Positions 1 through 64,000 of a stretch of 64,000 bases of DNA are shown one piece after another. Made by a program: the position numbers and the translations under genes. The notes beneath the pieces are model-generated. The model did no database searches and had not been told where the DNA came from. It worked only from the letters and a program-made list of their open reading frames with translations. This DNA comes from Affinundibacterium macrobrachii (GTDB lineage: Bacteria; Pseudomonadota; Gammaproteobacteria; Burkholderiales; Burkholderiaceae_D), in assembly GCF_014652415.1 (NCBI RefSeq), contig NZ_BMYT01000003.1, positions 62,001 to 126,000 of the forward strand, written 5' to 3'. Each line of letters opens with the position of its first letter. Position 1 is the stretch's first letter.

Positions 1-2
1 TA

Positions 3-218
3 GATGTGGTGCTCGCGCAGCGCAAGATGCGCCTCAATACCTTAGCGGAATTAGTCGATATTACACCGCAAAATTTATCCGTTTTAAAGTCAGGTCGAGC
101 AAAAGCGATACGCTTTGATACCTTAGAAAAAATTTGTCACGTACTGCAATGTCAGCCGGGAGATATTTTGGCATTCGATGGGGCGCTCGCGACAACATCT
201 GATAATGAAGTTGATTAA
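3..218 (+). CDS. HTH transcriptional regulator (Cro/C1 type), 5'-truncated by the window
   Basis: This is the C-terminal part of a small DNA-binding regulator of the XRE (YozG-like) type. A helix-turn-helix core is visible: LAELVDITPQNLSVLKSG, then RFDTLEKICHVLQCQPGDIL, the usual recognition-helix and dimer-helix pattern of very short XRE proteins. The reading frame is open to the window edge, and the family normally has 10-15 more residues before the LAQRKM segment. The GTG at position 6 is therefore probably internal and the true start lies outside. An acidic tail follows the domain. It probably acts alone on its own or a neighbouring promoter; its target cannot be read here. Confidence 0.8.
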   Translation, partial: DVVLAQRKMRLNTLAELVDITPQNLSVLKSGRAKAIRFDTLEKICHVLQCQPGDILAFDGALATTSDNEVD

Positions 219-408
219 GCCCGATGTGTCTTGCTGATTGCGCGGTATAGATTATTTTTTGAGCTTAACAGTAGACAAAGTCAAAGTGAATTTTCACGCT
301 CTTCTGACGACCATTCACGCCATGCTAATTGGATTCGTCATATGGAACTGACTGCGGGTGAAAAACTAATTACGATGAATAAACCGACCGTATTAACGAC
401 TTAGCAAC

Positions 409-1491
409 ATGACAAAAACGATTCTAACTTTCCTCTGGCGTGAACTCCGAGTTAGCGGCCCAATGATCATCATCGCCTCTATTCTTCTTAGTCATTTGTT
501 CAAGGAAAAACTTTGGATGATGACAGTTCATACAGTATGTGTTGGCCTTTGCATGCAGGTACTAATCAAGCTTGGTCGACATGGTGGCTGTTACTTTATT
601 CGCAATTACACCAAGCTCGAGCTACAACAAGACTTCGCTTGGCCAGGCTGGCCCTTCATGCTTGCCTGGATTCCTATTGCTTGCATAGGCGGATATCTAA
701 TCGGCGGCAACATCGCTCTCGTGCTCACGGGTGATACTCGAAAATTACAGAATAATGGATACGGTTTAATCATCATCCTGAGCGCTTGCTTGATTGCCGC
801 GCTCGTCAGCACCATCTACCTGTATAGCCGTAACTATATTGCCAGCATGGAAGCATGTAATGCTGCCATTCAACAAAAGGCAACCGAAAGTCACTTACGC
901 TTGCTTCAATCTCAATTAGAACCGCATATGCTTTTCAACACGCTCGCCAACCTACGAGTCCTGATTGAAGTCGATGCTCGTGCGGCACAAGAAATGTTAG
1001 ACCACCTCAACGACTTTCTGCGTTCCAGTCTAAATGGGTCACGTACAACCAATCACAGCCTCGAAGAAGAATTTCAACGCATACAAGATTATCTTGCCTT
1101 AATGAAAATTCGCATGCGTGAACGTCTAAAAATTGAAGTCGAACTTCCTCCGCAACTAAACCGCATTCCAGTACCAGCAATGATTCTTCAACCCTTAGTG
1201 GAAAACGCTATTAAACACGGACTCGAACCAACTGAACATGGTGGCACTATCAGCATTCGAGCAAAAAACCTCAATCAACAACTACATCTTTATGTGCAAG
1301 ACGATGGCTGCGGCACTACCCCTAGCCTCGTCCAGGAACACGGCAGTGATGGTTATGGATTGCAGCATGTCCGTGAACGCCTGCTACATATGTATGGTGA
1401 CAAAGCGATATTCGATATCGTCAATCCTCCTAGCGGTGGCTACATCGCCCATATTCAGCTCCCTATTGACCAAGCGTCTTCTCTATCATGA
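409..1491 (+). CDS. LytS/YehU-type sensor histidine kinase
   Basis: Membrane sensor kinase of the His_kinase (PF06580) family. Hydrophobic helices occupy about residues 1-145. The phosphoacceptor region follows with LQSQLEPHMLFNTLANL, in which H173 is the expected phosphorylated histidine. The C-terminal ATPase domain shows the N box LVENAIKHGLEP and glycine-rich segments (DDGCGTT, GYGLQHVRERL). Kinases of this family signal to LytTR response regulators, and the next gene is exactly that, with a 4-base stop/start overlap (ATGA), so the two are co-translated. The N-terminal helices give no clue to the ligand. The family call is secure; the stimulus is unknown. Confidence 0.92.
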   Translation: MTKTILTFLWRELRVSGPMIIIASILLSHLFKEKLWMMTVHTVCVGLCMQVLIKLGRHGGCYFIRNYTKLELQQDFAWPGWPFMLAWIPIACIGGYLIGGNIALVLTGDTRKLQNNGYGLIIILSACLIAALVSTIYLYSRNYIASMEACNAAIQQKATESHLRLLQSQLEPHMLFNTLANLRVLIEVDARAAQEMLDHLNDFLRSSLNGSRTTNHSLEEEFQRIQDYLALMKIRMRERLKIEVELPPQLNRIPVPAMILQPLVENAIKHGLEPTEHGGTISIRAKNLNQQLHLYVQDDGCGTTPSLVQEHGSDGYGLQHVRERLLHMYGDKAIFDIVNPPSGGYIAHIQLPIDQASSLS

Positions 1492-2276
1492 ACATCACTG
1501 CCCTTATTGCCGAAGATGAACCTTTACTCGCAGAATACTTAGAGCGTGAGTTACAAAAGCTTTGGCCGCAACTAAGCATCGTCGCCAACCTAAGAAACGG
1601 CGTCGCCGCTCTGGAAGTAGGTCTAAAGGAACAAGTCGATATTTTGTTTCTCGACATTAGCATGCCGCTACTCAATGGCCTAGAAGTCGTGGAAGCGCTT
1701 ATGGAGGAGTGGCCGCTTGAAAGCAAAGCCTTGCCTCTAATCGTTTTTGTCACAGCCTACGATCAATATGCGGTACAGGCTTTTGAAAAAGCGGCCTTGG
1801 ATTATCTGATTAAGCCACTGAAGAGTGAACGATTAATGCAAACTTGCCAGCGTCTGCAACAAGCATTGGCACAGAAGACCGCCGTACCGATCACCACCAC
1901 ACTTGAGCAACTCGCTGGTCTATTTAAGGCGACGTCAACGGTCAATCACGGCTACCTTCGAAATCTACAAGCTAGCAGCGGCAACACCGTGTATTTTGTA
2001 GCGCTCGACGAGGTACTTTACATTGAAGCTATCGACAAATACCTCAAAGTTGTCACACCCGATCGCGAGCACTATATACGCGCGACGCTAAGAGAACTTA
2101 AGGCGCAACTCGATCCTGAACAATTCTGGCAAATCCATCGTTCCACTTTAGTGCAAGTCAACGCGATAGAACGCGCTACTCGCCAAGAATCCGGTACCTT
2201 GATTATCCATTTGCGACAACACGCCGATCAACTCAAGGTCAGCAGACTTTATGCGCATCTTTTTTCAGGAAGATAA
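1488..2276 (+). CDS. LytTR-family response regulator
   Basis: Two-domain response regulator. The N-terminal receiver domain (about 1-125) has the acidic pocket (E9, D10), the phosphoacceptor D56 in LFLDISMP, the conserved Thr/Ala in FVTAYD and the Lys in YLIKPLK. The C-terminal LytTR domain (about 160-262) shows VLYIEAIDKYLKV and the FWQIHRSTLVQVNAI signature, which binds DNA with beta strands. It overlaps the kinase gene by 4 bases and is its cognate partner. Its regulon is not visible, but the DUF4386-like gene starting 67 bases downstream is a reasonable candidate target because LytTR systems often control adjacent membrane-protein genes. Confidence 0.93.
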   Translation: MNITALIAEDEPLLAEYLERELQKLWPQLSIVANLRNGVAALEVGLKEQVDILFLDISMPLLNGLEVVEALMEEWPLESKALPLIVFVTAYDQYAVQAFEKAALDYLIKPLKSERLMQTCQRLQQALAQKTAVPITTTLEQLAGLFKATSTVNHGYLRNLQASSGNTVYFVALDEVLYIEAIDKYLKVVTPDREHYIRATLRELKAQLDPEQFWQIHRSTLVQVNAIERATRQESGTLIIHLRQHADQLKVSRLYAHLFSGR

Positions 2277-2343
2277 TTGTGCGCATAAATAATCAATTAT
2301 TCACTAAACAGTTGCTTGGCAGGTACTTCAATTAGGAGAAAAC

Positions 2344-2991
2344 ATGTTGAACAATTTTCAAAAAATCGCAGGTGTCGCCGCCTTATGCGAGGCGCTCATT
2401 TACATCACTCTATTTGTCTTATACGGGACAGTCTTAGCCATGCCAGCAGGACTCGATTCCGCACAAAAGCTAGGCTTTTTAGAGAGTCATCACAACTTAC
2501 TCTTTTTCAGCAATCTTCTTGGCTATGTGGTCTTTGGCATACTGCTAGCAGTCTTGGTCCTAGCACTGCATGAACGACTAAAAAATGGGGCGAACACGCT
2601 CTCGCAACTCGCAGCAATCTTCGGTGTATTGTGGGTTGGTCTTGTCATCACAAGTGGTATGTTGGCAAACATAGGTTTAAATGCCGTGCTTAAACTCAGT
2701 CTCACCGAGCCAGAACAAACACGCGCGCTGTGGCTGAACGTGACGACGATGACAGAAGCTTTGGGTGGTGGGAACGAGATCGTTGGTGGTTTGTGGGTTT
2801 TACTGATTAGCTGCGCAGGGCTCAAAGCGAAAGTGCTAGCCGAAAAACTTCATTATTTTGGTATTGCAGTTGGCGTTACCGGCATCGCAACTTACTATCC
2901 AGCGGCAGGACTCACCGAGCTATTCGGTATCAGTCAAATTATTTGGTTTGGATTTCTTGGTGTGGCGATGCTAAGACGGCATCAAGACTGA
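2344..2991 (+). CDS. DUF4386-like membrane protein
   Basis: A 215-residue integral membrane protein with about six hydrophobic segments (roughly 8-30, 53-75, 85-108, 135-155, 167-190, 195-212). The opening FQKIAGVAALCEALIYI and the LGGGNEIVGGLWVLL segment resemble DUF4386 proteins, which have no established biochemical role. A good ribosome-binding site (AGGAG) precedes the ATG. It lies just after the LytS/LytTR pair on the same strand, so it may be a target or part of the same unit. Function unknown. Confidence 0.75.
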   Translation: MLNNFQKIAGVAALCEALIYITLFVLYGTVLAMPAGLDSAQKLGFLESHHNLLFFSNLLGYVVFGILLAVLVLALHERLKNGANTLSQLAAIFGVLWVGLVITSGMLANIGLNAVLKLSLTEPEQTRALWLNVTTMTEALGGGNEIVGGLWVLLISCAGLKAKVLAEKLHYFGIAVGVTGIATYYPAAGLTELFGISQIIWFGFLGVAMLRRHQD

Positions 2992-3096
2992 TTTACTATG
3001 TTCTAAGCAGATTGCTAAGCACCAGCCCGATCGTACTATGCGGCCAAGACCTCGACACAAAATTTGCAGAGATCTGGCGGAGTACCAATGCAGAAA

Positions 3097-3561
3097 TTAA
3101 GACTCAGCGTAAGGATTTGCTAATCCCAAACTCGCTAAGATTTCGACTTCTAAGGCTTCCATTTCTTCCGCCTCTTCATCGGTTTCGTGATCGTATCCTT
3201 GTGCATGCAAAACACCGTGTACGACTAAATGCTGAGCATGTTCGAGCACTGTTTTCTTTTGCTCTTTGGCTTCTTTTTCCAACACGTCGGTACACAAAAT
3301 AATATCGGCTTGCGTCACTTCTGCATCACTATCTTCGGTGTAGGCAAACGTTAATACATTGGTCGCGTAATCTTTGCCGCGATAATCACGATTAAGAATT
3401 TGCCCTTCTTCTGCGTCAACGATGCGTAGCGTCAGTTCTGCGGGGAAGAACAAAGCCGCTTGTATCGTTTTGCGCAGCAAAGGTCGCGTCAATACCTCCT
3501 TCAAACGCTCATCAGCGTATTGCACGGATAGATTTAATTTGTGTTTAGGAGTAGTTGCCAT
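3097..3561 (-). CDS. ybeY: Endoribonuclease YbeY
   Basis: Single-strand-specific, zinc-dependent endoribonuclease that matures the 3' end of 16S rRNA and takes part in ribosome quality control. The zinc motif [11 protein letters not shown] (H115, H119, H125) is intact, followed by the usual acidic segment [11 protein letters not shown]. The internal signature [17 protein letters not shown] is also present. Length (154 aa) is normal. It lies 20 bases downstream of phoH, the common phoH-ybeY pairing. The corC gene that often follows is absent; instead a convergent unrelated gene ends 105 bases away. Confidence 0.96.
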
Positions 3562-3581
3562 CGTTTTCTACGCTATCTATT

Positions 3582-4760
3582 TTATCGACGTCGAGGTTTC
3601 GTCATTGCCGTAGCTTGTTTCAAGCTGACTATTTCTGCATCTTGCTGATCTTGATGTTGGGTAGCTTCTTCATAGGCGTCAACGATGCGACCAACTAAAG
3701 GATGACGCACCACGTCCACACTCGTAAATTGATTAAAAGCGATGCCGCGCACATTGCGCAAAACCTGACAAGCATCCACCAAGCCGCTCTTTTGATGGCG
3801 CTGCAAATCAATCTGGGTAACGTCGCCAGTAACGACCGCCTTACTACCAAATCCTATGCGGGTCAAAAACATTTTCATTTGTTCTGGCGTGGTGTTTTGT
3901 GCCTCATCCAAGATAATGAAAGAATGATTCAAAGTGCGGCCACGCATATAAGCCAGTGGTGCAATCTCAATCACCTGTTTTTCAAACATTTTTTGGGTGC
4001 GATCAAAGCCCAGTAAATCGTACAAAGCATCATACAAAGGACGCAAATAAGGATCGACCTTTTGTGCTAAGTCACCGGGCAAGAAACCGAGACGCTCGCC
4101 TGCTTCTACCGCTGGACGCGTCAACACAATACGTTTAACTGCATCACGTTCTAAAGCATCAACTGCGCAAGCCACTGCCAAGTAGGTCTTACCGGTACCC
4201 GCTGGGCCAACACCGAAAGTAATATCGTGTTCGAGTATCGCTTTGAGATAAGTATTCTGATGTGGAGTCCGTCCACGCAAATCACTGCGACGGGTTTTAA
4301 GTATTGGACTTTCTAAAGCCTCTTCCACTGCTAGTGGTGCGACTTTTTTCACCACATTTTTTGAAGTAGCGCTAGTCTTTGCTGTGGTTTTTGTCGTGGC
4401 TTTTGTGCTACGACGTTTTGCAGGCGCAGATTCATCATCTTCTGTACTAGCCGCAAAACCTGATTCAGTCGCTTTCTGCAAGCTACTCGCTGCACGTTGT
4501 TCTACCAATGCCAACTGAACTTCATCGATGGTAATGATTTTTTTTGCTTGAGCGTAAAACTTTTCCAGTAACTCCAAACCCTTTTCCGCATTGTGCCCGC
4601 TCACAATAAATTTCTCACCACGGCGGAAAATACTCAAATCTAAGGCAGCAGAAATTTGACGCAGATTTTCATCCAAAGGACCGCACAAATGCGCGAGCCG
4701 TAAGTTATCTAGCGGCTGTGGAACAAAATACAAAACGGGAACGGGTGTATTCGTTTTCAA
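3582..4760 (-). CDS. phoH: PhoH-family ATPase
   Basis: Cytoplasmic P-loop ATPase of the PhoH (PhoL/YbeZ) type, a predicted RNA-linked partner of YbeY. Walker A is [11 protein letters not shown] (about residue 187), Walker B is FIILDEAQN, and the sensor region is [11 protein letters not shown]. The N-terminal domain carries [10 protein letters not shown]. Between them, at about residues 95-150, lies a Lys/Thr/Ala/Ser-rich low-complexity linker that makes the protein (392 aa) longer than the usual 320-350. The start must be TTG at 4760: no in-frame ATG exists between the upstream stop and the conserved N-terminal domain. Order miaB-phoH-ybeY is standard for Burkholderiales. Confidence 0.95.
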
Positions 4761-4803
4761 AATGTTTAATTTTCTAAAATAAAATCAGTAGCAACACTAA
4801 TAG

Positions 4804-4931
4804 TCCCCTCCCCCTTAAAAGGGAGGGGGGGAGGGCTAGGGTGGGGATGGGTTATAGTCACAAAACCAGCGGTGCCTATTGGTCAATTTAAACCCATCCC
4901 CATCCCTGCCTTCCCCTTGAAGGGGAAGGAG
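4804..4931. repeat. Dispersed palindromic element, copy 1 (inverted orientation)
   Basis: About 128 bp between phoH and miaB, with two C-rich or G-rich arms that are each a small hairpin (for example TTCCCCTTGAAGGGGAA) and are also complementary to each other through GGGGATGGGTT / AACCCATCCCC. The centre of about 35 bases is not conserved. The same element occurs at 10328-10446 and 24345-24465 in the opposite orientation. Layout resembles paired REP (BIME-like) elements. It contains no reading frame. Confidence 0.85.
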
Positions 4932-5005
4932 TATTTCATCGCGCGACAACTCCACAAATCAAACCATCTCGCCCTACTTTTCTAACTGAGCAAAACTGAG
5001 CAAAA

Positions 5006-6331
5006 CTAATCGACCAACTCACCACGCAATGAATAATTATAAGATTCGGTTACGCGTGTATTCACCAAGGTACCGATCAATTCTTTGCTACCGGCAAAAT
5101 TCACCACGCGATTATTTTCGGTACGACCTTGTAATTCATTTGGATCTTTCACCGAAGGGCCTTCTACCAAAATACGTTGTATCGTACCTATCATCGCATT
5201 GCTGTACTTCTTGGTATTCGCGTCAATCACCGACTGCAAAAATTGCAAACGCTTAAGCTTTAAAGGCGCTGGCGTGGTGTCTTCCAAACTAGCGGCTGGC
5301 GTACCTGGGCGCGCGCTGAAAATAAAGCTGAAACTATTGTCAAATTCGACGTCTTTAATCAACTTCATCAAGGCATCAAAATCTTCATCCGTTTCACCTG
5401 GAAAGCCGACGATAAAATCGGAAGAGATATGCATGTTCGGACGCACTGCCTTCAACTTGCGAATCACAGACTTATATTCAAGTGAGGTATAGCCACGCTT
5501 CATCGCTGCCAAGATTCGATCCGAGCCATGCTGTGCTGGCAAATAGACGTGATCCACCAATTTCGGGATCTTGGCATAAGCATCGATCAAGCGTTGATTG
5601 AATTCTTTCGGGTGGCTAGTCACAAAACGAATGCGTTCGATTTGTGGAAATTCTGCGATGTATTCCAATAACAAAGCGAAATCTGCGATCTCGCCATCAT
5701 CCATCACACCACGATAGGCATTGACGTTTTGTCCTAACAAGCTGATTTCTTTAATACCCTGCTCCGCTAAGCCAGCGACTTCGACTAACACGTCATTGAA
5801 TGGACGCGAGACTTCTTCACCGCGAGTATAAGGCACCACGCAATAACTGCAATATTTTGAGCAACCTTCCATAATCGACACAAAGGCGGTAGAGCCTTCA
5901 ACCTTCGCTGGTGGCAAGTGATCAAATTTTTCAATTTCTGGAAAACTAATATCGACTTGTGAGCGACCTGAATCGCGTCTGTCTTTGATCAATTGTGGCA
6001 AACGGTGCAAAGTCTGCGGCCCAAACACCACGTCGACATACGGTGCACGACGCACGATTGCTTCACCTTCTTGTGAAGCGACACAGCCACCAACACCAAT
6101 CAACAAATCAGGATTCGATTTTTTCAATTCACGCAGACGACCAAGATCCGAAAAAACTTTTTCCGACGCTTTCTCACGCACGCTACAGGTGTTGAGCAAA
6201 ATCACATCGGCTTCTTCCGGTTTATCGGTTTTGATCATGCCATCAGTTGCCGCCAACACGTCTTGCATCTTGTCCGAGTCATACTCGTTCATTTGGCAAC
6301 CAAAGGTTTTGATAAATACTTTCTTCTGCAT
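5006..6331 (-). CDS. miaB: tRNA-2-methylthio-N6-dimethylallyladenosine synthase MiaB
   Basis: Radical-SAM methylthiotransferase that adds the 2-methylthio group to i6A37 of tRNAs reading UNN codons. Three cysteines of the N-terminal UPF0004 domain are visible ([29 protein letters not shown]), followed by the radical-SAM cluster [17 protein letters not shown] and a C-terminal TRAM domain (about 375-441) for tRNA binding. Length 441 matches the family. It starts the minus-strand miaB-phoH-ybeY unit, interrupted by a palindromic repeat between miaB and phoH. Confidence 0.97.
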
Positions 6332-6457
6332 GGAACTAAGGTCTTCCTACTATCGATAAATTACAATTAAGTACAAATGCTGAAAAGCGCACTCAAGATT
6401 TGCTGGTCGACCGTTACAACAATTTGCAAACAGTTGAGACGCAAAATGCGCGGCGAT

Positions 6458-6805
6458 CTAATTCTTTTTGGGCAAAGCTTGACGCGCCTCTTCTGCGGTC
6501 AATACCCATATTTTTTGAATTTCACCAAATTCGTTTTCTACGTAGTTGATCACAATATTACGTACATCGACACTGGCGAGCGTCAAGGTCAAATTGTCTT
6601 CACTATAAATACGCAAAGCTGGTGTGTGTTGGCGTAGTTTGCCATCAATTACCAATTCCGCTAATGCCGTGGTGCTGAGTTTTCCGCGCTTCACATCGAT
6701 AGGAAACTGACGCTCCATCTGCATTGCATTCGCGTTTATCATCATGCCAAGAAACGCAATGACCGCACTGAGCACAGTTAATCGTAGAGATTTATTATTT
6801 AACAT
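6458..6805 (-). CDS. Secreted conserved hypothetical protein
   Basis: A 115-residue protein with a typical Sec signal peptide (hydrophobic LRLTVLSAVIAFLGMMI, cleavage likely after ANA near residue 28). The mature part has a FPIDVKRGKL opening and an IQKIWVLTAEEARQAL C-terminal motif. I associate these with a Burkholderiales family of small periplasmic proteins of unknown role, from memory only. I prefer the ATG at 6805; a TTG four codons upstream (6817) would also keep the frame. It lies 126 bases beyond the miaB start on the same strand. Confidence 0.7.
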   Translation of the reverse strand: MLNNKSLRLTVLSAVIAFLGMMINANAMQMERQFPIDVKRGKLSTTALAELVIDGKLRQHTPALRIYSEDNLTLTLASVDVRNIVINYVENEFGEIQKIWVLTAEEARQALPKKN

Positions 6806-7143
6806 GCTGACACCCAATTAGTATCCGATCAATGATATTAAGACTTGCACACAATTGCATCGACTTGTGCCCGTCTTCACATGCTTACATTGCGGGGGAA
6901 AAGGCAAAACATCAACAATGCACGACGAGACCTACTCTATACCGTTCATATCTTTTTTCGTAATTCCTAATATTCTTAAAAATCAATTAGTTACGAAGGC
7001 AAACTACATCAACAAGGGCGACAGTTTAACACAGAGCGTTGTTTTCTTCGCGCTTTAGACTTAGCTGAGCACTGAACCGTTTTGCTAGATGATGCGTTCT
7101 AGAAAAATCTGGGATAATGGCGAAAAATGTTTTTGGATAACCA
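6806..7143. other. Intergenic region between divergent genes
   Basis: About 340 bases separating the minus-strand secreted protein from the plus-strand flavin reductase. I see no convincing gene, repeat or RNA. A possible -10 hexamer (GATAAT within CTGGGATAATGG near 7113-7124) lies just upstream of the reductase gene, without a clear -35 box. Confidence 0.5.
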
Positions 7144-7653
7144 ATGCTAACGCCGACCAGCACCGCACTCCCGCCAGATTTTGATAGTCGCCATTTTCGC
7201 CATGCTTTATCGCAATTTGCGACTGGCATCACTGTCATTACAACGCGTCTCAACGAGCAAAAATTTCTAGGTTTAACTGCTAGTTCTTTTAATTCTGTCT
7301 CACTTGATCCACCGTTGGTGATTTGGAGTTTAGGCGACCGTGCCCAAAGCATGCCGATTTTTACGCAAAATACTCATTACGTCGTTAACGTGCTGGCAGC
7401 GGATCAACGTCATCTGGCGGAACAATTTGCCAGCCGCGTAGAAGATCGCTTTGCGGGTGTGGAATACAGTCTTTCACGTACCGGATTACCCATACTTAAA
7501 GGTGCTTCTGCTTGGTTTGAATGCTTTAATCGCAGCCGTTATCCGGAAGGCGACCACGTTATTTTTGTCGGCGAAGTCGAACAATGTGCGTTCAAAAATC
7601 AAGCTCCACTTGTCTATCATCACGGTCAATTCTTGACCAGTAAAGCTTTATGA
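7144..7653 (+). CDS. Flavin reductase family protein
   Basis: A 169-residue FMN-binding split-barrel protein of the HpaC/flavin-reductase-like family, which reduces free flavin with NAD(P)H to feed a monooxygenase. Visible signatures are FRHALSQFATGITVITT, the flavin-binding LTASSFNSVSLDPPLVIWSL and the C-terminal GDHVIFVGEVE. No partner oxygenase lies nearby, so the electron acceptor is unknown. The next gene begins within its stop codon (ATGA overlap), implying translational coupling with a SemiSWEET protein. Confidence 0.9.
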   Translation: MLTPTSTALPPDFDSRHFRHALSQFATGITVITTRLNEQKFLGLTASSFNSVSLDPPLVIWSLGDRAQSMPIFTQNTHYVVNVLAADQRHLAEQFASRVEDRFAGVEYSLSRTGLPILKGASAWFECFNRSRYPEGDHVIFVGEVEQCAFKNQAPLVYHHGQFLTSKAL

Positions 7654-7904
7654 ATTCTATCGATATTATCGGCTACGTCGCTGCATTTTTAACGACTAGC
7701 GCGTTCATCCCACAAGCATGGCTCACGTGGCGTCGCAAACGGGCTGAAGGTGTTTCGCTCGGCATGTATTGCATTATGGTTGCCGGCACCGTTGGTTGGC
7801 TGATCTACGGCATCATGCTTGGCGCTTGGCCTATCATCGTGGCGAATGTAATTTCGCTCTCGCTATCGGCGTTTATCTTAGTAATGAAGTTAATTTATAA
7901 GTAA
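7650..7904 (+). CDS. SemiSWEET-type transporter
   Basis: An 84-residue membrane protein with three transmembrane helices and the PQ-loop motif (AFIPQAWLTWRRKRAEGVS), as in SemiSWEETs, which dimerise to move small sugars or other solutes. Helices span about 5-22, 38-58 and 62-81. The start overlaps the flavin-reductase stop by 4 bases, so the two are co-translated; the functional link is not obvious. Substrate cannot be inferred. Confidence 0.85.
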   Translation: MNSIDIIGYVAAFLTTSAFIPQAWLTWRRKRAEGVSLGMYCIMVAGTVGWLIYGIMLGAWPIIVANVISLSLSAFILVMKLIYK

Positions 7905-7975
7905 TTGGCTTTATCAAGATCTTTGTACACGAATTGGAGCTGTCCAGATCGTCAACCTCAATTCAAATCCGCTAA

Positions 7976-9001
7976 TTAATTGATTAGCAGACGCTCCAAC
8001 ACACCCTGCGAATCAAACGCTGCGCGGCGTAGCCTGTCAGCCACACCTTGCCATTCACGTCCGACTGGCAAACCTTCTACCAAAATGATATCGGCGCCGA
8101 CGTGATCAAGCTCACGTAAATCTGCGTACAGATCATGTGCATAAGAAATCGGATCAGGATTTAATTGACGCCAGCCTTGTAATTGCGCATTGGCGCTATG
8201 CGGCTGATAAGCCATCACGGCGACACGTTTGCCCACAATCAGTAATTGATTAACGGTCGATTCCAAGTCTTCAACAGCGACCATCGCCACCGGCGTACTC
8301 GGTGCGTAATGTGCTTCTAATGTACCCGATGCACGTGGGGCAGCTTGATCTGGTGCATTCACCGCCCTGCCTAATACTTGTTCCAATTGCAGCGCGCTGA
8401 TATGGCCCGGGCGTAACAGCACAGGACCATGCGTTGCTAAGCGGCTCATATCAACGATCGTTGATTCTATGCCGACGTCGCTTTGTCCACCGTCAAGCAC
8501 AGCAGCGATCATGCCGCTCGCAATTTCAGCAGGAAACTCTTCAATGACGTGCTCAGCCTTGGTTGGACTGACATGCCCAAACTTGTTTGCCGATGGTGCC
8601 GCGACGCCGCCCTGGCCATCTTTAAACGCACGCAATAAAGCTTGTGCCACTGGATGTGATGGACAACGAATGCCTATCGAATCTTGACCACCAGATACCG
8701 CATCAGGGATATGCTCGGCGCGCTTCAAAATCAAGGTTAAAGGACCAGGCCAAAATGCATCGATCAATGCTTGCGCTGGTGTAGGGATCTCTTGCACCCA
8801 ATAACTGATATCTGCTTCTGGCGCGACGTGCACAATCACAGGATGATTCGATGGACGTCCTTTGGCTTGATAGATATTCGCGACAGCATCAATGTTTTCT
8901 GCGTCGGCACCAAGTCCGTACACCGTCTCCGTCGGAAAGCCAACTAAGGCACCTTGTTCTAAGGCGCGAGCAGCTGCCAGAATTTGCTCAGTAGAATTCA
9001 A
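7976..9001 (-). CDS. Threonylcarbamoyl-AMP synthase (Sua5/YwlC type)
   Basis: Makes threonylcarbamoyl-AMP from Thr, bicarbonate and ATP for the t6A37 tRNA modification. It is the long two-domain Sua5 form: an N-terminal YrdC domain (about 1-200; GFPTETVYGLGADA, KGRPSNHPVIVHV, APSANKFGHVSPT) and a C-terminal Sua5 domain (about 235-341; SGTLEAHYAPSTPVAMV). No in-frame ATG precedes the domain. Of two TTG candidates (9007 and 9001), the one at 9001 has a GAGG ribosome-binding site six bases away, so I chose it. It lies 18 bases after purK and ends the pgk-to-sua5 minus-strand block. Confidence 0.93.
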   Translation of the reverse strand: MNSTEQILAAARALEQGALVGFPTETVYGLGADAENIDAVANIYQAKGRPSNHPVIVHVAPEADISYWVQEIPTPAQALIDAFWPGPLTLILKRAEHIPDAVSGGQDSIGIRCPSHPVAQALLRAFKDGQGGVAAPSANKFGHVSPTKAEHVIEEFPAEIASGMIAAVLDGGQSDVGIESTIVDMSRLATHGPVLLRPGHISALQLEQVLGRAVNAPDQAAPRASGTLEAHYAPSTPVAMVAVEDLESTVNQLLIVGKRVAVMAYQPHSANAQLQGWRQLNPDPISYAHDLYADLRELDHVGADIILVEGLPVGREWQGVADRLRRAAFDSQGVLERLLIN

Positions 9002-9019
9002 TCTCAACCTCGGTCGTGA

Positions 9020-10213
9020 TCAAACAGCGATACCAAGGATGACGCACGCTTGGCGCATCTCGTCTTGCGCTTGTTCTAAGCTTGTTGCGATAAACGTGAT
9101 GTGTCCCATCTTACGAGCACGACGTGCCTCTGCCTTGCCGTACAAATGCAAGTGCGCCGAAGGCAATGCTAAAACTTTATCCCAAGCCGGCTGACGTACA
9201 ACATCACCATCGAACCAAATATCACCAAGAATATTCAACATCACACAAGGCGAATGCTGACGCACATCCCCCAAAGGCAAACGCGCCATCGCGCGTACTT
9301 GTTGCGCAAATTGACTAGTGACGCACGCATCAATCGTGTAATGCCCGCTATTGTGTGGGCGTGGTGCCATTTCATTGACGACGACTGAGCCGTCTTGCAG
9401 CACAAAGAATTCTATGCAAAGCACGCCAACATAATTGATATCGGCAATCAATTTCAATGCAGCGTTTTGTGTTTTTAACGCAGCGTCGGCAGAGACGTGC
9501 GGACTAGGTACGGTGGTCGTGAACAAGATGCCGTCACGATGCACGTTTTCTGCAATCGGATACACAACGGCTTGACCATCTGCGCCACGTGCTACCAATA
9601 CAGAAATCTCATAAGCGAGTGGCAGCATTTTTTCTAGCACACAGACCACACCTTTGAGATTTGCAAATGCCGTACACAATTCTTCCATCGACTTCACGCG
9701 CACTTGACCTTTACCGTCGTAGCCCATGCGTGCCGTTTTCAAAATCCCAGGGAATAAATCGGCGCTAACTTTTTCCAGATCTTCCGCTGTACGCAATACT
9801 GCGTGCGGTGCTGGCAAGATGCCAGTTTGTGGTGCACAACGCGTGAAGAATGCTTTCTCTTCGATACGATCTTGAGCAATCGATACGCAGGCGGCGCTTG
9901 GCGCAACGAAGCCCGTTTCGGCTAATTTAGCCAAACTACTTGCTGGCACATTTTCAAATTCTGTGGTGAATGAAGCACACGCCTCGGCTAACTTCTGCAA
10001 AGCCGTCGCATCATCGTAAGCCGCTTGTATATGCGCATCCGCTGCATGTGCTGCCGGACTGCCCGCTTCTGGCTCTAATACCGTCACTTTAAAACCTAGG
10101 GCTTGCGCTTCATGCACAAACATACGCCCTAATTGTCCGCCACCGACCATGCCTAACATGCTGGATTTCGTGTTCGGAAATTGTGGATTGGTGTTGATAG
10201 TAGAAGTGGACAT
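9020..10213 (-). CDS. purK: 5-(carboxyamino)imidazole ribonucleotide synthase PurK
   Basis: ATP-grasp enzyme that carboxylates AIR to N5-CAIR in purine synthesis. The N-terminal nucleotide-fold signature MLGMVGGGQLGRMFVHEA is clear, followed by the ATP-grasp core (PGILKTARMGYDGKGQ, VCVLEKMLPLAYEISV) and VNEMAPRPHNSGHYTIDA. The annotated ATG (10213) has GGAAAA upstream; ATG 10228 would add five residues. It works with PurE, whose gene lies upstream across a 370-base gap holding palindromic repeat copy 2. Confidence 0.95.
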   Translation of the reverse strand: MSTSTINTNPQFPNTKSSMLGMVGGGQLGRMFVHEAQALGFKVTVLEPEAGSPAAHAADAHIQAAYDDATALQKLAEACASFTTEFENVPASSLAKLAETGFVAPSAACVSIAQDRIEEKAFFTRCAPQTGILPAPHAVLRTAEDLEKVSADLFPGILKTARMGYDGKGQVRVKSMEELCTAFANLKGVVCVLEKMLPLAYEISVLVARGADGQAVVYPIAENVHRDGILFTTTVPSPHVSADAALKTQNAALKLIADINYVGVLCIEFFVLQDGSVVVNEMAPRPHNSGHYTIDACVTSQFAQQVRAMARLPLGDVRQHSPCVMLNILGDIWFDGDVVRQPAWDKVLALPSAHLHLYGKAEARRARKMGHITFIATSLEQAQDEMRQACVILGIAV

Positions 10214-10327
10214 CGTTGGGTTTTCCATACTGGTGCGATACAAATTAAATGCGATTTGAAACGTGGTTTGAAACTAAAAAGATACTGTATTTTCTGGCTA
10301 AAAACAGATTAGTGACTCCGTTTTTCA

Positions 10328-10446
10328 CTCCTTCCCCTTCAAGGGGAAGGCTGGGATGGGGATGGGTTACGATTGATTGACTTCGCACCTTGCCCTTCAA
10401 AACCCATCCCCACCCTAGCCCTCCCCTTGAAGGGGAGGGAATTTCA
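10328..10446. repeat. Dispersed palindromic element, copy 2
   Basis: Left arm CTTCCCCTTCAAGGGGAAG then GGGATGGGGATGGGTT; right arm AACCCATCCCCACCCTAGCC then CTCCCCTTGAAGGGGAGGG. The arms are complementary to each other, and each also folds on itself. It sits between purE and purK. The remainder of this gap (10447-10586) shows a small inverted repeat, CCACACCTCTGTGG, near 10541-10557 and nothing else that I can identify. Confidence 0.85.
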
Positions 10447-10586
10447 TCACGTCAATGTTGACTAGGCTTAAAAATACTAGAGTCTAACTTTCAAAGAAAT
10501 ATAAACTGAAAGTTCACCGTCTTAAAATGTACCTCTGCATACCCCACACCTCTGTGGGAATAAAAACTCTAGCCTCAAAATTCTAG

Positions 10587-11093
10587 TTACACTGGCAAAT
10601 GCATATCCCGCGCAACTTGTGTTTGCTTAACGCGGAAGGCTTCTAACTTCGCTGCCATCGCATCATCAGTCGTCGCCAACATTGCAATCGCAGCCAAGGC
10701 CGCATTACCCGCGCCTGCTTCACCAATCGCAAAAGTATTCACAGGAACGCCTTTTGGCATTTGCACGATAGACAGCAAAGAGTCTTCGCCACGCAAATAC
10801 TTGGATGGCACAGGCACACCAAATACCGGCACGATGGTTTTCGCGGCGATCATGCCTGGCAAGTGCGCCGCACCACCAGCACCAGCGATGATGCCGCGGA
10901 TGCCGCGACTACGTGCTGTTTCGGCATAAGTGAACATTTCATCTGGCATGCGATGTGCAGACACGACCTGCGCCTCGAAAGGGATGCCGAATTCTTTCAG
11001 CATGGTCACGGCGTGTTGCATCACATCCCAATCAGATGAAGAGCCCATCACGACACCGATGATAGGCGTTGCGTTGTACGTTGCGTCGCTCAT
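10587..11093 (-). CDS. purE: N5-CAIR mutase PurE
   Basis: Converts N5-CAIR to CAIR, the step after PurK. The substrate-binding N-terminus [13 protein letters not shown] is intact, as are [16 protein letters not shown] and the [14 protein letters not shown] loop. Length (168 aa) is typical for the bacterial class I enzyme. The start codon lies one base from the purC stop, so purC and purE are tightly coupled in one transcript. Confidence 0.97.
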
Positions 11094-11094
11094 A

Positions 11095-11991
11095 TTACGC
11101 CTTCAAACTTTCGCCCGTTAAGCGTTCTAAGGCTTCACGGTATTTCGCTGCGGTTTTTTGCACGACTTCGTCTGGCAAAGTCGGCGCTGGTGCTGTCTTA
11201 TTCCAGCTTGTGATGGTTTCTAAGTAATCACGTACGAATTGCTTATCAAATGATGGTGGAGAAATACCTGTTGCGTAGGAATCTGCTGGCCAGAAGCGTG
11301 ATGAGTCCGCTGTCAATACTTCATCCATCAAATGCAATACGCCATTGTCATCGAGACCAAATTCAAACTTCGTATCGGCAATGATGATGCCACGTGTTGC
11401 TGCGTAGTTTGCTGCCTCTGTATAAAGTTGAATACTGATGTCACGCATCTTGGCAGCGAGTTCTACACCGATGCGTTTTTCCATTTCGGCAAAGCTAATG
11501 TTCTCGTCATGCTCACCCTTTTCCGCTTTTGCAGCTGGCGTGAAAATTGGGGCGTCTAACTTAGCTGCTTGTGGCAAACCCGCTGGCAATTGAATGCCGC
11601 AAATTGCGCCGGTTTCTTGATAGTCTTTCCAACCAGAGCCGATGATATAACCACGCACAACCGCCTCCACCATGATAGGTTTTAAGCGTTTTGCCACCAC
11701 CGCACGACCACGCACTTGTTCCACTTCATCGGCTGCCACCACAGTCTCAGGGGCAATACCTGTCAAATGATTAGGAACCACATGCGCTAATTTATCGAAC
11801 CAGAAATTAGCCATTTGATTCAAGACACGACCTTTGTCAGGAATCGGCTCGTTCATAATCACGTCGAATGCGGACAAACGATCACTGGTAACGATCAACA
11901 ACTTATCTTCGCCAACAGCGTAGTTATCACGGACTTTGCCACGACCTAACAGTGGTAGCGAATGTAAAGTAGAGTTAATTTGCGTAGTCAT
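11095..11991 (-). CDS. purC: SAICAR synthase PurC
   Basis: Phosphoribosylaminoimidazole-succinocarboxamide synthase, which ligates CAIR with aspartate using ATP. Signatures: [21 protein letters not shown] (P-loop-like, split by the kinase-like fold), [27 protein letters not shown] and [12 protein letters not shown]. The 298-residue length is the longer SAICAR-synthase form common in Proteobacteria. It heads purC-purE-purK and follows fba by about 150 bases, in which a short hairpin (GGGTCTATCGACCC, 12078-12091) lacks a T tract. Confidence 0.96.
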
Positions 11992-12139
11992 AATGTGGTC
12001 TCAAAAAAAATACTGAAGGGAGATTCAAGCAATGTGATATTGAATTATCTTCATATCCATTGTTGAAGCTCCCTAATGGGTCTATCGACCCGAGTTCCGT
12101 GCTAGTAGAGTCGAAAACGATCGAAACAACAGCACGTAA

Positions 12140-13204
12140 TTATTTTACGAGCTGTGCCAAAGCGCCAGACTTGTATTGTTCTGCAATTTTTTCCAAAGTA
12201 ATTGGCTTGATTTTCGCCGCTTGACCTTCGCAACCAAATGCGAGGAAACGTGCTTTACAAACTTGCTTTGCTGCTTCGCGCGCAGGCTTCAAGTAATCAC
12301 GTGGATCAAACTTACTTGGATTTTCAAACATAAAACGACGGATCGCTGCTGTCATCGCTAAACGGATGTCGGTATCGATATTAATTTTACGCACGCCGTT
12401 TTGAATACCAATGACGATCTCTTCCACTGGTACGCCATAGGTTTCTTTCATATCACCACCGAATTGACGAATTTCTTCGAGCAATTCTTGGGGCACAGAA
12501 GAAGAACCATGCATCACCAAGTGGGTATTCGGAATGCGTGTGTGAATTTCTTTGATACGGTCAATCGCGAGAATATCGCCAGTTGGCTTGCGAGAGAATT
12601 TATACGCACCGTGAGAAGTACCAATCGCAATTGCCAACGCGTCACATTGTGTTTGGCTGACGAAATCAGCCGCTTGCGCGACGTCAGTCAACAACTGTTC
12701 ACGTGTCATTTTGCCGTCTGCACCGTGACCGTCTTCCTTATCACCCATCATGGTTTCCAAAGAACCTAACACGCCTAATTCTGCTTCTACCGTCACACCA
12801 ATCGCGTGCGAAAACTTCACCACTTCTTTAGAAACAGCCACATTGTATTCATAGCTAGCTACCGATTTGCCATCTTCCATCAAGGAACCGTCCATCATCA
12901 CGGAGGTGAAACCGGACTTGATCGCTGCCATACAAACTGCTGGCGATTGACCATGATCTTGATGCATTACCACAGGAATATGTGGATAAGCTTCTACCGC
13001 AGCAGAGATTAAATGACGCAAGAAAGCTTCACCAGCGTACTTACGCGCACCAGCAGAGGCTTGCATAATCACCGGCGCACCAACTTCATTCGCCGCTTCC
13101 ATGATCGCAGTAACTTGTTCTAAGTTATTGACATTAAACGCTGGAATACCATAGCCATTTTCAGCTGCATGATCCAGCAATTGACGCATTGATACGAGAG
13201 ACAT
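12140..13204 (-). CDS. fba: Class II fructose-bisphosphate aldolase
   Basis: Zinc-dependent aldolase cleaving fructose-1,6-bisphosphate in glycolysis and gluconeogenesis (354 aa, the CbbA/FbaA long form). The metal-binding motif [14 protein letters not shown] is present, with [22 protein letters not shown] and [11 protein letters not shown] start at the ATG 13204, which has a TGGAG site in the right place; an in-frame TTG at 13219 overlaps that site and is not credible. It follows pgk and pyk on the same strand, a lower-glycolysis cluster. Confidence 0.97.
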
Positions 13205-13237
13205 AGTTTTTAACTCCAAATAAAAAAATCTTCTTTT

Positions 13238-13356
13238 GAGGTGCTGATTAAGCTACTGCGCGACCACAGTTTGAATTGGCGATGCTCGCTGTACTCAAGT
13301 ACAGCTGCGCTTCTCAATCCAAACTGTGACCGCTCGCTACGCTTACTCAGCACTTC
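13238..13356. repeat. Large imperfect inverted repeat between fba and pyk (IR1)
   Basis: Outer arms GAGGTGCTGA / TCAGCACTTC, middle arms CACAGTTTG-ATTG / CAAT-CAAACTGTG, and a perfect 16-base centre CTGTACTCAAGTACAG (13289-13304). The whole 119 bases can fold into one long branched hairpin. It has no open frame. The long arms and short AGTAC core make it unlike an ordinary terminator. Confidence 0.85.
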
Positions 13357-13427
13357 TTTAAGCTTGTGGCCTTTGACTTCGGCTGTTTGAATCGTGTTCG
13401 TTACTCTTCTAATTCGGCACTGCTAAG

Positions 13428-13525
13428 AAACTGATTTCTAGGGATGCAGTGCTAGGCGCAAAGCACAGCAATACACAAGTATTGCGAGCATTTGCAACAA
13501 CGCAATGCGCCCTAAAAATCAGTTT
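13428..13525. repeat. Large imperfect inverted repeat at the pyk 3' end (IR2)
   Basis: Outer arms AAACTGATTTCTAGGG / CCCTAAAAATCAGTTT (one mismatch), with inner hairpins GTGCT..AGCAC and CAATACACAAGTATTG (13469-13484). It ends two bases before the pyk stop codon, so it may stabilise or terminate the pyk transcript. Its plan, long outer arms around a palindromic centre containing CAAGTA, matches IR1 72 bases away, though the sequences differ. Confidence 0.8.
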
Positions 13526-13527
13526 AT

Positions 13528-14958
13528 TTATTCGCCGATTTTCACTATCCGCATCGCGTTCGTACCACCAACCTTACCCATTTGCTCACCCCAAGTCGCA
13601 ACGATTAAATCGCCCTTCTTCACTGCGCCTTTTTCTAACAATACATTTTCCGCTTCTTTCAACACCAAATCACGATCTGGGTTGTACGGCAATTTGAAGG
13701 TCTGTACATTGCGGTACAAAGCTGCTTTACGCATGGTCGCAACGCTTGGCGTCAAGGCAAACAAAGGCACATCAATACTTTGGCGGCTCATCCACAATGC
13801 GGTTGAACCGGATTCGGTTAAGGCCGCAATCGCTTGTACGCGTAAATGATGCGCGGTGAACAAAGCACCGTAGGCAATCGATTGATCAATACGTGTGAAT
13901 TGTAAATTCAAGAAATCAGCGTCGAGCTTGCATTCTTGATGCTTCTCTGCTTCTACGCAAATCGCTGCCATGGTTTCAACAGTGATTACAGGATATTTAC
14001 CTGACGCTGTTTCCGCCGACAACATCACCGCATCCGTGCCATCCAATACCGCGTTCGCGACGTCGGAAACTTCAGCACGAGTTGGCACCGCATTCACAAT
14101 CATCGATTCCATCATTTGCGTCGCCGTGATCGTCAACTTATTCGACTCACGCGCCATCTTGATCATACGTTTTTGCAGAGCAGGAACGGCAGCATTACCA
14201 ACCTCTACCGCCAAATCACCACGTGCCACCATAATGCCGTCGGAGGCATCCAAAATCTCTTGTAACACCGGAATCGCTTCGGCACGTTCAATCTTTGCGA
14301 TCATCATCGGCTTATGGCCATAAGGTTCGCCTGCGATGTTCGCTAATTGACGCGCCATTTCCATATCTGTCGCATTTTTTGGGAAAGAGATCGCCAAATA
14401 ATCCGCTTGGAAAGACATCGCCGTTTTGATGTCTTCCATATCTTTTGCCGTCAATGCAGGTGCAGTTAAACCACCACCTTGGCGATTGATGCCTTTGTTA
14501 TTTGAGAGTTCGCCGCCGATTTTTACTGTAGTGTGAATCTCATTGCCCACCACTTTGTCAACGATCAACACGATCAAACCGTCGTTAAGGAGCAATACGT
14601 CGTTTGCTTTAACATCGCGCGGTAAGGCTTTGTAATCGAGTCCTACACGCTCTTGATTACCTAAAGCACAGTCTGCATCGAGAATGAATTTATCGCCGTT
14701 CTCAATTTGAATCTTGCTATTTTCAAACTTGCCGATACGAATTTTCGGACCTTGCATGTCCGCCATAATCGCGATCTCAATGCCGCAGACTTCCGCAGCT
14801 TTACGAACCAGTGCAGCGCGATCAATATGGTCCTGTGCCTTGCCATGTGAGAAGTTCAGACGAACCACATTCACGCCAGCTTTTAACATGCTAACTAAAG
14901 TATCCAGATCACTGGATGCCGGGCCTACTGTCGCTACAATTTTGGTTCCGCGTAACAT
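13528..14958 (-). CDS. pyk: Pyruvate kinase
   Basis: Converts phosphoenolpyruvate and ADP to pyruvate and ATP. Key segments: ATVGPASSDLDTLVSMLKAG, VRLNFSHG, the magnesium and substrate region MVARGDLAVEVG and the signature TATQMMESM. The C-terminal allosteric domain is complete (ends GGTNAMRIVKIGE). Length 476 is typical of the betaproteobacterial enzyme. An AGGAG site precedes the ATG. It lies between pgk and fba, separated from each by a palindromic repeat. Confidence 0.97.
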   Translation of the reverse strand: MLRGTKIVATVGPASSDLDTLVSMLKAGVNVVRLNFSHGKAQDHIDRAALVRKAAEVCGIEIAIMADMQGPKIRIGKFENSKIQIENGDKFILDADCALGNQERVGLDYKALPRDVKANDVLLLNDGLIVLIVDKVVGNEIHTTVKIGGELSNNKGINRQGGGLTAPALTAKDMEDIKTAMSFQADYLAISFPKNATDMEMARQLANIAGEPYGHKPMMIAKIERAEAIPVLQEILDASDGIMVARGDLAVEVGNAAVPALQKRMIKMARESNKLTITATQMMESMIVNAVPTRAEVSDVANAVLDGTDAVMLSAETASGKYPVITVETMAAICVEAEKHQECKLDADFLNLQFTRIDQSIAYGALFTAHHLRVQAIAALTESGSTALWMSRQSIDVPLFALTPSVATMRKAALYRNVQTFKLPYNPDRDLVLKEAENVLLEKGAVKKGDLIVATWGEQMGKVGGTNAMRIVKIGE

Positions 14959-15017
14959 TGAATCTCCTGATGGATAATTTTTACAAGGTCGTGCTTAAAC
15001 TTCAAAACTAATTTTTT

Positions 15018-15089
15018 TGCCGCTGAGGCGCGAAGTACGCAGAGAAATTCAGCAATAAAACTCTGCGATCTCTGCGTCTCTGCGGCGAA
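15018..15089. repeat. CTCTGCG-type inverted repeat between pgk and pyk
   Basis: Left arm CCGCTGAGGCGC then ACGCAGAG; right arm CTCTGCG then CTCTGCGTCTCTGCGGCG. The arms pair with a few mismatches around a 16-base loop. Repeats built on CTCTGCGTCTCTGCGG are known from intergenic regions of many unrelated bacteria. No T tract follows in the pgk direction, so it is a mobile or structural repeat rather than a clear terminator. Confidence 0.75.
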
Positions 15090-15115
15090 TACTTTTCGGC
15101 AGTTTTCTAAACAGA

Positions 15116-16309
15116 TTACTGCGCTGCTCTTTGCAACAAAATCTCTACTGCTGGCAAAGTTTTGCCTTCTAAGAATTCCAAGAAAGCGCCGCCGCCAGTG
15201 GAGATATAGCCAATTTTTTCTGTGATGTTGTACTTGGCAATCGCAGCCAAAGTATCGCCGCCGCCAGCAATCGAGAATCCATTGGATTCCGCAATCGCTT
15301 CAGCCAATACTTTGGTGCCGTTACCAAATTGATCGAACTCGAACACGCCGACTGGGCCATTCCACACGATCGTACCTGCTTGACGAATTTGTGCGGCTAA
15401 TGCACTGGCTGTGTCAGGACCGATATCCAAAATCATGTCGTCATCTTGCAAATCTGCGACTGCTTTTACTGTTGCAACAGCGGTTGGAGAAAATTCTTTC
15501 GCGCAGACCACATCCGTTGGAATCGGCACAATCGCGCCACGCGCTGCCATCATGTCCATAATCGCTTTGGCTTCGCCAACCAAATCCGCTTCTGCCAACG
15601 ACTTACCAATTTTTAAACCGGCTGCCAACATGAAGGTATTCGCGATACCACCGCCGACGATCAATTGATCTACTTTTTCGGCGAGGGATTTCAAGATGGT
15701 CAATTTGCTGGAGACTTTAGAGCCAGCCACAATCGCTGACAATGGGCGCGCAGGTTGGCCGAGCGCTTTACCCAGGGCATCCAATTCAGCCGACAACAAA
15801 GGGCCAGCGCAAACGATAGGCGCATATTTTGCAATACCGTGGGTCGTTGCTTCTGCGCGATGTGCTGTACCGAATGCATCGTTCACATAGATGTCGCACA
15901 GCTTCGCCATTTTTTGCGCGAGCGCGTCATCGTTCTTTTTCTCGCCTTTGTTGACGCGGCAATTTTCTAGCAAAACCACTTGACCTGCGCCCACTTCAAC
16001 GCCATCCACCCAGTTTTGTTTGAGTTCAACCGTCACGCCCAATAATTCAGATAAACGCCTTGCCACTGGTGCCAAAGAATCTTCTGCTTTGAATTCACCT
16101 TCAGTCGGACGACCCAAATGGGATGTCACCATCACGGCAGCACCTGCTTGCAAAGCTTGTTGAATCGCTGGTACCGAAGCACGGATACGCGTGTCTTCGG
16201 TAATATTTCCAGCATCGTCTTGCGGAACATTCAAATCTGCACGAATAAAGACACGTTGACCTTGGAGTTTATTAGCAGCGATGAGATCGCTCAGACGATT
16301 AAATTGCAT
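15116..16309 (-). CDS. pgk: Phosphoglycerate kinase
   Basis: Transfers phosphate from 1,3-bisphosphoglycerate to ADP. Signatures: [34 protein letters not shown], the linker [13 protein letters not shown] and the nucleotide-binding [17 protein letters not shown]. Length 397 is normal. It opens the minus-strand glycolysis/purine block. The 250 bases upstream, to the end of azlD, presumably hold its promoter; a 76-codon frame there looks spurious. Confidence 0.97.
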
Positions 16310-16559
16310 AGCAGAACCAGTTAAGATGAGAAGGAATTAAATCGAGATGTGAATCCCCAACCCCACATTGCCTCTTTAGCTCGCGTCAATGACAATAATA
16401 ATGACACTGACAATTACAATAAGCAGCTATTCGAATTGGCAAATCAGGAAAATTCGGGATTATTTAAATTAATCGCGTATTTTACCAAATCAACAGCCCA
16501 AATCACGATTTTTCTCGCCACTCTGGCACTTTATGCAATTTATAAGCGGATCGCTCAGA

Positions 16560-16883
16560 TTAAAAATAAAGTCGGATGAGCGTAAATACACTCATACCAA
16601 AAATAATAGTTAAGAGCATATCTTTTTTCCAAAGATAGAATAAAGAGGCAGCGACACCAGCGATGAGCTTGGGATTATGCAAACTAGTAACAATTTGATT
16701 ATCGTTAATAAAAAAATCAGGCACGACAATCGCTGCCAGTGCGCAACTGGGCGCGTAGCGCAACGCTTCTTGTACCCGTTTGGGTAAATTGATGTGATGC
16801 CCAACCACCCAGAACGCACTGCGGTCAATCACCGTTGCAACAGTTAACAAGATAATCACGATCCAGATTTCTAAATCACTCAT
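16560..16883 (-). CDS. azlD: AzlD-family branched-chain amino acid export subunit
   Basis: A small membrane protein (107 aa) with about four hydrophobic helices and the ALRYAPSCALAAIVVPDFF segment typical of AzlD. AzlD partners AzlC to form a branched-chain amino acid exporter. Its ATG lies 8 bases inside the azlC 3' end, so the pair is translationally coupled. Substrate is assumed from the family. Confidence 0.88.
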   Translation of the reverse strand: MSDLEIWIVIILLTVATVIDRSAFWVVGHHINLPKRVQEALRYAPSCALAAIVVPDFFINDNQIVTSLHNPKLIAGVAASLFYLWKKDMLLTIIFGMSVFTLIRLYF

Positions 16884-17640
16884 CGCGCTTCTCCTGTTCG
16901 CTGGTCACTGAAGCACTGGCTTCCGGCGCTGCGGCAAGCTCCATATGCTCTTCTATCCACATCGAAACCGCCATACCAATCAACACCGCCAACAATAGAC
17001 CCAATTTATACGGTAAATCATGCGCGGCAACGGCAACCGCACCAGCCACAACCACACCAATAAAACCAGGACGATTGCGCATTAATGGCAACAAAATACA
17101 CAAAATCGCCAAAGTGCCAGCAAAACCCAAGCCCCAATGCGTCGGCACTTGGCTGCCCGCCAAAATCCCTAAAATAGAGCCAAGCTGCCAAACAATCCAA
17201 TTAGGCACCACTAAACCATGCAGATAAAGAACTTGATCGCGCTCTTCTGCTGGTGTTTGCCACATTGTTGGAAACCGTTGCATGAACAAAGCAACCGTTA
17301 AATCACCGGTCAAGAATCCCAACAAAGTACGACGCAACCACGGAAGATGTGCAAAGCGCGGCGCAATCAATGCCGACATGATCAAAAAGCGCAAATTAAC
17401 AATTAAAGCCGTCGCAAAGATGACCCAAATCGGCGCATTGGCAACAATCAAAGGCAAAGCTGCCAATTGCGCAGAACCAGCAAAAACCAACAAGGTCATG
17501 CCAAGCGCTTGCGGCAAACTCAAGCCCGCCTTGATCATTGCCACACCAACCACCATGCCCCAAGCCCCCATCCCAAACAAGGATGGTGCGCAAGCCCTAA
17601 AACCTTCACGGTAAATAGGTGAATTCCAATCTTTTAACAT
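16876..17640 (-). CDS. azlC: AzlC-family branched-chain amino acid permease
   Basis: Large subunit of the AzlCD exporter. The start MLKDWNSPIYREGFRACAPSL places the conserved FGMGAWGMVVGVAMIKAGLS at the beginning, as in other AzlC proteins; the longer open frame upstream (to 17760) has no hydrophobic or conserved sequence. Several transmembrane helices follow (LLVFAGSAQLAALPLI, FATALIVNLRFLIMSA). The C-terminus is acidic and cytoplasmic. It overlaps azlD. Confidence 0.9.
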   Translation of the reverse strand: MLKDWNSPIYREGFRACAPSLFGMGAWGMVVGVAMIKAGLSLPQALGMTLLVFAGSAQLAALPLIVANAPIWVIFATALIVNLRFLIMSALIAPRFAHLPWLRRTLLGFLTGDLTVALFMQRFPTMWQTPAEERDQVLYLHGLVVPNWIVWQLGSILGILAGSQVPTHWGLGFAGTLAILCILLPLMRNRPGFIGVVVAGAVAVAAHDLPYKLGLLLAVLIGMAVSMWIEEHMELAAAPEASASVTSEQEKRDE

Positions 17641-17856
17641 AATGAGAAACGCAAATGCGGCTGAAGAAAAACGGTGATGGCGAATAGTTGCAGGCAAATG
17701 CTGCGAGGTCGCTATTGTAACGCGATGGGTAAATGCTTGCTCAAACTCACAGCAAATCAAGCAACGAGCGGCAATCGCTCAACGCAAACGCGACGAAATC
17801 CTTTAAAATCATGGCCTAGAAAAACTCACGCAAATTCACTCACTGAGGAGCAAAAC

Positions 17857-18054
17857 ATGTCTAATAAGCCATCAACACCTGCGGTTGAACTGCAAGCAAG
17901 CGACTTACCAGCACATTGCCCGAACCCAGCAATGCCGTTATGGTCTTCACACCCACGTGTTTATTTAGATTTATCGCATGGCGATTCCGCAACTTGCTCA
18001 TACTGCGGCACCGTATATAAATTAGCACCAGGAACAGTATTAAAAGCGCATTAA
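17857..18054 (+). CDS. Zinc-finger domain protein (NDUFS6/CHCC type)
   Basis: A 65-residue protein with a C...H...C-x2-C zinc site: HCPNPAMPLWSSHPRVYLDL followed by ATCSYCGTVYKL. This is the CHCC finger shared with mitochondrial complex I subunit NDUFS6. Bacterial versions are common next to housekeeping genes and their role is unclear. A strong GAGGAG ribosome-binding site lies seven bases before the ATG. It begins a plus-strand run of four genes with small gaps. Confidence 0.85.
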   Translation: MSNKPSTPAVELQASDLPAHCPNPAMPLWSSHPRVYLDLSHGDSATCSYCGTVYKLAPGTVLKAH

Positions 18055-18117
18055 TTCACAACTTGATACAACTGAATGAATTACATGCAAACACAAACGC
18101 CTCAATAGAAAGCCCCC

Positions 18118-18549
18118 ATGCCCGCTAAGAAGCAACTCAATGGCAGCGCCGACGAAGTTGAAATCGCCTTCTACGATGCCATCGCACGTGGCGACTTGGA
18201 TGGCATGATGGCGCTATGGGCAGAAGATGAAGAGATTATTTGCGTACATCCCAATTCACCGCGCTTGATTGGTCACGCAGATATTCGTGCCTCATGGGAA
18301 GCCATTTTTGAAAATGGCAACATGCACATTCACACGCGGCAATTACATGCAATACACAATGTACTAACTGCCGTGCATAATTTGATCGAAGAATTCCATC
18401 CGCGTGATCAAATCGCCCAAGACGTTCACATTATCGCCACCAATGTTTATGTGAAGACACCACGCGGCTGGCGCATTACCATGCATCACGCTTCAGTTGC
18501 CGCCGGTCCCGCTCCTGTCGATCTATCCAAAGCCGACGTTTTACACTAA
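18118..18549 (+). CDS. NTF2-like (SnoaL/DUF4440-type) protein
   Basis: A 143-residue cone-fold protein: EIAFYDAIARGDLDGMMALWAEDEEIICVHPNSPRLIGHADIRASW is the usual NTF2-like opening (helix, then acidic loop and GxxxIR), and the C-terminus VKTPRGWRITMHHAS is the closing strand. Such proteins are small hydrolases, isomerases or binding domains; no catalytic set can be assigned here. The stop codon shares its last base with the ATG of the next gene, so the two are coupled. Confidence 0.85.
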   Translation: MPAKKQLNGSADEVEIAFYDAIARGDLDGMMALWAEDEEIICVHPNSPRLIGHADIRASWEAIFENGNMHIHTRQLHAIHNVLTAVHNLIEEFHPRDQIAQDVHIIATNVYVKTPRGWRITMHHASVAAGPAPVDLSKADVLH

Positions 18550-19505
18550 TGCATTATTCTTCTCCTTGGTGGCTAACTGGCGGTCACCTTCAAACGATTT
18601 ATCCTGCAACCTTAATGCGAAAGCCTGAGGTCGCGCTTCGGCGCGAACGTTGGACTACACCCGATCAAGATTTTATCGATGTCGATTTTCTCGACGGCGA
18701 AGCGGGAAAACCTTTTCTGGTTTTATTCCATGGCTTAGAAGGCTCTAGCAATAGTCACTACGCCCGCGCCTTAATGCACAAATTAAAAAGTTTAGGTTGG
18801 TCGGGTGCAGTGCCACATTTTCGTGGCTGCTCAGGCGAGCCAAATCAAGCACCGCGTTTTTATCACTCAGGCGATGCGCAAGAAATCAACTGGATCATCC
18901 GTCGTCTGCATAGCCAATTTACAGCAGCCCATCCGCAAGCGAAGTTTTATGCCAGCGGCGTCTCGCTTGGCGGCAATGCTTTGTTGCGTTGGCTAGGTGA
19001 ATCGCAATCGAGTGCCAGTATCGTCGATGCCGCCTGCGCGGTCTCGGCACCACTAAATTTAACCAATAGCGGTGCGACTTTATCGCGTGGTTTTAATCGT
19101 ATTTATACGAAAAATTTTCTACAAACCTTAAAGCCCAAATGCCTGCACAAGCTCACGCAATTTCCCAAGCTATTTGATCGTGAACGCATGCTTAGTGCCA
19201 AGAATTTGTACGAGTTCGACAATGTCGTCACCGCACCTTTACATGGTTATCGCGATGTTGATGACTACTGGCATCGCGCCAGTGCTTGCTGGGTATTGAA
19301 TGAAATTCAAGTGCCGACCTTAGTATTAAACGCGCAGAATGACCCGTTTATGCCCGCGCAATTTTTACCCAAATCGGCATCGACTTATGTCACACTCGAT
19401 TACCCACAACATGGCGGTCACGTCGGATTTGCGCAGGGAGCCTTCCCCAGCAAACTAGATTGGCTACCGGAAAAAATCATTTCCCACCTACAAGCACATG
19501 GATGA
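18549..19505 (+). CDS. YheT-family alpha/beta hydrolase
   Basis: Alpha/beta hydrolase of the YheT (UPF0017) family. It opens with WWLTGGHLQTIYPATL, typical of the family. The oxyanion segment is LFHGLEGSSNSHY, the nucleophile elbow is SGVSLGGNALL, the acid is in NAQNDPFMP, and the catalytic His is in PQHGGHVGFA. Substrates are thought to be short-chain esters, but this is not settled. It overlaps both neighbours by a few bases and is clearly in an operon with them. Confidence 0.92.
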   Translation: MHYSSPWWLTGGHLQTIYPATLMRKPEVALRRERWTTPDQDFIDVDFLDGEAGKPFLVLFHGLEGSSNSHYARALMHKLKSLGWSGAVPHFRGCSGEPNQAPRFYHSGDAQEINWIIRRLHSQFTAAHPQAKFYASGVSLGGNALLRWLGESQSSASIVDAACAVSAPLNLTNSGATLSRGFNRIYTKNFLQTLKPKCLHKLTQFPKLFDRERMLSAKNLYEFDNVVTAPLHGYRDVDDYWHRASACWVLNEIQVPTLVLNAQNDPFMPAQFLPKSASTYVTLDYPQHGGHVGFAQGAFPSKLDWLPEKIISHLQAHG

Positions 19506-20097
19506 CATCGTTCTCGCCGCCATGGCCAAATGGCCGAATGTTCCGCATTGCTACGGCTGGCTAACTCTCGATGCACGCGGTAACTGGCGCATGCGCGACG
19601 AACGCGCACAAGCTCTGAATTTGCTAGGCGATGTGATTCGCAACCCAACACTACAGAACTTTATCAATCGCAATTATCTATGCGATGAAAATGGTAATTG
19701 GTACTTTCAAAATGGCCCGCAAAAAGTCTATGTCGACTTAGCAGCAACGCCCTATATCGCGCAAATCTTACCAGATCAAACTTGGCGCTTGCATACGGGA
19801 CAAATCATGCCGCCCGCGACACGTGTCTGGATGTTAGATGATGGGAATATTGTGTGTCAGGCAGATCAATTTCTATGTCAGCTTGACGACCGCGATATTG
19901 GACTGCTTCTCGAGACGCTCACTGAGAATCAACAGACTTTAGCTGAAGAGCGATTGCTAGAGTTCATGGAAGCATCAACAGAAAGTAGGTCTCAATTCAA
20001 GATTACTGCAAGAGTTGCTCAGCAAAAAATAGCTTTACAGAAAACGGATTTGACTAGCTTGCTAAACGAAGTTGGCTATTGCCAGAAGCCGCGTTAA
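19498..20097 (+). CDS. Conserved Burkholderiales protein of unknown function (DUF2946-like)
   Basis: A 199-residue soluble protein. The segments MAKWPNVPHCYGWLTLDARGNWRMRDE, in part, and NWYFQNGPQKVYVDL resemble a conserved family that follows YheT-like genes in Burkholderiales; I recall a DUF2944/DUF2946-type label but cannot confirm it. No signal peptide or membrane helix is seen. The C-terminal 45 residues are polar and poorly conserved in appearance. Its start lies 8 bases inside the hydrolase gene. Function unknown. Confidence 0.7.
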   Translation: MDDIVLAAMAKWPNVPHCYGWLTLDARGNWRMRDERAQALNLLGDVIRNPTLQNFINRNYLCDENGNWYFQNGPQKVYVDLAATPYIAQILPDQTWRLHTGQIMPPATRVWMLDDGNIVCQADQFLCQLDDRDIGLLLETLTENQQTLAEERLLEFMEASTESRSQFKITARVAQQKIALQKTDLTSLLNEVGYCQKPR

Positions 20098-20202
20098 ACC
20101 CAACTTCGGTAACAACAGGTCAATGTCACTTGGTGTCTACTCATCATAGTTTAAACAGGCTTGTTGCCCAATATTTCTGAGCGTCAAATCTATTTAATTA
20201 AT

Positions 20203-20249
20203 TTTCAACGCCGAAATGACTGGAGAGAAGCGTCCGAGTCAATTGTTGA
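20203..20249 (-). other. Degenerate attC-like site after cassette gene D
   Basis: Read on the minus strand, TCAAC-A-ATTGACT, a 15-base centre, AGTCATT-TCGGC-GTTGA. It is symmetrical and begins one base after the stop of the small gene at 20251-20592, as an attC would. Its ends fit RYYYAAC / GTTRRRY poorly and it is only 47 bases, shorter than classic sites, so it may be decayed. The rest of the gap to 20098 shows nothing clear. Confidence 0.35.
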
Positions 20250-20250
20250 T

Positions 20251-20592
20251 TTAAACATGAAACCGCCGTATTAACGACTCACATGCTTCAGTTCCAATTT
20301 TTTTTGCCCATACTTCAGCGTCTTTGCATTCAGATTCGAGCTTTTCCAATGCTTCTTTCGACCAGTGCTGCCGAACCGTACCAATTGGCGGATCATCAGT
20401 TTCAGAATCAATTACAACAAAAGTCATAAAATCAGGATCATCATCTCGAACAGCGGCTTCATGCCTGAGACTAGAAAGCACACGTGCACCTTCAAGGAAA
20501 TTCAACTGCCCGCCAAGCATTAATCTGGCAGTATCAACGACACCCATTCTCACAGACGCAACGTAACTTTCATTGGTGATGTGTTCAGACAT
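20251..20592 (-). CDS. Cassette-type hypothetical protein D
   Basis: A 113-residue soluble acidic protein, not recognised. The start MSEHITNESYVASV is chosen because an attC-like site ends 4 bases upstream; the longer frame to 20652 would run through that site. Segments RLMLGGQLNFLEGARVLSSL and TFVVIDSETDDPPIGTVRQHW suggest a small mixed helix/strand domain. The size, the lack of an obvious promoter and its attC-like neighbours fit an integron gene cassette. Function unknown. Confidence 0.6.
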   Translation of the reverse strand: MSEHITNESYVASVRMGVVDTARLMLGGQLNFLEGARVLSSLRHEAAVRDDDPDFMTFVVIDSETDDPPIGTVRQHWSKEALEKLESECKDAEVWAKKIGTEACESLIRRFHV

Positions 20593-20595
20593 GAT

Positions 20596-20685
20596 GTTTA
20601 ACGTTGAATTATGCGGCGTGCACATGAAAGTAAAAAAGAAAGACGAACGCATATCTGTATGTCCGTCAAGGATGCTATGTTAAAC
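20596..20685 (-). other. Putative integron attC site (90 bp)
   Basis: On the minus strand it starts with GTTTAAC (RYYYAAC), shortly after the stop of gene C, and ends with GTTAAAC (GTTRRRY), four bases before the ATG of gene D. Internal TTGACGG and CCGCATAATTCAA can pair as the second pair of boxes, giving the imperfect hairpin typical of attC. No search was run; the call rests on core sites, symmetry and position. Confidence 0.6.
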
Positions 20686-20698
20686 ATCAAATTTAAAC

Positions 20699-21037
20699 CT
20701 ATCCTTCTCGGGTTTCGCAAGCTGGTTCATATCCAAATCGGTCTCGCAAATTCCTTACTTCTCGAAAAGTACTTTGAAAAACCTGACCATCAATTAAATG
20801 CATCTCAGCGATAAACTTTTCTTCGGCGATCTTTTCGGAGGCACAATCAAAACTGTGGCTTGAGAATGGACAAAGGCTAGTTAAAACATCAGATCTCCAC
20901 GTTCTTGTGGAAAAAAATTTGACTGGCTTATGTTTTTTATTCCCACGATTAAAACGAAGCTCCCACTCCTCCCAATATTCCCCATCACGAAAACTTACTA
21001 GTACAATTTTGGACGAGTGCTTACGCTGAGAAGTCAT
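20699..21037 (-). CDS. Cassette-type hypothetical protein C
   Basis: A 112-residue soluble basic protein, not recognised. It begins MTSQRKHSSKIVLVSFRDGE and contains EYWEEWELRFNRGNKKHKPV and FIAEMHLIDGQVFQSTFREV, suggesting a small beta-rich domain. The gene is bracketed by putative attC sites at 21047-21103 (upstream) and 20596-20685 (downstream), the arrangement of an integron cassette. No motif allows a functional guess. Confidence 0.6.
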   Translation of the reverse strand: MTSQRKHSSKIVLVSFRDGEYWEEWELRFNRGNKKHKPVKFFSTRTWRSDVLTSLCPFSSHSFDCASEKIAEEKFIAEMHLIDGQVFQSTFREVRNLRDRFGYEPACETREG

Positions 21038-21046
21038 GTTGAAGAA

Positions 21047-21103
21047 GTTTAACGTAAAATTAATAAGCGCAAAAGGCGTCGCTGTTGAATGGAAAGTTAA
21101 AAG
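21047..21103 (-). other. Putative integron attC site (57 bp, best example)
   Basis: On the minus strand: TTTTAAC core, then CATTCAACAGCGACGCC, a TTTT loop, GCGCTTATTAATTTTAC, and GTTAAAC. The CATTCAA..CGACGCC block closely resembles the left boxes of classic attC sites (CGTTCAAGCCGACGCC), and the ends match the RYYYAAC/GTTRRRY rule apart from the first base. At 57 bases it has the length of the shortest known sites. It follows gene B by 12 bases and precedes gene C by 9. Confidence 0.7.
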
Positions 21104-21115
21104 TCACGACGAACA

Positions 21116-21397
21116 TTATTTCGGGCACACTACTTTCAATGGTAATCCGTCCTTGTAAGCAAAGTACTCGATACATTTCAATCCAGCTCTTTCAACAGAT
21201 CTTTCGCCGAACGACGAGGCATAGTCCACCTCGAATAATTCTACCTTTCCGTCGCGGTTTAAGTCCATCTCGGTATACAACAACGGCGACGAATAAACCA
21301 TCCAGCCAAACAGCGCCCAATAGCAGCCGACAAGACTAAGTGCGGTGAACGCAATCGCCTTTCCTGCCCTACTTATAACTGGGCTACGATCCTCCAT
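21116..21397 (-). CDS. Cassette-type membrane protein B with an EF-hand-like loop
   Basis: A 93-residue protein with one N-terminal hydrophobic helix (about 14-36, AFTALSLVGCYWALFGWMVY) and an exported C-terminal part. Residues DLNRDGKVELFE form a complete 12-residue EF-hand calcium loop (D1, N3, D5, G6, E12). Two cysteines lie near the C-terminus (LKC, VVC). No close family is recognised. The gene is flanked by putative attC sites on both sides, so it is probably an acquired cassette. Confidence 0.65.
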   Translation of the reverse strand: MEDRSPVISRAGKAIAFTALSLVGCYWALFGWMVYSSPLLYTEMDLNRDGKVELFEVDYASSFGERSVERAGLKCIEYFAYKDGLPLKVVCPK

Positions 21398-21399
21398 GA

Positions 21400-21490
21400 C
21401 TTTTAACGCTGATTTGAAAGGCGCGCGCGCATTTCACTAAATTTTAAGAATGATTCGATTCGCGCGTCATTTTCGAAAGTCATGTTAAAC
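21400..21490 (-). other. Putative integron attC site (91 bp)
   Basis: On the minus strand it starts GTTTAAC, continues ATGACTTTCGAAAATGACGCGCG, split across the left boxes, and ends CGCGCGCCTTTCAAATCAGC then GTTAAAA, three bases before the ATG of gene B. The GCGCG and TTTGAAA/TTTCGAAA blocks pair to give the expected long imperfect hairpin. Confidence 0.6.
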
Positions 21491-21604
21491 CTTATTAGAG
21501 CATCGCCCATATTTTTGACATCCCAATTCCAGCAATAAATAACGAGGCGATGATTTCACATAGAAAAAAGAATGGTGACTCTTCCCGACTAATGCTTGGA
21601 CGAT

Positions 21605-21790
21605 TTATGCAAATTCCTCTCGCAAATCGAGCACAACGAAAGTAAGCCCGCCACCGATTAACGCAGCAGCAAATATTAATTCCAAAGGTTTAACCAACAC
21701 ACTTGAAATCGGAACAAGTGCATTTAAAATTCCAACAATGGCAATGACGCCAATGATGAGGATTGCGCGTCTATCGGGCATTTCAAACAT
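21605..21790 (-). CDS. Small two-helix membrane protein A
   Basis: A 61-residue very hydrophobic protein with two predicted transmembrane helices (about 9-30 and 38-56: ILIIGVIAIVGILNALV, ELIFAAALIGGGLTFVVL). Not recognised. It is the right-most gene of the cassette-like run; the attC-like site at 21400-21490 begins 114 bases after its stop, a longer spacing than in the other cassettes. The 114-base stretch holds no clear gene. Confidence 0.5.
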   Translation of the reverse strand: MFEMPDRRAILIIGVIAIVGILNALVPISSVLVKPLELIFAAALIGGGLTFVVLDLREEFA

Positions 21791-21806
21791 AATGATTAAC
21801 TAGATA

Positions 21807-21827
21807 TAGGCGACACAGTGTCACCTA
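21807..21827. promoter_or_regulatory. 21-base palindrome upstream of gene A
   Basis: TAGG-C-GACAC-A-GTGTC-A-CCTA is symmetrical in both half-sites and lies 17 bases before the gene A start on the minus strand. It could be an operator or hairpin. No integrase recombination core of the usual form is seen beyond it. Confidence 0.35.
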
Positions 21828-21994
21828 ATAATTTAAGATGGCGCATAAGATTTTTCATTCATCGCCTCCAAAGGTTTGTAAACATTGGGTTTCCGACATA
21901 GCACCGCGCATTTGATCTCTACTAAAATTTCCGTGAAATACGTCATCATGTTCTTGCATTTTACCAAACATCATGACGATTCAAACCACACTTC

Positions 21995-23596
21995 TTACTT
22001 CCCCTTCTTCTCCTCTTCCATTTCCTCTTTACGCTTTTCTTTCCATTCACGCTCACGCGCGTCTATCACCGACAAGTCGTAATATTTCACATCAGGATCA
22101 AGGCGGGCGATTTCTAATTGGGCTAGTGCTGCGGGTAGCGCACCTTCTAAGGCGTAGGCTTCGGCTAAGGCAATATGTTGTAGCGCTTGCTTGCCTTCTA
22201 CGGCATAGGCTTTGGCTAACAAATGCTGTAACTTAGCTTCGCGGCGATACAGGCTGATCTGGTCACGCAGAAAGGCTTCGGCTTCTTTGTAGTTTTTTGC
22301 CTCGATCAATACTTCGGCGTATTGATGCGCCAGACCGCGTGCCAATGGCAAGTCACGCAAGGCAGCTTTGGCTTTGGCGACGGCTAAATCTGGACGCTTT
22401 TTACCCATTTCAATATCGATCGCCAAACTCGCAAAAGCGCTGGTTTCTTTTAACCATTTTTTTTGATTTGGCAATTGCGCGATTTGCGCGGTTAATGCAT
22501 CTAAGAGTTTTTCGGCTTTCAGAAAATCATTTTTTTTGTAGGCAACAAATGCCAAGCCGTAGTGTCCACTGAGGCGACTTTCTTCATTTCCATTTTTGAT
22601 TTGATTTTCAAACGCGACTGCGGCATCGATCAAGCCTTGCGCTTTACTGTCTTGCAAAACGCGTACGCGTGCTTGCGTCAAATAAAAATCCAAACCATCA
22701 ACGCGTTGGCGATAGCGTTCACCAAATAAGCGGCCTTGGATATCTGCCATCCGTTCACTGGTGAGTGGATGACTACGCAAATAAGACAAACCATTGTCGG
22801 TGTAGTTGCGCGACGCATGCTGCATACGTCCAAAAAACGCCAGCATACCCGCCGTATCGTAGCCGCCATCTTTAAGAATTTGAAAACCAATACGATCTGC
22901 CTCACGCTCTGCATCACGACTAAAACTCAGTTGCCTTTGCATTGCTAAGCCTTGCCCGCCCATCACCATCGCCATTGCAGCGTCTGGGCTAGAGCGCGCA
23001 GCCAAGGCCGCCAAAATAATTGCGGCAATCGGAATTAAGAAATCATTTTTTTGATTGCCCAACATACGAGCGATATGCCGTTGTGACACATGCCCAATTT
23101 CATGTCCCATGACGGATGCCAATTCAGATTCGGATTGCGCTGCCAAAATCAAACCAGAATGGAAGCCTAAGAAACCACCGGGGAAGGCGAACGCATTTAA
23201 AACGGGATCGCGTACCGCAAAAAACTCAAACTCATAAGATTCTTCGCCACGCGCATCGGGACGTTTATCCAATAAAGAATTGCCGAGTTTGGTTAAGTAT
23301 TCAATCACCGGACCATCTTCGAGAAAATCAGGATCGCGTCTCACGCTACTCATAATTTGCTCACCAATCTTGCGTTCCATCATCGGCGACAAATCACCAC
23401 GCGCGGCATCGCCCAAGGTGGGCAAGCTTTGGTTCTTAGACACACTCTGCGTACTAATTGAGGCTGGCGACGGAACGGTAGAGATCGTGCCGGTTTGCGC
23501 ATAACCCACGTGTGACAAGATAAATGCACAGCCCAAACTCATCGAGAGCGTGAGCTGGATCAACTTAAAACGAAATTGCGGGAATTCTTTTTTCAC
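21995..23596 (-). CDS. Periplasmic M48 metalloprotease with TPR repeats (BepA/YfgC-like)
   Basis: Outer-membrane quality-control protease and chaperone type. A Sec signal peptide (IQLTLSMSLGCAFILSHVGYAQ) precedes a metalloprotease domain with the zinc motif MGHEIGHVSQRHIA and the third ligand in READRIGFQIL. The C-terminal half (about 300-520) consists of TPR-like helices, and the tail is Lys/Glu-rich. The start is GTG at 23596, which gives the complete signal peptide; the next Met lies within it. E. coli BepA handles LptD and BamA assembly; the same role is inferred. Confidence 0.93.
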   Translation of the reverse strand: MKKEFPQFRFKLIQLTLSMSLGCAFILSHVGYAQTGTISTVPSPASISTQSVSKNQSLPTLGDAARGDLSPMMERKIGEQIMSSVRRDPDFLEDGPVIEYLTKLGNSLLDKRPDARGEESYEFEFFAVRDPVLNAFAFPGGFLGFHSGLILAAQSESELASVMGHEIGHVSQRHIARMLGNQKNDFLIPIAAIILAALAARSSPDAAMAMVMGGQGLAMQRQLSFSRDAEREADRIGFQILKDGGYDTAGMLAFFGRMQHASRNYTDNGLSYLRSHPLTSERMADIQGRLFGERYRQRVDGLDFYLTQARVRVLQDSKAQGLIDAAVAFENQIKNGNEESRLSGHYGLAFVAYKKNDFLKAEKLLDALTAQIAQLPNQKKWLKETSAFASLAIDIEMGKKRPDLAVAKAKAALRDLPLARGLAHQYAEVLIEAKNYKEAEAFLRDQISLYRREAKLQHLLAKAYAVEGKQALQHIALAEAYALEGALPAALAQLEIARLDPDVKYYDLSVIDAREREWKEKRKEEMEEEKKGK

Positions 23597-23735
23597 GATG
23601 ATATGATCACGAATTAGATTAAAAATGCGTTACAACAAACTTGTGGTGTTCACTTTTGTCTCATCATACCGAACCAAGTTTATCGCTTTTTAATGACAGC
23701 GTATCTTAACTTACAATCAAATCGAGTGTTTAATT

Positions 23736-24263
23736 ATGACTAACAAAAATTCTACAAGTTCCTCGATTGAGGTAAATGGTGGCTTGACCCACTTTGATCA
23801 AGGTGGACAAGCGCATATGGTGGATGTTGGCGACAAAGATAGTACCCACAGAATCGCTCGCGCGGCCGGCAAAATTCGTATGCAAGCAGCGACTTTTGCC
23901 TTGATACAAAATGGTCATGCAAAAAAAGGCGATGTGATTGGCATCGCAAGAATTGCGGCAATTATGGCAGCCAAACGTACCAGCGATTTAATTCCTTTAT
24001 GCCACCCATTAGCCTTGACCCGCGTCACGGTTGACTTTGAACTCGACGCAGAAAACCATGCTGTGCTGTGCCAAGCGCAAGTTGAGACTTATGGCAAAAC
24101 TGGTGTTGAAATGGAAGCCTTAACCTCGGTACAAATTGGTTTGCTCACAATTTATGACATGTGCAAAGCAGTTGATCGGGGTATGGTGATGAGTGATATT
24201 CGGGTGTTAGAAAAACACGGTGGTAAATCGGGGGATTGGACTGCGGTGATTGATGCAGGCTAA
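23736..24263 (+). CDS. moaC: Cyclic pyranopterin monophosphate synthase MoaC
   Basis: Molybdenum-cofactor enzyme that, with MoaA, converts GTP to cyclic pyranopterin monophosphate. Signatures: [19 protein letters not shown], the active-site [29 protein letters not shown] residues (here [15 protein letters not shown]) and the conserved Asp/Lys in [12 protein letters not shown]. Length 175 includes a 10-residue N-terminal extension. It is divergent from the M48 protease gene. Confidence 0.97.
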
Positions 24264-24344
24264 TTCATAAAATCTTAGTGAGCTAGTACACCTCATTCTG
24301 GCTATTGTTTGAAATAATTTTTGTAGTTCAGTGCGCCTTGTTTG

Positions 24345-24465
24345 ACTCCTTCCCCTTCAAGGGGAAGCTTGGGATGGGGATGGGTTTGAATCAATTTAAT
24401 AACCTCGCTGCAATTTCAACGAAACCCATCCCCACCCTAGCCCTCCCCTTGAAGGGGGAGGGAAT
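24345..24465. repeat. Dispersed palindromic element, copy 3
   Basis: Same orientation and structure as copy 2: CTTCCCCTTCAAGGGGAAG and GGGATGGGGATGGGTT on the left; AACCCATCCCCACCCTAGCC and CTCCCCTTGAAGGGGGAGGG on the right. The 40-base centre differs from the other copies. It lies between the convergent ends of moaC and the CoA-transferase gene and may act as a bidirectional terminator. Confidence 0.85.
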
Positions 24466-24488
24466 TCGTTCAAATTCGCATTTGGATA

Positions 24489-24510
24489 TTGGTTTGAAAT
24501 TTCAAACCAA
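24489..24510. repeat. 22-base perfect palindrome
   Basis: TTGGTTTGAAATTT and its mirror CAAACCAA form a perfect dyad without a loop, next to repeat copy 3 and downstream of both flanking genes. It could be a protein-binding site or part of a mobile-element scar. The remainder of the 24264-24597 gap shows nothing else. Confidence 0.5.
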
Positions 24511-24597
24511 ATTTCAAGTCAAATTCCAATCCACTAGCCGCAATGTTGATGTTGCAATCAATAAAACTCATCAGCTCAACAAAACTTTGAAACAACT

Positions 24598-26133
24598 TCA
24601 AAGTTTAGGCAGCATCTGCCCTTCCCTCTCATAACGACTATGCCACGACAAGGCTTCATCAAGGATGTGAGGTGTATGCATGCCGCCTTGTCCCGCTTGC
24701 GCGCTTTGTTGTGCTCGTTGAACATAGTCGAGCAAAGCAGGACGGTAATCTGGATGGGCGCAGCGTTGGATAATTAGCTCTGCCCTATGACGTGGTGCTA
24801 AGCCGCGTAAATCAGCCAAACCTTGTTCGGTCACAATAATCTGTACATCGTGTTCGGTGTGATCAACATGACTGACCATAGGCACAATACAAGAGATCGC
24901 CCCGCCCTTGGCGGTCGATGGTGTCATAAACATCGACACATAGGCGTTGCGGGCAAAATCACCTGAACCGCCAATACCATTCATGATGCGCGTTCCCATC
25001 ACATGGGTGGAATTCACATTGCCATAAATATCGGCTTCGAGCATGCCGTTCATAGAAATGACGCCAAGACGACGAATCAATTCAGGATGATTTGAAATTT
25101 CTTGTGGGCGCAAAATGATTTTGTCCCGATAGAAATCTAAGTTTTGCAAAAACTCTTGATTGGCGGTCGGGCTCAAGGATAAGGCAGTGGCTGACGCCAT
25201 CGTCATCTTGCCCGATTTAATCATCTCCAACATGCCGTCTTGCAGCACTTCGGTGAAGCCTGTTAAGTTTTCAAAGGGGCCACGATTCAATCCAGCCAAC
25301 ACGGCATTCGCAATATTGCCGACACCTGATTGTAGAGGCAACAAAGCTGGCGGCATCCGTCCCATTTTCACTTCTTCTTCAAAAAACGCTAGGATATGAG
25401 ACGCAATTTTTTCTGAGGTTTGATCTGGTGCATTAAATTCTGTATTTCGATCTGGTAAATCTGTTTCTACCACCGCGACGACTTTATTCAAATCGACTCG
25501 TAAATATGGTTCACCGATTCGGTCACCCGTGTGCTCCATTGGAATTGGCTTGCGGTGCGGTGGGCGCTCGGTACCATAATAAATATCGTGCATACCTTCG
25601 AGTGCGGCACTTTGATGTGCGTTCACTTCTAAAATCACTTTATCCGCCTGATCGAGCCAAGTCTTATTATTGCCGACTGACGAAGATGGAATCAAACGTC
25701 CATCCGGCAGCACGCCAGCAACCTCAATCACCGCGACATTTAACTTGCCCAAGAACCCAAACCAAACAATTTGCGCCACGTGAGAAAGATGCAAATCGAC
25801 ATAATCCATTTGACCCGCATTAATCCGCGCACGGCAAGTTGGATCAGATTGATAAGGCAAACGCATATTGATGCCACCAACTTTGGCTAGCGCACCATCC
25901 AACTCAGGTGCGGTTGAAGCCCCAGTCCAAACACCGATACTAAACTTCTGATCACCTTGATTGGCAAGTTCAATACGTCGCGCCAATGCTTGTGGTAGTA
26001 ACTTAGGGTAACCCGCTCCCGTAAAACCGCTCATACCGACATGGTCACCATTTTCAATCAATAGCGCTGCACTCTCTGCGCTCATGATTTTTTGTTTTAG
26101 TAAAGGATGTTGAATACGGGAATAAAGCGTCAT
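24598..26133 (-). CDS. Acetyl-CoA hydrolase/transferase (succinyl-CoA:acetate CoA-transferase type)
   Basis: CoA-transferase of the AarC/Cat1/ScpC family, which moves CoA between acetate and succinate. The active-site segment FENLTGFTEVLQDGML contains the Glu expected to form the glutamyl-CoA intermediate. Other family signatures are MSGFTGAGYPK, PLQSGVGNIANAVL, GGSGDFARNAYVSMF and IVTEQGLADLRGLAPR. At 511 aa it is full length. This type recycles acetate without ATP and can substitute for succinyl-CoA synthetase, whose genes lie 5 kb away. The substrate pair is inferred. Confidence 0.9.
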   Translation of the reverse strand: MTLYSRIQHPLLKQKIMSAESAALLIENGDHVGMSGFTGAGYPKLLPQALARRIELANQGDQKFSIGVWTGASTAPELDGALAKVGGINMRLPYQSDPTCRARINAGQMDYVDLHLSHVAQIVWFGFLGKLNVAVIEVAGVLPDGRLIPSSSVGNNKTWLDQADKVILEVNAHQSAALEGMHDIYYGTERPPHRKPIPMEHTGDRIGEPYLRVDLNKVVAVVETDLPDRNTEFNAPDQTSEKIASHILAFFEEEVKMGRMPPALLPLQSGVGNIANAVLAGLNRGPFENLTGFTEVLQDGMLEMIKSGKMTMASATALSLSPTANQEFLQNLDFYRDKIILRPQEISNHPELIRRLGVISMNGMLEADIYGNVNSTHVMGTRIMNGIGGSGDFARNAYVSMFMTPSTAKGGAISCIVPMVSHVDHTEHDVQIIVTEQGLADLRGLAPRHRAELIIQRCAHPDYRPALLDYVQRAQQSAQAGQGGMHTPHILDEALSWHSRYEREGQMLPKL

Positions 26134-26189
26134 CTTTGTTTTCCTACATGGGGTGAATCAATCGAACGACTTTGGATTTAGCAATCTTA

Positions 26190-27905
26190 TTAAGGTGCAT
26201 TTCGCGCGGGCATCGTTGCAAATACGGCGGCATAGCGCTCATCTGTTTTCGCTAAGGATTGCCAATAGTCGTAATACTCTGGATAGACAATCGGGTGCAG
26301 GCGCTGCAAACTTTGCATGACACGCTTGGCTGCATCAACTTGATTATTCAACACATAGACTTGCGCCAATTTATCTAAAATATGCACATAGCCAAAACGA
26401 TGGCTACAAGTAATAACAAACTGAATTTCTTCAGGTGACATGCCACTGCGGGGTGTTACAAGCAAGAGTTTGAAATAATCAAAATAATCTGGCATCAAGG
26501 TCCAGCGCGGTGCTTGAATTTTTTCTTTAGGGATTAAGGCATAGTCTTTGGTTTGTCGAAAGGCGACAAAGCCATTGACAACACGATGATAATCAACCCA
26601 AGCAAAAGCCAAGATCGCAAAACAAATCGCTATGCTCGCTTGCACCCATCCGCGAGAAATCTGCCATGCCGCTTGTGGTTGCTGCAATTGATGTGCTGCT
26701 CCCATCATTAATCCGACCGGTAATAAAACATAGGCATACCAGAGCGGAAATTCGACCATACTATGCACACCAACCGCTAACAACATCATGAGAATGAATG
26801 TTTTAGACTTGTCTCGGTGCGCCTCACGGAGCGCAAAATGCTTCCAAAACCACACAAATAAAATACCAAAAAATAAAATCGTAAAAGGCAAACCTAACTC
26901 AGCCGCAAAGTTTAAGACGATATTATGTGAATGCTCGGCATAAATCGTCGAACTAAAGTCAGCAGCGACAGCAACTTGTTGCGCGCCAAAACCAAACCAC
27001 CCAGCTCCTAGCCAAGGATGTGCACTAGCAATCGCCCATGCTTGCTGGAGTAGCACCGAGCGTTCCGATCGTCCACCAAGACGCTCGCCCAAAGTACCGA
27101 CTACAAAACCTAAATACTTCGCTATCGTCGGTAAAGTAATCACCAAACTCGCATAGATCACCAACAAACTCAGCATACCAAGCAAACTTAATTTTGCATT
27201 GGTCTTGCGTAGATACACAATCAACACGAATAAACTAGGCAGAATGATCCACCCTATGCGCGACTGCGTTAGCGCCAATCCCCACAACAAAAACACCGCG
27301 ACACACCAGGCAAGTTTGCCAGGCAAACGCGTACTTTCTAACAACCACCACAATGCAGCAAAGCCAAAACAAATCAACAAAGCCAACTGATTTGGTTGCG
27401 CTACATTGGCAAATGCACGAATAGGATTGACCCCATCGTTACTCATATACATCACAATCGGGCGCCAATCGATGCCCATGATTTGCAACTGCTGCATCAA
27501 AACAGATAACACAGCGGCGAGCAAATAAACTACCGCAAACATTTGACATAGATCATCCGCATTGCCATTGAGTTTGACCCAACTAGCACCTAATGACTTT
27601 GCCAAGGCTGTGCAAAATAAAAGAAATAAGGGGTAATAAATTGTCGTCAGCAAAGTCAATCCGAGCAAACTTTGCAAACCCAAAAAAGAAAACAACAACA
27701 ATGCACTTCCAGCAATTGCTGGGACGATCAATTTCTCTCGAGAAAAAACAAACAGTGGGATCAACGCCAAGAAAACACCAACCACCACAGCAAACTCATG
27801 ATAAAAGCTTCGGTAAGGATGTATATGGCCAGAATAGAGTTGCGCGAACAATAGACAAAGTCCGAACAAAATGATGGAAAGCTTCGTAATATTTTTAAGA
27901 AACAT
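26190..27905 (-). CDS. O-antigen ligase/PglL-type oligosaccharyltransferase
   Basis: Multi-helix membrane protein (about ten to twelve helices over residues 5-430) with the Wzy/WaaL/PglL ligase loop: LGAGWFGFGAQQVAVAAD followed by EHSHNIVLNFAAELG, the conserved His-containing motif of protein O-glycosylation ligases, and VEFPLWYAYVLLPVG near the end. A C-terminal soluble tail resembles the Wzy_C_2 domain of PglL. It diverges from tfpZ, a pilin accessory gene, which supports a role in pilin glycosylation (TfpO/PglL) over LPS ligation, but this is not proven. Confidence 0.82.
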   Translation of the reverse strand: MFLKNITKLSIILFGLCLLFAQLYSGHIHPYRSFYHEFAVVVGVFLALIPLFVFSREKLIVPAIAGSALLLFSFLGLQSLLGLTLLTTIYYPLFLLFCTALAKSLGASWVKLNGNADDLCQMFAVVYLLAAVLSVLMQQLQIMGIDWRPIVMYMSNDGVNPIRAFANVAQPNQLALLICFGFAALWWLLESTRLPGKLAWCVAVFLLWGLALTQSRIGWIILPSLFVLIVYLRKTNAKLSLLGMLSLLVIYASLVITLPTIAKYLGFVVGTLGERLGGRSERSVLLQQAWAIASAHPWLGAGWFGFGAQQVAVAADFSSTIYAEHSHNIVLNFAAELGLPFTILFFGILFVWFWKHFALREAHRDKSKTFILMMLLAVGVHSMVEFPLWYAYVLLPVGLMMGAAHQLQQPQAAWQISRGWVQASIAICFAILAFAWVDYHRVVNGFVAFRQTKDYALIPKEKIQAPRWTLMPDYFDYFKLLLVTPRSGMSPEEIQFVITCSHRFGYVHILDKLAQVYVLNNQVDAAKRVMQSLQRLHPIVYPEYYDYWQSLAKTDERYAAVFATMPARNAP

Positions 27906-28153
27906 CTTTTCTAGATATAATTTTGAAAGGCAGTTATTTGACAGCGAGGATTCACTAGATTGAAGAAGTCGACGAAGTCGATCACTTCAATGATTGAGCC
28001 CAGCTATTGAAAACTGAATTGAATGCGCCTATTTTAAACGATGATTTTTTGCGGGGCGCTGCAGATTGACTGAGCACACGCATTATTTTTAGCCAGTTTT
28101 CATTTTCTAGCAGTAAGAACGCCAATTCACTCAAGCTTATTTCGAGAATATTT

Positions 28154-28903
28154 ATGTTGACACATCGTCTTTCAAGTTTAAGCCGACTCCAGGCCTTTGG
28201 TTTTCATTTTCTAGCAAGTGCGACGGTAATCGCCGTAATTTTTGGTTTGGTTAAACTGGTTTGGTATCCAAACCAATTATTTGAAGCGGCAAATGGATTT
28301 GAGCTATTAAAAATTTTAGTCTTAGTCGATCTGGTTTTAGGTCCACTAATTATGCTGATCATCTTTAATCCTAAAAAGAAATCACTAAAATTTGACGTCA
28401 GCGCAGTTCTGATCTGTCAATTGATGTTCATGGCCTATGGCGTATGGTCATTGTATGCGGTACGTCCCGTTTATATCGCCTATGTAGAAAACCAATTTTT
28501 TCTCGTAAAAGCAAATGAAATCGAAGACAGCGATCTAGACAAGGTAGAACACGCACAATTCAAAAAATTGCCCCTATTTGGTCCGGTGTTTGTCGGTACC
28601 AAAGCGCCCGAATCAGATAAAAAACGGGAAGAAATTATGTTTGCAAAATTAGGGGGCATGGGCATACAAAATCTCCCTCAGTTTTATGTTCCGATTGAAG
28701 ATGTTCAAGCGCAAGTTCGCGCGAATGGCAAACTGCCATCCCAGTTAAATACAAATAATGAAGATAAAAAACAATTGGAAAACATGTTCGAAAAAGCAGA
28801 GAAGCAAGGGCAAAAAATCCTATTTTCTCCTTTGCAAACAAAAGGGCGACAATTATTTGTTGCCATCGATGGCACAAATGGACAGCCTTTGCGCGTGAAC
28901 TAG
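28154..28903 (+). CDS. tfpZ: TfpX/TfpZ-family type IV pilin accessory protein
   Basis: A 249-residue inner-membrane protein. The opening RLQAFGFHFLASATVIAVIFGLVKLVWYPNQLF, in part, and the helix KILVLVDLVLGPLIMLIIFN are typical of TfpX/TfpZ proteins, which assist pilin assembly in Pseudomonas and betaproteobacteria. About four transmembrane helices fill residues 15-120, followed by a soluble domain. It diverges from a PglL-like ligase. The only pilin gene in the window is 25 kb away. A strong terminator follows 44 bases after the stop. Confidence 0.85.
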   Translation: MLTHRLSSLSRLQAFGFHFLASATVIAVIFGLVKLVWYPNQLFEAANGFELLKILVLVDLVLGPLIMLIIFNPKKKSLKFDVSAVLICQLMFMAYGVWSLYAVRPVYIAYVENQFFLVKANEIEDSDLDKVEHAQFKKLPLFGPVFVGTKAPESDKKREEIMFAKLGGMGIQNLPQFYVPIEDVQAQVRANGKLPSQLNTNNEDKKQLENMFEKAEKQGQKILFSPLQTKGRQLFVAIDGTNGQPLRVN

Positions 28904-28947
28904 GCGAAGCTACGGCAAAACTAAGTAGGCGTTCCTAATGCCTAAAT

Positions 28948-28983
28948 AAAAAAGCGAGACCAATTTGTTGGTCTCGCTTTTTT
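28948..28983. terminator. Bidirectional rho-independent terminator (tfpZ / FHA gene)
   Basis: AAAAAAGCGAGACCAA - TTTG - TTGGTCTCGCTTTTTT: an 11-base perfect stem with A and T tracts on both sides, between two convergent genes. Confidence 0.95.
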
Positions 28984-29006
28984 GAACTTAATTAACTTAA
29001 CTGAGC

Positions 29007-29588
29007 TCAATCTAACTGGAACTCCATTTTGGTTCCAGATAAATCAATTTCATCTCCGTGCGCTAACACGCGAGGACGCGCATCGGTTGTTTCACCATTA
29101 ATTTTCGGGAAGACTTTTCCCTCAACAAAGTTAATTTTAAAACGATTGCCATCACGTGCGATCGAAACGACCAAAATCCCTGGGCTACCCAAGGTTGTCA
29201 CGGGTTTCGACAAAATCATTTCTTTGCCAGCATTTGAACCATTGAGCACTTTGATTTTTCCAACTTTCAAAGTCTCGTCAGGCGACACCTGATAGTTATC
29301 TACCTCAACAATGAATTTAAGCTGATATTTCCCCAATTCAATCACATCATCGTTCTGTAACTGATGCTTCTTAATTGGTTGACCATTCACCGAAGTACCG
29401 TTGGTGCTACCTAAATCGAGAATAAAAGTGCCTTCTGAAGTTGTATCGATAGCAGCGTGGCGCCCACTCACGGCAAGATGGTCTAATACTAAATCATTTC
29501 CTGGTCGACGCCCGATATTGATACGAGCGCGGTCAATACTGATCTCTTTTTGCACTTGACCATTAAAAATCACCACAACTTTTGCCAT
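29007..29588 (-). CDS. FHA-domain protein
   Basis: Cytoplasmic phosphothreonine-binding protein. The N-terminal FHA domain (about 20-90) has the complete signature IGRRPGNDLVLDHLAVSGRHA and LGSTNGTSVNGQ. The C-terminal half (about 115-193) ends VLAHGDEIDLSGTKMEFQ, which looks like a second, degenerate FHA-like fold lacking the SxxH motif. It lies 56 bases downstream of a PP2C phosphatase gene, so a phospho-signalling pair is likely. No Ser/Thr kinase gene is in the window. Confidence 0.92.
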   Translation of the reverse strand: MAKVVVIFNGQVQKEISIDRARINIGRRPGNDLVLDHLAVSGRHAAIDTTSEGTFILDLGSTNGTSVNGQPIKKHQLQNDDVIELGKYQLKFIVEVDNYQVSPDETLKVGKIKVLNGSNAGKEMILSKPVTTLGSPGILVVSIARDGNRFKINFVEGKVFPKINGETTDARPRVLAHGDEIDLSGTKMEFQLD

Positions 29589-29644
29589 AATCTATCCGCT
29601 AGATACAAAATAAAATTAAATAAAAATAATGCGTTACTTGTTTT

Positions 29645-30451
29645 TTAACTAGCAAAAATATACTCCATAAACCCACGTTCATGCAATTCTTTGACACGTA
29701 TTAAAACAACGGAAATATTGTCAAATCCACCTTGACGATTAGCCAAATACACTAAAGTCTTGCAACAGGTATCCAAATTCTCAGATTGCTCTCGCAAGAC
29801 AGTTTGTATATGAATCTGATCGAGCATATCACTCAAACCGTCAGAACACAGTACGAAAATATCGCCAACACGCATAGCATGTTCGTGCACCTCAACTTCG
29901 ATCTCATCATTAGAACCGACCGCACGTGTAATTAAGTTCTTGATTGGAGAGAGATGTGCATCTGCCTGCGAAATTAAGCCCGCATCAATTTGGGCCTGCA
30001 ATACAGAATGATCGCGGGTAATTTGTTCTAAATAATTTTCACGAAATAGATATGCACGAGAATCGCCAACATGACCAATCACCAACTTATCATGATGACA
30101 AAGCGCCGCGACAATTGTTGTGCCCATGCCGAAGTTATCTGGATTCTTATTTGCCTGCTCGATTACTTTTTGATTGGCGTAGACGATAGCGTCTTGTATC
30201 CACTTCTCAGAGATGGAAGATTGCCAAGGCAATCGAGGCATCCATGTCGCATCAAGGCTATTTCGAATCTGCTCACGAACCAAGTCAACACTCATTTGAC
30301 TGGCGACCTCACCCGCGTTGTAGCCGCCCATGCCGTCAGCCAAAATGGCAAGGCCAAGCTCAGGAGATATAGCAATAGCATCCTCATTATGACTGCGGAC
30401 AAGTCCGGTGTCTGAATGACTAGCAAATTCCAGAACTGTTTGTGCGGGCAT
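29645..30451 (-). CDS. PP2C-type Ser/Thr protein phosphatase
   Basis: Metal-dependent phosphatase of the PppA/Stp1 type. The motifs are in order: TGLVRSHNEDAIAI, LAILADGMGGYNAGE (metal ligands), GHVGDSRAYLFR, FVLCSDGLSDML and GGFDNISVVLIRV. Length 268 fits a single-domain bacterial PP2C with no membrane anchor. The co-directional FHA gene downstream suggests joint control of a kinase elsewhere. Type VI secretion or cell-envelope control would be conventional contexts, but nothing here shows which. Confidence 0.94.
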   Translation of the reverse strand: MPAQTVLEFASHSDTGLVRSHNEDAIAISPELGLAILADGMGGYNAGEVASQMSVDLVREQIRNSLDATWMPRLPWQSSISEKWIQDAIVYANQKVIEQANKNPDNFGMGTTIVAALCHHDKLVIGHVGDSRAYLFRENYLEQITRDHSVLQAQIDAGLISQADAHLSPIKNLITRAVGSNDEIEVEVHEHAMRVGDIFVLCSDGLSDMLDQIHIQTVLREQSENLDTCCKTLVYLANRQGGFDNISVVLIRVKELHERGFMEYIFAS

Positions 30452-30618
30452 GAAGGAAAATAATTAAGGCAACATTAAAATAAATAAATCTCGTGTACTC
30501 AGATTATTAAGCTTAACGAGCTTACCATTAAGCTAAAGCATTATGAACTTAGTTTGCAAATTTTAATGTTTCAATAGCGCAACTACAACATTTTTCGGCG
30601 TGTTTTTTATTTCCGCAC

Positions 30619-30652
30619 AAAAAATAAGGGAGCGATTGCTCCCTTATTTTTT
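30619..30652 (-). terminator. Rho-independent terminator after sucD
   Basis: Stem AAATAAGGGAGC / GCTCCCTTATTT with a four-base loop, followed on the minus strand by a T tract; it lies 67 bases after the sucD stop. Confidence 0.93.
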
Positions 30653-30718
30653 AGATCAATTTATGAGAATCAAGCATATTGATTAATTCTCATTATGACG
30701 CCAACTGACACCATCAAA

Positions 30719-31600
30719 TTACAGCATTGCTTTCAACAAACGTGCCATTTCGGATGGATTCTTCGTTGCTTTGATACCGCACTCTTCCATGATGTCTAAT
30801 TTTGCTTGCGCAGTATCAGCACCACCAGAAATCAAAGCACCAGCGTGGCCCATACGTTTGCCTGGAGGCGCAGTCACACCAGCGATGAAACCAACGACTG
30901 GTTTCTTCATGTTGTCGCGTACCCAGTAAGATGCATTCGCTTCATCTGGACCACCGATTTCACCGATCATGATCACAGCGTCTGTATCTGGATCATCGTT
31001 GAACATCTTCATGACGTCGATATGTTTCAAACCATTGATTGGATCGCCACCGATACCAACTGCAGAAGATTGACCCAAGCCGAGTGCTGTCAATTGACCA
31101 ACCGCTTCGTATGTCAATGTACCAGAACGGGAAACCACGCCGATACGACCTTTACGGTGGATGTGACCAGGCATAATGCCGATCTTGATTTCGTCTGGTG
31201 TGATCAAACCTGGGCAGTTAGGGCCGAGCAATTTTGTTTTGCTACCGGCTTTTGCCATGCGGTCTTTCAACATCATCATGTCACGAACTGGAATACCTTC
31301 AGTGATACAGATCGCTAAATCGAGATCCGCTTCAACCGCTTCCCAGATCGCAGCCGCTGCACCTGCTGGTGGAACATAGATCACGGAAACGGTTGCGCCA
31401 GTTGCTGCTTTAGCTTCTGAAACATTCGCGTAAATTGGAATGCCTTCGAAATCTTCGCCAGCTTTCTTTGGATTTACACCAGCGACGAAACAGTTTTTTC
31501 CGTTTGCGTAGTCGCGGCACATACGTGTATGGAACTGGCCAGTTTTACCAGTGATACCTTGGGTGATGACTTTAGTGTCTTTATTAATCAGGATGGACAT
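30719..31600 (-). CDS. sucD: Succinyl-CoA synthetase alpha subunit
   Basis: TCA-cycle enzyme subunit that carries the phosphohistidine and binds CoA. The N-terminal CoA-binding fold shows TQGITGKTGQFHTRMCRDY, and the active-site His lies in KRMGHAGALISGG; GPNCPGLI and GRIGVVSRSGTLTYE are also present. Length 293 is normal. It follows sucC by 18 bases and the pair ends at a strong terminator. Confidence 0.97.
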   Translation of the reverse strand: MSILINKDTKVITQGITGKTGQFHTRMCRDYANGKNCFVAGVNPKKAGEDFEGIPIYANVSEAKAATGATVSVIYVPPAGAAAAIWEAVEADLDLAICITEGIPVRDMMMLKDRMAKAGSKTKLLGPNCPGLITPDEIKIGIMPGHIHRKGRIGVVSRSGTLTYEAVGQLTALGLGQSSAVGIGGDPINGLKHIDVMKMFNDDPDTDAVIMIGEIGGPDEANASYWVRDNMKKPVVGFIAGVTAPPGKRMGHAGALISGGADTAQAKLDIMEECGIKATKNPSEMARLLKAML

Positions 31601-31618
31601 AGTGATTCCTTGCGATAA

Positions 31619-32788
31619 TTAAGCGTGAGCAGCAGCAGCGGCAACAACCTTCTGCGCTGCTTCTTCCATCGTGTCTGCAGAAATAATCGGCAAACCAGAG
31701 TCAGCCAACATTTTCTTACCGATATCTTCGTTTGTACCTTTCATGCGTACAACCAAAGGCACTTGCAAGGACACTGCTTTAGACGCCGTAATTACGCCTT
31801 CTGCAATCACGTCGCAACGCATAATGCCGCCGAAGATGTTGACCAAGATCGCTTTCAAGCCTGGGTTTTTCAACATGATCTTGAATGCTTCAGTCACTTT
31901 TTCTGCAGTCGCGCCACCACCTACGTCGAGGAAGTTAGCTGGCTCGCCGCCGAACAGTTTGATGGTATCCATGGTTGCCATCGCCAAACCTGCACCATTG
32001 ACCAAGCAACCAATATTGCCGTCAAGGGAAATGTAAGCGAGGTCGAATTTAGATGCTTCGATTTCAGCTGGATCTTCTTCGTCCAAATCGCGGTAAGCAA
32101 CGATTTCTGGTTGACGGAACAAAGAGTTCGCGTCGAAGTTAAATTTCGCATCGAGAGCGATCACTTTGCCAGAACCAGTCAAAATCAATGGATTGATTTC
32201 AGCCAAAGAGCAATCGGTTTCCATGAAAGCTTTGTACAAACCTTTCAACTGAACGCGTGCGTCTTCGATAGAGCCTTCTGGCACACCGATTTTACGGGAG
32301 ATGTCATCGGCTTCAGCATCTTGCAAGCCTGCAGTTGGATCGATCGCGATAGAGTGGATCAATTCTGGATGTTTCTCAGCGACTTCTTCGATGTCCATAC
32401 CGCCTTCGGAGGATGCCATCAGCACCACGCGTTGGCTGATACGGTCAGTTACCATACTGACGTACAGTTCTTTCTTGATGTCTGCGCCTTCTTCGATCAA
32501 CAAACGACGAACTTTTTGACCTTCTGGACCAGTTTGGTGTGTGACCAATTGCATGCCCATGATCGCATCAGCGTATTCGCGTACTTGCTCCATGGATTTC
32601 GCAACTTTAACGCCACCACCTTTACCACGGCCACCGGCGTGAATTTGTGCTTTGACTACCCATACTGGACCGCCTAAAGTTTCAGCAGCTTTGACTGCTT
32701 CTTCAACGGACATGCATGGGATACCGCGCGGTACGGTCACTCCGAATTTACGGAGGATTTCTTTACCCTGATACTCATGGATTTTCAT
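31619..32788 (-). CDS. sucC: ADP-forming succinyl-CoA synthetase beta subunit
   Basis: ATP-grasp subunit that binds nucleotide and succinate. Signatures: [56 protein letters not shown] and the succinate-loop [13 protein letters not shown] with [15 protein letters not shown]. Length 389 is typical. It begins the sucCD operon. The long plus-strand frame over this gene (31625-32677) is a shadow: it is rich in Cys, His and Phe and has no recognisable domain. Confidence 0.97.
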
Positions 32789-32948
32789 ACGACTTCCCTT
32801 CAGACACTGAGGTATTAGTTAAAAAGTAAAACAAAATAATTTGGATCAATTACTACCAACAAACAAAACCATGCTGCAACATCTTCATGAATTCGATGAA
32901 CTAAAAATTTATATTCCTTAGCTCACCTACACAATTCTCAAGCCCATA

Positions 32949-32984
32949 CAAAAAAACGCGACGACCATCCTTGGTGTCACGTTT
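32949..32984 (-). terminator. Rho-independent terminator after the small gene at 32991
   Basis: On the minus strand AACGTGAC-CCA pairs with TGG-GTCGCGTT (two bulges), followed by seven T residues; it begins 7 bases after the stop. Confidence 0.85.
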
Positions 32985-32990
32985 TATCAA

Positions 32991-33161
32991 TCAGTTGGGA
33001 ATCAAAACTTTGCTGAATTCATTTGCGCCAGTTTCACAGGTATCAACATAAACTTCATGGTCGTACGCCTGCACACCGCACATTTTTGCGAGAGCGCGAA
33101 AGACCGAGTTGGACTTCATCGAGTAAGCCCAAATTGTAGTGAATGTTGTTGAGGACATCAT
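32991..33161 (-). CDS. Small hypothetical protein with its own terminator
   Basis: A 56-residue soluble protein starting at one of two adjacent ATGs (33161 or 33158). It contains WAYSMKSNSVFRALAKMCGV and ends ETGANEFSKVLIPN. A terminator directly after the stop and a 260-base upstream gap suggest an independent transcript. I do not recognise the family. It may be genuine because of the terminator, but short frames of this length also arise by chance. Confidence 0.5.
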   Translation of the reverse strand: MMSSTTFTTIWAYSMKSNSVFRALAKMCGVQAYDHEVYVDTCETGANEFSKVLIPN

Positions 33162-33422
33162 GCCTGCTGGCGGCAATTCAAATATAAAAAGCCACAATTG
33201 CGTGCGTTATCGTAGCTTCTACCATAACAGCCGCTCTTGCGGCGTTGCAAAAAACCTGTGGATTTTAGCACAGCTAAAGCATGAATTCTATTTTTTGGTT
33301 AGACCACTTTTCAGGAAAACCCGCTTAAAAATATGAAACAACCAGCGTTTTCGCAAAAATTTGCATTTTCTCAAATAACTCAAATGAAGATTTACTTAAG
33401 TGCGCAAGACATAAACTGGTAT

Positions 33423-33881
33423 TCACTCATCGAAGCTCTCACGTGACTGTTTCAATGCATAGTTAATTGCGCGACTAGAGAAACCACGTTGCGCCAAAAA
33501 TTGCATTTGCTTGGCTTTCTCTCGATGGTCGACAGGCGGTGCACTAAATTTTCTCCACAAAACATCAACGGCTCTTTGTGACTCAGTTGCCTCTAGATCA
33601 TCTTTAATTTCTTCTAAATCTTCCTTGTTTAGTTGATGGCTCTGCAATTCCGCTAATATTTTCTGGTTACCAAATCGCCCTTGACGCTTATGTACCAAAG
33701 CTTCTGAGAATCGTTGATCAGAAAGAAATTTTGATTCTTCTAGCCAGTTCAATAATCCATTCAATTCGTCGTCATCTTGCGCATACGCAGAAAGTTTGCG
33801 TGCCAGCTCAATGCGGCTATATTCACGCATAGACAGATAACGTAAGGCGCGGCCTTTTAAACTAAGTTTAGGTTTCAGCAT
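33423..33881 (-). CDS. recX: RecA regulatory protein RecX
   Basis: Inhibits and tunes RecA filaments. Typical three-helix repeats: LKGRALRYLSMREYSRIELARKL, in part, then LNWLEESKFLSDQRFSEALVHKRQ and a C-terminal AKQMQFLAQRGFSSRAINYAL. Length 152 is normal. It lies 200 bases downstream of recA, with a terminator between, which should limit read-through as in other recA-recX pairs. Confidence 0.93.
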   Translation of the reverse strand: MLKPKLSLKGRALRYLSMREYSRIELARKLSAYAQDDDELNGLLNWLEESKFLSDQRFSEALVHKRQGRFGNQKILAELQSHQLNKEDLEEIKDDLEATESQRAVDVLWRKFSAPPVDHREKAKQMQFLAQRGFSSRAINYALKQSRESFDE

Positions 33882-33982
33882 ATTTGTTTTTAGACATCTG
33901 ACTTGTACATCAACTAGGTCACGCGTGTTTTAAGCATCTTTCACGCGTGTAGTTCGAAGAAGGTATTCACATAGCTGTACAT

Positions 33983-34020
33983 AAAAAAAGTCGACCACTT
34001 GTTTCCAAGTAAGTCGACTT
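33983..34020 (-). terminator. Rho-independent terminator between recA and recX
   Basis: AAGTCGAC..CACTTG pairs with CAAGT..GTCGACTT, followed on the minus strand by seven T residues, 60 bases after the recA stop. Confidence 0.92.
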
Positions 34021-34079
34021 AAGACTAACGTGATCTTTCCTATTCACCGAGCTTATATCTGCATAAGCTCTAATCTAAA

Positions 34080-35117
34080 TTATTCTTCAACCAGTGCAGG
34101 CAACAAAGGAACGCCTAATTGCTCACGCACTTTGTTTTCAATTTCATGGGCTAATGCTGGTCGTTCGATCAGGAAGTTTCTTGCATTATCTTTGCCTTGA
34201 CCAATTTTCTCGCCGTTATAGCTATACCAAGAGCCAGATTTCTCAACAATCTTGCAATCCGCGCCCAAGTCCAAAATCTCGCCTTCACGTGAAGTACCTG
34301 CACCATACAAAATATCAAAATGCGCTTCTTTAAATGGTGGCGCTACTTTATTCTTCACCACTTTCACTTTGGTTTCGTTACCAACCACTTCATCACCCGC
34401 TTTGATTGATCCGGTACGACGAATATCCAAACGAACTGAAGCGTAGAACTTCAAAGCATTACCGCCAGTTGTAGTCTCTGGGCTACCAAACATCACACCA
34501 ATTTTCATACGAATCTGGTTAATAAAGATCACCAAGGTATTGGTACGATTGATGCTACCAGTTAATTTACGCAAAGCTTGCGACATTAATCGTGCTTGCA
34601 AACCTGGCAGCGAGTCACCCATATCACCTTCGATCTCGGCCTTTGGTGTTAATGCAGCGACAGAATCGACTACCACTAAATCGACGCTACCAGATCGCAC
34701 CAATGCGTCTGTAATTTCCAGAGCTTGCTCGCCAGTGTCCGGTTGAGAAATCAACAAATCGTTTAAATTCACACCAAGTTTTTGCGCATAGCCAACATCT
34801 AATGCATGCTCCGCATCGATAAATGCGCAAGTGCCGCCCAATTTCTGCATTTCAGCAATAACTTGCAATGTCAGCGTTGTTTTACCAGAAGATTCAGGGC
34901 CGTAAATTTCAACCACACGACCGCGTGGCAGACCACCAACACCTAAAGCAATGTCCAAGCCCAAGGAGCCGGTAGAAACAACTTGAATTTCTTCAACTGC
35001 AGCACCATCCGCTAATCGCATGATAGAGCCTTTACCAAATTGCTTTTCAATTTGCGCTAAGGCCGCAGCTAAGGCTTTACTTTTGTCGGCGCTATTATCA
35101 GTTTTTCTGTCGTCCAT
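34080..35117 (-). CDS. recA: Recombinase RecA
   Basis: DNA strand-exchange ATPase and LexA co-protease. Walker [18 protein letters not shown], the catalytic Glu region [19 protein letters not shown] in part, Walker [19 protein letters not shown] in part, the L2 loop [20 protein letters not shown] in part and the signature [14 protein letters not shown] are all present. Length 345 is typical. A LexA-type box sits 114 bases upstream. Confidence 0.99.
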
Positions 35118-35230
35118 GATTTCTTCCTGGTTAGTACAAAGATGTATGTCAAATAATGTCGTGATACTTGCGAACTTGTTTTATCGTAAATAAAGCCGCT
35201 AAAAACTGCTTAAACCACTGAATGTCGACA

Positions 35231-35246
35231 CTGTATAAAAAATCAG
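35231..35246 (-). promoter_or_regulatory. LexA (SOS) box upstream of recA
   Basis: CTGTATAAAAAATCAG matches the CTGT-N8-ACAG operator at all but one symmetric base and is flanked by CA and TA, as in strong SOS boxes. It lies 114 bases before the recA ATG. Confidence 0.8.
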
Positions 35247-35403
35247 TAGTTTGTGCAAGCTTCTTTTAAAATATTTTTTTATCGTTGGATTTCGGTCATT
35301 TTAATGTGAACTAAGAAAATCCAATCTTCCGCCACACACCCACAAAACCTACAATAGCTAAAATTCAATCTTACAAATACTTCATCAAGCCATTCAACAG
35401 CCT

Positions 35404-36405
35404 ATGTCTAAACCTAATAGTTTCGCCAATGAACATCGCTCCTACCTTCAAGCTCAATTGATCGATGCGAATCAACTTGATACTCTCAAAAACTGGTATC
35501 CGGTCAGCATCGATGAAAAAAATGGGGAGCTAATTTGGCGGGATATGGGGGATCAACGATTTAGTGCGTCATTTTTTCAAGATTCTTTGCATGAACAAGC
35601 GCATGACCAACGTCGTGTCTGCAAGACTAAGCTTGATGCCTTAGATCAATTCGATGATTGTATTCAACCAAGCGCATTTATTTTTCATGTGTCACGTTGC
35701 GGATCGACTTTGATGACGCAAATGTTGAGTACTTTATCGCATTGCATCGTTTTGTCCGAACCGCCAGTGATCGATATGTTTTTCAACACGATGAATGAAT
35801 CGAAAGAAACCAATATCGCGACATTTCAAAAACTAATTCATGCGCTAGGCCAGAGACGTTTTGCCAATGAAAAAAATGTGATCATTAAATTAGATAGTTG
35901 GCATTTAGGGCGAATTCGTTTTATCCGTGAAGCCTTTCCTAACACGCCTATGCTATTTCTCTATCGCGAGCCGAGACAAGTTTTAGCATCGCACCAGCGT
36001 CAACGCGGTCCGCAAATGACTCCCGATTTTGTTAACTTTGGGGACTTACAAGTTGAGTACAGCACACTATCGCCTGGCGATTTAGACGCATTCTGTCTTG
36101 CAGTGCTTGATCAATTCTATTCAGCGGCGATTCAGCATCACACTATGAGTGGACTACAACTGATTAATTACAGTGAATTACCAGCGATCATTTGGGAGAA
36201 ATTGCTAAGTCAATTGGCGATTGACTGCAATCCTGAGGAGTTAGCGCAGATGAAAGCACGCTCACAATTTCATTCGAAGCACCCTCAAAACTCCTTCGAA
36301 GGAGATCCAACATCGCAACAAGCGCATCCGCGCTTATCTATTACGCAAGAGCGCTATCAACAGTTGGAAAACTTGCGACTAAAGACAGTAGAAGCAGTGG
36401 CATGA
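35404..36405 (+). CDS. Sulfotransferase-like protein
   Basis: A 333-residue soluble protein with the PAPS-type P-loop FHVSRCGSTLMTQML (5'-phosphosulfate loop) and a later Arg/Ser segment FLYREPRQVLASHQRQRGPQ (3'-phosphate loop). These are the two nucleotide-binding elements of sulfotransferases. The N-terminal 95 residues resemble no domain I know. It has a promoter-like AT-rich gap of about 280 bases shared with recA and lies beside, but oriented towards, apbE. The acceptor is unknown. Confidence 0.78.
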   Translation: MSKPNSFANEHRSYLQAQLIDANQLDTLKNWYPVSIDEKNGELIWRDMGDQRFSASFFQDSLHEQAHDQRRVCKTKLDALDQFDDCIQPSAFIFHVSRCGSTLMTQMLSTLSHCIVLSEPPVIDMFFNTMNESKETNIATFQKLIHALGQRRFANEKNVIIKLDSWHLGRIRFIREAFPNTPMLFLYREPRQVLASHQRQRGPQMTPDFVNFGDLQVEYSTLSPGDLDAFCLAVLDQFYSAAIQHHTMSGLQLINYSELPAIIWEKLLSQLAIDCNPEELAQMKARSQFHSKHPQNSFEGDPTSQQAHPRLSITQERYQQLENLRLKTVEAVA

Positions 36406-36466
36406 AACCGAACATACCCAATCAATACGACGATAGGCCTAGCAATCAGAAGACCACAAAAATCGA

Positions 36467-37492
36467 TCAAGCCGCAATCAGTCTTCTTGCCATCCCATGT
36501 GAAGTCCACAACTGATTATCGCGATCAACAATCAAAGCGTCGACTCCGACTAATTGCTGTATTTTTGTGCGGCCAGCTTGTGCACCACTCACCATAATTG
36601 CGGTACCCAAGCCATTAATTTTTTCCAGATTTTCGCTGACCAAAGTCACGCCTCGTGGTCCCTGCGTTGGATAACCTGTTTTAGGATCAAGAATATGATG
36701 CAAGCGCTTGCCATCTTGAATCAAAAAGCGCTCATAGTCGCCTGACGAAGCGACGAAGCCTTTATTCAAAGAAATCGTGCCAAGCAGTTTTTCAGGATGA
36801 CGTGGATCGCGCAAGCCGATGCGCCAATCGCGACCATTGAGCTTCCCCTGTACTAAGACGTCTCCACCACCATTGATCATAGCGTTGCTAACACCAAGTT
36901 CTAACAGCTTCTTCATGCCCGCTTGCAGAATCGGTAGTTTCGCAATTCCACCTAAATCAAGTCGCATTCCACGCTTTGTCAAATAAGCGGTGCTACAACG
37001 TTCATCAAGCACGAGACCTTGAGAACCGATCAGAGGAAGTTGCTCCGCAATTTGTTGCGGCGTGGCGATGGAAGGATGAGCTGCATCAAAACTCCAATTC
37101 TTGAATGCACCCACTGTGCTATCAAAAGCACCTTGACTACTCAATGCAACGGCCTTTGCCATCTTTAACACCTGCATTAGCTCGCCAGAAATATTCACTG
37201 GCTGCACTCCAGCGGCAAGGTTGATCGCATTGAGCACACTGTCGCTACGATAGCGACTCATCATGTCAGTGAGCCGAATCATTTCAGCAAACGCTGCGTT
37301 TGCAGCGAAGCTGATTAATTGACTATCGGCATTTTGTAAAGTGAGTTCAAGCTTCGTCCCCATCAATATTTTTGATGATTGATGAATATCTGTCTTTGCA
37401 AGCACAGGTGGGATCACTAATCCACAAGCGAGCAACGGAAGGCTACACACGATGCGGCGACGACTCAATGACACAGTAGAATTATTCAACAT
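36467..37492 (-). CDS. apbE: FAD:protein FMN transferase (ApbE/NosX)
   Basis: Attaches FMN covalently to Thr in target flavoproteins. An N-terminal signal segment with RRRIVCSLPLLACGLVIPPVLA precedes the ApbE domain: LMGTKLELTL, FDSTVGAFKNWSFD, LDLGGIAKLPIL, MINGGGDVLVQG and HHILDPKTGYPT, then a metal-binding Asp/Thr region near GLGTAIMVSGA. Here it flanks the nos genes, where the family member NosX supplies FMN to NosR, whose SGATVT site is present at 40357-42999. It runs in the same direction as the cytochrome gene upstream. Confidence 0.92.
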   Translation of the reverse strand: MLNNSTVSLSRRRIVCSLPLLACGLVIPPVLAKTDIHQSSKILMGTKLELTLQNADSQLISFAANAAFAEMIRLTDMMSRYRSDSVLNAINLAAGVQPVNISGELMQVLKMAKAVALSSQGAFDSTVGAFKNWSFDAAHPSIATPQQIAEQLPLIGSQGLVLDERCSTAYLTKRGMRLDLGGIAKLPILQAGMKKLLELGVSNAMINGGGDVLVQGKLNGRDWRIGLRDPRHPEKLLGTISLNKGFVASSGDYERFLIQDGKRLHHILDPKTGYPTQGPRGVTLVSENLEKINGLGTAIMVSGAQAGRTKIQQLVGVDALIVDRDNQLWTSHGMARRLIAA

Positions 37493-37645
37493 AAAAATAG
37501 ACAGATTTGATACTCGATGAAACTGCGCTGACGCGAAACGAGCGATGACGCTTGAAAAGTTTAAGAGTTACGCTAAGAGGAAAGCTTAAAGAAAAATCAA
37601 GCAAACATGCACATCGCAAATTTCGCGTGCTTTTTTTCGGAAAAA

Positions 37646-38065
37646 TTAGCGCGACTGATCGACCATAAAATTGACTGTCGCTTTAATTTCATCATCGCTT
37701 AAATTAGGTGCGCCACCACGTGCAGGCATTTGCCCTTTGGCACCGGTATAACCTTCTAAAGCATGTTTGTACAAAACATCCATGCCCTGTGCAATACGTG
37801 GTCCCCAGTCAGCTTTATCACCTGGCTTAGGCGCACCAGCAACATTCGCTGCATGGCACATCGAGCAAGTCTGTCCATACACTTTTTTGCCCACAGTATT
37901 TTCTGCAGCAACTGGCGCAGCTGCTGCTGGCGCTGAAGCTGCTGCAACAGCGACCACGCTTGCAGAACCCGCACTTGCTGGCTCCGCTGCTTTATTATTA
38001 CAAGCACTGATGCTAAGCAAACCAGCTAAACCAATGAGTTTGAAGAGTAAGGTAGTTGATTTCAT
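37646..38065 (-). CDS. Cytochrome c5-like lipoprotein of the nos locus
   Basis: A 139-residue periplasmic monohaem cytochrome. The signal peptide ends in the lipobox LSISAC (Cys22), so it is probably membrane-tethered. A low-complexity Ala/Ser/Val linker (about 30-65) is followed by the haem motif CSMCH and a distal Met in KGQMPARGGAPNLSDDE. Its position beside nosZ, sharing a divergent promoter with an FNR/Dnr-type box, suggests it donates electrons to NosZ (NosC-like). This is inferred. Confidence 0.88.
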   Translation of the reverse strand: MKSTTLLFKLIGLAGLLSISACNNKAAEPASAGSASVVAVAAASAPAAAAPVAAENTVGKKVYGQTCSMCHAANVAGAPKPGDKADWGPRIAQGMDVLYKHALEGYTGAKGQMPARGGAPNLSDDEIKATVNFMVDQSR

Positions 38066-38221
38066 TTTCTTCCTTTAAGGCACTTTAAGAATCCTGAAGA
38101 CTCTTTGAGATTGATAGATTAACGCAGACACATACAAAAATAATCGACTTTATTAGTGTCGCATACCAAAGCTTGCGCAAACGCAAATCGTCCGCATAAA
38201 GCATTCCAATTTTTTTCTTTC

Positions 38222-38235
38222 TTGACTCGCGTCAA
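38222..38235. promoter_or_regulatory. FNR/Dnr-type palindromic box in the nos divergent promoter
   Basis: TTGACTCGCGTCAA is a perfect TTGAC-N4-GTCAA dyad, close to the TTGAT-N4-ATCAA site of FNR and Dnr/NNR regulators, which respond to low oxygen or NO. It is 113 bases before the nosZ start and 157 bases from the cytochrome start, so it can serve both directions. Confidence 0.75.
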
Positions 38236-38347
38236 TTTATTTTTTTAATCGATGACGCACTATCGCTGCCAGTTGTTATGTTTATTAACCATGGCCATCG
38301 AATCTGAATTGTTGATTCGAATTAAACCAGCCAATAAGGACCACATC

Positions 38348-40261
38348 ATGAGTCAAGACAAAACCAAAGAAGTCGCAACACCTGCTTTAGGACGTCGCAA
38401 ATTTCTCAATACCGCTGCGATTGCTAGCTTAGGTACGCTGGTTGCATGTAATGAAAAACCAGGTAGTGCAGCCGCCAGCGCCTCCCCTGCTAGCGCAGCC
38501 GGACATGCAGCGAGTAGTGCATCGCATTTGAAACCTGGTGAGCTTGATACTTATTATGGTTTGTGGAGCGGTGGTCATACTGGTGACATGCGTGTCTTAG
38601 GTTTACCTTCAGGCCGCGAAATTCATCGCATTCCTTGCTTTGTTCCCGATGCCTTAGTCGGCTGGGGTGTGACCAATGAATCTAAGAAAATCATGGGCAC
38701 CAAAGCGGATGGTAGTTTGAAATATACAGTTGCAGATTCCCACCATACCCATGCTTCCTACAAAGACGGTAACTACGATGGTCGTTACGCTTGGATCAAC
38801 GATAAGATCAATAGCCGTATCGCACGTATTCGTCTTGATTACTTCGTTTGCGACAAGATCACTCAATTGCCTAACGTACAAGGTTTTCACGGCATCTTCC
38901 CTGATAAACGCGATCCAGTTGATGAAAAAATCAATTACACAACACGCGTATTCTGTGGCGGTGAATTTGCAATCCCTATGCCAAATACGGGTAGCGAAGA
39001 TAGTAGTAAATATCGTTCCATGTTTAGCTGCGTTGACGCAGAAACCATGGAAGTTCGCTGGCAAGTGCTGATCGATGGTAACTGCGATTTGGTCGCTACC
39101 TCTTACGACGGAAAATTAGCTGCGACGAATCAATACAACACCGAAATGGGCGCGCATTATGAAGACATGATGTCCGCCGAACGTGACGCCTGTTTGTTCT
39201 ACAACGTGGCACGTATTGAAGCAGCTGTAAAAGCTGGCAAATTCAAAACCATCGGTGATTCAAAAGTGCCTGTCGTTGACGGTACACGCGAAGCGAACAA
39301 AGATCCAAAAACTGCACTCACTGCGTATGTTTCTGTGCCAAAAAATCCGCATGGCGTCAATGCAAGTCCAGACGGCAAATATTTCATTTGCGCCGGCAAA
39401 CTGTCGCCTACTGGTACCGTAATTGACTTGTCTAAAGTATTGGATTGGTTCGATGGCAAATCAGAAAAGTTAGACGCCGCAATCGTCGCTGAAGTTGAAC
39501 TTGGCTTAGGCCCATTGCACACCGCATTTGATGGTCGCGGCAATGCTTACACAACGCTCTTCCTCGATAGCCAAGTGGTGAAATGGAATGTAGAAGCCGC
39601 GATTAAATTCCATGCTGGTGATAAGAATGCAAAATATGTAGTTGATCGTCTCGACGTGCAATATCAACCTGGTCACTTGAATGCATCACAATCTGAAACC
39701 AAAGCTGCTGATGGTAAGTATTTGGCGGTTGGTTGTAAATTCTCGAAAGATCGCTTCTTGCCTGTCGGTCCTTTGCATCCAGAAAATGAACAAATGATCG
39801 ACATTTCTGGCGACAAAATGATCTTGATGGCAGATCACCCTGTACGCGGCGAACCACATGATTTCATTATTTTCAAACGTGATTTGGTACGTCCAAAGCA
39901 AGTCTATGATTTGAATGATTTCCCGAACGCGATCAAAGATCCAAAAGAATCTGGCGTAGTACGTAATGGCAAAAAAGTGACCGTGAAAATGACTTCTCAA
40001 GCGCCGGCATTTAGTCTGCGTGAATTCACTGTTAAGAAAGGTGATGAAGTCACTTTGATTTTGACTAACTTAGACAAGATTGAAGACTTAACTCACGGTT
40101 TTGCGATTCCTAATCACAACGTCAACTTTATCGTCAATCCACAAGAAACAGCCTCTGTCACCTTTATCGCTGGCAATCCAGGCGTGTACTGGTGTTATTG
40201 CACTCACTTCTGCCACGCTCTGCATTTAGAAATGCGCACTCGCATGATCGTGGAAGCCTAA
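38348..40261 (+). CDS. nosZ: Nitrous-oxide reductase NosZ
   Basis: Periplasmic copper enzyme reducing N2O to N2. A twin-arginine signal, GRRKFLNTAAIASLGTLVAC, ends in a lipobox-like LVAC (Cys34). The propeller domain shows the CuZ ligand region DSHHTHASY, plus GPLHTAFDG, QPGHLNASQ and RGEPHDF. The C-terminal CuA domain has LTHGFAIPNH and CTHFCHALHLEM, where the usual Trp of CSWFC is His. I start at 38348, preceded by AAGGA; the longer frame to 38252 lacks sense. At 637 aa it is a clade I-like length. It heads the plus-strand nos genes. Confidence 0.97.
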   Translation: MSQDKTKEVATPALGRRKFLNTAAIASLGTLVACNEKPGSAAASASPASAAGHAASSASHLKPGELDTYYGLWSGGHTGDMRVLGLPSGREIHRIPCFVPDALVGWGVTNESKKIMGTKADGSLKYTVADSHHTHASYKDGNYDGRYAWINDKINSRIARIRLDYFVCDKITQLPNVQGFHGIFPDKRDPVDEKINYTTRVFCGGEFAIPMPNTGSEDSSKYRSMFSCVDAETMEVRWQVLIDGNCDLVATSYDGKLAATNQYNTEMGAHYEDMMSAERDACLFYNVARIEAAVKAGKFKTIGDSKVPVVDGTREANKDPKTALTAYVSVPKNPHGVNASPDGKYFICAGKLSPTGTVIDLSKVLDWFDGKSEKLDAAIVAEVELGLGPLHTAFDGRGNAYTTLFLDSQVVKWNVEAAIKFHAGDKNAKYVVDRLDVQYQPGHLNASQSETKAADGKYLAVGCKFSKDRFLPVGPLHPENEQMIDISGDKMILMADHPVRGEPHDFIIFKRDLVRPKQVYDLNDFPNAIKDPKESGVVRNGKKVTVKMTSQAPAFSLREFTVKKGDEVTLILTNLDKIEDLTHGFAIPNHNVNFIVNPQETASVTFIAGNPGVYWCYCTHFCHALHLEMRTRMIVEA

Positions 40262-40279
40262 CCCGGTAGTTGTAGCTCC

Positions 40280-40310
40280 GGTGGCGTCTGGAAATTTTCT
40301 GGGCGCCACC
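40280..40310 (+). promoter_or_regulatory. Intercistronic hairpin between nosZ and nosR
   Basis: GGTGGCG and CGCCACC form a 7-base perfect stem with a 17-base loop, 19 bases after the nosZ stop and without a T tract. It could protect the nosZ mRNA or attenuate entry into nosR; neither is shown. Confidence 0.55.
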
Positions 40311-40356
40311 ATTCAAGTTAAACATCGCAAGCTGTTTAACTCAAGTAGGAATAAAA

Positions 40357-42999
40357 ATGTCTTTGATGCGTAAAAACTTGGCGGCCAGTGTAGTTTTCTA
40401 CCTGGTCGCATTTTTTCTGATACTACTTAGCTTCGCCTCCTTACGCGCAGATGCGCGCACGAGCGCGTATGAAGCCGCATTACCAGCTGAACTTAAAACA
40501 GCAAAGAATATGTGCGCCTTAGTCGCTTGCACCGAGGTATTTCCGGGTGCTAAAAGTTTCTCAGATCGACTAGGTAACCCACCCTATGTTGAAGCTTATG
40601 GTGAGCCGATTGCAGGCAAAAAGAATCTGCTTGGCTACGTCATGCTATCGACCGATATTACCGACACCCCCGCTTATTCTGGCAAACCCGTTGTGACCTT
40701 AATGGGGATGGACTTAAAAGGACGTTTCGTCGGTATCAAAGTTTTGAAGCATTCTGAACCGATTCTGTTACTCGGCATTCCTGAATCTGCCTTACTCAAT
40801 TTCAACAAACAATATCTGGGCAAATTTGCCACCGATAAAATAGAAGTTGGTCAATCACGCCCTGATGAAGGCGTGCTTGGCGTGGATGCTATTTCTGGTG
40901 CCACAGTGACGGTCATTGTACAAAACCAAGTAATGATGACAGCGGCAATGGCCGTAGCAAAACAAACCGGCATTGTTGCACCAACAGTGCGCGCTCCGGC
41001 ACAATTTGCAATCACTGGCAAACGCATGTCTTGGGCGGACTTAGTAAAACAAGGCAGTGTGCAACGTCTATTGGTGAAACCAGAACAAGTAGGATTAGAA
41101 AAAAATGCTGTACCGTTTATTGAACTCTGGTTCGGTGATCTAAATCATCCCGATGTCGGTATCAGTTTGCTAGGTGAAGATAGTTTTAAAAACTTACGCT
41201 CACAACTCCAAGCTAATGAGCACGCCATCTTTATTATTCGTACTGACGGCATAGAATCATTCAAAGGCTCAGGCTTTGTGCGCGGCGGTATGTATGACCG
41301 AATTCAAGTCAAACAAGATAGCGACTCTTACACTTTTCGTGATCTCGACTATCTCAATCTGTATGGCATCGTGGCGGACGGCGCGCCGAGCTATAACGAA
41401 TCTGCTATTTTCATTATTCGTTCACAAGCTTTTTCAAGCGCCTATCCGTGGAAACTGAGCTTTCTCGGTAATCGCGTCGATCGCGCCACTGGTACTCGCA
41501 GCTTCACTAGTTTCGATGCCAAATACTGGTTAGCGAATGAACTCTTGCAAGGTGGGCGACCAGTAGTTGAAGAAGCGGCAGCTCCACACGTACGCATTTG
41601 GAAATCACGCGCTGTCGAGATTACGTTGTTTGGCTTGTTACTGATCATGGTGACGATTGCATACGCCTACCGCGAAAAACTCACTCGCATGTCGAATCAC
41701 AAAAATAAATGGCCAGTCAATATCTTCAAATATAGTGCATGGCTATTGAGTATTAGCTTTGTTGGATTTGGCGTGATGGCACAGCCTTCGATCACGCAGG
41801 TTCTGACCTGGTTCCATTCCTTATTATTCCAATGGACTTGGTCGCTATTTTTAACTGATCCATTTATCTTTGTATTTTGGATTTTTATCATTGTTACCGT
41901 ATTTTTATTTGGTCGCGGATTATTCTGCGGCTGGATGTGCCCATTTGGCTCGCTGTCAGAAGCCATCTATAAAGTCGGCGAAAAAATCGGGTTGAAACGC
42001 TTCCAAACACATCTACCGCAAGCCTTGCATGACAAACTTAAATGGATCAAATATGTCATTTTCTTCTGTCTGTTAACTGTATCGATGTTTTCAATGGGTT
42101 TGGCTGAAAAATTAGCTGAGATTGAGCCTTTCAAAACTACCTTCTTAGTTGGAATCAGTAATCGCGCTTGGCCCTATGGCTTGTTCGTGTGCATCATACT
42201 TGGCATCTCACTATTTATCGAAAGACCTTATTGCAAATACATTTGTCCATTAGGCGCTGCTTTAGCGATGCCAAGTACATTTAGATGGTTTGGTTTAAAG
42301 CGCAAGCAAGATTGCAATAGCTGCAAAGCTTGTGCTGTTGGTTGTGGTTCCTTAGCGATTGACAAGGCAGGTCGCATTGATCACCGCGAATGTTTGCACT
42401 GCCTTGACTGTATGGTTCTTTATACCGACGCAAAAGCTTGTCCGCCTTTGTCAAAAGAACGCAAGCGACGTGAACGCGAGGGTTTGGAAATCAAAGCGAT
42501 TGGCAAAGACGGTTATTTCATCCCGATTTATCCAATACCAGCGACAGCCGCTTCAGAAGCTGTCAAAGCTGGCCTAGATCCACGCATGCCATCCGACCCA
42601 GTTCAGTTAGCACACAAAATAAAGGCGACTGGATTACGCTGGATTATTTTAGAAATCATTGATCATTTATGGCCATGGAGTGCAAGCGCTTGGTCATCGC
42701 AACGCGGTTTGCAAATTGCGGGTATCGGCTTGGCTATTGCTGCCAGTGTTGCATGGGTATTAACCGCCTTTGGTCAACTTTCATCAGCAGCGATCATCGC
42801 GTGGTGGTTTGGCTGGAGTGTGTATGAAGTATTGATTCGCCTGTCAGGCAAACGCTATGTCAAAGATGGACCATGGTGGCGCGACCAATATCGCTACGCT
42901 AGCGTGATGGACATGATCAGTTATGTTAGTTTTAAAAACTTACTCATCGGTGCTGCATTATTCTTATCGCTAAAAACTTTGGGGCTCTTAGTTGCATAA
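40357..42999 (+). CDS. nosR: NosR, membrane-bound FMN/iron-sulfur electron-transfer protein
   Basis: Needed for NosZ expression and for electron supply to it in vivo. After an N-terminal helix, the periplasmic FMN-binding domain holds the SGATVT site (about residues 186-191), which ApbE would flavinylate. Transmembrane helices begin near 425 and carry two CxxxCP motifs: CGWMCPFG and CKYICPLG. The polyferredoxin part has CNSCKACAVGCGS and CLHCLDCM, enough for two [4Fe-4S] clusters. At 880 aa it is longer than the usual 700-780: about 130 extra C-terminal residues contain two or three helices. An AGGA site precedes the ATG. Confidence 0.94.
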   Translation: MSLMRKNLAASVVFYLVAFFLILLSFASLRADARTSAYEAALPAELKTAKNMCALVACTEVFPGAKSFSDRLGNPPYVEAYGEPIAGKKNLLGYVMLSTDITDTPAYSGKPVVTLMGMDLKGRFVGIKVLKHSEPILLLGIPESALLNFNKQYLGKFATDKIEVGQSRPDEGVLGVDAISGATVTVIVQNQVMMTAAMAVAKQTGIVAPTVRAPAQFAITGKRMSWADLVKQGSVQRLLVKPEQVGLEKNAVPFIELWFGDLNHPDVGISLLGEDSFKNLRSQLQANEHAIFIIRTDGIESFKGSGFVRGGMYDRIQVKQDSDSYTFRDLDYLNLYGIVADGAPSYNESAIFIIRSQAFSSAYPWKLSFLGNRVDRATGTRSFTSFDAKYWLANELLQGGRPVVEEAAAPHVRIWKSRAVEITLFGLLLIMVTIAYAYREKLTRMSNHKNKWPVNIFKYSAWLLSISFVGFGVMAQPSITQVLTWFHSLLFQWTWSLFLTDPFIFVFWIFIIVTVFLFGRGLFCGWMCPFGSLSEAIYKVGEKIGLKRFQTHLPQALHDKLKWIKYVIFFCLLTVSMFSMGLAEKLAEIEPFKTTFLVGISNRAWPYGLFVCIILGISLFIERPYCKYICPLGAALAMPSTFRWFGLKRKQDCNSCKACAVGCGSLAIDKAGRIDHRECLHCLDCMVLYTDAKACPPLSKERKRREREGLEIKAIGKDGYFIPIYPIPATAASEAVKAGLDPRMPSDPVQLAHKIKATGLRWIILEIIDHLWPWSASAWSSQRGLQIAGIGLAIAASVAWVLTAFGQLSSAAIIAWWFGWSVYEVLIRLSGKRYVKDGPWWRDQYRYASVMDMISYVSFKNLLIGAALFLSLKTLGLLVA

Positions 43000-43039
43000 T
43001 CTAAATGCACAATCTAAATCGCATATTTTTAATCGCATA

Positions 43040-44308
43040 ATGAATGAGATAAAACGTCTATTGCTATTATGGACAATCGCGCTACCCATGCTGGCTGGGG
43101 CGGCTACGGTATCCGTCAAACCAGGCGAATCCATACAGCAAGCGATTGCAAAAGCGCAAGCCGGTGACACGATAGAAATCGCTCGTGGTCAATATCAAGA
43201 AAATTTAATTATCGATAAAAAATTAACGCTTAAAGGCATACATCGCCCCACCATTCGCGGCGGCAATCATGGCGATACGATTCGAATCGTCTCTCCAGAC
43301 GTAGTGATCGATGGCTTAATCGTGCGTGATTCTGGCGACAGTTTAAAAGACCAAAATGCTGGCATCTATATCTACCCAGGATCACATCGCAGCATCGTAA
43401 AAAACTGCGATATTACCTACAATCTTTTTGGCCTTTGGATAGAAAAAGCAAATGACGTGCTGATTGAAAACAATCTAATCACCGGCAAGCGTGAATACAA
43501 TTCATCACAACGCGGTAATGGCATCCAACTCTACAATACCAAAGGCGCGCGCATCATCGGCAATAACATTAGTTTTGTACGCGATGCCTTGTACGTTGAT
43601 GTATCCCATCACGCGATTTTTCGCGGCAACAAATTGCACCATAGTCGATACGGCAGCCATTACATGAATTCGTATTACAACCTATGGGAAGACAACGATA
43701 GTTACTTCAATCGCGGCGGCCTCGCCTTAATGGAAGTACGCGATCAAATTGTGCGGAATAATCGAACATGGGGAAACTCTGATCACGGCATCATGTTACG
43801 TACCATGCAAGATTCTCTGATTGAAAACAATGTCATCGCTGGGAATAGTCGCGGATTTTTTATTTACGATGTGGAATACGTCAATATTAAAAATAATCTA
43901 GTGGTAGATAATCGTGTCGGCGTCCATCTTTCTGCAGGCTCTACGCGTAATCAAGTTGAGGGCAACGACTTCATAAGTAACCGTGAGCAAATTCGTTACG
44001 TTGGCGCGAAGAATGAAACATGGGGCGCTGAGAGCGGTAATTACTGGAGTAATTACTTAGGCTGGGATAGAAATGCCGACGGCGTTGGCGACCTTGCCTA
44101 TGAGGCAAACGATATGGTCGATCGTTTAAGTTGGCGCTATCCAAGCACTCAGATATTGCTAGCAAGTCCAGCGGTGCAAGCATTACGTTTGGTTTCACAA
44201 CAATTTCCCGTGCTGCGTGTCCCTAGCGTGATCGACCCTAAGCCACGTATGCACCCTAGCAACAAACAATGGAGACGATGGAATGGCAAGCACTATCCCG
44301 GCCAATAA
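43040..44308 (+). CDS. nosD: NosD, periplasmic CuZ-site maturation protein
   Basis: Right-handed beta-helix protein needed to build the CuZ copper-sulfide cluster of NosZ. A clean signal peptide (RLLLLWTIALPMLAGAA) starts at ATG 43040; the longer frame upstream overlaps nosR and spoils it. The body carries repeated parallel-beta-helix coils such as IVKNCDITYNLFGLWIEKA and VNIKNNLVVDNRVGVHLS, as in CASH-domain proteins. It ends inside the nosF start by 26 bases. Confidence 0.95.
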   Translation: MNEIKRLLLLWTIALPMLAGAATVSVKPGESIQQAIAKAQAGDTIEIARGQYQENLIIDKKLTLKGIHRPTIRGGNHGDTIRIVSPDVVIDGLIVRDSGDSLKDQNAGIYIYPGSHRSIVKNCDITYNLFGLWIEKANDVLIENNLITGKREYNSSQRGNGIQLYNTKGARIIGNNISFVRDALYVDVSHHAIFRGNKLHHSRYGSHYMNSYYNLWEDNDSYFNRGGLALMEVRDQIVRNNRTWGNSDHGIMLRTMQDSLIENNVIAGNSRGFFIYDVEYVNIKNNLVVDNRVGVHLSAGSTRNQVEGNDFISNREQIRYVGAKNETWGAESGNYWSNYLGWDRNADGVGDLAYEANDMVDRLSWRYPSTQILLASPAVQALRLVSQQFPVLRVPSVIDPKPRMHPSNKQWRRWNGKHYPGQ

Positions 44309-45230
44309 ATTGGCTCACATCAAAAATCATGCGATAGAAGTGCTAGGTGTTAGCAAGCACTATGGCGCTTTACATGCTGTCGATGGGGTTGATTTGGCGG
44401 TGGAACACGGTGAGATATTTGGCTTGATCGGCCACAACGGCGCTGGAAAAAGTACCTTGTTCAAAATGATGTTAGGACTAGTAGAACCCAGTGCCGGCAA
44501 CATCTTAATTAACGGCAATGCGGTTACGGGTGCGGCGTTTCGTCAGACTCGACGCAAACTGGGTTACCTACCTGAAAACGTGGTTCTTTACGATAATTTG
44601 AGTGGGATCGAAACCTTAAAGTTTTTTGCCAAACTCAAAGGTGCAGACTTGGCTGAATGTGCGCCTATTTTAGAAAAAGTCGGTTTAACCCATGCCCATC
44701 ATCGTCCACTACGAGAATATTCAAAAGGGATGCGCCAGCGTCTAGGATTCGCGCAAGCCTTGCTCGGTCAGCCCAATGTACTTTTTTTAGATGAGCCAAC
44801 CAATGGTCTAGACCCGCAAGCGATTCGTGATTTCTATTCGATACTACGCAGCCTGCGTGATGATGGCGTGACGATCATTATCACCTCTCATATTTTGGCG
44901 GAGTTACAAGAGCGAGTTGATCGATTGGCGATTATGTCTGCGGGCAAAATTCAAGCAGTCGGAAGCGTCTCGCAATTGCGTCAACAAATGCATATGCCGC
45001 TGACGATCACATTGCAATTAGCTGCTCAAGACCTAGCTGCAGCACAGGCTGCACTGCTCCACCTAACAGAAGTAAGCCACACTGTCACCAACGAAGGCAT
45101 AGTCCTGCGCTGCAGCCGTCATCACAAGATGGAAGTCCTAACTGCACTTCACTCGCTCGGTAAAAAACTGATCGATATTCAAGTGCAAGAGCCATCTTTA
45201 GAAGATGTATTTTTTGGTTTTTCTGATTAA
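44283..45230 (+). CDS. nosF: NosF, ABC-transporter ATPase for NosZ maturation
   Basis: ATP-binding subunit of the NosDFY complex, which supplies sulfur (with NosD) and copper to the NosZ cluster. Walker A is GLIGHNGAGKSTLFK, the signature is YSKGMRQRLGFAQALLG, Walker B is NVLFLDEPTNGLDP and the H-loop is IIITSHILAEL. Its start overlaps nosD by 26 bases, preceded by GGAGACG. Length 315 is typical. Confidence 0.96.
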   Translation: MASTIPANKLAHIKNHAIEVLGVSKHYGALHAVDGVDLAVEHGEIFGLIGHNGAGKSTLFKMMLGLVEPSAGNILINGNAVTGAAFRQTRRKLGYLPENVVLYDNLSGIETLKFFAKLKGADLAECAPILEKVGLTHAHHRPLREYSKGMRQRLGFAQALLGQPNVLFLDEPTNGLDPQAIRDFYSILRSLRDDGVTIIITSHILAELQERVDRLAIMSAGKIQAVGSVSQLRQQMHMPLTITLQLAAQDLAAAQAALLHLTEVSHTVTNEGIVLRCSRHHKMEVLTALHSLGKKLIDIQVQEPSLEDVFFGFSD

Positions 45231-45249
45231 TTCGAATGGACTTAGTGTT

Positions 45250-46065
45250 ATGGAACTAAACCAAATTTTGCATCTTGCGACAAAAGAATTTCGTGATCGT
45301 ATCCGCAATCGTTGGGTGTTAGCGGTGGCCTTAGTGTTCACCGTATTTTCACTCGTGATTACTTATCTTGGCGGTGCGCAGCAGGGGCAGATTGGACTAA
45401 AGTCGATTGAGGTAACGATTACGAGTTTGGTTAGCTTAGTGATTTACCTGATTCCCCTAATCGCCTTATTACTCGGCTTCGATGCCGTTGTGGGTGAACG
45501 CGAGCGTGGTTCACTTGATTTATTGCTGTCATATCCCATCACCCGAATGGAACTCTTGCTCGGCAAATATCTAGGTTTAGCCGCAGCATTAAGCTTATCT
45601 ACCGTCGCTGGTTTTTCACTGGTTGCGGTGCTGCTGTATCAACAATTTAATTGGGCGGGTTTATTTCACTATCTCGGTTTTATCTTGAGTTCTATTTTGC
45701 TCGGTCTCGCTTTTTTAAGCTTAGCGATATTGATGTCCGTGATTGCACGTGAACGTACCCGCGCATCTGGACTAGCAATTGCGCTCTGGTTCTTTTTTGT
45801 CTTGATTTTCGATCTTCTATTACTCGGTGCCTTAGTCGGAACTGGTGGTAACTATGGCGGTGACATTTTCGCGTATCTCTTGTTACTCAATCCGACTGAT
45901 GTATTTCGCATCTTAAATGTATTTTCAATGGACGATGTGCGAACGCTATATGGCTTAAGCAGCATCGTTCCACCCGCCCTCGCCAAACCTTGGCTGATGG
46001 GTTCCGTTATGTTTGCTTGGATACTTGTGCCACTGGTACTGGCACGTTGGAGATTTCGCTCATGA
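45250..46065 (+). CDS. nosY: NosY, ABC-transporter permease for NosZ maturation
   Basis: Six-helix permease of the NosDFY transporter (271 aa). The ATG at 45250 gives MELNQILHLATKEFRDRIRNR, the normal start of NosY. GFDAVVGERERGSLDLLLSYP is the conserved cytoplasmic loop that couples to NosF. It lies 19 bases after the nosF stop and overlaps the nosL start by 4 bases (ATGA). Confidence 0.94.
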   Translation: MELNQILHLATKEFRDRIRNRWVLAVALVFTVFSLVITYLGGAQQGQIGLKSIEVTITSLVSLVIYLIPLIALLLGFDAVVGERERGSLDLLLSYPITRMELLLGKYLGLAAALSLSTVAGFSLVAVLLYQQFNWAGLFHYLGFILSSILLGLAFLSLAILMSVIARERTRASGLAIALWFFFVLIFDLLLLGALVGTGGNYGGDIFAYLLLLNPTDVFRILNVFSMDDVRTLYGLSSIVPPALAKPWLMGSVMFAWILVPLVLARWRFRS

Positions 46066-46595
46066 ATCAGCATCGTAGAAGTTTCATTGTTCGCTCTTTT
46101 TTATTTTCTATGGTGGGTGGCAGCTTAATTGCTTGCAAACCATCTACGAGCAATACATCGATTGCTCCTGTAGAAATCGATTCACGTACCACCTGTGATC
46201 TTGATGGAATGCTGTTGGCCGACTATCCCGGCCCTAAAGCACAAGTGTTCTACGTGGGGAATCCAACACCGCGATTCTTTTGCGATACGGTTGAGTTATT
46301 GAACACCTTACTTTCACCTGAACAAGTCCAAGCAGTGGCAGCAGCCTTTGTGCAAGACATGGGAAAGGCCGATTGGGATCAGCCACGAGGTAATTGGATT
46401 CCCGTCAACACCGCTTACTACGTGCTAGGAAGTAAACGACATGGCTCGATGGGGCCGACTATTGCGAGTTTTTCTTTAGAAGCGGATGCGCAAAAATTTA
46501 TAGCGCAGTGGAATGGAAAGCTGATGCGCTACGCGGATATCAAACCTGAGATGGTCGATCTCAGTGGCGGCGCGCTGCACGATACAAAAATGTAA
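46062..46595 (+). CDS. nosL: NosL, copper-chaperone lipoprotein
   Basis: Lipoprotein that delivers Cu(I) for NosZ maturation. The signal peptide (HRRSFIVRSFLFSMVGGSLIAC) ends at a lipobox Cys, and the mature part opens CDLDGMLLADYPGPKAQVF, a NosL-type metal region with Cys and Met ligands. WIPVNTAYYVLGS and the FSLEADAQKFIAQW end are also NosL-like. The start overlaps the nosY stop. A second NosL-family gene follows 3 bases later. Confidence 0.9.
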   Translation: MNQHRRSFIVRSFLFSMVGGSLIACKPSTSNTSIAPVEIDSRTTCDLDGMLLADYPGPKAQVFYVGNPTPRFFCDTVELLNTLLSPEQVQAVAAAFVQDMGKADWDQPRGNWIPVNTAYYVLGSKRHGSMGPTIASFSLEADAQKFIAQWNGKLMRYADIKPEMVDLSGGALHDTKM

Positions 46596-46598
46596 ACC

Positions 46599-47243
46599 AT
46601 GCGAGCCCACGTGTCTTCTAAGAAAATTGCGACCTGGCTGATTAGTGCAAGCCTCATCAGTGGGCTATTTTTATTTTCTATTTCAGCAAATAAAGCAGCG
46701 CAAGGCGATACGCAAATCCTCAACACAGACGATATTTGCATTGTTGCACCAGCGACTTCGTTTGACCCCAATTGGGGAATCGCACTTTATGCTCCGCGTA
46801 AAGTGCCCGCAGACGCACGTTGCCCTGTGTGCGGCATGTATCCATCTAAGAGTCTTGATTCGGCTGGTCAAGTTATTTTCAAAAATGGCGACACGCATTT
46901 TTTTGATTCGCCATTAAGCTTATTCATTTATTTGCAAGCGCCAGAGAAATACAATGCGGCTCGGCGTATCAGCGATATCGCCGTTAGCTTTGTCACCGAT
47001 TCAAGCTCAGGACGATGGATCAAAATAGAAGACGCCATCTTCGTATCTGGATCAAATGCCAAAGGCCCTATGCGTGCAGGTAACTTTGTGGCATTCGCTG
47101 ATAAAGAAATCGCAAAAAAATTCATCCAAACGCGAGGTGGAGCCCTATTACGCGCTCAACAAATTGAACCTCAATTGCTTTTAAGCTTAAATAGCTCACG
47201 CCGACATCAGCACACGCAGTCAACATCAAGTCATTCGCCTTAA
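46599..47243 (+). CDS. Second NosL-family protein with CPVCGM motif
   Basis: A 214-residue membrane-anchored or secreted protein: one N-terminal hydrophobic segment (ATWLISASLISGLFLFSISA, no lipobox) then DARCPVCGMYPSKS, the typical NosL Cys-x2-Cys-Gly-Met copper motif. The remainder (THFFDSPLSLFIYLQAPEKY, AGNFVAFADKEIAKKFI) matches the NosL fold. It directly follows nosL and ends the plus-strand unit. It probably shares copper delivery, possibly with a distinct donor or recipient; this is inferred. Confidence 0.85.
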   Translation: MRAHVSSKKIATWLISASLISGLFLFSISANKAAQGDTQILNTDDICIVAPATSFDPNWGIALYAPRKVPADARCPVCGMYPSKSLDSAGQVIFKNGDTHFFDSPLSLFIYLQAPEKYNAARRISDIAVSFVTDSSSGRWIKIEDAIFVSGSNAKGPMRAGNFVAFADKEIAKKFIQTRGGALLRAQQIEPQLLLSLNSSRRHQHTQSTSSHSP

Positions 47244-47418
47244 GCTGTGTCATTCGGTGTGCACTGAGAATCTAGCCTTGCTCTTGGTGATGACTTTATC
47301 TAGCTACCAACTAATTCAATAAATTAATATATAAATAAGCACCTAGATATGCACTACGGGTCGCGTCACCGTTAGGCAATTCAGTTTGCTTAACACTTAG
47401 GTATAGATTTCGTCTTTG

Positions 47419-47474
47419 GAAGTAAAAAAGCCGCGAAGTTTTTTCAACTTATCAGCTTTATCAGGAGTCCCCCG
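47419..47474 (-). repeat. Decayed duplicate of the tRNA-Glu terminator and tRNA 3' end
   Basis: The sequence GGAAGTAAAAAAGCCGCG, then AAGTTTTTTCAACTTATCAG, then GGAGTCCCC, parallels the functional block at 47536-47588 (GGAAATAAAAAAACCGCT, AAGTTTTTTAACTTAGCGG, GGCGTCCCC). It ends in what corresponds to the last bases of the tRNA acceptor. Downstream, no tRNA body remains. The rest of the gap 47244-47540 has only short palindromes (GAGCATGCTC, near 47513-47524). Confidence 0.6.
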
Positions 47475-47544
47475 AAATTCGCCTGCGAGCGAATCGCCTC
47501 GAATTCCCCGCACGAGCATGCTCGCTTTTCTTTCGGAAATAAAA

Positions 47545-47575
47545 AAACCGCTAAGTTTTTTAACTTAGCGGTTTT
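47545..47575 (-). terminator. Rho-independent terminator after tRNA-Glu
   Basis: AACCGCTAAG / CTTAGCGGTT perfect 10-base stem, then a T tract on the minus strand, just after the tRNA-Glu 3' end. Confidence 0.95.
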
Positions 47576-47578
47576 ATC

Positions 47579-47654
47579 TGGCGTCCCCAGGGGGATTCGA
47601 ACCCCCGTACCCACCGTGAAAGGGTGGTGTCCTAGGCCTCTAGACGATGGGGAC
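47579..47654 (-). tRNA. tRNA-Glu (anticodon UUC)
   Basis: 76-base cloverleaf on the minus strand with encoded CCA. Acceptor GTCCCC pairs with GGGGAC; the anticodon arm CCACC-CTTTCAC-GGTGG gives anticodon TTC; the T-arm is GGGGGTTCGAATCCCCC. It is followed by a terminator and lies downstream of gltX and tRNA-Ala on the same strand. Confidence 0.97.
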
Positions 47655-47824
47655 AGAAATCTGTCCTTGATACTGACCTAATACTGCTTTTACTTTTATC
47701 GTTTCGCTGCTTGCGTTTGCGATCAAGTAAGACCAAGATTATATACGTTGTTTCTTTATTTTGGCAAGCTATTTTCTAAAAAATCTGAAATTATTTTGCC
47801 TAATAAAAATTACTTATCTGATCG

Positions 47825-47900
<76 letters not shown>

Positions 47901-48012
47901 GCACAAAACAGAAGCGCGAGTATAGCAAGTTTTAAGTTTGCTTGTAAAGCGCAAGGCTCGGCAGGACAATGTTGCGAGCGCGCTTTGAACCGCTTTATTG
48001 AAGCGTTCTTAT

Positions 48013-49431
48013 TTAAGCTTTCGCCAAACGCATCAACACAACATCACGACCAAATAATTCAATCACCGCGTCAATCGATGGTGTTTGTAATTGCCCTGTC
48101 AAAAGCAAACGCAATGGCATCGCCAGTTGTGGCATCTTCAAGCTATGCTTCGCTAACACCTCTTTCATCAATGCTGAAATGGCTGCCTTGGTCCATTCTA
48201 CCGTTGCGCATGCTTGCGCAAATTCTTGCAGCGCTGGCTTAATCGCATCCGTAATGTGTTGCGAAACTAATGCTGGATCAGGCGTTGGTTGACGATAAAA
48301 CAGCATTGCGGCTTGCGCCAATTCTACTGTGGTGTTGGTACGCTCTTTTAATAAAGCAATCACCGATGCCAACGCTGGTGCACCGTCAGATTGTGCGTCC
48401 AATTTTTCCATATCAGCACGGATCAAGTCTGCTAAACGTTGATTATCAGCAGCTTTAATATAATGATTATTCAACCAAGCCAATTTCTCTGGATTGAACT
48501 GCGCAGCGGAACTAGACAAGTGCGTTAAATCAAACCAACTAATCATTTGCTCCATACTGAAGACTTCGTCATCACCATGACTCCACCCTAGACGTGCAAG
48601 ATAATTCAACAAAGCTTCTGGCAAGAATCCCTTATCCAGATAATCCATCACACTCACAGCATCACGACGCTTAGAGAGTTTTTGCCCATCGGTTCCAAGA
48701 ATCATAGGGACATGACCATAAAATGGTAGTGGTGCTCCCAATGCATTCAAAATATTAATTTGACGCGGTGTGTTATTTACATGATCGTCGCCACGAATTA
48801 CATGCGTGATCTGCATATCGCTGTCATCAACTGCGACACAGAAATTATAAGTTGGAGTTCCATCAGGGCGGGCGATCACCAAATCATCCAATTCGCGGTT
48901 AGCAATAGTAATCGTGCCTTTAACCACATCGTTCCAACTCACTTCGCCATCCAAAGGATTTTTAAAACGAATAACTGGTTTACGATCAGCAGGAATTGCT
49001 GGCAAAGTTTTGCCTGGCTCCGGACGCCAAGTTCCATCGTATCGAGGCTTTTCACCGGCAGCACGTTGACGCTCACGCATTGCTTCAACTTCATCAGTGG
49101 AGCAATAACAATAGTATGCCGTTCCTTCAGATAACATTTTTGCCAAGACTTCACGATAACGATCCATACGCTTCATTTGATAGTACGGACCTTCGTCGTG
49201 CTGCAAATTCAACCAATTCATACCATCTAAAATCGCTTGCACCGCCTCTGGCGTCGAGCGTTCTAAATCGGTATCTTCAATCCGCAACACAAAAGTGCCG
49301 CCGAAATGACGTGCAAATGCCCAGCTAAATAGAGCAGTGCGAGCACCGCCAACATGCAGATAACCGGTAGGGCTTGGCGCAAAGCGCGTACGCACTGGCG
49401 CGGAAGGAGTAGGTAAATGAGAAGCTGTCAT
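48013..49431 (-). CDS. gltX: Glutamyl-tRNA synthetase
   Basis: Charges tRNA-Glu. The class I HIGH motif appears as [18 protein letters not shown] and the KMSKS loop as [13 protein letters not shown]. The C-terminal all-helical anticodon domain is complete. Length 472 is typical. Two tRNA genes, Ala and its own substrate Glu, follow on the same strand and may be co-transcribed with it. Confidence 0.98.
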
Positions 49432-49610
49432 CGATGCAAAGCGAATTTTAAATTAAATAATTGCACGATTAAATTATGCAATTTAATCACTACTATTCAA
49501 CCAAAGGGTCGCGTAAAAAAGTAAAAAACGTATTTTACCGTCTTAGCGTATTAGAAGATACTCAAGGAGTCGAGATTGCGACCTCGCAGAGATCTGCGAT
49601 CAGGCTTGAA

Positions 49611-50570
49611 ATGGTAGTATCCGTGTTTTTTGTTGTCAGTTATTTTCAATTATTCACATTGACCGTGCGCGGAATTACTCCATCATCCCCAGCCCCACTA
49701 CCAACGAAAAATGGTATCAGTCCAAGCTATATTTGGCTTCCCGAAGGCCAATGGGAAAGTGCCTTGGCTTTTCTTACTCAGCAATTCCCCGCTGTTAGTG
49801 CCGATGTTTGGCGTAGTCGGATGGCAAAACTGGAAGTTTGTGATGCAAACGGAAATTACCTCCATCCGCACAGCCCAGTTCAGCGTGGCATGTGTATCTT
49901 TTATTATCGTGAAATCGAGAATGAGCCGACCATTCCATTTCAAGAAACGATCTTATTTGAAGATGCGCATTTATTAGTCGTCGATAAGCCACATTTCTTG
50001 GCTGTCATCCCTGGTGGACAATATCTGCGAGAAACCTTATTAGTTCGCCTAAAACTACAAACTAACATTGAACACCTAACGCCTCTACATCGATTAGATA
50101 GAGAGACTGCCGGAGTCATCTTATTTTCAAAACAGATTGAAAGTCGTGGCGCCTATCAAAGGCTATTTCAAACGCGGCAAATTGCAAAAACATATCACGC
50201 ACTTGCACCACACTTACCACAACTGACTTTTCCTTACCTGAAACAAAGTCGCATCGAAGAAAGCGATCACTTCTTTAAAATGCATGAGGTAAATGGCTTA
50301 GCAAATAGCGAAACCTTAATAAACGTACTGGAACATCGAGGCGACATTGATCTATACGAGCTACAACCTTACACCGGAAAAAAGCATCAACTACGCCTAC
50401 ACATGGCAAGTTTAGGCGTGCCTATACTAAATGACTTATTCTATCCAGAGGCACTTCCAACTGGAAGCGACGACTATACAAAACCATTAAAGCTACTCGC
50501 AAAATCGATTGCTTTCATCGACCCTTTAGATAAATCAAAAAGAGAATTTCATAGTAGGCAAAGTCTGTAA
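49611..50570 (+). CDS. RluA-family pseudouridine synthase
   Basis: RNA pseudouridine synthase. The catalytic motif PLHRLDRETAGVILFSK (catalytic Asp), the Tyr/Lys region IAKTYHAL and the YTGKKHQLRLHMASLG segment are all present, with LLVVDKPHFLAV before them. The start is uncertain: ATG 49611 adds a hydrophobic lead (VVSVFFVVSYF) that looks non-native, whereas GTG 49665 starts close to the usual TPSSPAPLPTKNGISPSY opening. It is divergent from gltX. The target uridine is unknown. Confidence 0.88.
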   Translation: MVVSVFFVVSYFQLFTLTVRGITPSSPAPLPTKNGISPSYIWLPEGQWESALAFLTQQFPAVSADVWRSRMAKLEVCDANGNYLHPHSPVQRGMCIFYYREIENEPTIPFQETILFEDAHLLVVDKPHFLAVIPGGQYLRETLLVRLKLQTNIEHLTPLHRLDRETAGVILFSKQIESRGAYQRLFQTRQIAKTYHALAPHLPQLTFPYLKQSRIEESDHFFKMHEVNGLANSETLINVLEHRGDIDLYELQPYTGKKHQLRLHMASLGVPILNDLFYPEALPTGSDDYTKPLKLLAKSIAFIDPLDKSKREFHSRQSL

Positions 50571-50792
50571 TCGAGCAGATTGACGGTGGGCGCTTAAACA
50601 AAACACCCCTAATCAGAGGCGCGCAAAAACACCTAAAAAGCATGCTTGCCATCGCTTAAATTATTCACTTATTCAAACACAAGTAAATAAGCATTACCGC
50701 GGCTTTACTTAAGACACATCGATTTTGACACTGATCAAAATACTAGCAAGGCGGTTGACAAGATTAGCGGCTCGCAGTATTATCTCGCTTCT

Positions 50793-50869
50793 CGGAGTGT
50801 AGCGCAGCCCGGTAGCGCACCTGGTTTGGGACCAGGGGGTCCAAGGTTCGAATCCTTGTACTCCGACCA
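50793..50869 (+). tRNA. tRNA-Pro (anticodon UGG), copy 1
   Basis: 77-base cloverleaf with CCA encoded: acceptor CGGAGTG / TACTCCG, D-arm GCGCAGCCCGGTAGCGC, anticodon arm CCTGG-TTTGGGA-CCAGG (anticodon TGG), T-arm CAAGGTTCGAATCCTTG. Identical to copy 2, 87 bases downstream. Confidence 0.98.
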
Positions 50870-50875
50870 AATTTA

Positions 50876-50907
50876 AAGGATCGTTGAGAAATCGACGATC
50901 CTTTTTA
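50876..50907 (+). terminator. Rho-independent terminator after tRNA-Pro copy 1
   Basis: AAAGGATCGT / ACGATCCTTT stem with a T tract; each tRNA-Pro copy thus has its own terminator. Confidence 0.92.
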
Positions 50908-50956
50908 GTTTCACCAAATTTAGTTATTTAAACTTTTTTAAATGACCCAAAGTTTT

Positions 50957-51033
50957 CGGAGTGTAGCGCAGCCCGGTAGCGCACCTGGTTTGGGACCAGG
51001 GGGTCCAAGGTTCGAATCCTTGTACTCCGACCA
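50957..51033 (+). tRNA. tRNA-Pro (anticodon UGG), copy 2
   Basis: All 77 bases, including CCA, equal copy 1. The flanking sequences differ, so the duplication covers little more than the tRNA itself (the shared stretch is about 80 bases). Confidence 0.98.
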
Positions 51034-51038
51034 AGATG

Positions 51039-51071
51039 AAGCCTAATTGAGCAATCAATTAGGCTTTTTTG
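51039..51071 (+). terminator. Rho-independent terminator after tRNA-Pro copy 2
   Basis: AAGCCTAATTGA / TCAATTAGGCTT stem (12 bases) with a T tract; sequence unrelated to the terminator of copy 1. Confidence 0.93.
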
Positions 51072-51244
51072 TTTCTATAGCGATTATTAGCTCTTAGCCT
51101 TTTTAGTCGCAGCGCTTTAAATCAACTTGCATATTCATTTGCTTTAATAGTGCCACATTGAATAGTTATTGAATTGCAGAGCAAAAATTGCGCAAGACAA
51201 ACCCACAAAAAAAACTTCAAATTATTCAAACTATTCAAATTAAA

Positions 51245-52384
51245 TTAAAGCCGCGCCAAGATTCGAATCGCTTCGCCAACTTGAGTCACTTGATGTATGC
51301 GCAATGATCGCACCTCATCCATGCTTTGCAGTTCTGGCAAAGCAAACATGCTTGCCCCCTGCCCCATCAACTTGGGCGCCATGTACAACAATAACTCATC
51401 GACACATCCGGCCTGAATCAAAGCACCACTTAATTTTGCGCCGGCTTCGACATGCAATTCATTCACTTGCTCATTTCCCAATGCAGTAATGAGTGCAGGC
51501 AAATCGACCTGCACCTTTTTACTTGCTCGATTATCCGACGCACTCTGCAGCATATTTTCTGGCAGGCAGTACAATTGCGCTCCCACTGCCTTCAACGCAG
51601 CCTCACGCGCCTCGTCGCTGACAGCGTGATAAATTGTTGTACTACCAGTTTGAAAAAGCTTAGCCGCAACAGGCGTACGAAGTTGCGAATCGACGATGAC
51701 CTTACGCGGTTGATGTGACTTTACAGAATCGACCTCTGGCAATCGCACACTCAATTGTGGATCATCAGCCAATACCGTACCAATACCAGCTAATATCGCA
51801 TCAGCCCGCGCTCGCCATCGATGCCCATCTTCTCGCGCAGCGCCATCTGTGATCCATTGACTTCGCCCATTAGGCAGCGCAGTGAATCCATCCAAGCTAG
51901 CTGCCATCTTCAAACGCACCCATGGTCGACCTGTTTCCATGCGCTTAAAGAAACCAATATTCATCTCGCGCGCTTCTGACGCAAACAAGCCATGTTCGAC
52001 GCTAATCCCAGCATCTCGCAACATTGCAAATCCACGCCCAGCAACTTGCGGATTCGCATCTTCAATTGCTGCCACAACCCTTGCCACGCCCGCTTCAATC
52101 AATGCATTTGCGCAAGGTGGCGTACGACCAAAGTGACTACATGGCTCCAAAGTCACATATGCTGTCGCGCCAAGTACCTTATGCCCCTGCGTTGCTGCAT
52201 CGCGCAAGGCCATCACCTCGGCATGCGCTTGTCCGACCGGCTGCGTCCAACCTTGCCCCAGAATCACCCCATCTTTCACCAACACACAACCTACTTTTGG
52301 ATTGGGCGACGTCGCCATCGTGGCACGAGAGGCTAACTCAAGCGCCACGCGCATGTAGGCGTGATCTTGTGCTGAAAATTGCAT
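51245..52384 (-). CDS. ribD: Bifunctional riboflavin biosynthesis protein RibD
   Basis: Deaminates and then reduces the pyrimidine intermediate in riboflavin synthesis. The N-terminal deaminase carries the zinc site HAEVMAL and PCSHFGRTPPCANAL; the C-terminal reductase (about 150-379) shows RPWVRLKMAASLDGFTA and LHVEAGAKLSGALI. Its ATG shares a base with the apbC stop (TAATG), so translation is coupled. No FMN riboswitch precedes it because it is internal to the operon. Confidence 0.96.
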   Translation of the reverse strand: MQFSAQDHAYMRVALELASRATMATSPNPKVGCVLVKDGVILGQGWTQPVGQAHAEVMALRDAATQGHKVLGATAYVTLEPCSHFGRTPPCANALIEAGVARVVAAIEDANPQVAGRGFAMLRDAGISVEHGLFASEAREMNIGFFKRMETGRPWVRLKMAASLDGFTALPNGRSQWITDGAAREDGHRWRARADAILAGIGTVLADDPQLSVRLPEVDSVKSHQPRKVIVDSQLRTPVAAKLFQTGSTTIYHAVSDEAREAALKAVGAQLYCLPENMLQSASDNRASKKVQVDLPALITALGNEQVNELHVEAGAKLSGALIQAGCVDELLLYMAPKLMGQGASMFALPELQSMDEVRSLRIHQVTQVGEAIRILARL

Positions 52385-53496
52385 TAGGTGTTCTGTACTG
52401 TAATAGTAGGGAATTTACTGCTCATATCTTTCGCTTTATCGGCCACTCTCACGGCGACCTTGCGCGCGATTTCTTTATAAATTGCTGCGATTTTTCCGTC
52501 TGGGTCGGCTACTACTGTCGGTTTGCCAGAATCCGCTTGCTCACGAATCGCCATAGTTAAAGGCAAGCCCCCCAAAAATTCTACGCCATACTCACCACAC
52601 ATTTTTTCACCACCACCAGCACCAAAGATTGCCTCGGCATGCCCGCAATTTGAACAGACATGGGTGCTCATATTTTCCACAATACCAAGAATAGGAATGC
52701 CGACCTTTTCAAACATCTTCAATCCCTTGCGCGCATCTAACAAAGCAATATCTTGCGGTGTTGTTACAATTACGGCCCCGGTCACTGGTACTTTTTGCGA
52801 CAAGGTCAATTGAATATCGCCCGTTCCTGGAGGCATATCGACGATCAAATAATCCAGATCACGCCAATTTGTTAATTCTAGTAATTGCTGCAAAGCTTGC
52901 GTCACCATAGGGCCACGCCAAACCATCGGGGAATCCGGATCGATCATGAAACCTATGGACGATACTTGCACGCCATAGTTTTCTAGCGGCTCCATCGTTT
53001 TACCGTCCGCAGACTCTGGTCGTCCGGCAATCCCCATCATCATCGGTTGTGATGGACCATAAATATCGGCATCTAATAAACCTACCTCAGCACCTTCTGC
53101 CGCTAACGCTAACGCCAAATTCACCGCCGTAGTTGATTTACCAACACCGCCTTTACCCGATGCGACCGCAATAATATTTTTTACATTAGGCATCAACTTA
53201 ATACCACGCTGCACTGTATGCGCGACTATCTTACTAGTCACTTTGACATCAACGCGTTCGACACCAGTCAATCCCAGAAGCGCCTTCTCAATTAAATTTG
53301 CAATCAAAGCAAATTGACTCTTAGCGGGATAAGCAAGCTCCACCTCCAAACTCACAATACCTGTTTGAATTTGTATGTTTTTGATTGATTTGCTTGAAAT
53401 AAAATCTTTATTGGTATTCGGATCAATTACCGAAGATAAGAGCGTTTTAATTTGCTCAACTTGTTGATTTTTTGGATCTTGATTTATTACAGACAT
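52384..53496 (-). CDS. apbC: Iron-sulfur cluster carrier ApbC/Mrp
   Basis: Mrp/Nbp35-type P-loop ATPase that carries Fe-S clusters. An N-terminal MIP18/DUF59 domain (about 12-90) precedes Walker A ASGKGGVGKSTTAVNLALAL with the deviant Lys, Walker B DYLIVDMPPGTGD and the Cys-x2-Cys pair in THVCSNCGHAEAIFG that bridges a cluster in the dimer. Length 370 is typical. It overlaps ribD by one base. Confidence 0.96.
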   Translation of the reverse strand: MSVINQDPKNQQVEQIKTLLSSVIDPNTNKDFISSKSIKNIQIQTGIVSLEVELAYPAKSQFALIANLIEKALLGLTGVERVDVKVTSKIVAHTVQRGIKLMPNVKNIIAVASGKGGVGKSTTAVNLALALAAEGAEVGLLDADIYGPSQPMMMGIAGRPESADGKTMEPLENYGVQVSSIGFMIDPDSPMVWRGPMVTQALQQLLELTNWRDLDYLIVDMPPGTGDIQLTLSQKVPVTGAVIVTTPQDIALLDARKGLKMFEKVGIPILGIVENMSTHVCSNCGHAEAIFGAGGGEKMCGEYGVEFLGGLPLTMAIREQADSGKPTVVADPDGKIAAIYKEIARKVAVRVADKAKDMSSKFPTITVQNT

Positions 53497-53602
53497 ACGT
53501 TTCTCCGTTCAATTTCCGCAAGTCTAACGTAAATCAGTCACAGACCTTTAGATAACCATGTCACGAAGTCGTGTTTTGAGTACCATAAAATTACATTAAA
53601 AC

Positions 53603-53648
53603 TGACAATTTTTTGTCACATAAGATTTGAAACTGACAAAATTCGTCA
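53603..53648. promoter_or_regulatory. Paired inverted repeats upstream of the pilin sigma-54 promoter
   Basis: Two similar dyads, TGACAATTTTTTGTCA (53603-53618) and TGACAAAATTCGTCA (53634-53648), lie about 60-110 bases before the -24 element. This is the usual place of enhancer sites for a sigma-54 activator, and their TGTC/GACA cores resemble PilR sites. The activator is inferred. Confidence 0.55.
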
Positions 53649-53710
53649 ACTAAAGCTGGAAAAATTATTGAAACCTTATTTAATCGAGCTCAAAACCGCG
53701 TTTTACAACT

Positions 53711-53726
53711 TGGCACAGCATTTGCA
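53711..53726 (+). promoter_or_regulatory. Sigma-54 (-24/-12) promoter of the pilin gene
   Basis: TGGCAC-N5-TTGCA is an exact match to the consensus. It lies 65 bases before the pilin ATG, consistent with PilS/PilR-controlled transcription. Confidence 0.92.
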
Positions 53727-53790
53727 TAATAAAGGTCGTAGCAAGCGGTAACACCAATTTTTTTTATTTTTAATCGAGGGAGTAACGAAT

Positions 53791-54228
53791 ATGAAATCCA
53801 CACGAGTACAACAAGGTTTTACATTGATCGAATTGATGATCGTTGTTGCAATTATCGGTATCTTGGCAGCAGTTGCGTTGCCAGCGTACCAAAACTACAC
53901 AAAGAAAGCGAAGTTTTCTGAAGTTGTGTTGGCAACGAATGGCGCGAAAATTGCTGTTGAAATTTGCGCACAAAATACAGTTAGCACGGAAGCTGGCGCA
54001 ATTACAGCATGTGGCAATGCAAATCCCGAAAATGGCATACCTGCAGCCGTAGCCGCATCTGGATACATAGCTTCCGTTACAACTGCTGCAAATGGTACAA
54101 TTACTGCAACAGCAGTATCCACCAATGGCCTTGGCGGCGAACAATATATATTGACACCAGCCTTCGCTGCCGGCAAAGTAACTTGGGCTAAATCAGGTAG
54201 TTGTACATCTGCTCCAGCACTTTGCTAA
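53791..54228 (+). CDS. Type IV major pilin (PilA-like)
   Basis: A 145-residue type IVa pilin. The short leader MKSTRVQQG is cut by prepilin peptidase before F10, with the conserved [19 protein letters not shown] helix and Glu at mature position 5. The C-terminus is Ala/Thr/Gly-rich with cysteines at about 49, 58, 138 and 145 that could form disulfide loops. The last residues are CTSAPALC. A sigma-54 promoter precedes it and a terminator follows, so it is monocistronic. Ser/Thr-rich stretches could be modified. Confidence 0.95.
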
Positions 54229-54245
54229 TTTTTTAGTGCTCATAG

Positions 54246-54270
54246 AAAAGCCCACTTCGGTGGGCTTTTT
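54246..54270 (+). terminator. Rho-independent terminator after the pilin gene
   Basis: AAAAGCCCAC-TTCG-GTGGGCTTTTT, a compact strong hairpin with UUCG loop, 18 bases after the stop. Confidence 0.95.
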
Positions 54271-54312
54271 CTTTACCTCGATACCTCAAAATATTAAAAC
54301 TTCGCAAACTCC

Positions 54313-55911
54313 ATGCCATTGAATCAAGCACTCGACGCGCGTTTTGCCTTATTCATCAGTTCTTTGATGCCGATGTCGGTATGGATATTGACTGGTCATA
54401 CCATTGTTCATCCGTGGCAAGTCTGGGGCTGGAGTTTATTATGCGGTGTTCTAGGGGCGACAGCGCCGGCACGTTTTTTTAAACCTTTAGTGCTCTTGCA
54501 AATCTGCGCTTTGCCGCTAACTTTAGGCTGGATAGGTGCGATTGCTGTCACGGGTTTTGGCCCATCGAATGCCGCATTTGAAGCTGCACAGTATGGCCCA
54601 TTACATGAATTTAAGATCGTACTCAATCTGGCGCTCAATCACTGGTCATTTATCTTAGCCGGTATAATGTGCTGCTGTAGTCTGATCGCAACAAGCTATC
54701 TCACATGGAGAAAAGCACCCCCACGCTCAAGTAAATTTGATTTAATTTTCTTAATCACCCTTGCCCCCTTGGCGATGATTAATCTAGATGGTTTGGGCTA
54801 TTTTCAATTGACACGTATAGCCGGGCCAGAAGCACGTCTTTCTACCCCTTGGCTTTATCAAATAGAACTAGGCAAATCTATCATCATCAAAGCAGCAGAC
54901 CAAGCCGGACGCATCCCTGGCAATAATCCGGATATTCGTGACGCAACATCCGTCGAGAAAACATTTACCATGCAAGATAGTATTGCCGTGTTTGTGGTTG
55001 GCGACTCCACCAGAGCTGATAGTTTTATTCAACCCGACCGTGGAATTTGGTCTAAGCAGTTACAACAAAGAATTAATGCAGGGATGGGAGTGCGTCTGAG
55101 CGATGCATGTGCGGGCGGAAGTTCTACCAACGATTCCGTACCAAGGCTATTCACAGCCTCAGCAATTGATGATATTAAAAGTATCAATCAAAGTCCGACA
55201 ATTTTAGCGATAGCAAAAGCGGCTGGTGCCAAAACCGCCTACATCAGCAATCATGAAATGTGGCTACTCCCTGAGGCTGGACACGACCTCGCGCAGCGCA
55301 CTACGGCCATCGAAAAACAAGCTTTTGACGATGTTCCGGTTGAAGTACTAGGCGATTTTATTAAGAAAAGTCGTGCGGGACCGAAAGCAGCAATTTTGCA
55401 TTTGTACGGACAACACTTTTTATACGAAGACCGCTATCCTCAAGAAGAGTTCCCTGCCATACCATCTGGATTATCAGGCGATGAATTGACAGAGTTACAT
55501 TACGAACGTGCGGTCGAATATGGCAATAAGGTATTACTTGAATTGGCCTCCATTTTAGATCAAAGCAACACCCCCTCATTTGCCATTTTCACCAGCGACC
55601 ATGGAGAAAATCTCCCATCAGATAAAACTGGCAAGAAATATCACGCATTACCCAGCAGCGGAAAATTCGACACGACAGTACCCGCTTTGATTTTATGGAA
55701 TAAAGCCTTTAAAGACACAGGGAAACCCGCTTTGCTCAAAACTCTGCAAAATCAAAAAGGACTAATTGCACACGGCGATTTGGCGCAAGCTTGGCTAGTT
55801 TTAGCAGGAATGAAAGGATCAATTGCTGCAACAGATAACCCACACACTTGGGGCGCTTTAAACCCTGGAGAAAAAAATAGAGCACTTGCTTGCAACACTT
55901 TACATCCATAA
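54313..55911 (+). CDS. EptA-like phosphoethanolamine transferase, copy 1
   Basis: A 532-residue inner-membrane protein: about five N-terminal helices (10-175) followed by a periplasmic sulfatase-fold domain. The nucleophile region is VVGDSTRADSF, where Ser or Thr takes the place of the EptA Thr. Other family segments are ACAGGSSTNDSVPRLF and TSDHGENLPSDKT, with the late His in KKYHALPSS. EptA/PptA-type enzymes transfer phosphoethanolamine to lipid A or pilin. It starts 43 bases after the pilin terminator and converges with a second paralogue. Confidence 0.85.
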   Translation: MPLNQALDARFALFISSLMPMSVWILTGHTIVHPWQVWGWSLLCGVLGATAPARFFKPLVLLQICALPLTLGWIGAIAVTGFGPSNAAFEAAQYGPLHEFKIVLNLALNHWSFILAGIMCCCSLIATSYLTWRKAPPRSSKFDLIFLITLAPLAMINLDGLGYFQLTRIAGPEARLSTPWLYQIELGKSIIIKAADQAGRIPGNNPDIRDATSVEKTFTMQDSIAVFVVGDSTRADSFIQPDRGIWSKQLQQRINAGMGVRLSDACAGGSSTNDSVPRLFTASAIDDIKSINQSPTILAIAKAAGAKTAYISNHEMWLLPEAGHDLAQRTTAIEKQAFDDVPVEVLGDFIKKSRAGPKAAILHLYGQHFLYEDRYPQEEFPAIPSGLSGDELTELHYERAVEYGNKVLLELASILDQSNTPSFAIFTSDHGENLPSDKTGKKYHALPSSGKFDTTVPALILWNKAFKDTGKPALLKTLQNQKGLIAHGDLAQAWLVLAGMKGSIAATDNPHTWGALNPGEKNRALACNTLHP

Positions 55912-55932
55912 ATTGACACCGCCATCAAGCAT

Positions 55933-57555
55933 TTATGGAACTTTAATTTCAACCAAATTTCCATTATTTGCCAACACCTTTGCATTTGCGCGCATTTGAT
56001 AATCAGTTCGCACCAAACTTAAATCTCGGCGTTGTAAAGGATATTGCATATCAAGCAAATCCAACATGGTATGGAAATAATTTTCTGCGCCAATCGCAGC
56101 GCTTTGGTGCCTACTCAATTGCTCCCACTGCGATGCATATTGCTGGCGAAACCCTTCACTTCCCCACTTAAAATACGGGATATGTTGTTCATACTGTGAA
56201 GAATCACTAGATCCATGTCCAAATCGCTGAACGCCATGATCGTATAAGTCATCCCCATGATCAGCAATGAAACTCATCGTACTAATCACATTCCGCGACT
56301 TCAGTTTTTGAATTACCTGATCAAGAAACCAATCAACATACAAGACGCTATTGTCATAACTATCCTGTAACTCTTGGCGTTGCGTGTACAAATTATCTTG
56401 CTTACTTGAAAATTGTGCAAAACGAGGGGGGTACCTTAAGTGATAATCCATGTGATTACCTGTCGTATGCAAAACGATGAATTTTTTTTGGTGAGAAAAC
56501 TCTAAAACTTGATCCAATAAAGGCAGCAATTCCTCATCGTAAGGCAAGCGTTCAAACAAATACTTAGGTTGCCCCATATTGTTGTGGCGGGCTAGAATCA
56601 GGTCGGCTCTTACTTTGGCTTGAGCGCCCACTTGCGCGTCCTGACTACTTAACCAAGCCGTCATAAATCCAGCTTTCTTCATGTAGTCGAGAATTGTGGC
56701 GTACCTAGCGCTAGCCTGGTACTTCTCGGGCAATACGCCTGTCAATAAAATTGGAACTGCTACTATCGTCAAGTTGCCGCCACCATGCACCCGTTTAAAG
56801 CTAAGAAACTCAGAATCGTCTAACTTCGCAAGAAAGGGGGAAGTCGGTCGTGTATAGCCGTTGACTTGCCAACGGTCAAATCGGGAGGACTCGCCAATCA
56901 CCAATACATGCACCTCATCTTGCTTTGGAATGGCCCTTCTTCTCACAACAATGTGAGTCGTATCAACATCTTGAGAAGTCATCTTCTCTATCGATACTTG
57001 CAATATCTTGGCAATTGCCGAAGGATAAACTTGGGTAGCACCCAAGTCAGAGACAGGTGAAGGGAAAGGAGGTGTTGCCCAAGGTAGATGATCCCAATGC
57101 AAACCCAACGCTATTGCAGCTAGGTTAAGTGCGAGAACATTCATGCGCCAATTTGACGGAAGCAAATCACCGCGCATTTTGCTAGCACACCAAATCGCCG
57201 AACCAATTGCAAACAGGAAAACAAAGAGCCAAATCAGCAAACCGGTGGCGTGTAGATATTCAATTGCTTCCGATAAATTTGACGTCGCAATAATGTCAAT
57301 CAGCAGCGCTGCAGGTACACCTTGATGCTTTAGATTGATAACAAAAAAAATCCATGCACCAACACTATAGAAAACGGTTATGAAAGCTAAACGTCGCATG
57401 TTACGGCTCAAAATCAATATCGAGCCCAAAAAAATCAAACTAAATAAAAGGTAGGTTATCGCCATTGCAGGACCTTTTCTCAATTGCTGAGAAAAAATCA
57501 AAAATGCTGGCATAAAGCAAAACAAGAACAAGTAAATATATATAAATCGCACCAT
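55933..57555 (-). CDS. EptA-like phosphoethanolamine transferase, copy 2
   Basis: A 540-residue protein of the same kind but only distantly similar to copy 1. Five N-terminal helices (1-165) precede the sulfatase-fold domain: nucleophile region VIGESSRFDRWQVNGYTRPT, GGGNLTIVAVPILLTG and the metal residues in FIADHGDDLYDHG. I start at ATG 57555 (MVRFIYIY), preceded by GGGA; an upstream TTG is less likely. It converges with copy 1, 21 bases apart. Its acceptor is unknown; lipid A, LPS core or pilin are all possible. Confidence 0.85.
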   Translation of the reverse strand: MVRFIYIYLFLFCFMPAFLIFSQQLRKGPAMAITYLLFSLIFLGSILILSRNMRRLAFITVFYSVGAWIFFVINLKHQGVPAALLIDIIATSNLSEAIEYLHATGLLIWLFVFLFAIGSAIWCASKMRGDLLPSNWRMNVLALNLAAIALGLHWDHLPWATPPFPSPVSDLGATQVYPSAIAKILQVSIEKMTSQDVDTTHIVVRRRAIPKQDEVHVLVIGESSRFDRWQVNGYTRPTSPFLAKLDDSEFLSFKRVHGGGNLTIVAVPILLTGVLPEKYQASARYATILDYMKKAGFMTAWLSSQDAQVGAQAKVRADLILARHNNMGQPKYLFERLPYDEELLPLLDQVLEFSHQKKFIVLHTTGNHMDYHLRYPPRFAQFSSKQDNLYTQRQELQDSYDNSVLYVDWFLDQVIQKLKSRNVISTMSFIADHGDDLYDHGVQRFGHGSSDSSQYEQHIPYFKWGSEGFRQQYASQWEQLSRHQSAAIGAENYFHTMLDLLDMQYPLQRRDLSLVRTDYQMRANAKVLANNGNLVEIKVP

Positions 57556-57701
57556 TTTTCCCAATCCCAAACTTGTCAAGAGCAAGCGAGTCCCTTACAA
57601 CATTTTCACTCTATATTTACGCGACGCACATTGAATCAAACATCTAATGATATGCTACAAAAAACAAGTAAACTGCATCCAACATCTTTAGCGGAGCAAG
57701 A

Positions 57702-60284
57702 ATGAAAAAGAATCGATTGCACACTTTCTTACCTTATTTCGTGGGTGCACTTTACAGCCTACTATACATCGTTGGAGATTTTTCACGCGGTGATCGTCTT
57801 TGGGACATCAGTCTTAACCAAGTTAGTGAAGGCTTGAGCCTATTAATTTTTCTTCCCCTAGCACTTCGACTCTGGCAACAATTTTCTCATGAAAAAATCA
57901 TCGATAAAACCATGACGGAACTTGAACGGTCAAGTTTTTTCAGGTTTGAACAGTGGAGCTGGTTTATTCTACTCGTGCCAAATCAGTGGATGACGGGTAT
58001 TCGTCCAAGCTGGGCATTGACTTTAGTTATGGTGAGTACCCTCATCATTTGCCAAGGAGTCTTTTACCTAACAACATTATCAGCTGAAAAACGCAAGACT
58101 CTATTTGGGTCAGAACGCTATATAGCTGTTCTATTTTTGGTGTCAGGATTCTCGGCATTGATCTATCAAGTGGTATGGCAACGCGTCTTATTTGCAACCT
58201 TCGGTATCAATAGTGAAGCGGTCACCGTGATCGTCTCTGTTTTTATGTTTGGTCTAGGTATTGGGGCTCTCGTTGGTGGAATTTTACAAAAACGCTTTAG
58301 CAAACACTTACTGAGGATATTTGTTGGTCTTGAGGTTTTTATCGGGTTATTTGGCCTAGTTAGCTTGTCATTGATCCATTACATCAGCTCACTAGTGAGC
58401 CAAAATTCCACGTTGCATTTGATTGGTTGGACCTATCTAATTCTCGCAATTCCAACGCTGCTGATGGGAGCTACTCTACCGATTCTCGTTTCGTTTCTTC
58501 AGCAATACTTCCAAAATTTAGGGAAAACGGTGGGCCTACTATATGCATTCAATACGATAGGTTCAGCGATTGCGGCTTACTTTACGGTGGAGGTTTTATT
58601 TGTATTTTTAGGTCAAAACTCTACAATTATCATTGCAGCACTGTGCAATCTTTGTACCGCTGTTTTAATTCTAAAGGCCAGTCAATTTTTGCGCGCTGCT
58701 CCAGCGGAACAAGCGATCAGTGCTCAATTTCTTCCAACGTCGACAAAAAGTACAACCGCACTTCCATATTGGTTTGTATTTACCAGTCTTATTTTTATTG
58801 GGTATATCTCGTTAAGCCAAGAAATTATCTGGTACCGTTTAATCGGTTTCTCCTCAGCAGGCCGACCACAGGTATTCGGCATATTACTGACCGCCTTTCT
58901 TATTGGTATAGCAATGGGATCGCTAAAGGCAAAGAAGCTATGTGAGTCCAAGGAAGACCCATACACCTGGTTAATTCGTGCCTTATTGATTGCGACTTTA
59001 GTATTTTATTTGGCGACGCCAAGTGTTGCCTTTGTTAGCGCTCTTATTAGTAAAACAACAGGACCAACTATTGCTTATTTACTGACGGCGATAGCTGCGT
59101 ATTACACAGGCGGAATGCTGCCGATGTTAATTCATATCGGTGTAAACGAGCAGAAGAAAAACTCATCGATGGCAATGTCTTGGCTTTATTTTGCGAACAT
59201 TATAGGTGCAACTCTCGGTCCATTATTGACAGGCTTTATATTACTTGAGTACTTTACTCTTGAACAGAATGTACTCATCCTATCAGCACTCACACTGCTA
59301 TTCCTGTTTGCACTGTTACTATTCATTCCCGTAGAAAAGAACTTTAAATTGAAGACCATGGGAGTAATCATTGCAGGTCTTGCAAGCGCAGCAGTTTTAC
59401 ATGATCCACTCTATACAACCCACTTAGAACGCATTCAATTTGGCGCTTGGGAAAACGAGCCTTTCAAGTACAAACTAGAAAACCGTGCTGGAATCATTAC
59501 AGTCGCAGCGAGCGACAGCGACAGCGATATCATTTATGGTGGAGGCATTTACGATGGTAAGTTCAATACTGACCTGACTAATTCCACAAATGGAATTGAC
59601 CGCGCCTATATGTTTCCCGTCCTACATCGAAACCCGAAAAAAGTTCTAGAGATTGGTTTAAGTTCAGGCTCTTGGGCTAAGGTTTTAACTGAATATTTTC
59701 CACTTGAAAGTTTGACAATCGTGGAAATCAATAAAGGCTATCCGCAAATGATCCGGAACTATCCAGAAATTGCGGAAGTATTGAACCATCCTAAGGTTAG
59801 CCTTCATTTTGATGATGGACGTCGATGGCTGAGAAACCATCCCAATGAACAATTTGATTTCATACTTATGAATACAACTTTTCACTGGCGTAGCAATGCA
59901 ACGAATCTACTTTCCAAGGATTTTTTGGAGCTATGTAAACGTCATCTAAAGCCGGGGGGGGTTGTTTACTACAATACAACGGGATCGAAAGACGTCGTTC
60001 TAACAGCTTCACACGTATTTAAATATGTGACTGTTTATGCTAATTTTGTGGCAGCTAGCGATTCGCCATTTGATATGACTACGGAAGAAAAAATTCATAA
60101 TCTCAAGCTGTTTAAGAATAGTGAAGGACGCACACTCTATGATTCGGATACACAGCAGCAAAAAGCACTTGACTATTTGTCCAAAGTTAAATTATTGGAA
60201 GTACAAGAAAGTATTCGATCAAATAAGAATCTTCAATTGATTACTGACGACAATATGGCTGTTGAATTCAAAATAGATTACTAG
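57702..60284 (+). CDS. Membrane protein fused to a spermidine-synthase-like domain
   Basis: An 860-residue protein: about 15 transmembrane helices (15-590), with FLVSGFSALIYQVVWQRVLF and SVFMFGLGIGALVGGIL as in the so-called fused MFS/spermidine synthases, then a soluble Rossmann domain (about 600-860). In that domain the nucleotide loop is EIGLSSGSWAKVL and the position of the catalytic Asp reads FILMNTTFHW, so the polyamine residues are missing. It is divergent from the second phosphoethanolamine transferase. It may modify or export a surface component; its substrate is unknown. Confidence 0.82.
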   Translation: MKKNRLHTFLPYFVGALYSLLYIVGDFSRGDRLWDISLNQVSEGLSLLIFLPLALRLWQQFSHEKIIDKTMTELERSSFFRFEQWSWFILLVPNQWMTGIRPSWALTLVMVSTLIICQGVFYLTTLSAEKRKTLFGSERYIAVLFLVSGFSALIYQVVWQRVLFATFGINSEAVTVIVSVFMFGLGIGALVGGILQKRFSKHLLRIFVGLEVFIGLFGLVSLSLIHYISSLVSQNSTLHLIGWTYLILAIPTLLMGATLPILVSFLQQYFQNLGKTVGLLYAFNTIGSAIAAYFTVEVLFVFLGQNSTIIIAALCNLCTAVLILKASQFLRAAPAEQAISAQFLPTSTKSTTALPYWFVFTSLIFIGYISLSQEIIWYRLIGFSSAGRPQVFGILLTAFLIGIAMGSLKAKKLCESKEDPYTWLIRALLIATLVFYLATPSVAFVSALISKTTGPTIAYLLTAIAAYYTGGMLPMLIHIGVNEQKKNSSMAMSWLYFANIIGATLGPLLTGFILLEYFTLEQNVLILSALTLLFLFALLLFIPVEKNFKLKTMGVIIAGLASAAVLHDPLYTTHLERIQFGAWENEPFKYKLENRAGIITVAASDSDSDIIYGGGIYDGKFNTDLTNSTNGIDRAYMFPVLHRNPKKVLEIGLSSGSWAKVLTEYFPLESLTIVEINKGYPQMIRNYPEIAEVLNHPKVSLHFDDGRRWLRNHPNEQFDFILMNTTFHWRSNATNLLSKDFLELCKRHLKPGGVVYYNTTGSKDVVLTASHVFKYVTVYANFVAASDSPFDMTTEEKIHNLKLFKNSEGRTLYDSDTQQQKALDYLSKVKLLEVQESIRSNKNLQLITDDNMAVEFKIDY

Positions 60285-60292
60285 ATGTAATT

Positions 60293-60325
60293 CTCGCCCA
60301 ATCCCTCTAAATAAAGTTGGGCGAG
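60293..60325 (+). terminator. Hairpin after the membrane/spermidine-synthase-like gene
   Basis: CTCGCCCAA / TTGGGCGAG perfect 9-base stem with a 15-base loop, 9 bases after the stop; the T tract is weak. Confidence 0.65.
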
Positions 60326-60481
60326 TAAATTCTCAACGAGAAATAATTAAGCCAATTAAAGTTCATGTGTTTCCGATCCTGACATTACGTCAATTCTTGC
60401 GAACAATTCAAAACCCTAAAAAAATACCGCATTCACTGTTAAAATAACGCCTTTATTCCTCAAATAAAGCAAACACCCATC

Positions 60482-62560
60482 ATGACTCGCAAGCTGTTCG
60501 TCACCACTGCCCTTCCCTACGCTAACGCCCCTTTCCACCTCGGCCACATCATGGAGTATATCCAAGCTGATATCTGGGTTCGTCATCAGCGAATGTCGGG
60601 GCATGAAGTGAACTTTGTTTGTGCTGACGATGCGCATGGTGCGCCGATTATGATTGCTGCTGAAAAAGCGGGTATCACACCGCAAGAATTTGTGGGGCAA
60701 ATTGCTGCTGGTCGCAAGCAGTACCTTGATGGCTTTCATATCGCATTCGATAACTGGCACTCGACCGACGGTGCGGAAAATCATACATTGTCGCAAGACA
60801 TTTATCGCAAGCTAAAAGCTGCAGGTTTTATCACTAGCAAAACCATTGAACAGTTTTATGACCCAGTCAAAAACATGTTCTTACCAGATCGCTATATCAA
60901 AGGTGAATGTCCAAAATGCGGTGCTAAAGATCAGTACGGCGATTCATGTGAAGTGTGTTCGGCTGTCTATGCGCCAACTGAATTAAAGAACCCGTATTCC
61001 GTGTTGACTGGTGCCACGCCAGTGATGAAATCCTCTGAGCATTTCTTCTTCAAATTATCCGATGAAAAATGTGTGGAATTCTTGCGCGGTTGGGCTTTGC
61101 AAGATAATCGCTTGCAATCCGAAGTCGCGAATAAATGTAAAGAATGGTTGGAAGGTGAAGGCGGCTTGGGCGACTGGGACATCAGTCGTGATGCGCCGTA
61201 TTTTGGCATCGAGATTCCTGATCAACCAGGTAAATACTTCTATGTTTGGCTCGATGCACCTGTTGGCTATTTGGCCTCATTAAAAAACTACTTCAACAAA
61301 ACTGGCCGCGACTTTGACGCCTTCATGGCAGATCCAAGCACGGAGCAAATTCATTTTATCGGTAAGGATATTACCTATTTCCATACTTTGTTCTGGCCTG
61401 CAATGCTGAAATTCTCTGGCTACAAAACACCAGATAATGTGTATGCACATGGCTTTGTCACAGTCTCTGGCGAAAAAATGTCGAAATCCCGTGGCACAGG
61501 CATTTCCCCATTGCGCTATCTCGATATCGGTATGAATCCTGAATGGCTGCGTTACTACTTCGCGGCCAAACTCAATGCCAAGGTCGAAGATCTGGATATG
61601 AATCCAGATGATTTCGTTGCGCGGGTGAATTCTGATTTGATTGGTAAGTACATCAACATCGCAAGTCGTGCTGCTGGTTTCATTACTAAGCGTTTTAACG
61701 GTGTCGTCAACACAGCATGGGCGACTTCTGATGACGCGTTCATCCAAAATTTACGCAATGTATCTGGCGATATCCAAGCATTGTATGAAGCGCGTGAATT
61801 TGGCAAAGCCTTACGTGCCGTGATGGAACAAGCCGACATTATTAACGCCTATGTTGACGCGAATAAGCCATGGGAATTGGCAAAGCAGGCGGAGAACGAC
61901 GCTAAATTGCAAGAAGTATGCAGCCGCTTGTTAGAAGCTTTCCGCATACTGACGATATTCTTAAAACCTGTATTGCCACACTTAGCTAGTCAAGTCGAAG
62001 CACAATTGAATATCTCTCCACTGAATTGGGCATGTGTAAACACGCCTTTGCCAGATCAACATACGATCAATCCTTATGTTCATTTGATGCAGCGTGTTGA
62101 TATTAAGATTTTTGATCAATTGTTTGATGCGCCTGTGCCTGCGGTTGCTGCCAATTCTGTTACAGCAACTTCAACTGAAGCAACAAGCGAATCAAACACA
62201 AGTATTGAACCCTTGGCTGATGAGATCAAAATCGATGATTTCGCCAAAGTGGATTTACGTATTGCGAAGATCGTCAACTGTGAACATGTAGAGGGCTCTG
62301 ATAAACTTTTACGTCTGACTCTAGATGTGGGTGAAGGCAAGACGCGAAATGTATTCTCTGGAATCAAATCTGCTTACCAACCTGAACAGTTAATCGGCAA
62401 GTTCACCGTCATGGTGGCCAATTTGGCACCACGTAAGATGAAATTTGGTATGTCAGAAGGCATGGTTTTGGCAGCTTCTGCGGCGGATGAAAAAGCCAAT
62501 CCAGGCCTGTACATCTTAGAAGCATGGCCTGGTGCGCAACCGGGTATGCGTGTCCGTTAA
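60482..62560 (+). CDS. metG: Methionyl-tRNA synthetase
   Basis: Charges initiator and elongator tRNA-Met. HIGH appears in [16 protein letters not shown], the zinc knuckle in [17 protein letters not shown] and KMSKS in [13 protein letters not shown]. After the anticodon domain, an Ala/Thr/Ser linker (about 555-580) leads to a C-terminal EMAP/TRBP tRNA-binding domain ([20 protein letters not shown] in part, MVLAASA). Length 692 is usual for this two-domain form. Confidence 0.98.
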
Positions 62561-62575
62561 TTCTTCAAACGCACA

Positions 62576-63052
62576 ATGGACATCGTTATACGCGAAGCCA
62601 ATACCGAAGATGCGCCGCTGTTGGCGCATCTGACCCGAGCCTGCTGGGCGGGTAAAGTTGCTGCTACCTCATCTGGCCATACCGAAAGCAGTGAAAAAGT
62701 CGCTGAAGAACTCAGCTTAGGTGGCGGCTTTATTTTGTTAGTGGATGAAGAACCAGCAGGTTCTGTGCGTTGGTTACCCGTCGATGGTGAAACTAATACT
62801 TGGGAAATGCGCCGTATGGGCATACTCCCTGCCTTCCGTGGTGAAGCACTTTCTCAACATTTGCTCGAAGCCGTCATTCATCAAGCGCAAACCTCTGGCG
62901 TAGAAGAATTGCGTTTAGGTGTACGTACCGACCAACCGCGCCTAGTTGACTTATATACCGCTTACGAATTTGAGTTGGCTCCCGAACTCGAATATGCGCA
63001 CGCCAATCCCAATGAACCAATGCCGCATGTGATGCGCCGTTTTCTGCGCTAG
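62576..63052 (+). CDS. GNAT-family N-acetyltransferase
   Basis: A 158-residue acetyltransferase. The acetyl-CoA-binding motif A region is MRRMGILPAFRGEALSQHLL (the usual R/Q-x2-G-x-G/A is here PAFRGEALS), following the beta strand FILLVDEEPAGSVRWL. The C-terminal strand LRLGVRTDQPRLVDLYTAYEF is also typical. It lies 15 bases after metG and may be co-transcribed with it. The acceptor is unknown. Confidence 0.85.
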   Translation: MDIVIREANTEDAPLLAHLTRACWAGKVAATSSGHTESSEKVAEELSLGGGFILLVDEEPAGSVRWLPVDGETNTWEMRRMGILPAFRGEALSQHLLEAVIHQAQTSGVEELRLGVRTDQPRLVDLYTAYEFELAPELEYAHANPNEPMPHVMRRFLR

Positions 63053-63144
63053 CAATCGATTAGCCGCATATATCCCAGTTTGATCGGCGCTCGTGTTTGT
63101 GCCTGTGTTTTTGTTTGTCTTTGTCTTTTTCAATTGGAATAATT

Positions 63145-64000
63145 ATGAGTATCTCTATCCCAGAACGCCTGAGTGAACTCCGCGCAGCAATGGCCAAATT
63201 CGACGTTGATGCATGCTTGATTCCATCCGCCGACCCACATTTATCCGAATATTTACCAGCACGCTGGCAAGGTCGCGAAGTTTTTTCTGGCTTTACAGGG
63301 TCAGTTGCGACTCTCATCGTAACGCAAGATTTTGCTGGTTTATGGGTTGATAGCCGCTACTGGTCACAAGCAGAAATTGAGTTAGCGGGCTCTGGTATCC
63401 AGATGATGAAAATCCAATCAGCTGCAGCGACTGCGCATATCGATTGGCTTGCACAGCATTTGCAAGCTGGGCAAACACTAGCGGTTGATGGCAATGTGTT
63501 GGGACTAGCAAGTGCTCGTGCATTACAAACAGCCTTAGAGGAAAAACAGATCAAGATCAACACGCAACTCGATCTTTTAAATGAAGTCTGGCATGACCGT
63601 CCTGCTCTACCAGATGCAGCGATCTATGAGCACTTAGCACCATTTGCGGTCGTCAGCCGTGCTGACAAGCTCGCCGCAGTACGCGCGCAAATACAAGCCA
63701 AGGGGGCAAATTGGCATTTTGTCTCAACGGTTGACGACATCGCGTGGATTTTCAATTTACGTGGTGCGGACGTTAACTACAATCCTGTGTTTGTCTCGCA
63801 CGCTTTAATTGGCTTGGATAGCGCGACCTTGTTCACACCATTACATAAAGTCTCGCAACAAATCGCTGACAACTTAGCGCAAGACGGTGTTGTCTGTCAG
63901 CCCTATGAAAACGCAGCAAGTGCCTTGCAAGTTCTGAATGCTAGCTCAACCCTGTTGATTGATCCACGTCGCATTACTTATGGTTTTCAACAGGCGATTC
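63145..64000 (+). CDS. Xaa-Pro aminopeptidase (M24B, aminopeptidase P type), 3'-truncated
   Basis: The first 285 residues of an aminopeptidase P, open through the window end. The start is the ATG at 63145, preceded by GGAATAA. MSISIPERLSELRAAMAKFDVDACLIPSADPHLSEYLP is, in part, the typical N-terminal creatinase-like domain; FSGFTGSVATLIVTQDFAGLWVDSRYW and HFVSTVDDIAWIFNLRGADV are also characteristic. The metal-binding catalytic domain lies beyond the window, so activity cannot be judged. Confidence 0.93.
   Translation, partial: MSISIPERLSELRAAMAKFDVDACLIPSADPHLSEYLPARWQGREVFSGFTGSVATLIVTQDFAGLWVDSRYWSQAEIELAGSGIQMMKIQSAAATAHIDWLAQHLQAGQTLAVDGNVLGLASARALQTALEEKQIKINTQLDLLNEVWHDRPALPDAAIYEHLAPFAVVSRADKLAAVRAQIQAKGANWHFVSTVDDIAWIFNLRGADVNYNPVFVSHALIGLDSATLFTPLHKVSQQIADNLAQDGVVCQPYENAASALQVLNASSTLLIDPRRITYGFQQAI

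Follow-up and report, generated by a model that had tools for sequence, protein, structure and literature searches.

Does an array of integron cassettes that has no integrase gene beside it lie inert in the chromosome, or can it still take part in recombination? We addressed this question at a locus within a 64,000-nt stretch of DNA (the window) from the Affinundibacterium macrobrachii genome (4.27 Mb in 20 contigs), in which the original prediction had recognised a cluster of attC sites lacking an integrase (CALIN) in a chromosomal housekeeping region. One proposal sees such clusters as degraded integrons (PMC9024848). We analysed the attC sites and the genes between them, the ends of the array, the same locus in related Undibacterium species, and the integrases and cassettes found elsewhere in the genus.

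A cassette array between housekeeping genes

The array occupies an interval of about 1.9 kb, bounded by a DUF2946 gene and by a gene (21995–23596) that we take to be bepA, encoding an M48 peptidase; the housekeeping setting is therefore as predicted. Elsewhere in the window, two tRNA-Pro(TGG) genes lie side by side at 50793–51033.

attC sites were searched for with two models. The first, R1, a narrower model built on 8 seeds, missed all four attC sites of the window, though it gave many matches in other arrays. Since R1 is blind to the AT-rich sites of the window array, it was replaced by R2, a model built in this analysis and distinct from that of IntegronFinder, from 90 R1 matches in 18 stretches adjoining intI (L091–L097, L099 and L101–L110). 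Two of these 90 are the opposite strand of another match and two are sites from the C4 array of the same genome; none comes from the window locus. Run unfiltered over the 64-kb window, R2 gave nine matches at E ≤ 10, and the four best are the array sites, all on the minus strand (three at 20–23 bits and a weak one), so that the predicted attC cluster is borne out by a model search. The best match outside the array scored 10.0 bits, against 10.2 for the weakest array site. The features of the locus are the following.

19498–20097, plus strand: DUF2946 gene, distal housekeeping flank (PF11161, Pfam E 4e-62); order kept in relatives
20203–20256, minus strand: degenerate attC past gene 1, distal end of the array; weak (R2 10.2 bits, E 2.9, fourth of nine in the window)
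20251–20592, minus strand: cassette gene 1, DUF2489-like (Pfam E 0.0045, below cut-off)
20596–20685, minus strand: attC between genes 2 and 1 (R2 22.8 bits, E 0.004; R boxes pair 7/7)
20699–21037, minus strand: cassette gene 2, an ORF of no family
21047–21102, minus strand: attC between genes 3 and 2 (R2 20.2 bits, E 0.016)
21116–21397, minus strand: cassette gene 3, small protein with sporadic homologues (homologue searches)
21401–21490, minus strand: attC between genes 4 and 3 (R2 20.6 bits, E 0.012), kin of U. seohonense attC sites
21605–21790, minus strand: cassette gene 4, an ORF for a small membrane-like protein, probably frameshifted (second frame by eye)
21796–21858, minus strand: putative attI leader ORF, 20 codons, MKNLMRHLKLLGDTVSPISS (GGAGG upstream; by analogy with ORF-11, PMC8876359)
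21798–21909, minus strand: attI, crossover G^TT at 21800/21799 (nhmmer E 2.4e-12; 89.1 bits with model R3, which includes this site)
21948–21976, plus strand: intI stub, the first 10 or so codons (extended profile match, E 2.2e-14)
21995–23596, minus strand: bepA-like M48 peptidase gene, proximal housekeeping flank, present in five clade relatives

The core boxes lie where they had been claimed: four small minus-strand genes are accompanied by three core-box sites whose R' boxes end 3, 9 and 3 nt 5' of the ATGs of genes 1, 2 and 3, and the box at the attI junction likewise lies 3 nt from the ATG of the first cassette. The small genes end directly before an attC site and the R' boxes lie near the next ATG, as in integron cassettes, with the 3' end of gene 4 as the exception; read by eye, a second frame seems to extend this gene to just short of the attC at 21490, and it is probably frameshifted. 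The site at 21403–21490 is 79–85% identical over 86–87 nt to attC sites of three integrase-linked arrays of U. seohonense, one of these matches reaching 84.9% over 86 nt (E 2e-20), and has further matches at 74–84%. Rfam scans of the window and the region returned nothing relevant. Of the sites picked up by a strict regular-expression attC finder, 19 came from a single array and 5 from the remaining 18 stretches. The plus (bottom) strand folds slightly better than the minus strand at all four attC sites, but its folds are not significantly better than those of shuffled sequences (z from +0.14 to −1.28).

The cassette genes are rare. In a sample of 398 other genomes from the order, homologues at E ≤ 1e-6 were found for gene 1 in four and for gene 2 in none, and gene 3 has homologues in three. 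Two of the four gene 1 homologues, in genomes of two other genera (G251 and G303), lie between attC sites on the gene's own strand; attC sites were looked for and not found at the remaining two, and none of the three gene 3 homologues has an adjoining attC match. A plasmid search (E ≤ 0.01, 72,556 records) detected gene 1 in seven records, gene 3 in four and gene 2 in none. As to function, NCBIfam gave no match at E ≤ 0.1, and PADLOC and PHROGs gave matches only at E ≥ 0.01.

An attI site without its integrase gene

The bepA-side end of the array holds two elements that the original prediction had missed, an attI site and a remnant of intI. Firstly, a profile of three integrase-linked attI sequences, from U. 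baiyunense (G032), U. fentianense (G065) and genome G062, matched the window at 21946–21797 (nhmmer, E 2.4e-12; next window match, E 1.1). Secondly, an extended profile, enlarged by a fourth sequence and reaching about 60 nt into intI, matched at 21976–21797 (E 2.2e-14), a match that spans about 10 intI codons. Thirdly, the extended profile matched the bepA locus of U. flavidum (G023, E 1.4e-22), U. baiyunense (E 2.4e-19), U. seohonense (G009, E 6.5e-18) and U. fentianense (E 4.5e-16). It had no match in U. amnicola (G030), where the array begins upstream of attI and attI is missing. From the bepA side, the order is thus a remnant of about 10 intI codons, the attI site and, from the G^TT crossover onwards, the first cassette. 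An identical ...CTATATCTAG^TT marks the start of the first cassette in the window genome, U. baiyunense and U. flavidum; the G of the crossover is altered in U. fentianense and U. seohonense. The locus has an attI beside its first cassette, as a complete integron does, and lacks a functional intI in cis. The structural reading, an attI-bearing integron with its integrase deleted, is near certain. Because attI and the intI stub remain, the CALIN reading needs extending to an integron that lost its integrase: the attC cluster, the small cassette genes and the lack of an adjoining integrase hold, and the locus is more than a plain CALIN.

A short ORF runs through this attI site. It starts after a GGAGG motif, reaches the crossover in 20 codons and receives its stop from the first cassette, where GTTAATC gives TAA in the window genome, GTTGAGG gives TGA in U. 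baiyunense and GTTAGGC gives TAG in U. flavidum. In a motif search, an ORF of at least 20 codons starts at this place at 14 of 18 strong attI sites; the bepA site of U. seohonense, where the leader ORF is broken, is among the four without. Variable sites in the leader-ORF stretch number 4, 4 and 6 by codon position among four sequences and therefore provide no coding signal. Comparing the leader-ORF/attI stretch with the intI-promoter stretch, identities between the window genome and its relatives are 71/76 versus 49/59 (U. baiyunense), 67/76 versus 46/59 (U. fentianense) and 65/76 versus 47/59 (U. flavidum). The leader-ORF/attI stretch is the less conserved of the two between the window genome and U. 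seohonense (39/76 versus 44/59) and between U. flavidum and U. seohonense (41/76 versus 52/59). In class 1 integrons, ORF-11 of attI1 couples translation to the first cassette (PMC8876359); by analogy, the leader ORF may help to translate the first cassette here. A consensus scan of the cassette strand for a cassette promoter (Pc), which is a weak kind of scan, gave no match. An inverted repeat lies beside the crossover, at window positions 21807–21827; it is also seen at several orphan attI sites and is absent from the three integrase-linked attI sites aligned. We weighed this palindrome as a terminator or a binding site, and a terminator search gave no match.

Different arrays at one locus in related species

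The order abhydrolase–DUF2946–bepA–moaC is kept in most of the stretches compared. The window genome groups with U. fentianense, U. baiyunense, U. amnicola, U. flavidum and U. seohonense in a clade of six (a tree of three proteins from 17 genomes gives it 0.999 support), in which 1.3–3.3 kb separate DUF2946 from bepA and the arrays measure 1.1–3.1 kb. At 17 of the 37 genus loci, the alignments of DUF2946 and bepA end just 36–290 bp apart, and at 14, outside the clade, bepA does not lie within the 1.5 kb compared. Six of these 14 were viewed at 10 kb: in G018 the interval is 4.5 kb long and contains larger genes, a bepA match lies 7–8 kb away in G034, G029 and G012, G026 has only a weak bepA match and G014 none. 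A search of these six with the attI model R3, described below, found no attI.

In blastn comparisons with the window, all five relatives of the clade align without a break from bepA as far as the stub or attI; the alignment of U. amnicola ends at window position 21955, inside the stub. Given these unbroken alignments and the shared junction, one ancestral intI deletion is the simplest account. We had initially read the shared junction as an attG hotspot and dropped this reading, the junction being homologous to attI.

The arrays themselves differ entirely. With tblastx (E < 1e-3), no cassette gene is common to any two of the six clade arrays, the sole matches being in the distal flank of U. 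flavidum and U. amnicola; with blastn, a 47-nt flank is common to U. amnicola and U. baiyunense. Even the window genome and U. baiyunense, whose bepA-side flanks are 94.9% identical, have no cassette gene in common. The four genes are thus not a fixed block in relatives, an outcome that agrees with the original prediction. Since the gene content of the bepA spot differs between related species, it has probably been exchanged by integrases encoded elsewhere. Genes 1–4 were not found at 38 other integron-related loci (tblastn, E < 1e-2), so that turnover at the window locus rests on the differences between species. At the bepA array of U. baiyunense, two ORFs run against the direction of the other cassette genes and, by eye, look like a ParD/ParE antitoxin–toxin pair.

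Integrases, attI sites and cassettes elsewhere in the genus

That the locus is integrase-less, as predicted, holds for its immediate surroundings: a TIGR02249 search of the window genome found no integron integrase near C3:82–84 kb, the position of the locus. The description falls short in that the stub persists there and that the genome encodes one intact IntI elsewhere (C4:86813–87763, 436 bits, cut-off 265); the same search found a truncated intI at C3:240915. The latter (L009:8763–9329, at C3:240.8 kb) is a 188-aa ORF adjoined by two attC matches. IntI scores above the cut-off in 34 of the 98 genomes searched, this one included. Within the clade, intact IntI is encoded by four of the six genomes (the window genome, U. 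baiyunense, U. fentianense and U. seohonense), and U. flavidum and U. amnicola have only IntI fragments. The IntI of the window genome shares about 61% identity with the U. baiyunense type, which is the type linked to attI sites of the window kind, and R3 detected no such attI beside it. The matching integrase may therefore be gone and the array static now. Both the window-genome and U. baiyunense intI genes adjoin groES (groES/groEL read by eye), at a locus where the sequence contains what is presumably a CIRCE element. At this groES locus (L008:11802–12785, L092), the two integrases show only 61% identity, against 94% for the DNA outside the arrays; it seems that the integrase itself was swapped at this one site.

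R3, built from 11 sequences that include the window site and several of its matches, gave 47 matches in 18 of the 43 genus genomes, those below 45 bits possibly including unrelated sequence. Four are in the window genome (89.1, 84.4, 24.6 and 22.4 bits, the latter two weak). We inspected 33 of the 47: full-length intI lies beside five, intI with stops beside one (G005) and partial intI stretches beside two, and none was detected beside 25. Restricted to strong matches (≥55 bits, n = 18), 4 have a full intI and 14 do not. A second strong orphan attI of the window genome (C2:294227–294336, L171) has a leader peptide identical to that of the U. baiyunense integrase-linked attI; 20 intI codons are left (90% identical) and an attC lies 308 nt downstream.

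Cassettes are common to loci of both kinds. At the C3:421 kb locus of the window genome, a weak attI match has only about 28 intI codons beside it, and the distal cassette (a 188-aa ORF and its attC) matches the second cassette in the IntI array of the sister species U. baiyunense (88.8% over 776 bp), from 9 nt ahead of one G^TT up to the next. At the same locus in U. baiyunense the flanks are 94–96% identical, with only short matches between them (95 nt at 80%; 150 nt at 67%). Similarly, the IntI stretch of G062 and the C2:385 kb cluster of the window genome have a 1,790-bp block in common (88.9%), and a gene of the U. seohonense bepA array is also present at the C61 locus of its sister U. 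flavidum (80.5% over 447 bp). Since cassettes are common to integrase-linked and integrase-less loci, they pass between them in the genus; we infer the same passage for the window's own array. The window genome also carries a CALIN with five attC matches (C6:90.8–97.4 kb, L173), in which a segment of about 480–495 bp is present in two copies, both 88–89% like one in the U. baiyunense IntI array.

Discussion

We consider it probable that the locus is a sedentary integron from which the integrase was deleted and whose orphan attI went on exchanging cassettes through an integrase acting in trans. According to this model, the ancestor of the six Undibacterium species carried the integron between DUF2946 and bepA; a single deletion would have removed intI except for about 10 codons, leaving the stub by the end of bepA, and attI with its leader ORF would have survived. 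A distant, chromosomally encoded integrase would then act in trans, through attI × attC and attC × attC recombination, and cassettes, four of them here, would have kept being gained and lost at the orphan attI. Service of the orphan attI by an integrase encoded elsewhere is likely, to judge from the sequences compared, but unproven. Against it stand U. flavidum and U. amnicola, without intact IntI, the crossover G altered in U. fentianense and U. seohonense, and the broken leader ORF and poorly conserved leader-ORF/attI stretch of the latter. The start of the U. amnicola array upstream of attI, the failure to find genes 1–4 at the 38 other loci, the attC folds no better than those of shuffles and the lack of a promoter match also count against it, as does the divergence of the one intact IntI of the window genome. 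We propose, more tentatively, that Undibacterium harbours a distributed integron, in which one integrase, often by groES, would serve dispersed attI platforms without intI; these platforms would keep attI and the leader ORF and swap whole cassettes with the master array.

The array might instead have stopped changing after intI was lost, if the species lost different parts of a long ancestral array or imported whole bepA–DUF2946 segments by homologous recombination. The window genome may be without a matching integrase, two relatives have an altered crossover, gene 4 seems to carry a frameshift, the distal attC scores weakly, and Xanthomonas arrays are described as more stable where intI is inactivated (PMC12444791), all of which would fit such a relic. 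We nevertheless hold it to be unlikely, as the six arrays are without a common cassette gene, even between the window genome and U. baiyunense with their 94.9% identical bepA-side flank, and as one cassette is common to an intI-less and an IntI locus elsewhere. Far less probable is an ordinary CALIN arising from cassette insertion at a non-specific attG, without attI: attG recombination has been described (PMC12901181, PMC12444791) and the U. amnicola array starts at a different point, but a stretch of 150–180 nt homologous to intI/attI (E 2e-12 to 2e-14) contradicts it, and the first cassettes of the window genome, U. baiyunense and U. flavidum begin at one G^TT. That there is no integron at all, only unrelated small genes and chance AT-rich palindromes, as the lack of R1 and Rfam matches and folds no better than shuffles could suggest, can practically be dismissed in view of the R2 ranking, the attC identity to integrase-linked arrays, the attI match and the gene 1 homologues flanked by attC sites in two further genera.

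The integrase-deleted integron with its retained attI resembles CALINs as described (PMC9024848) in its several attC cassettes, one orientation and lack of an adjoining integrase, and differs from them in keeping a recognisable attI, a leader ORF and an intI stub. According to the same report, IntegronFinder does not detect attI sites other than those of class 1, so that the window attI would escape it. The ilvD integrons of Xanthomonas (PMC12444791) are likewise ancestral integrons at a fixed housekeeping locus whose integrase was lost in some lineages, and CALINs occur there at other, fairly conserved places. The difference is that those arrays are described as stabler after intI inactivation, whereas here wholly different arrays follow one deletion junction. 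In two Xanthomonas species with inactivated intI, genes found in a single isolate make up 28.7% and 38% of cassette genes, and trans mobilisation of CALINs by a functional IntI is taken to be possible (PMC12444791). As in class 1 attI1 with ORF-11 (PMC8876359), a short ORF with a Shine–Dalgarno sequence runs to the crossover and takes its stop from the GTTRRRY of the cassette; here the putative peptide is another one, of about 20 codons, at a chromosomal site with no adjoining integrase. In Shewanella, arrays distant from intI (CALINs and SALINs) are also common within one genus (PMC9229058), and that account of them does not mention attI sites at those arrays. A literature search on Undibacterium and integrons returned no paper on Undibacterium integrons by title.

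One integrase-deletion junction is shared by species in which all compared cassette genes differ, which suggests that the integron may have kept acquiring genes after integrase loss, with attI retained and another integrase present in the cell. The leader ORF of this attI seems to be an independent instance of the class 1 arrangement. Since IntegronFinder does not seek such attI sites, attI-bearing CALINs may be overlooked elsewhere, and Undibacterium offers a natural test of trans-acting integrases.
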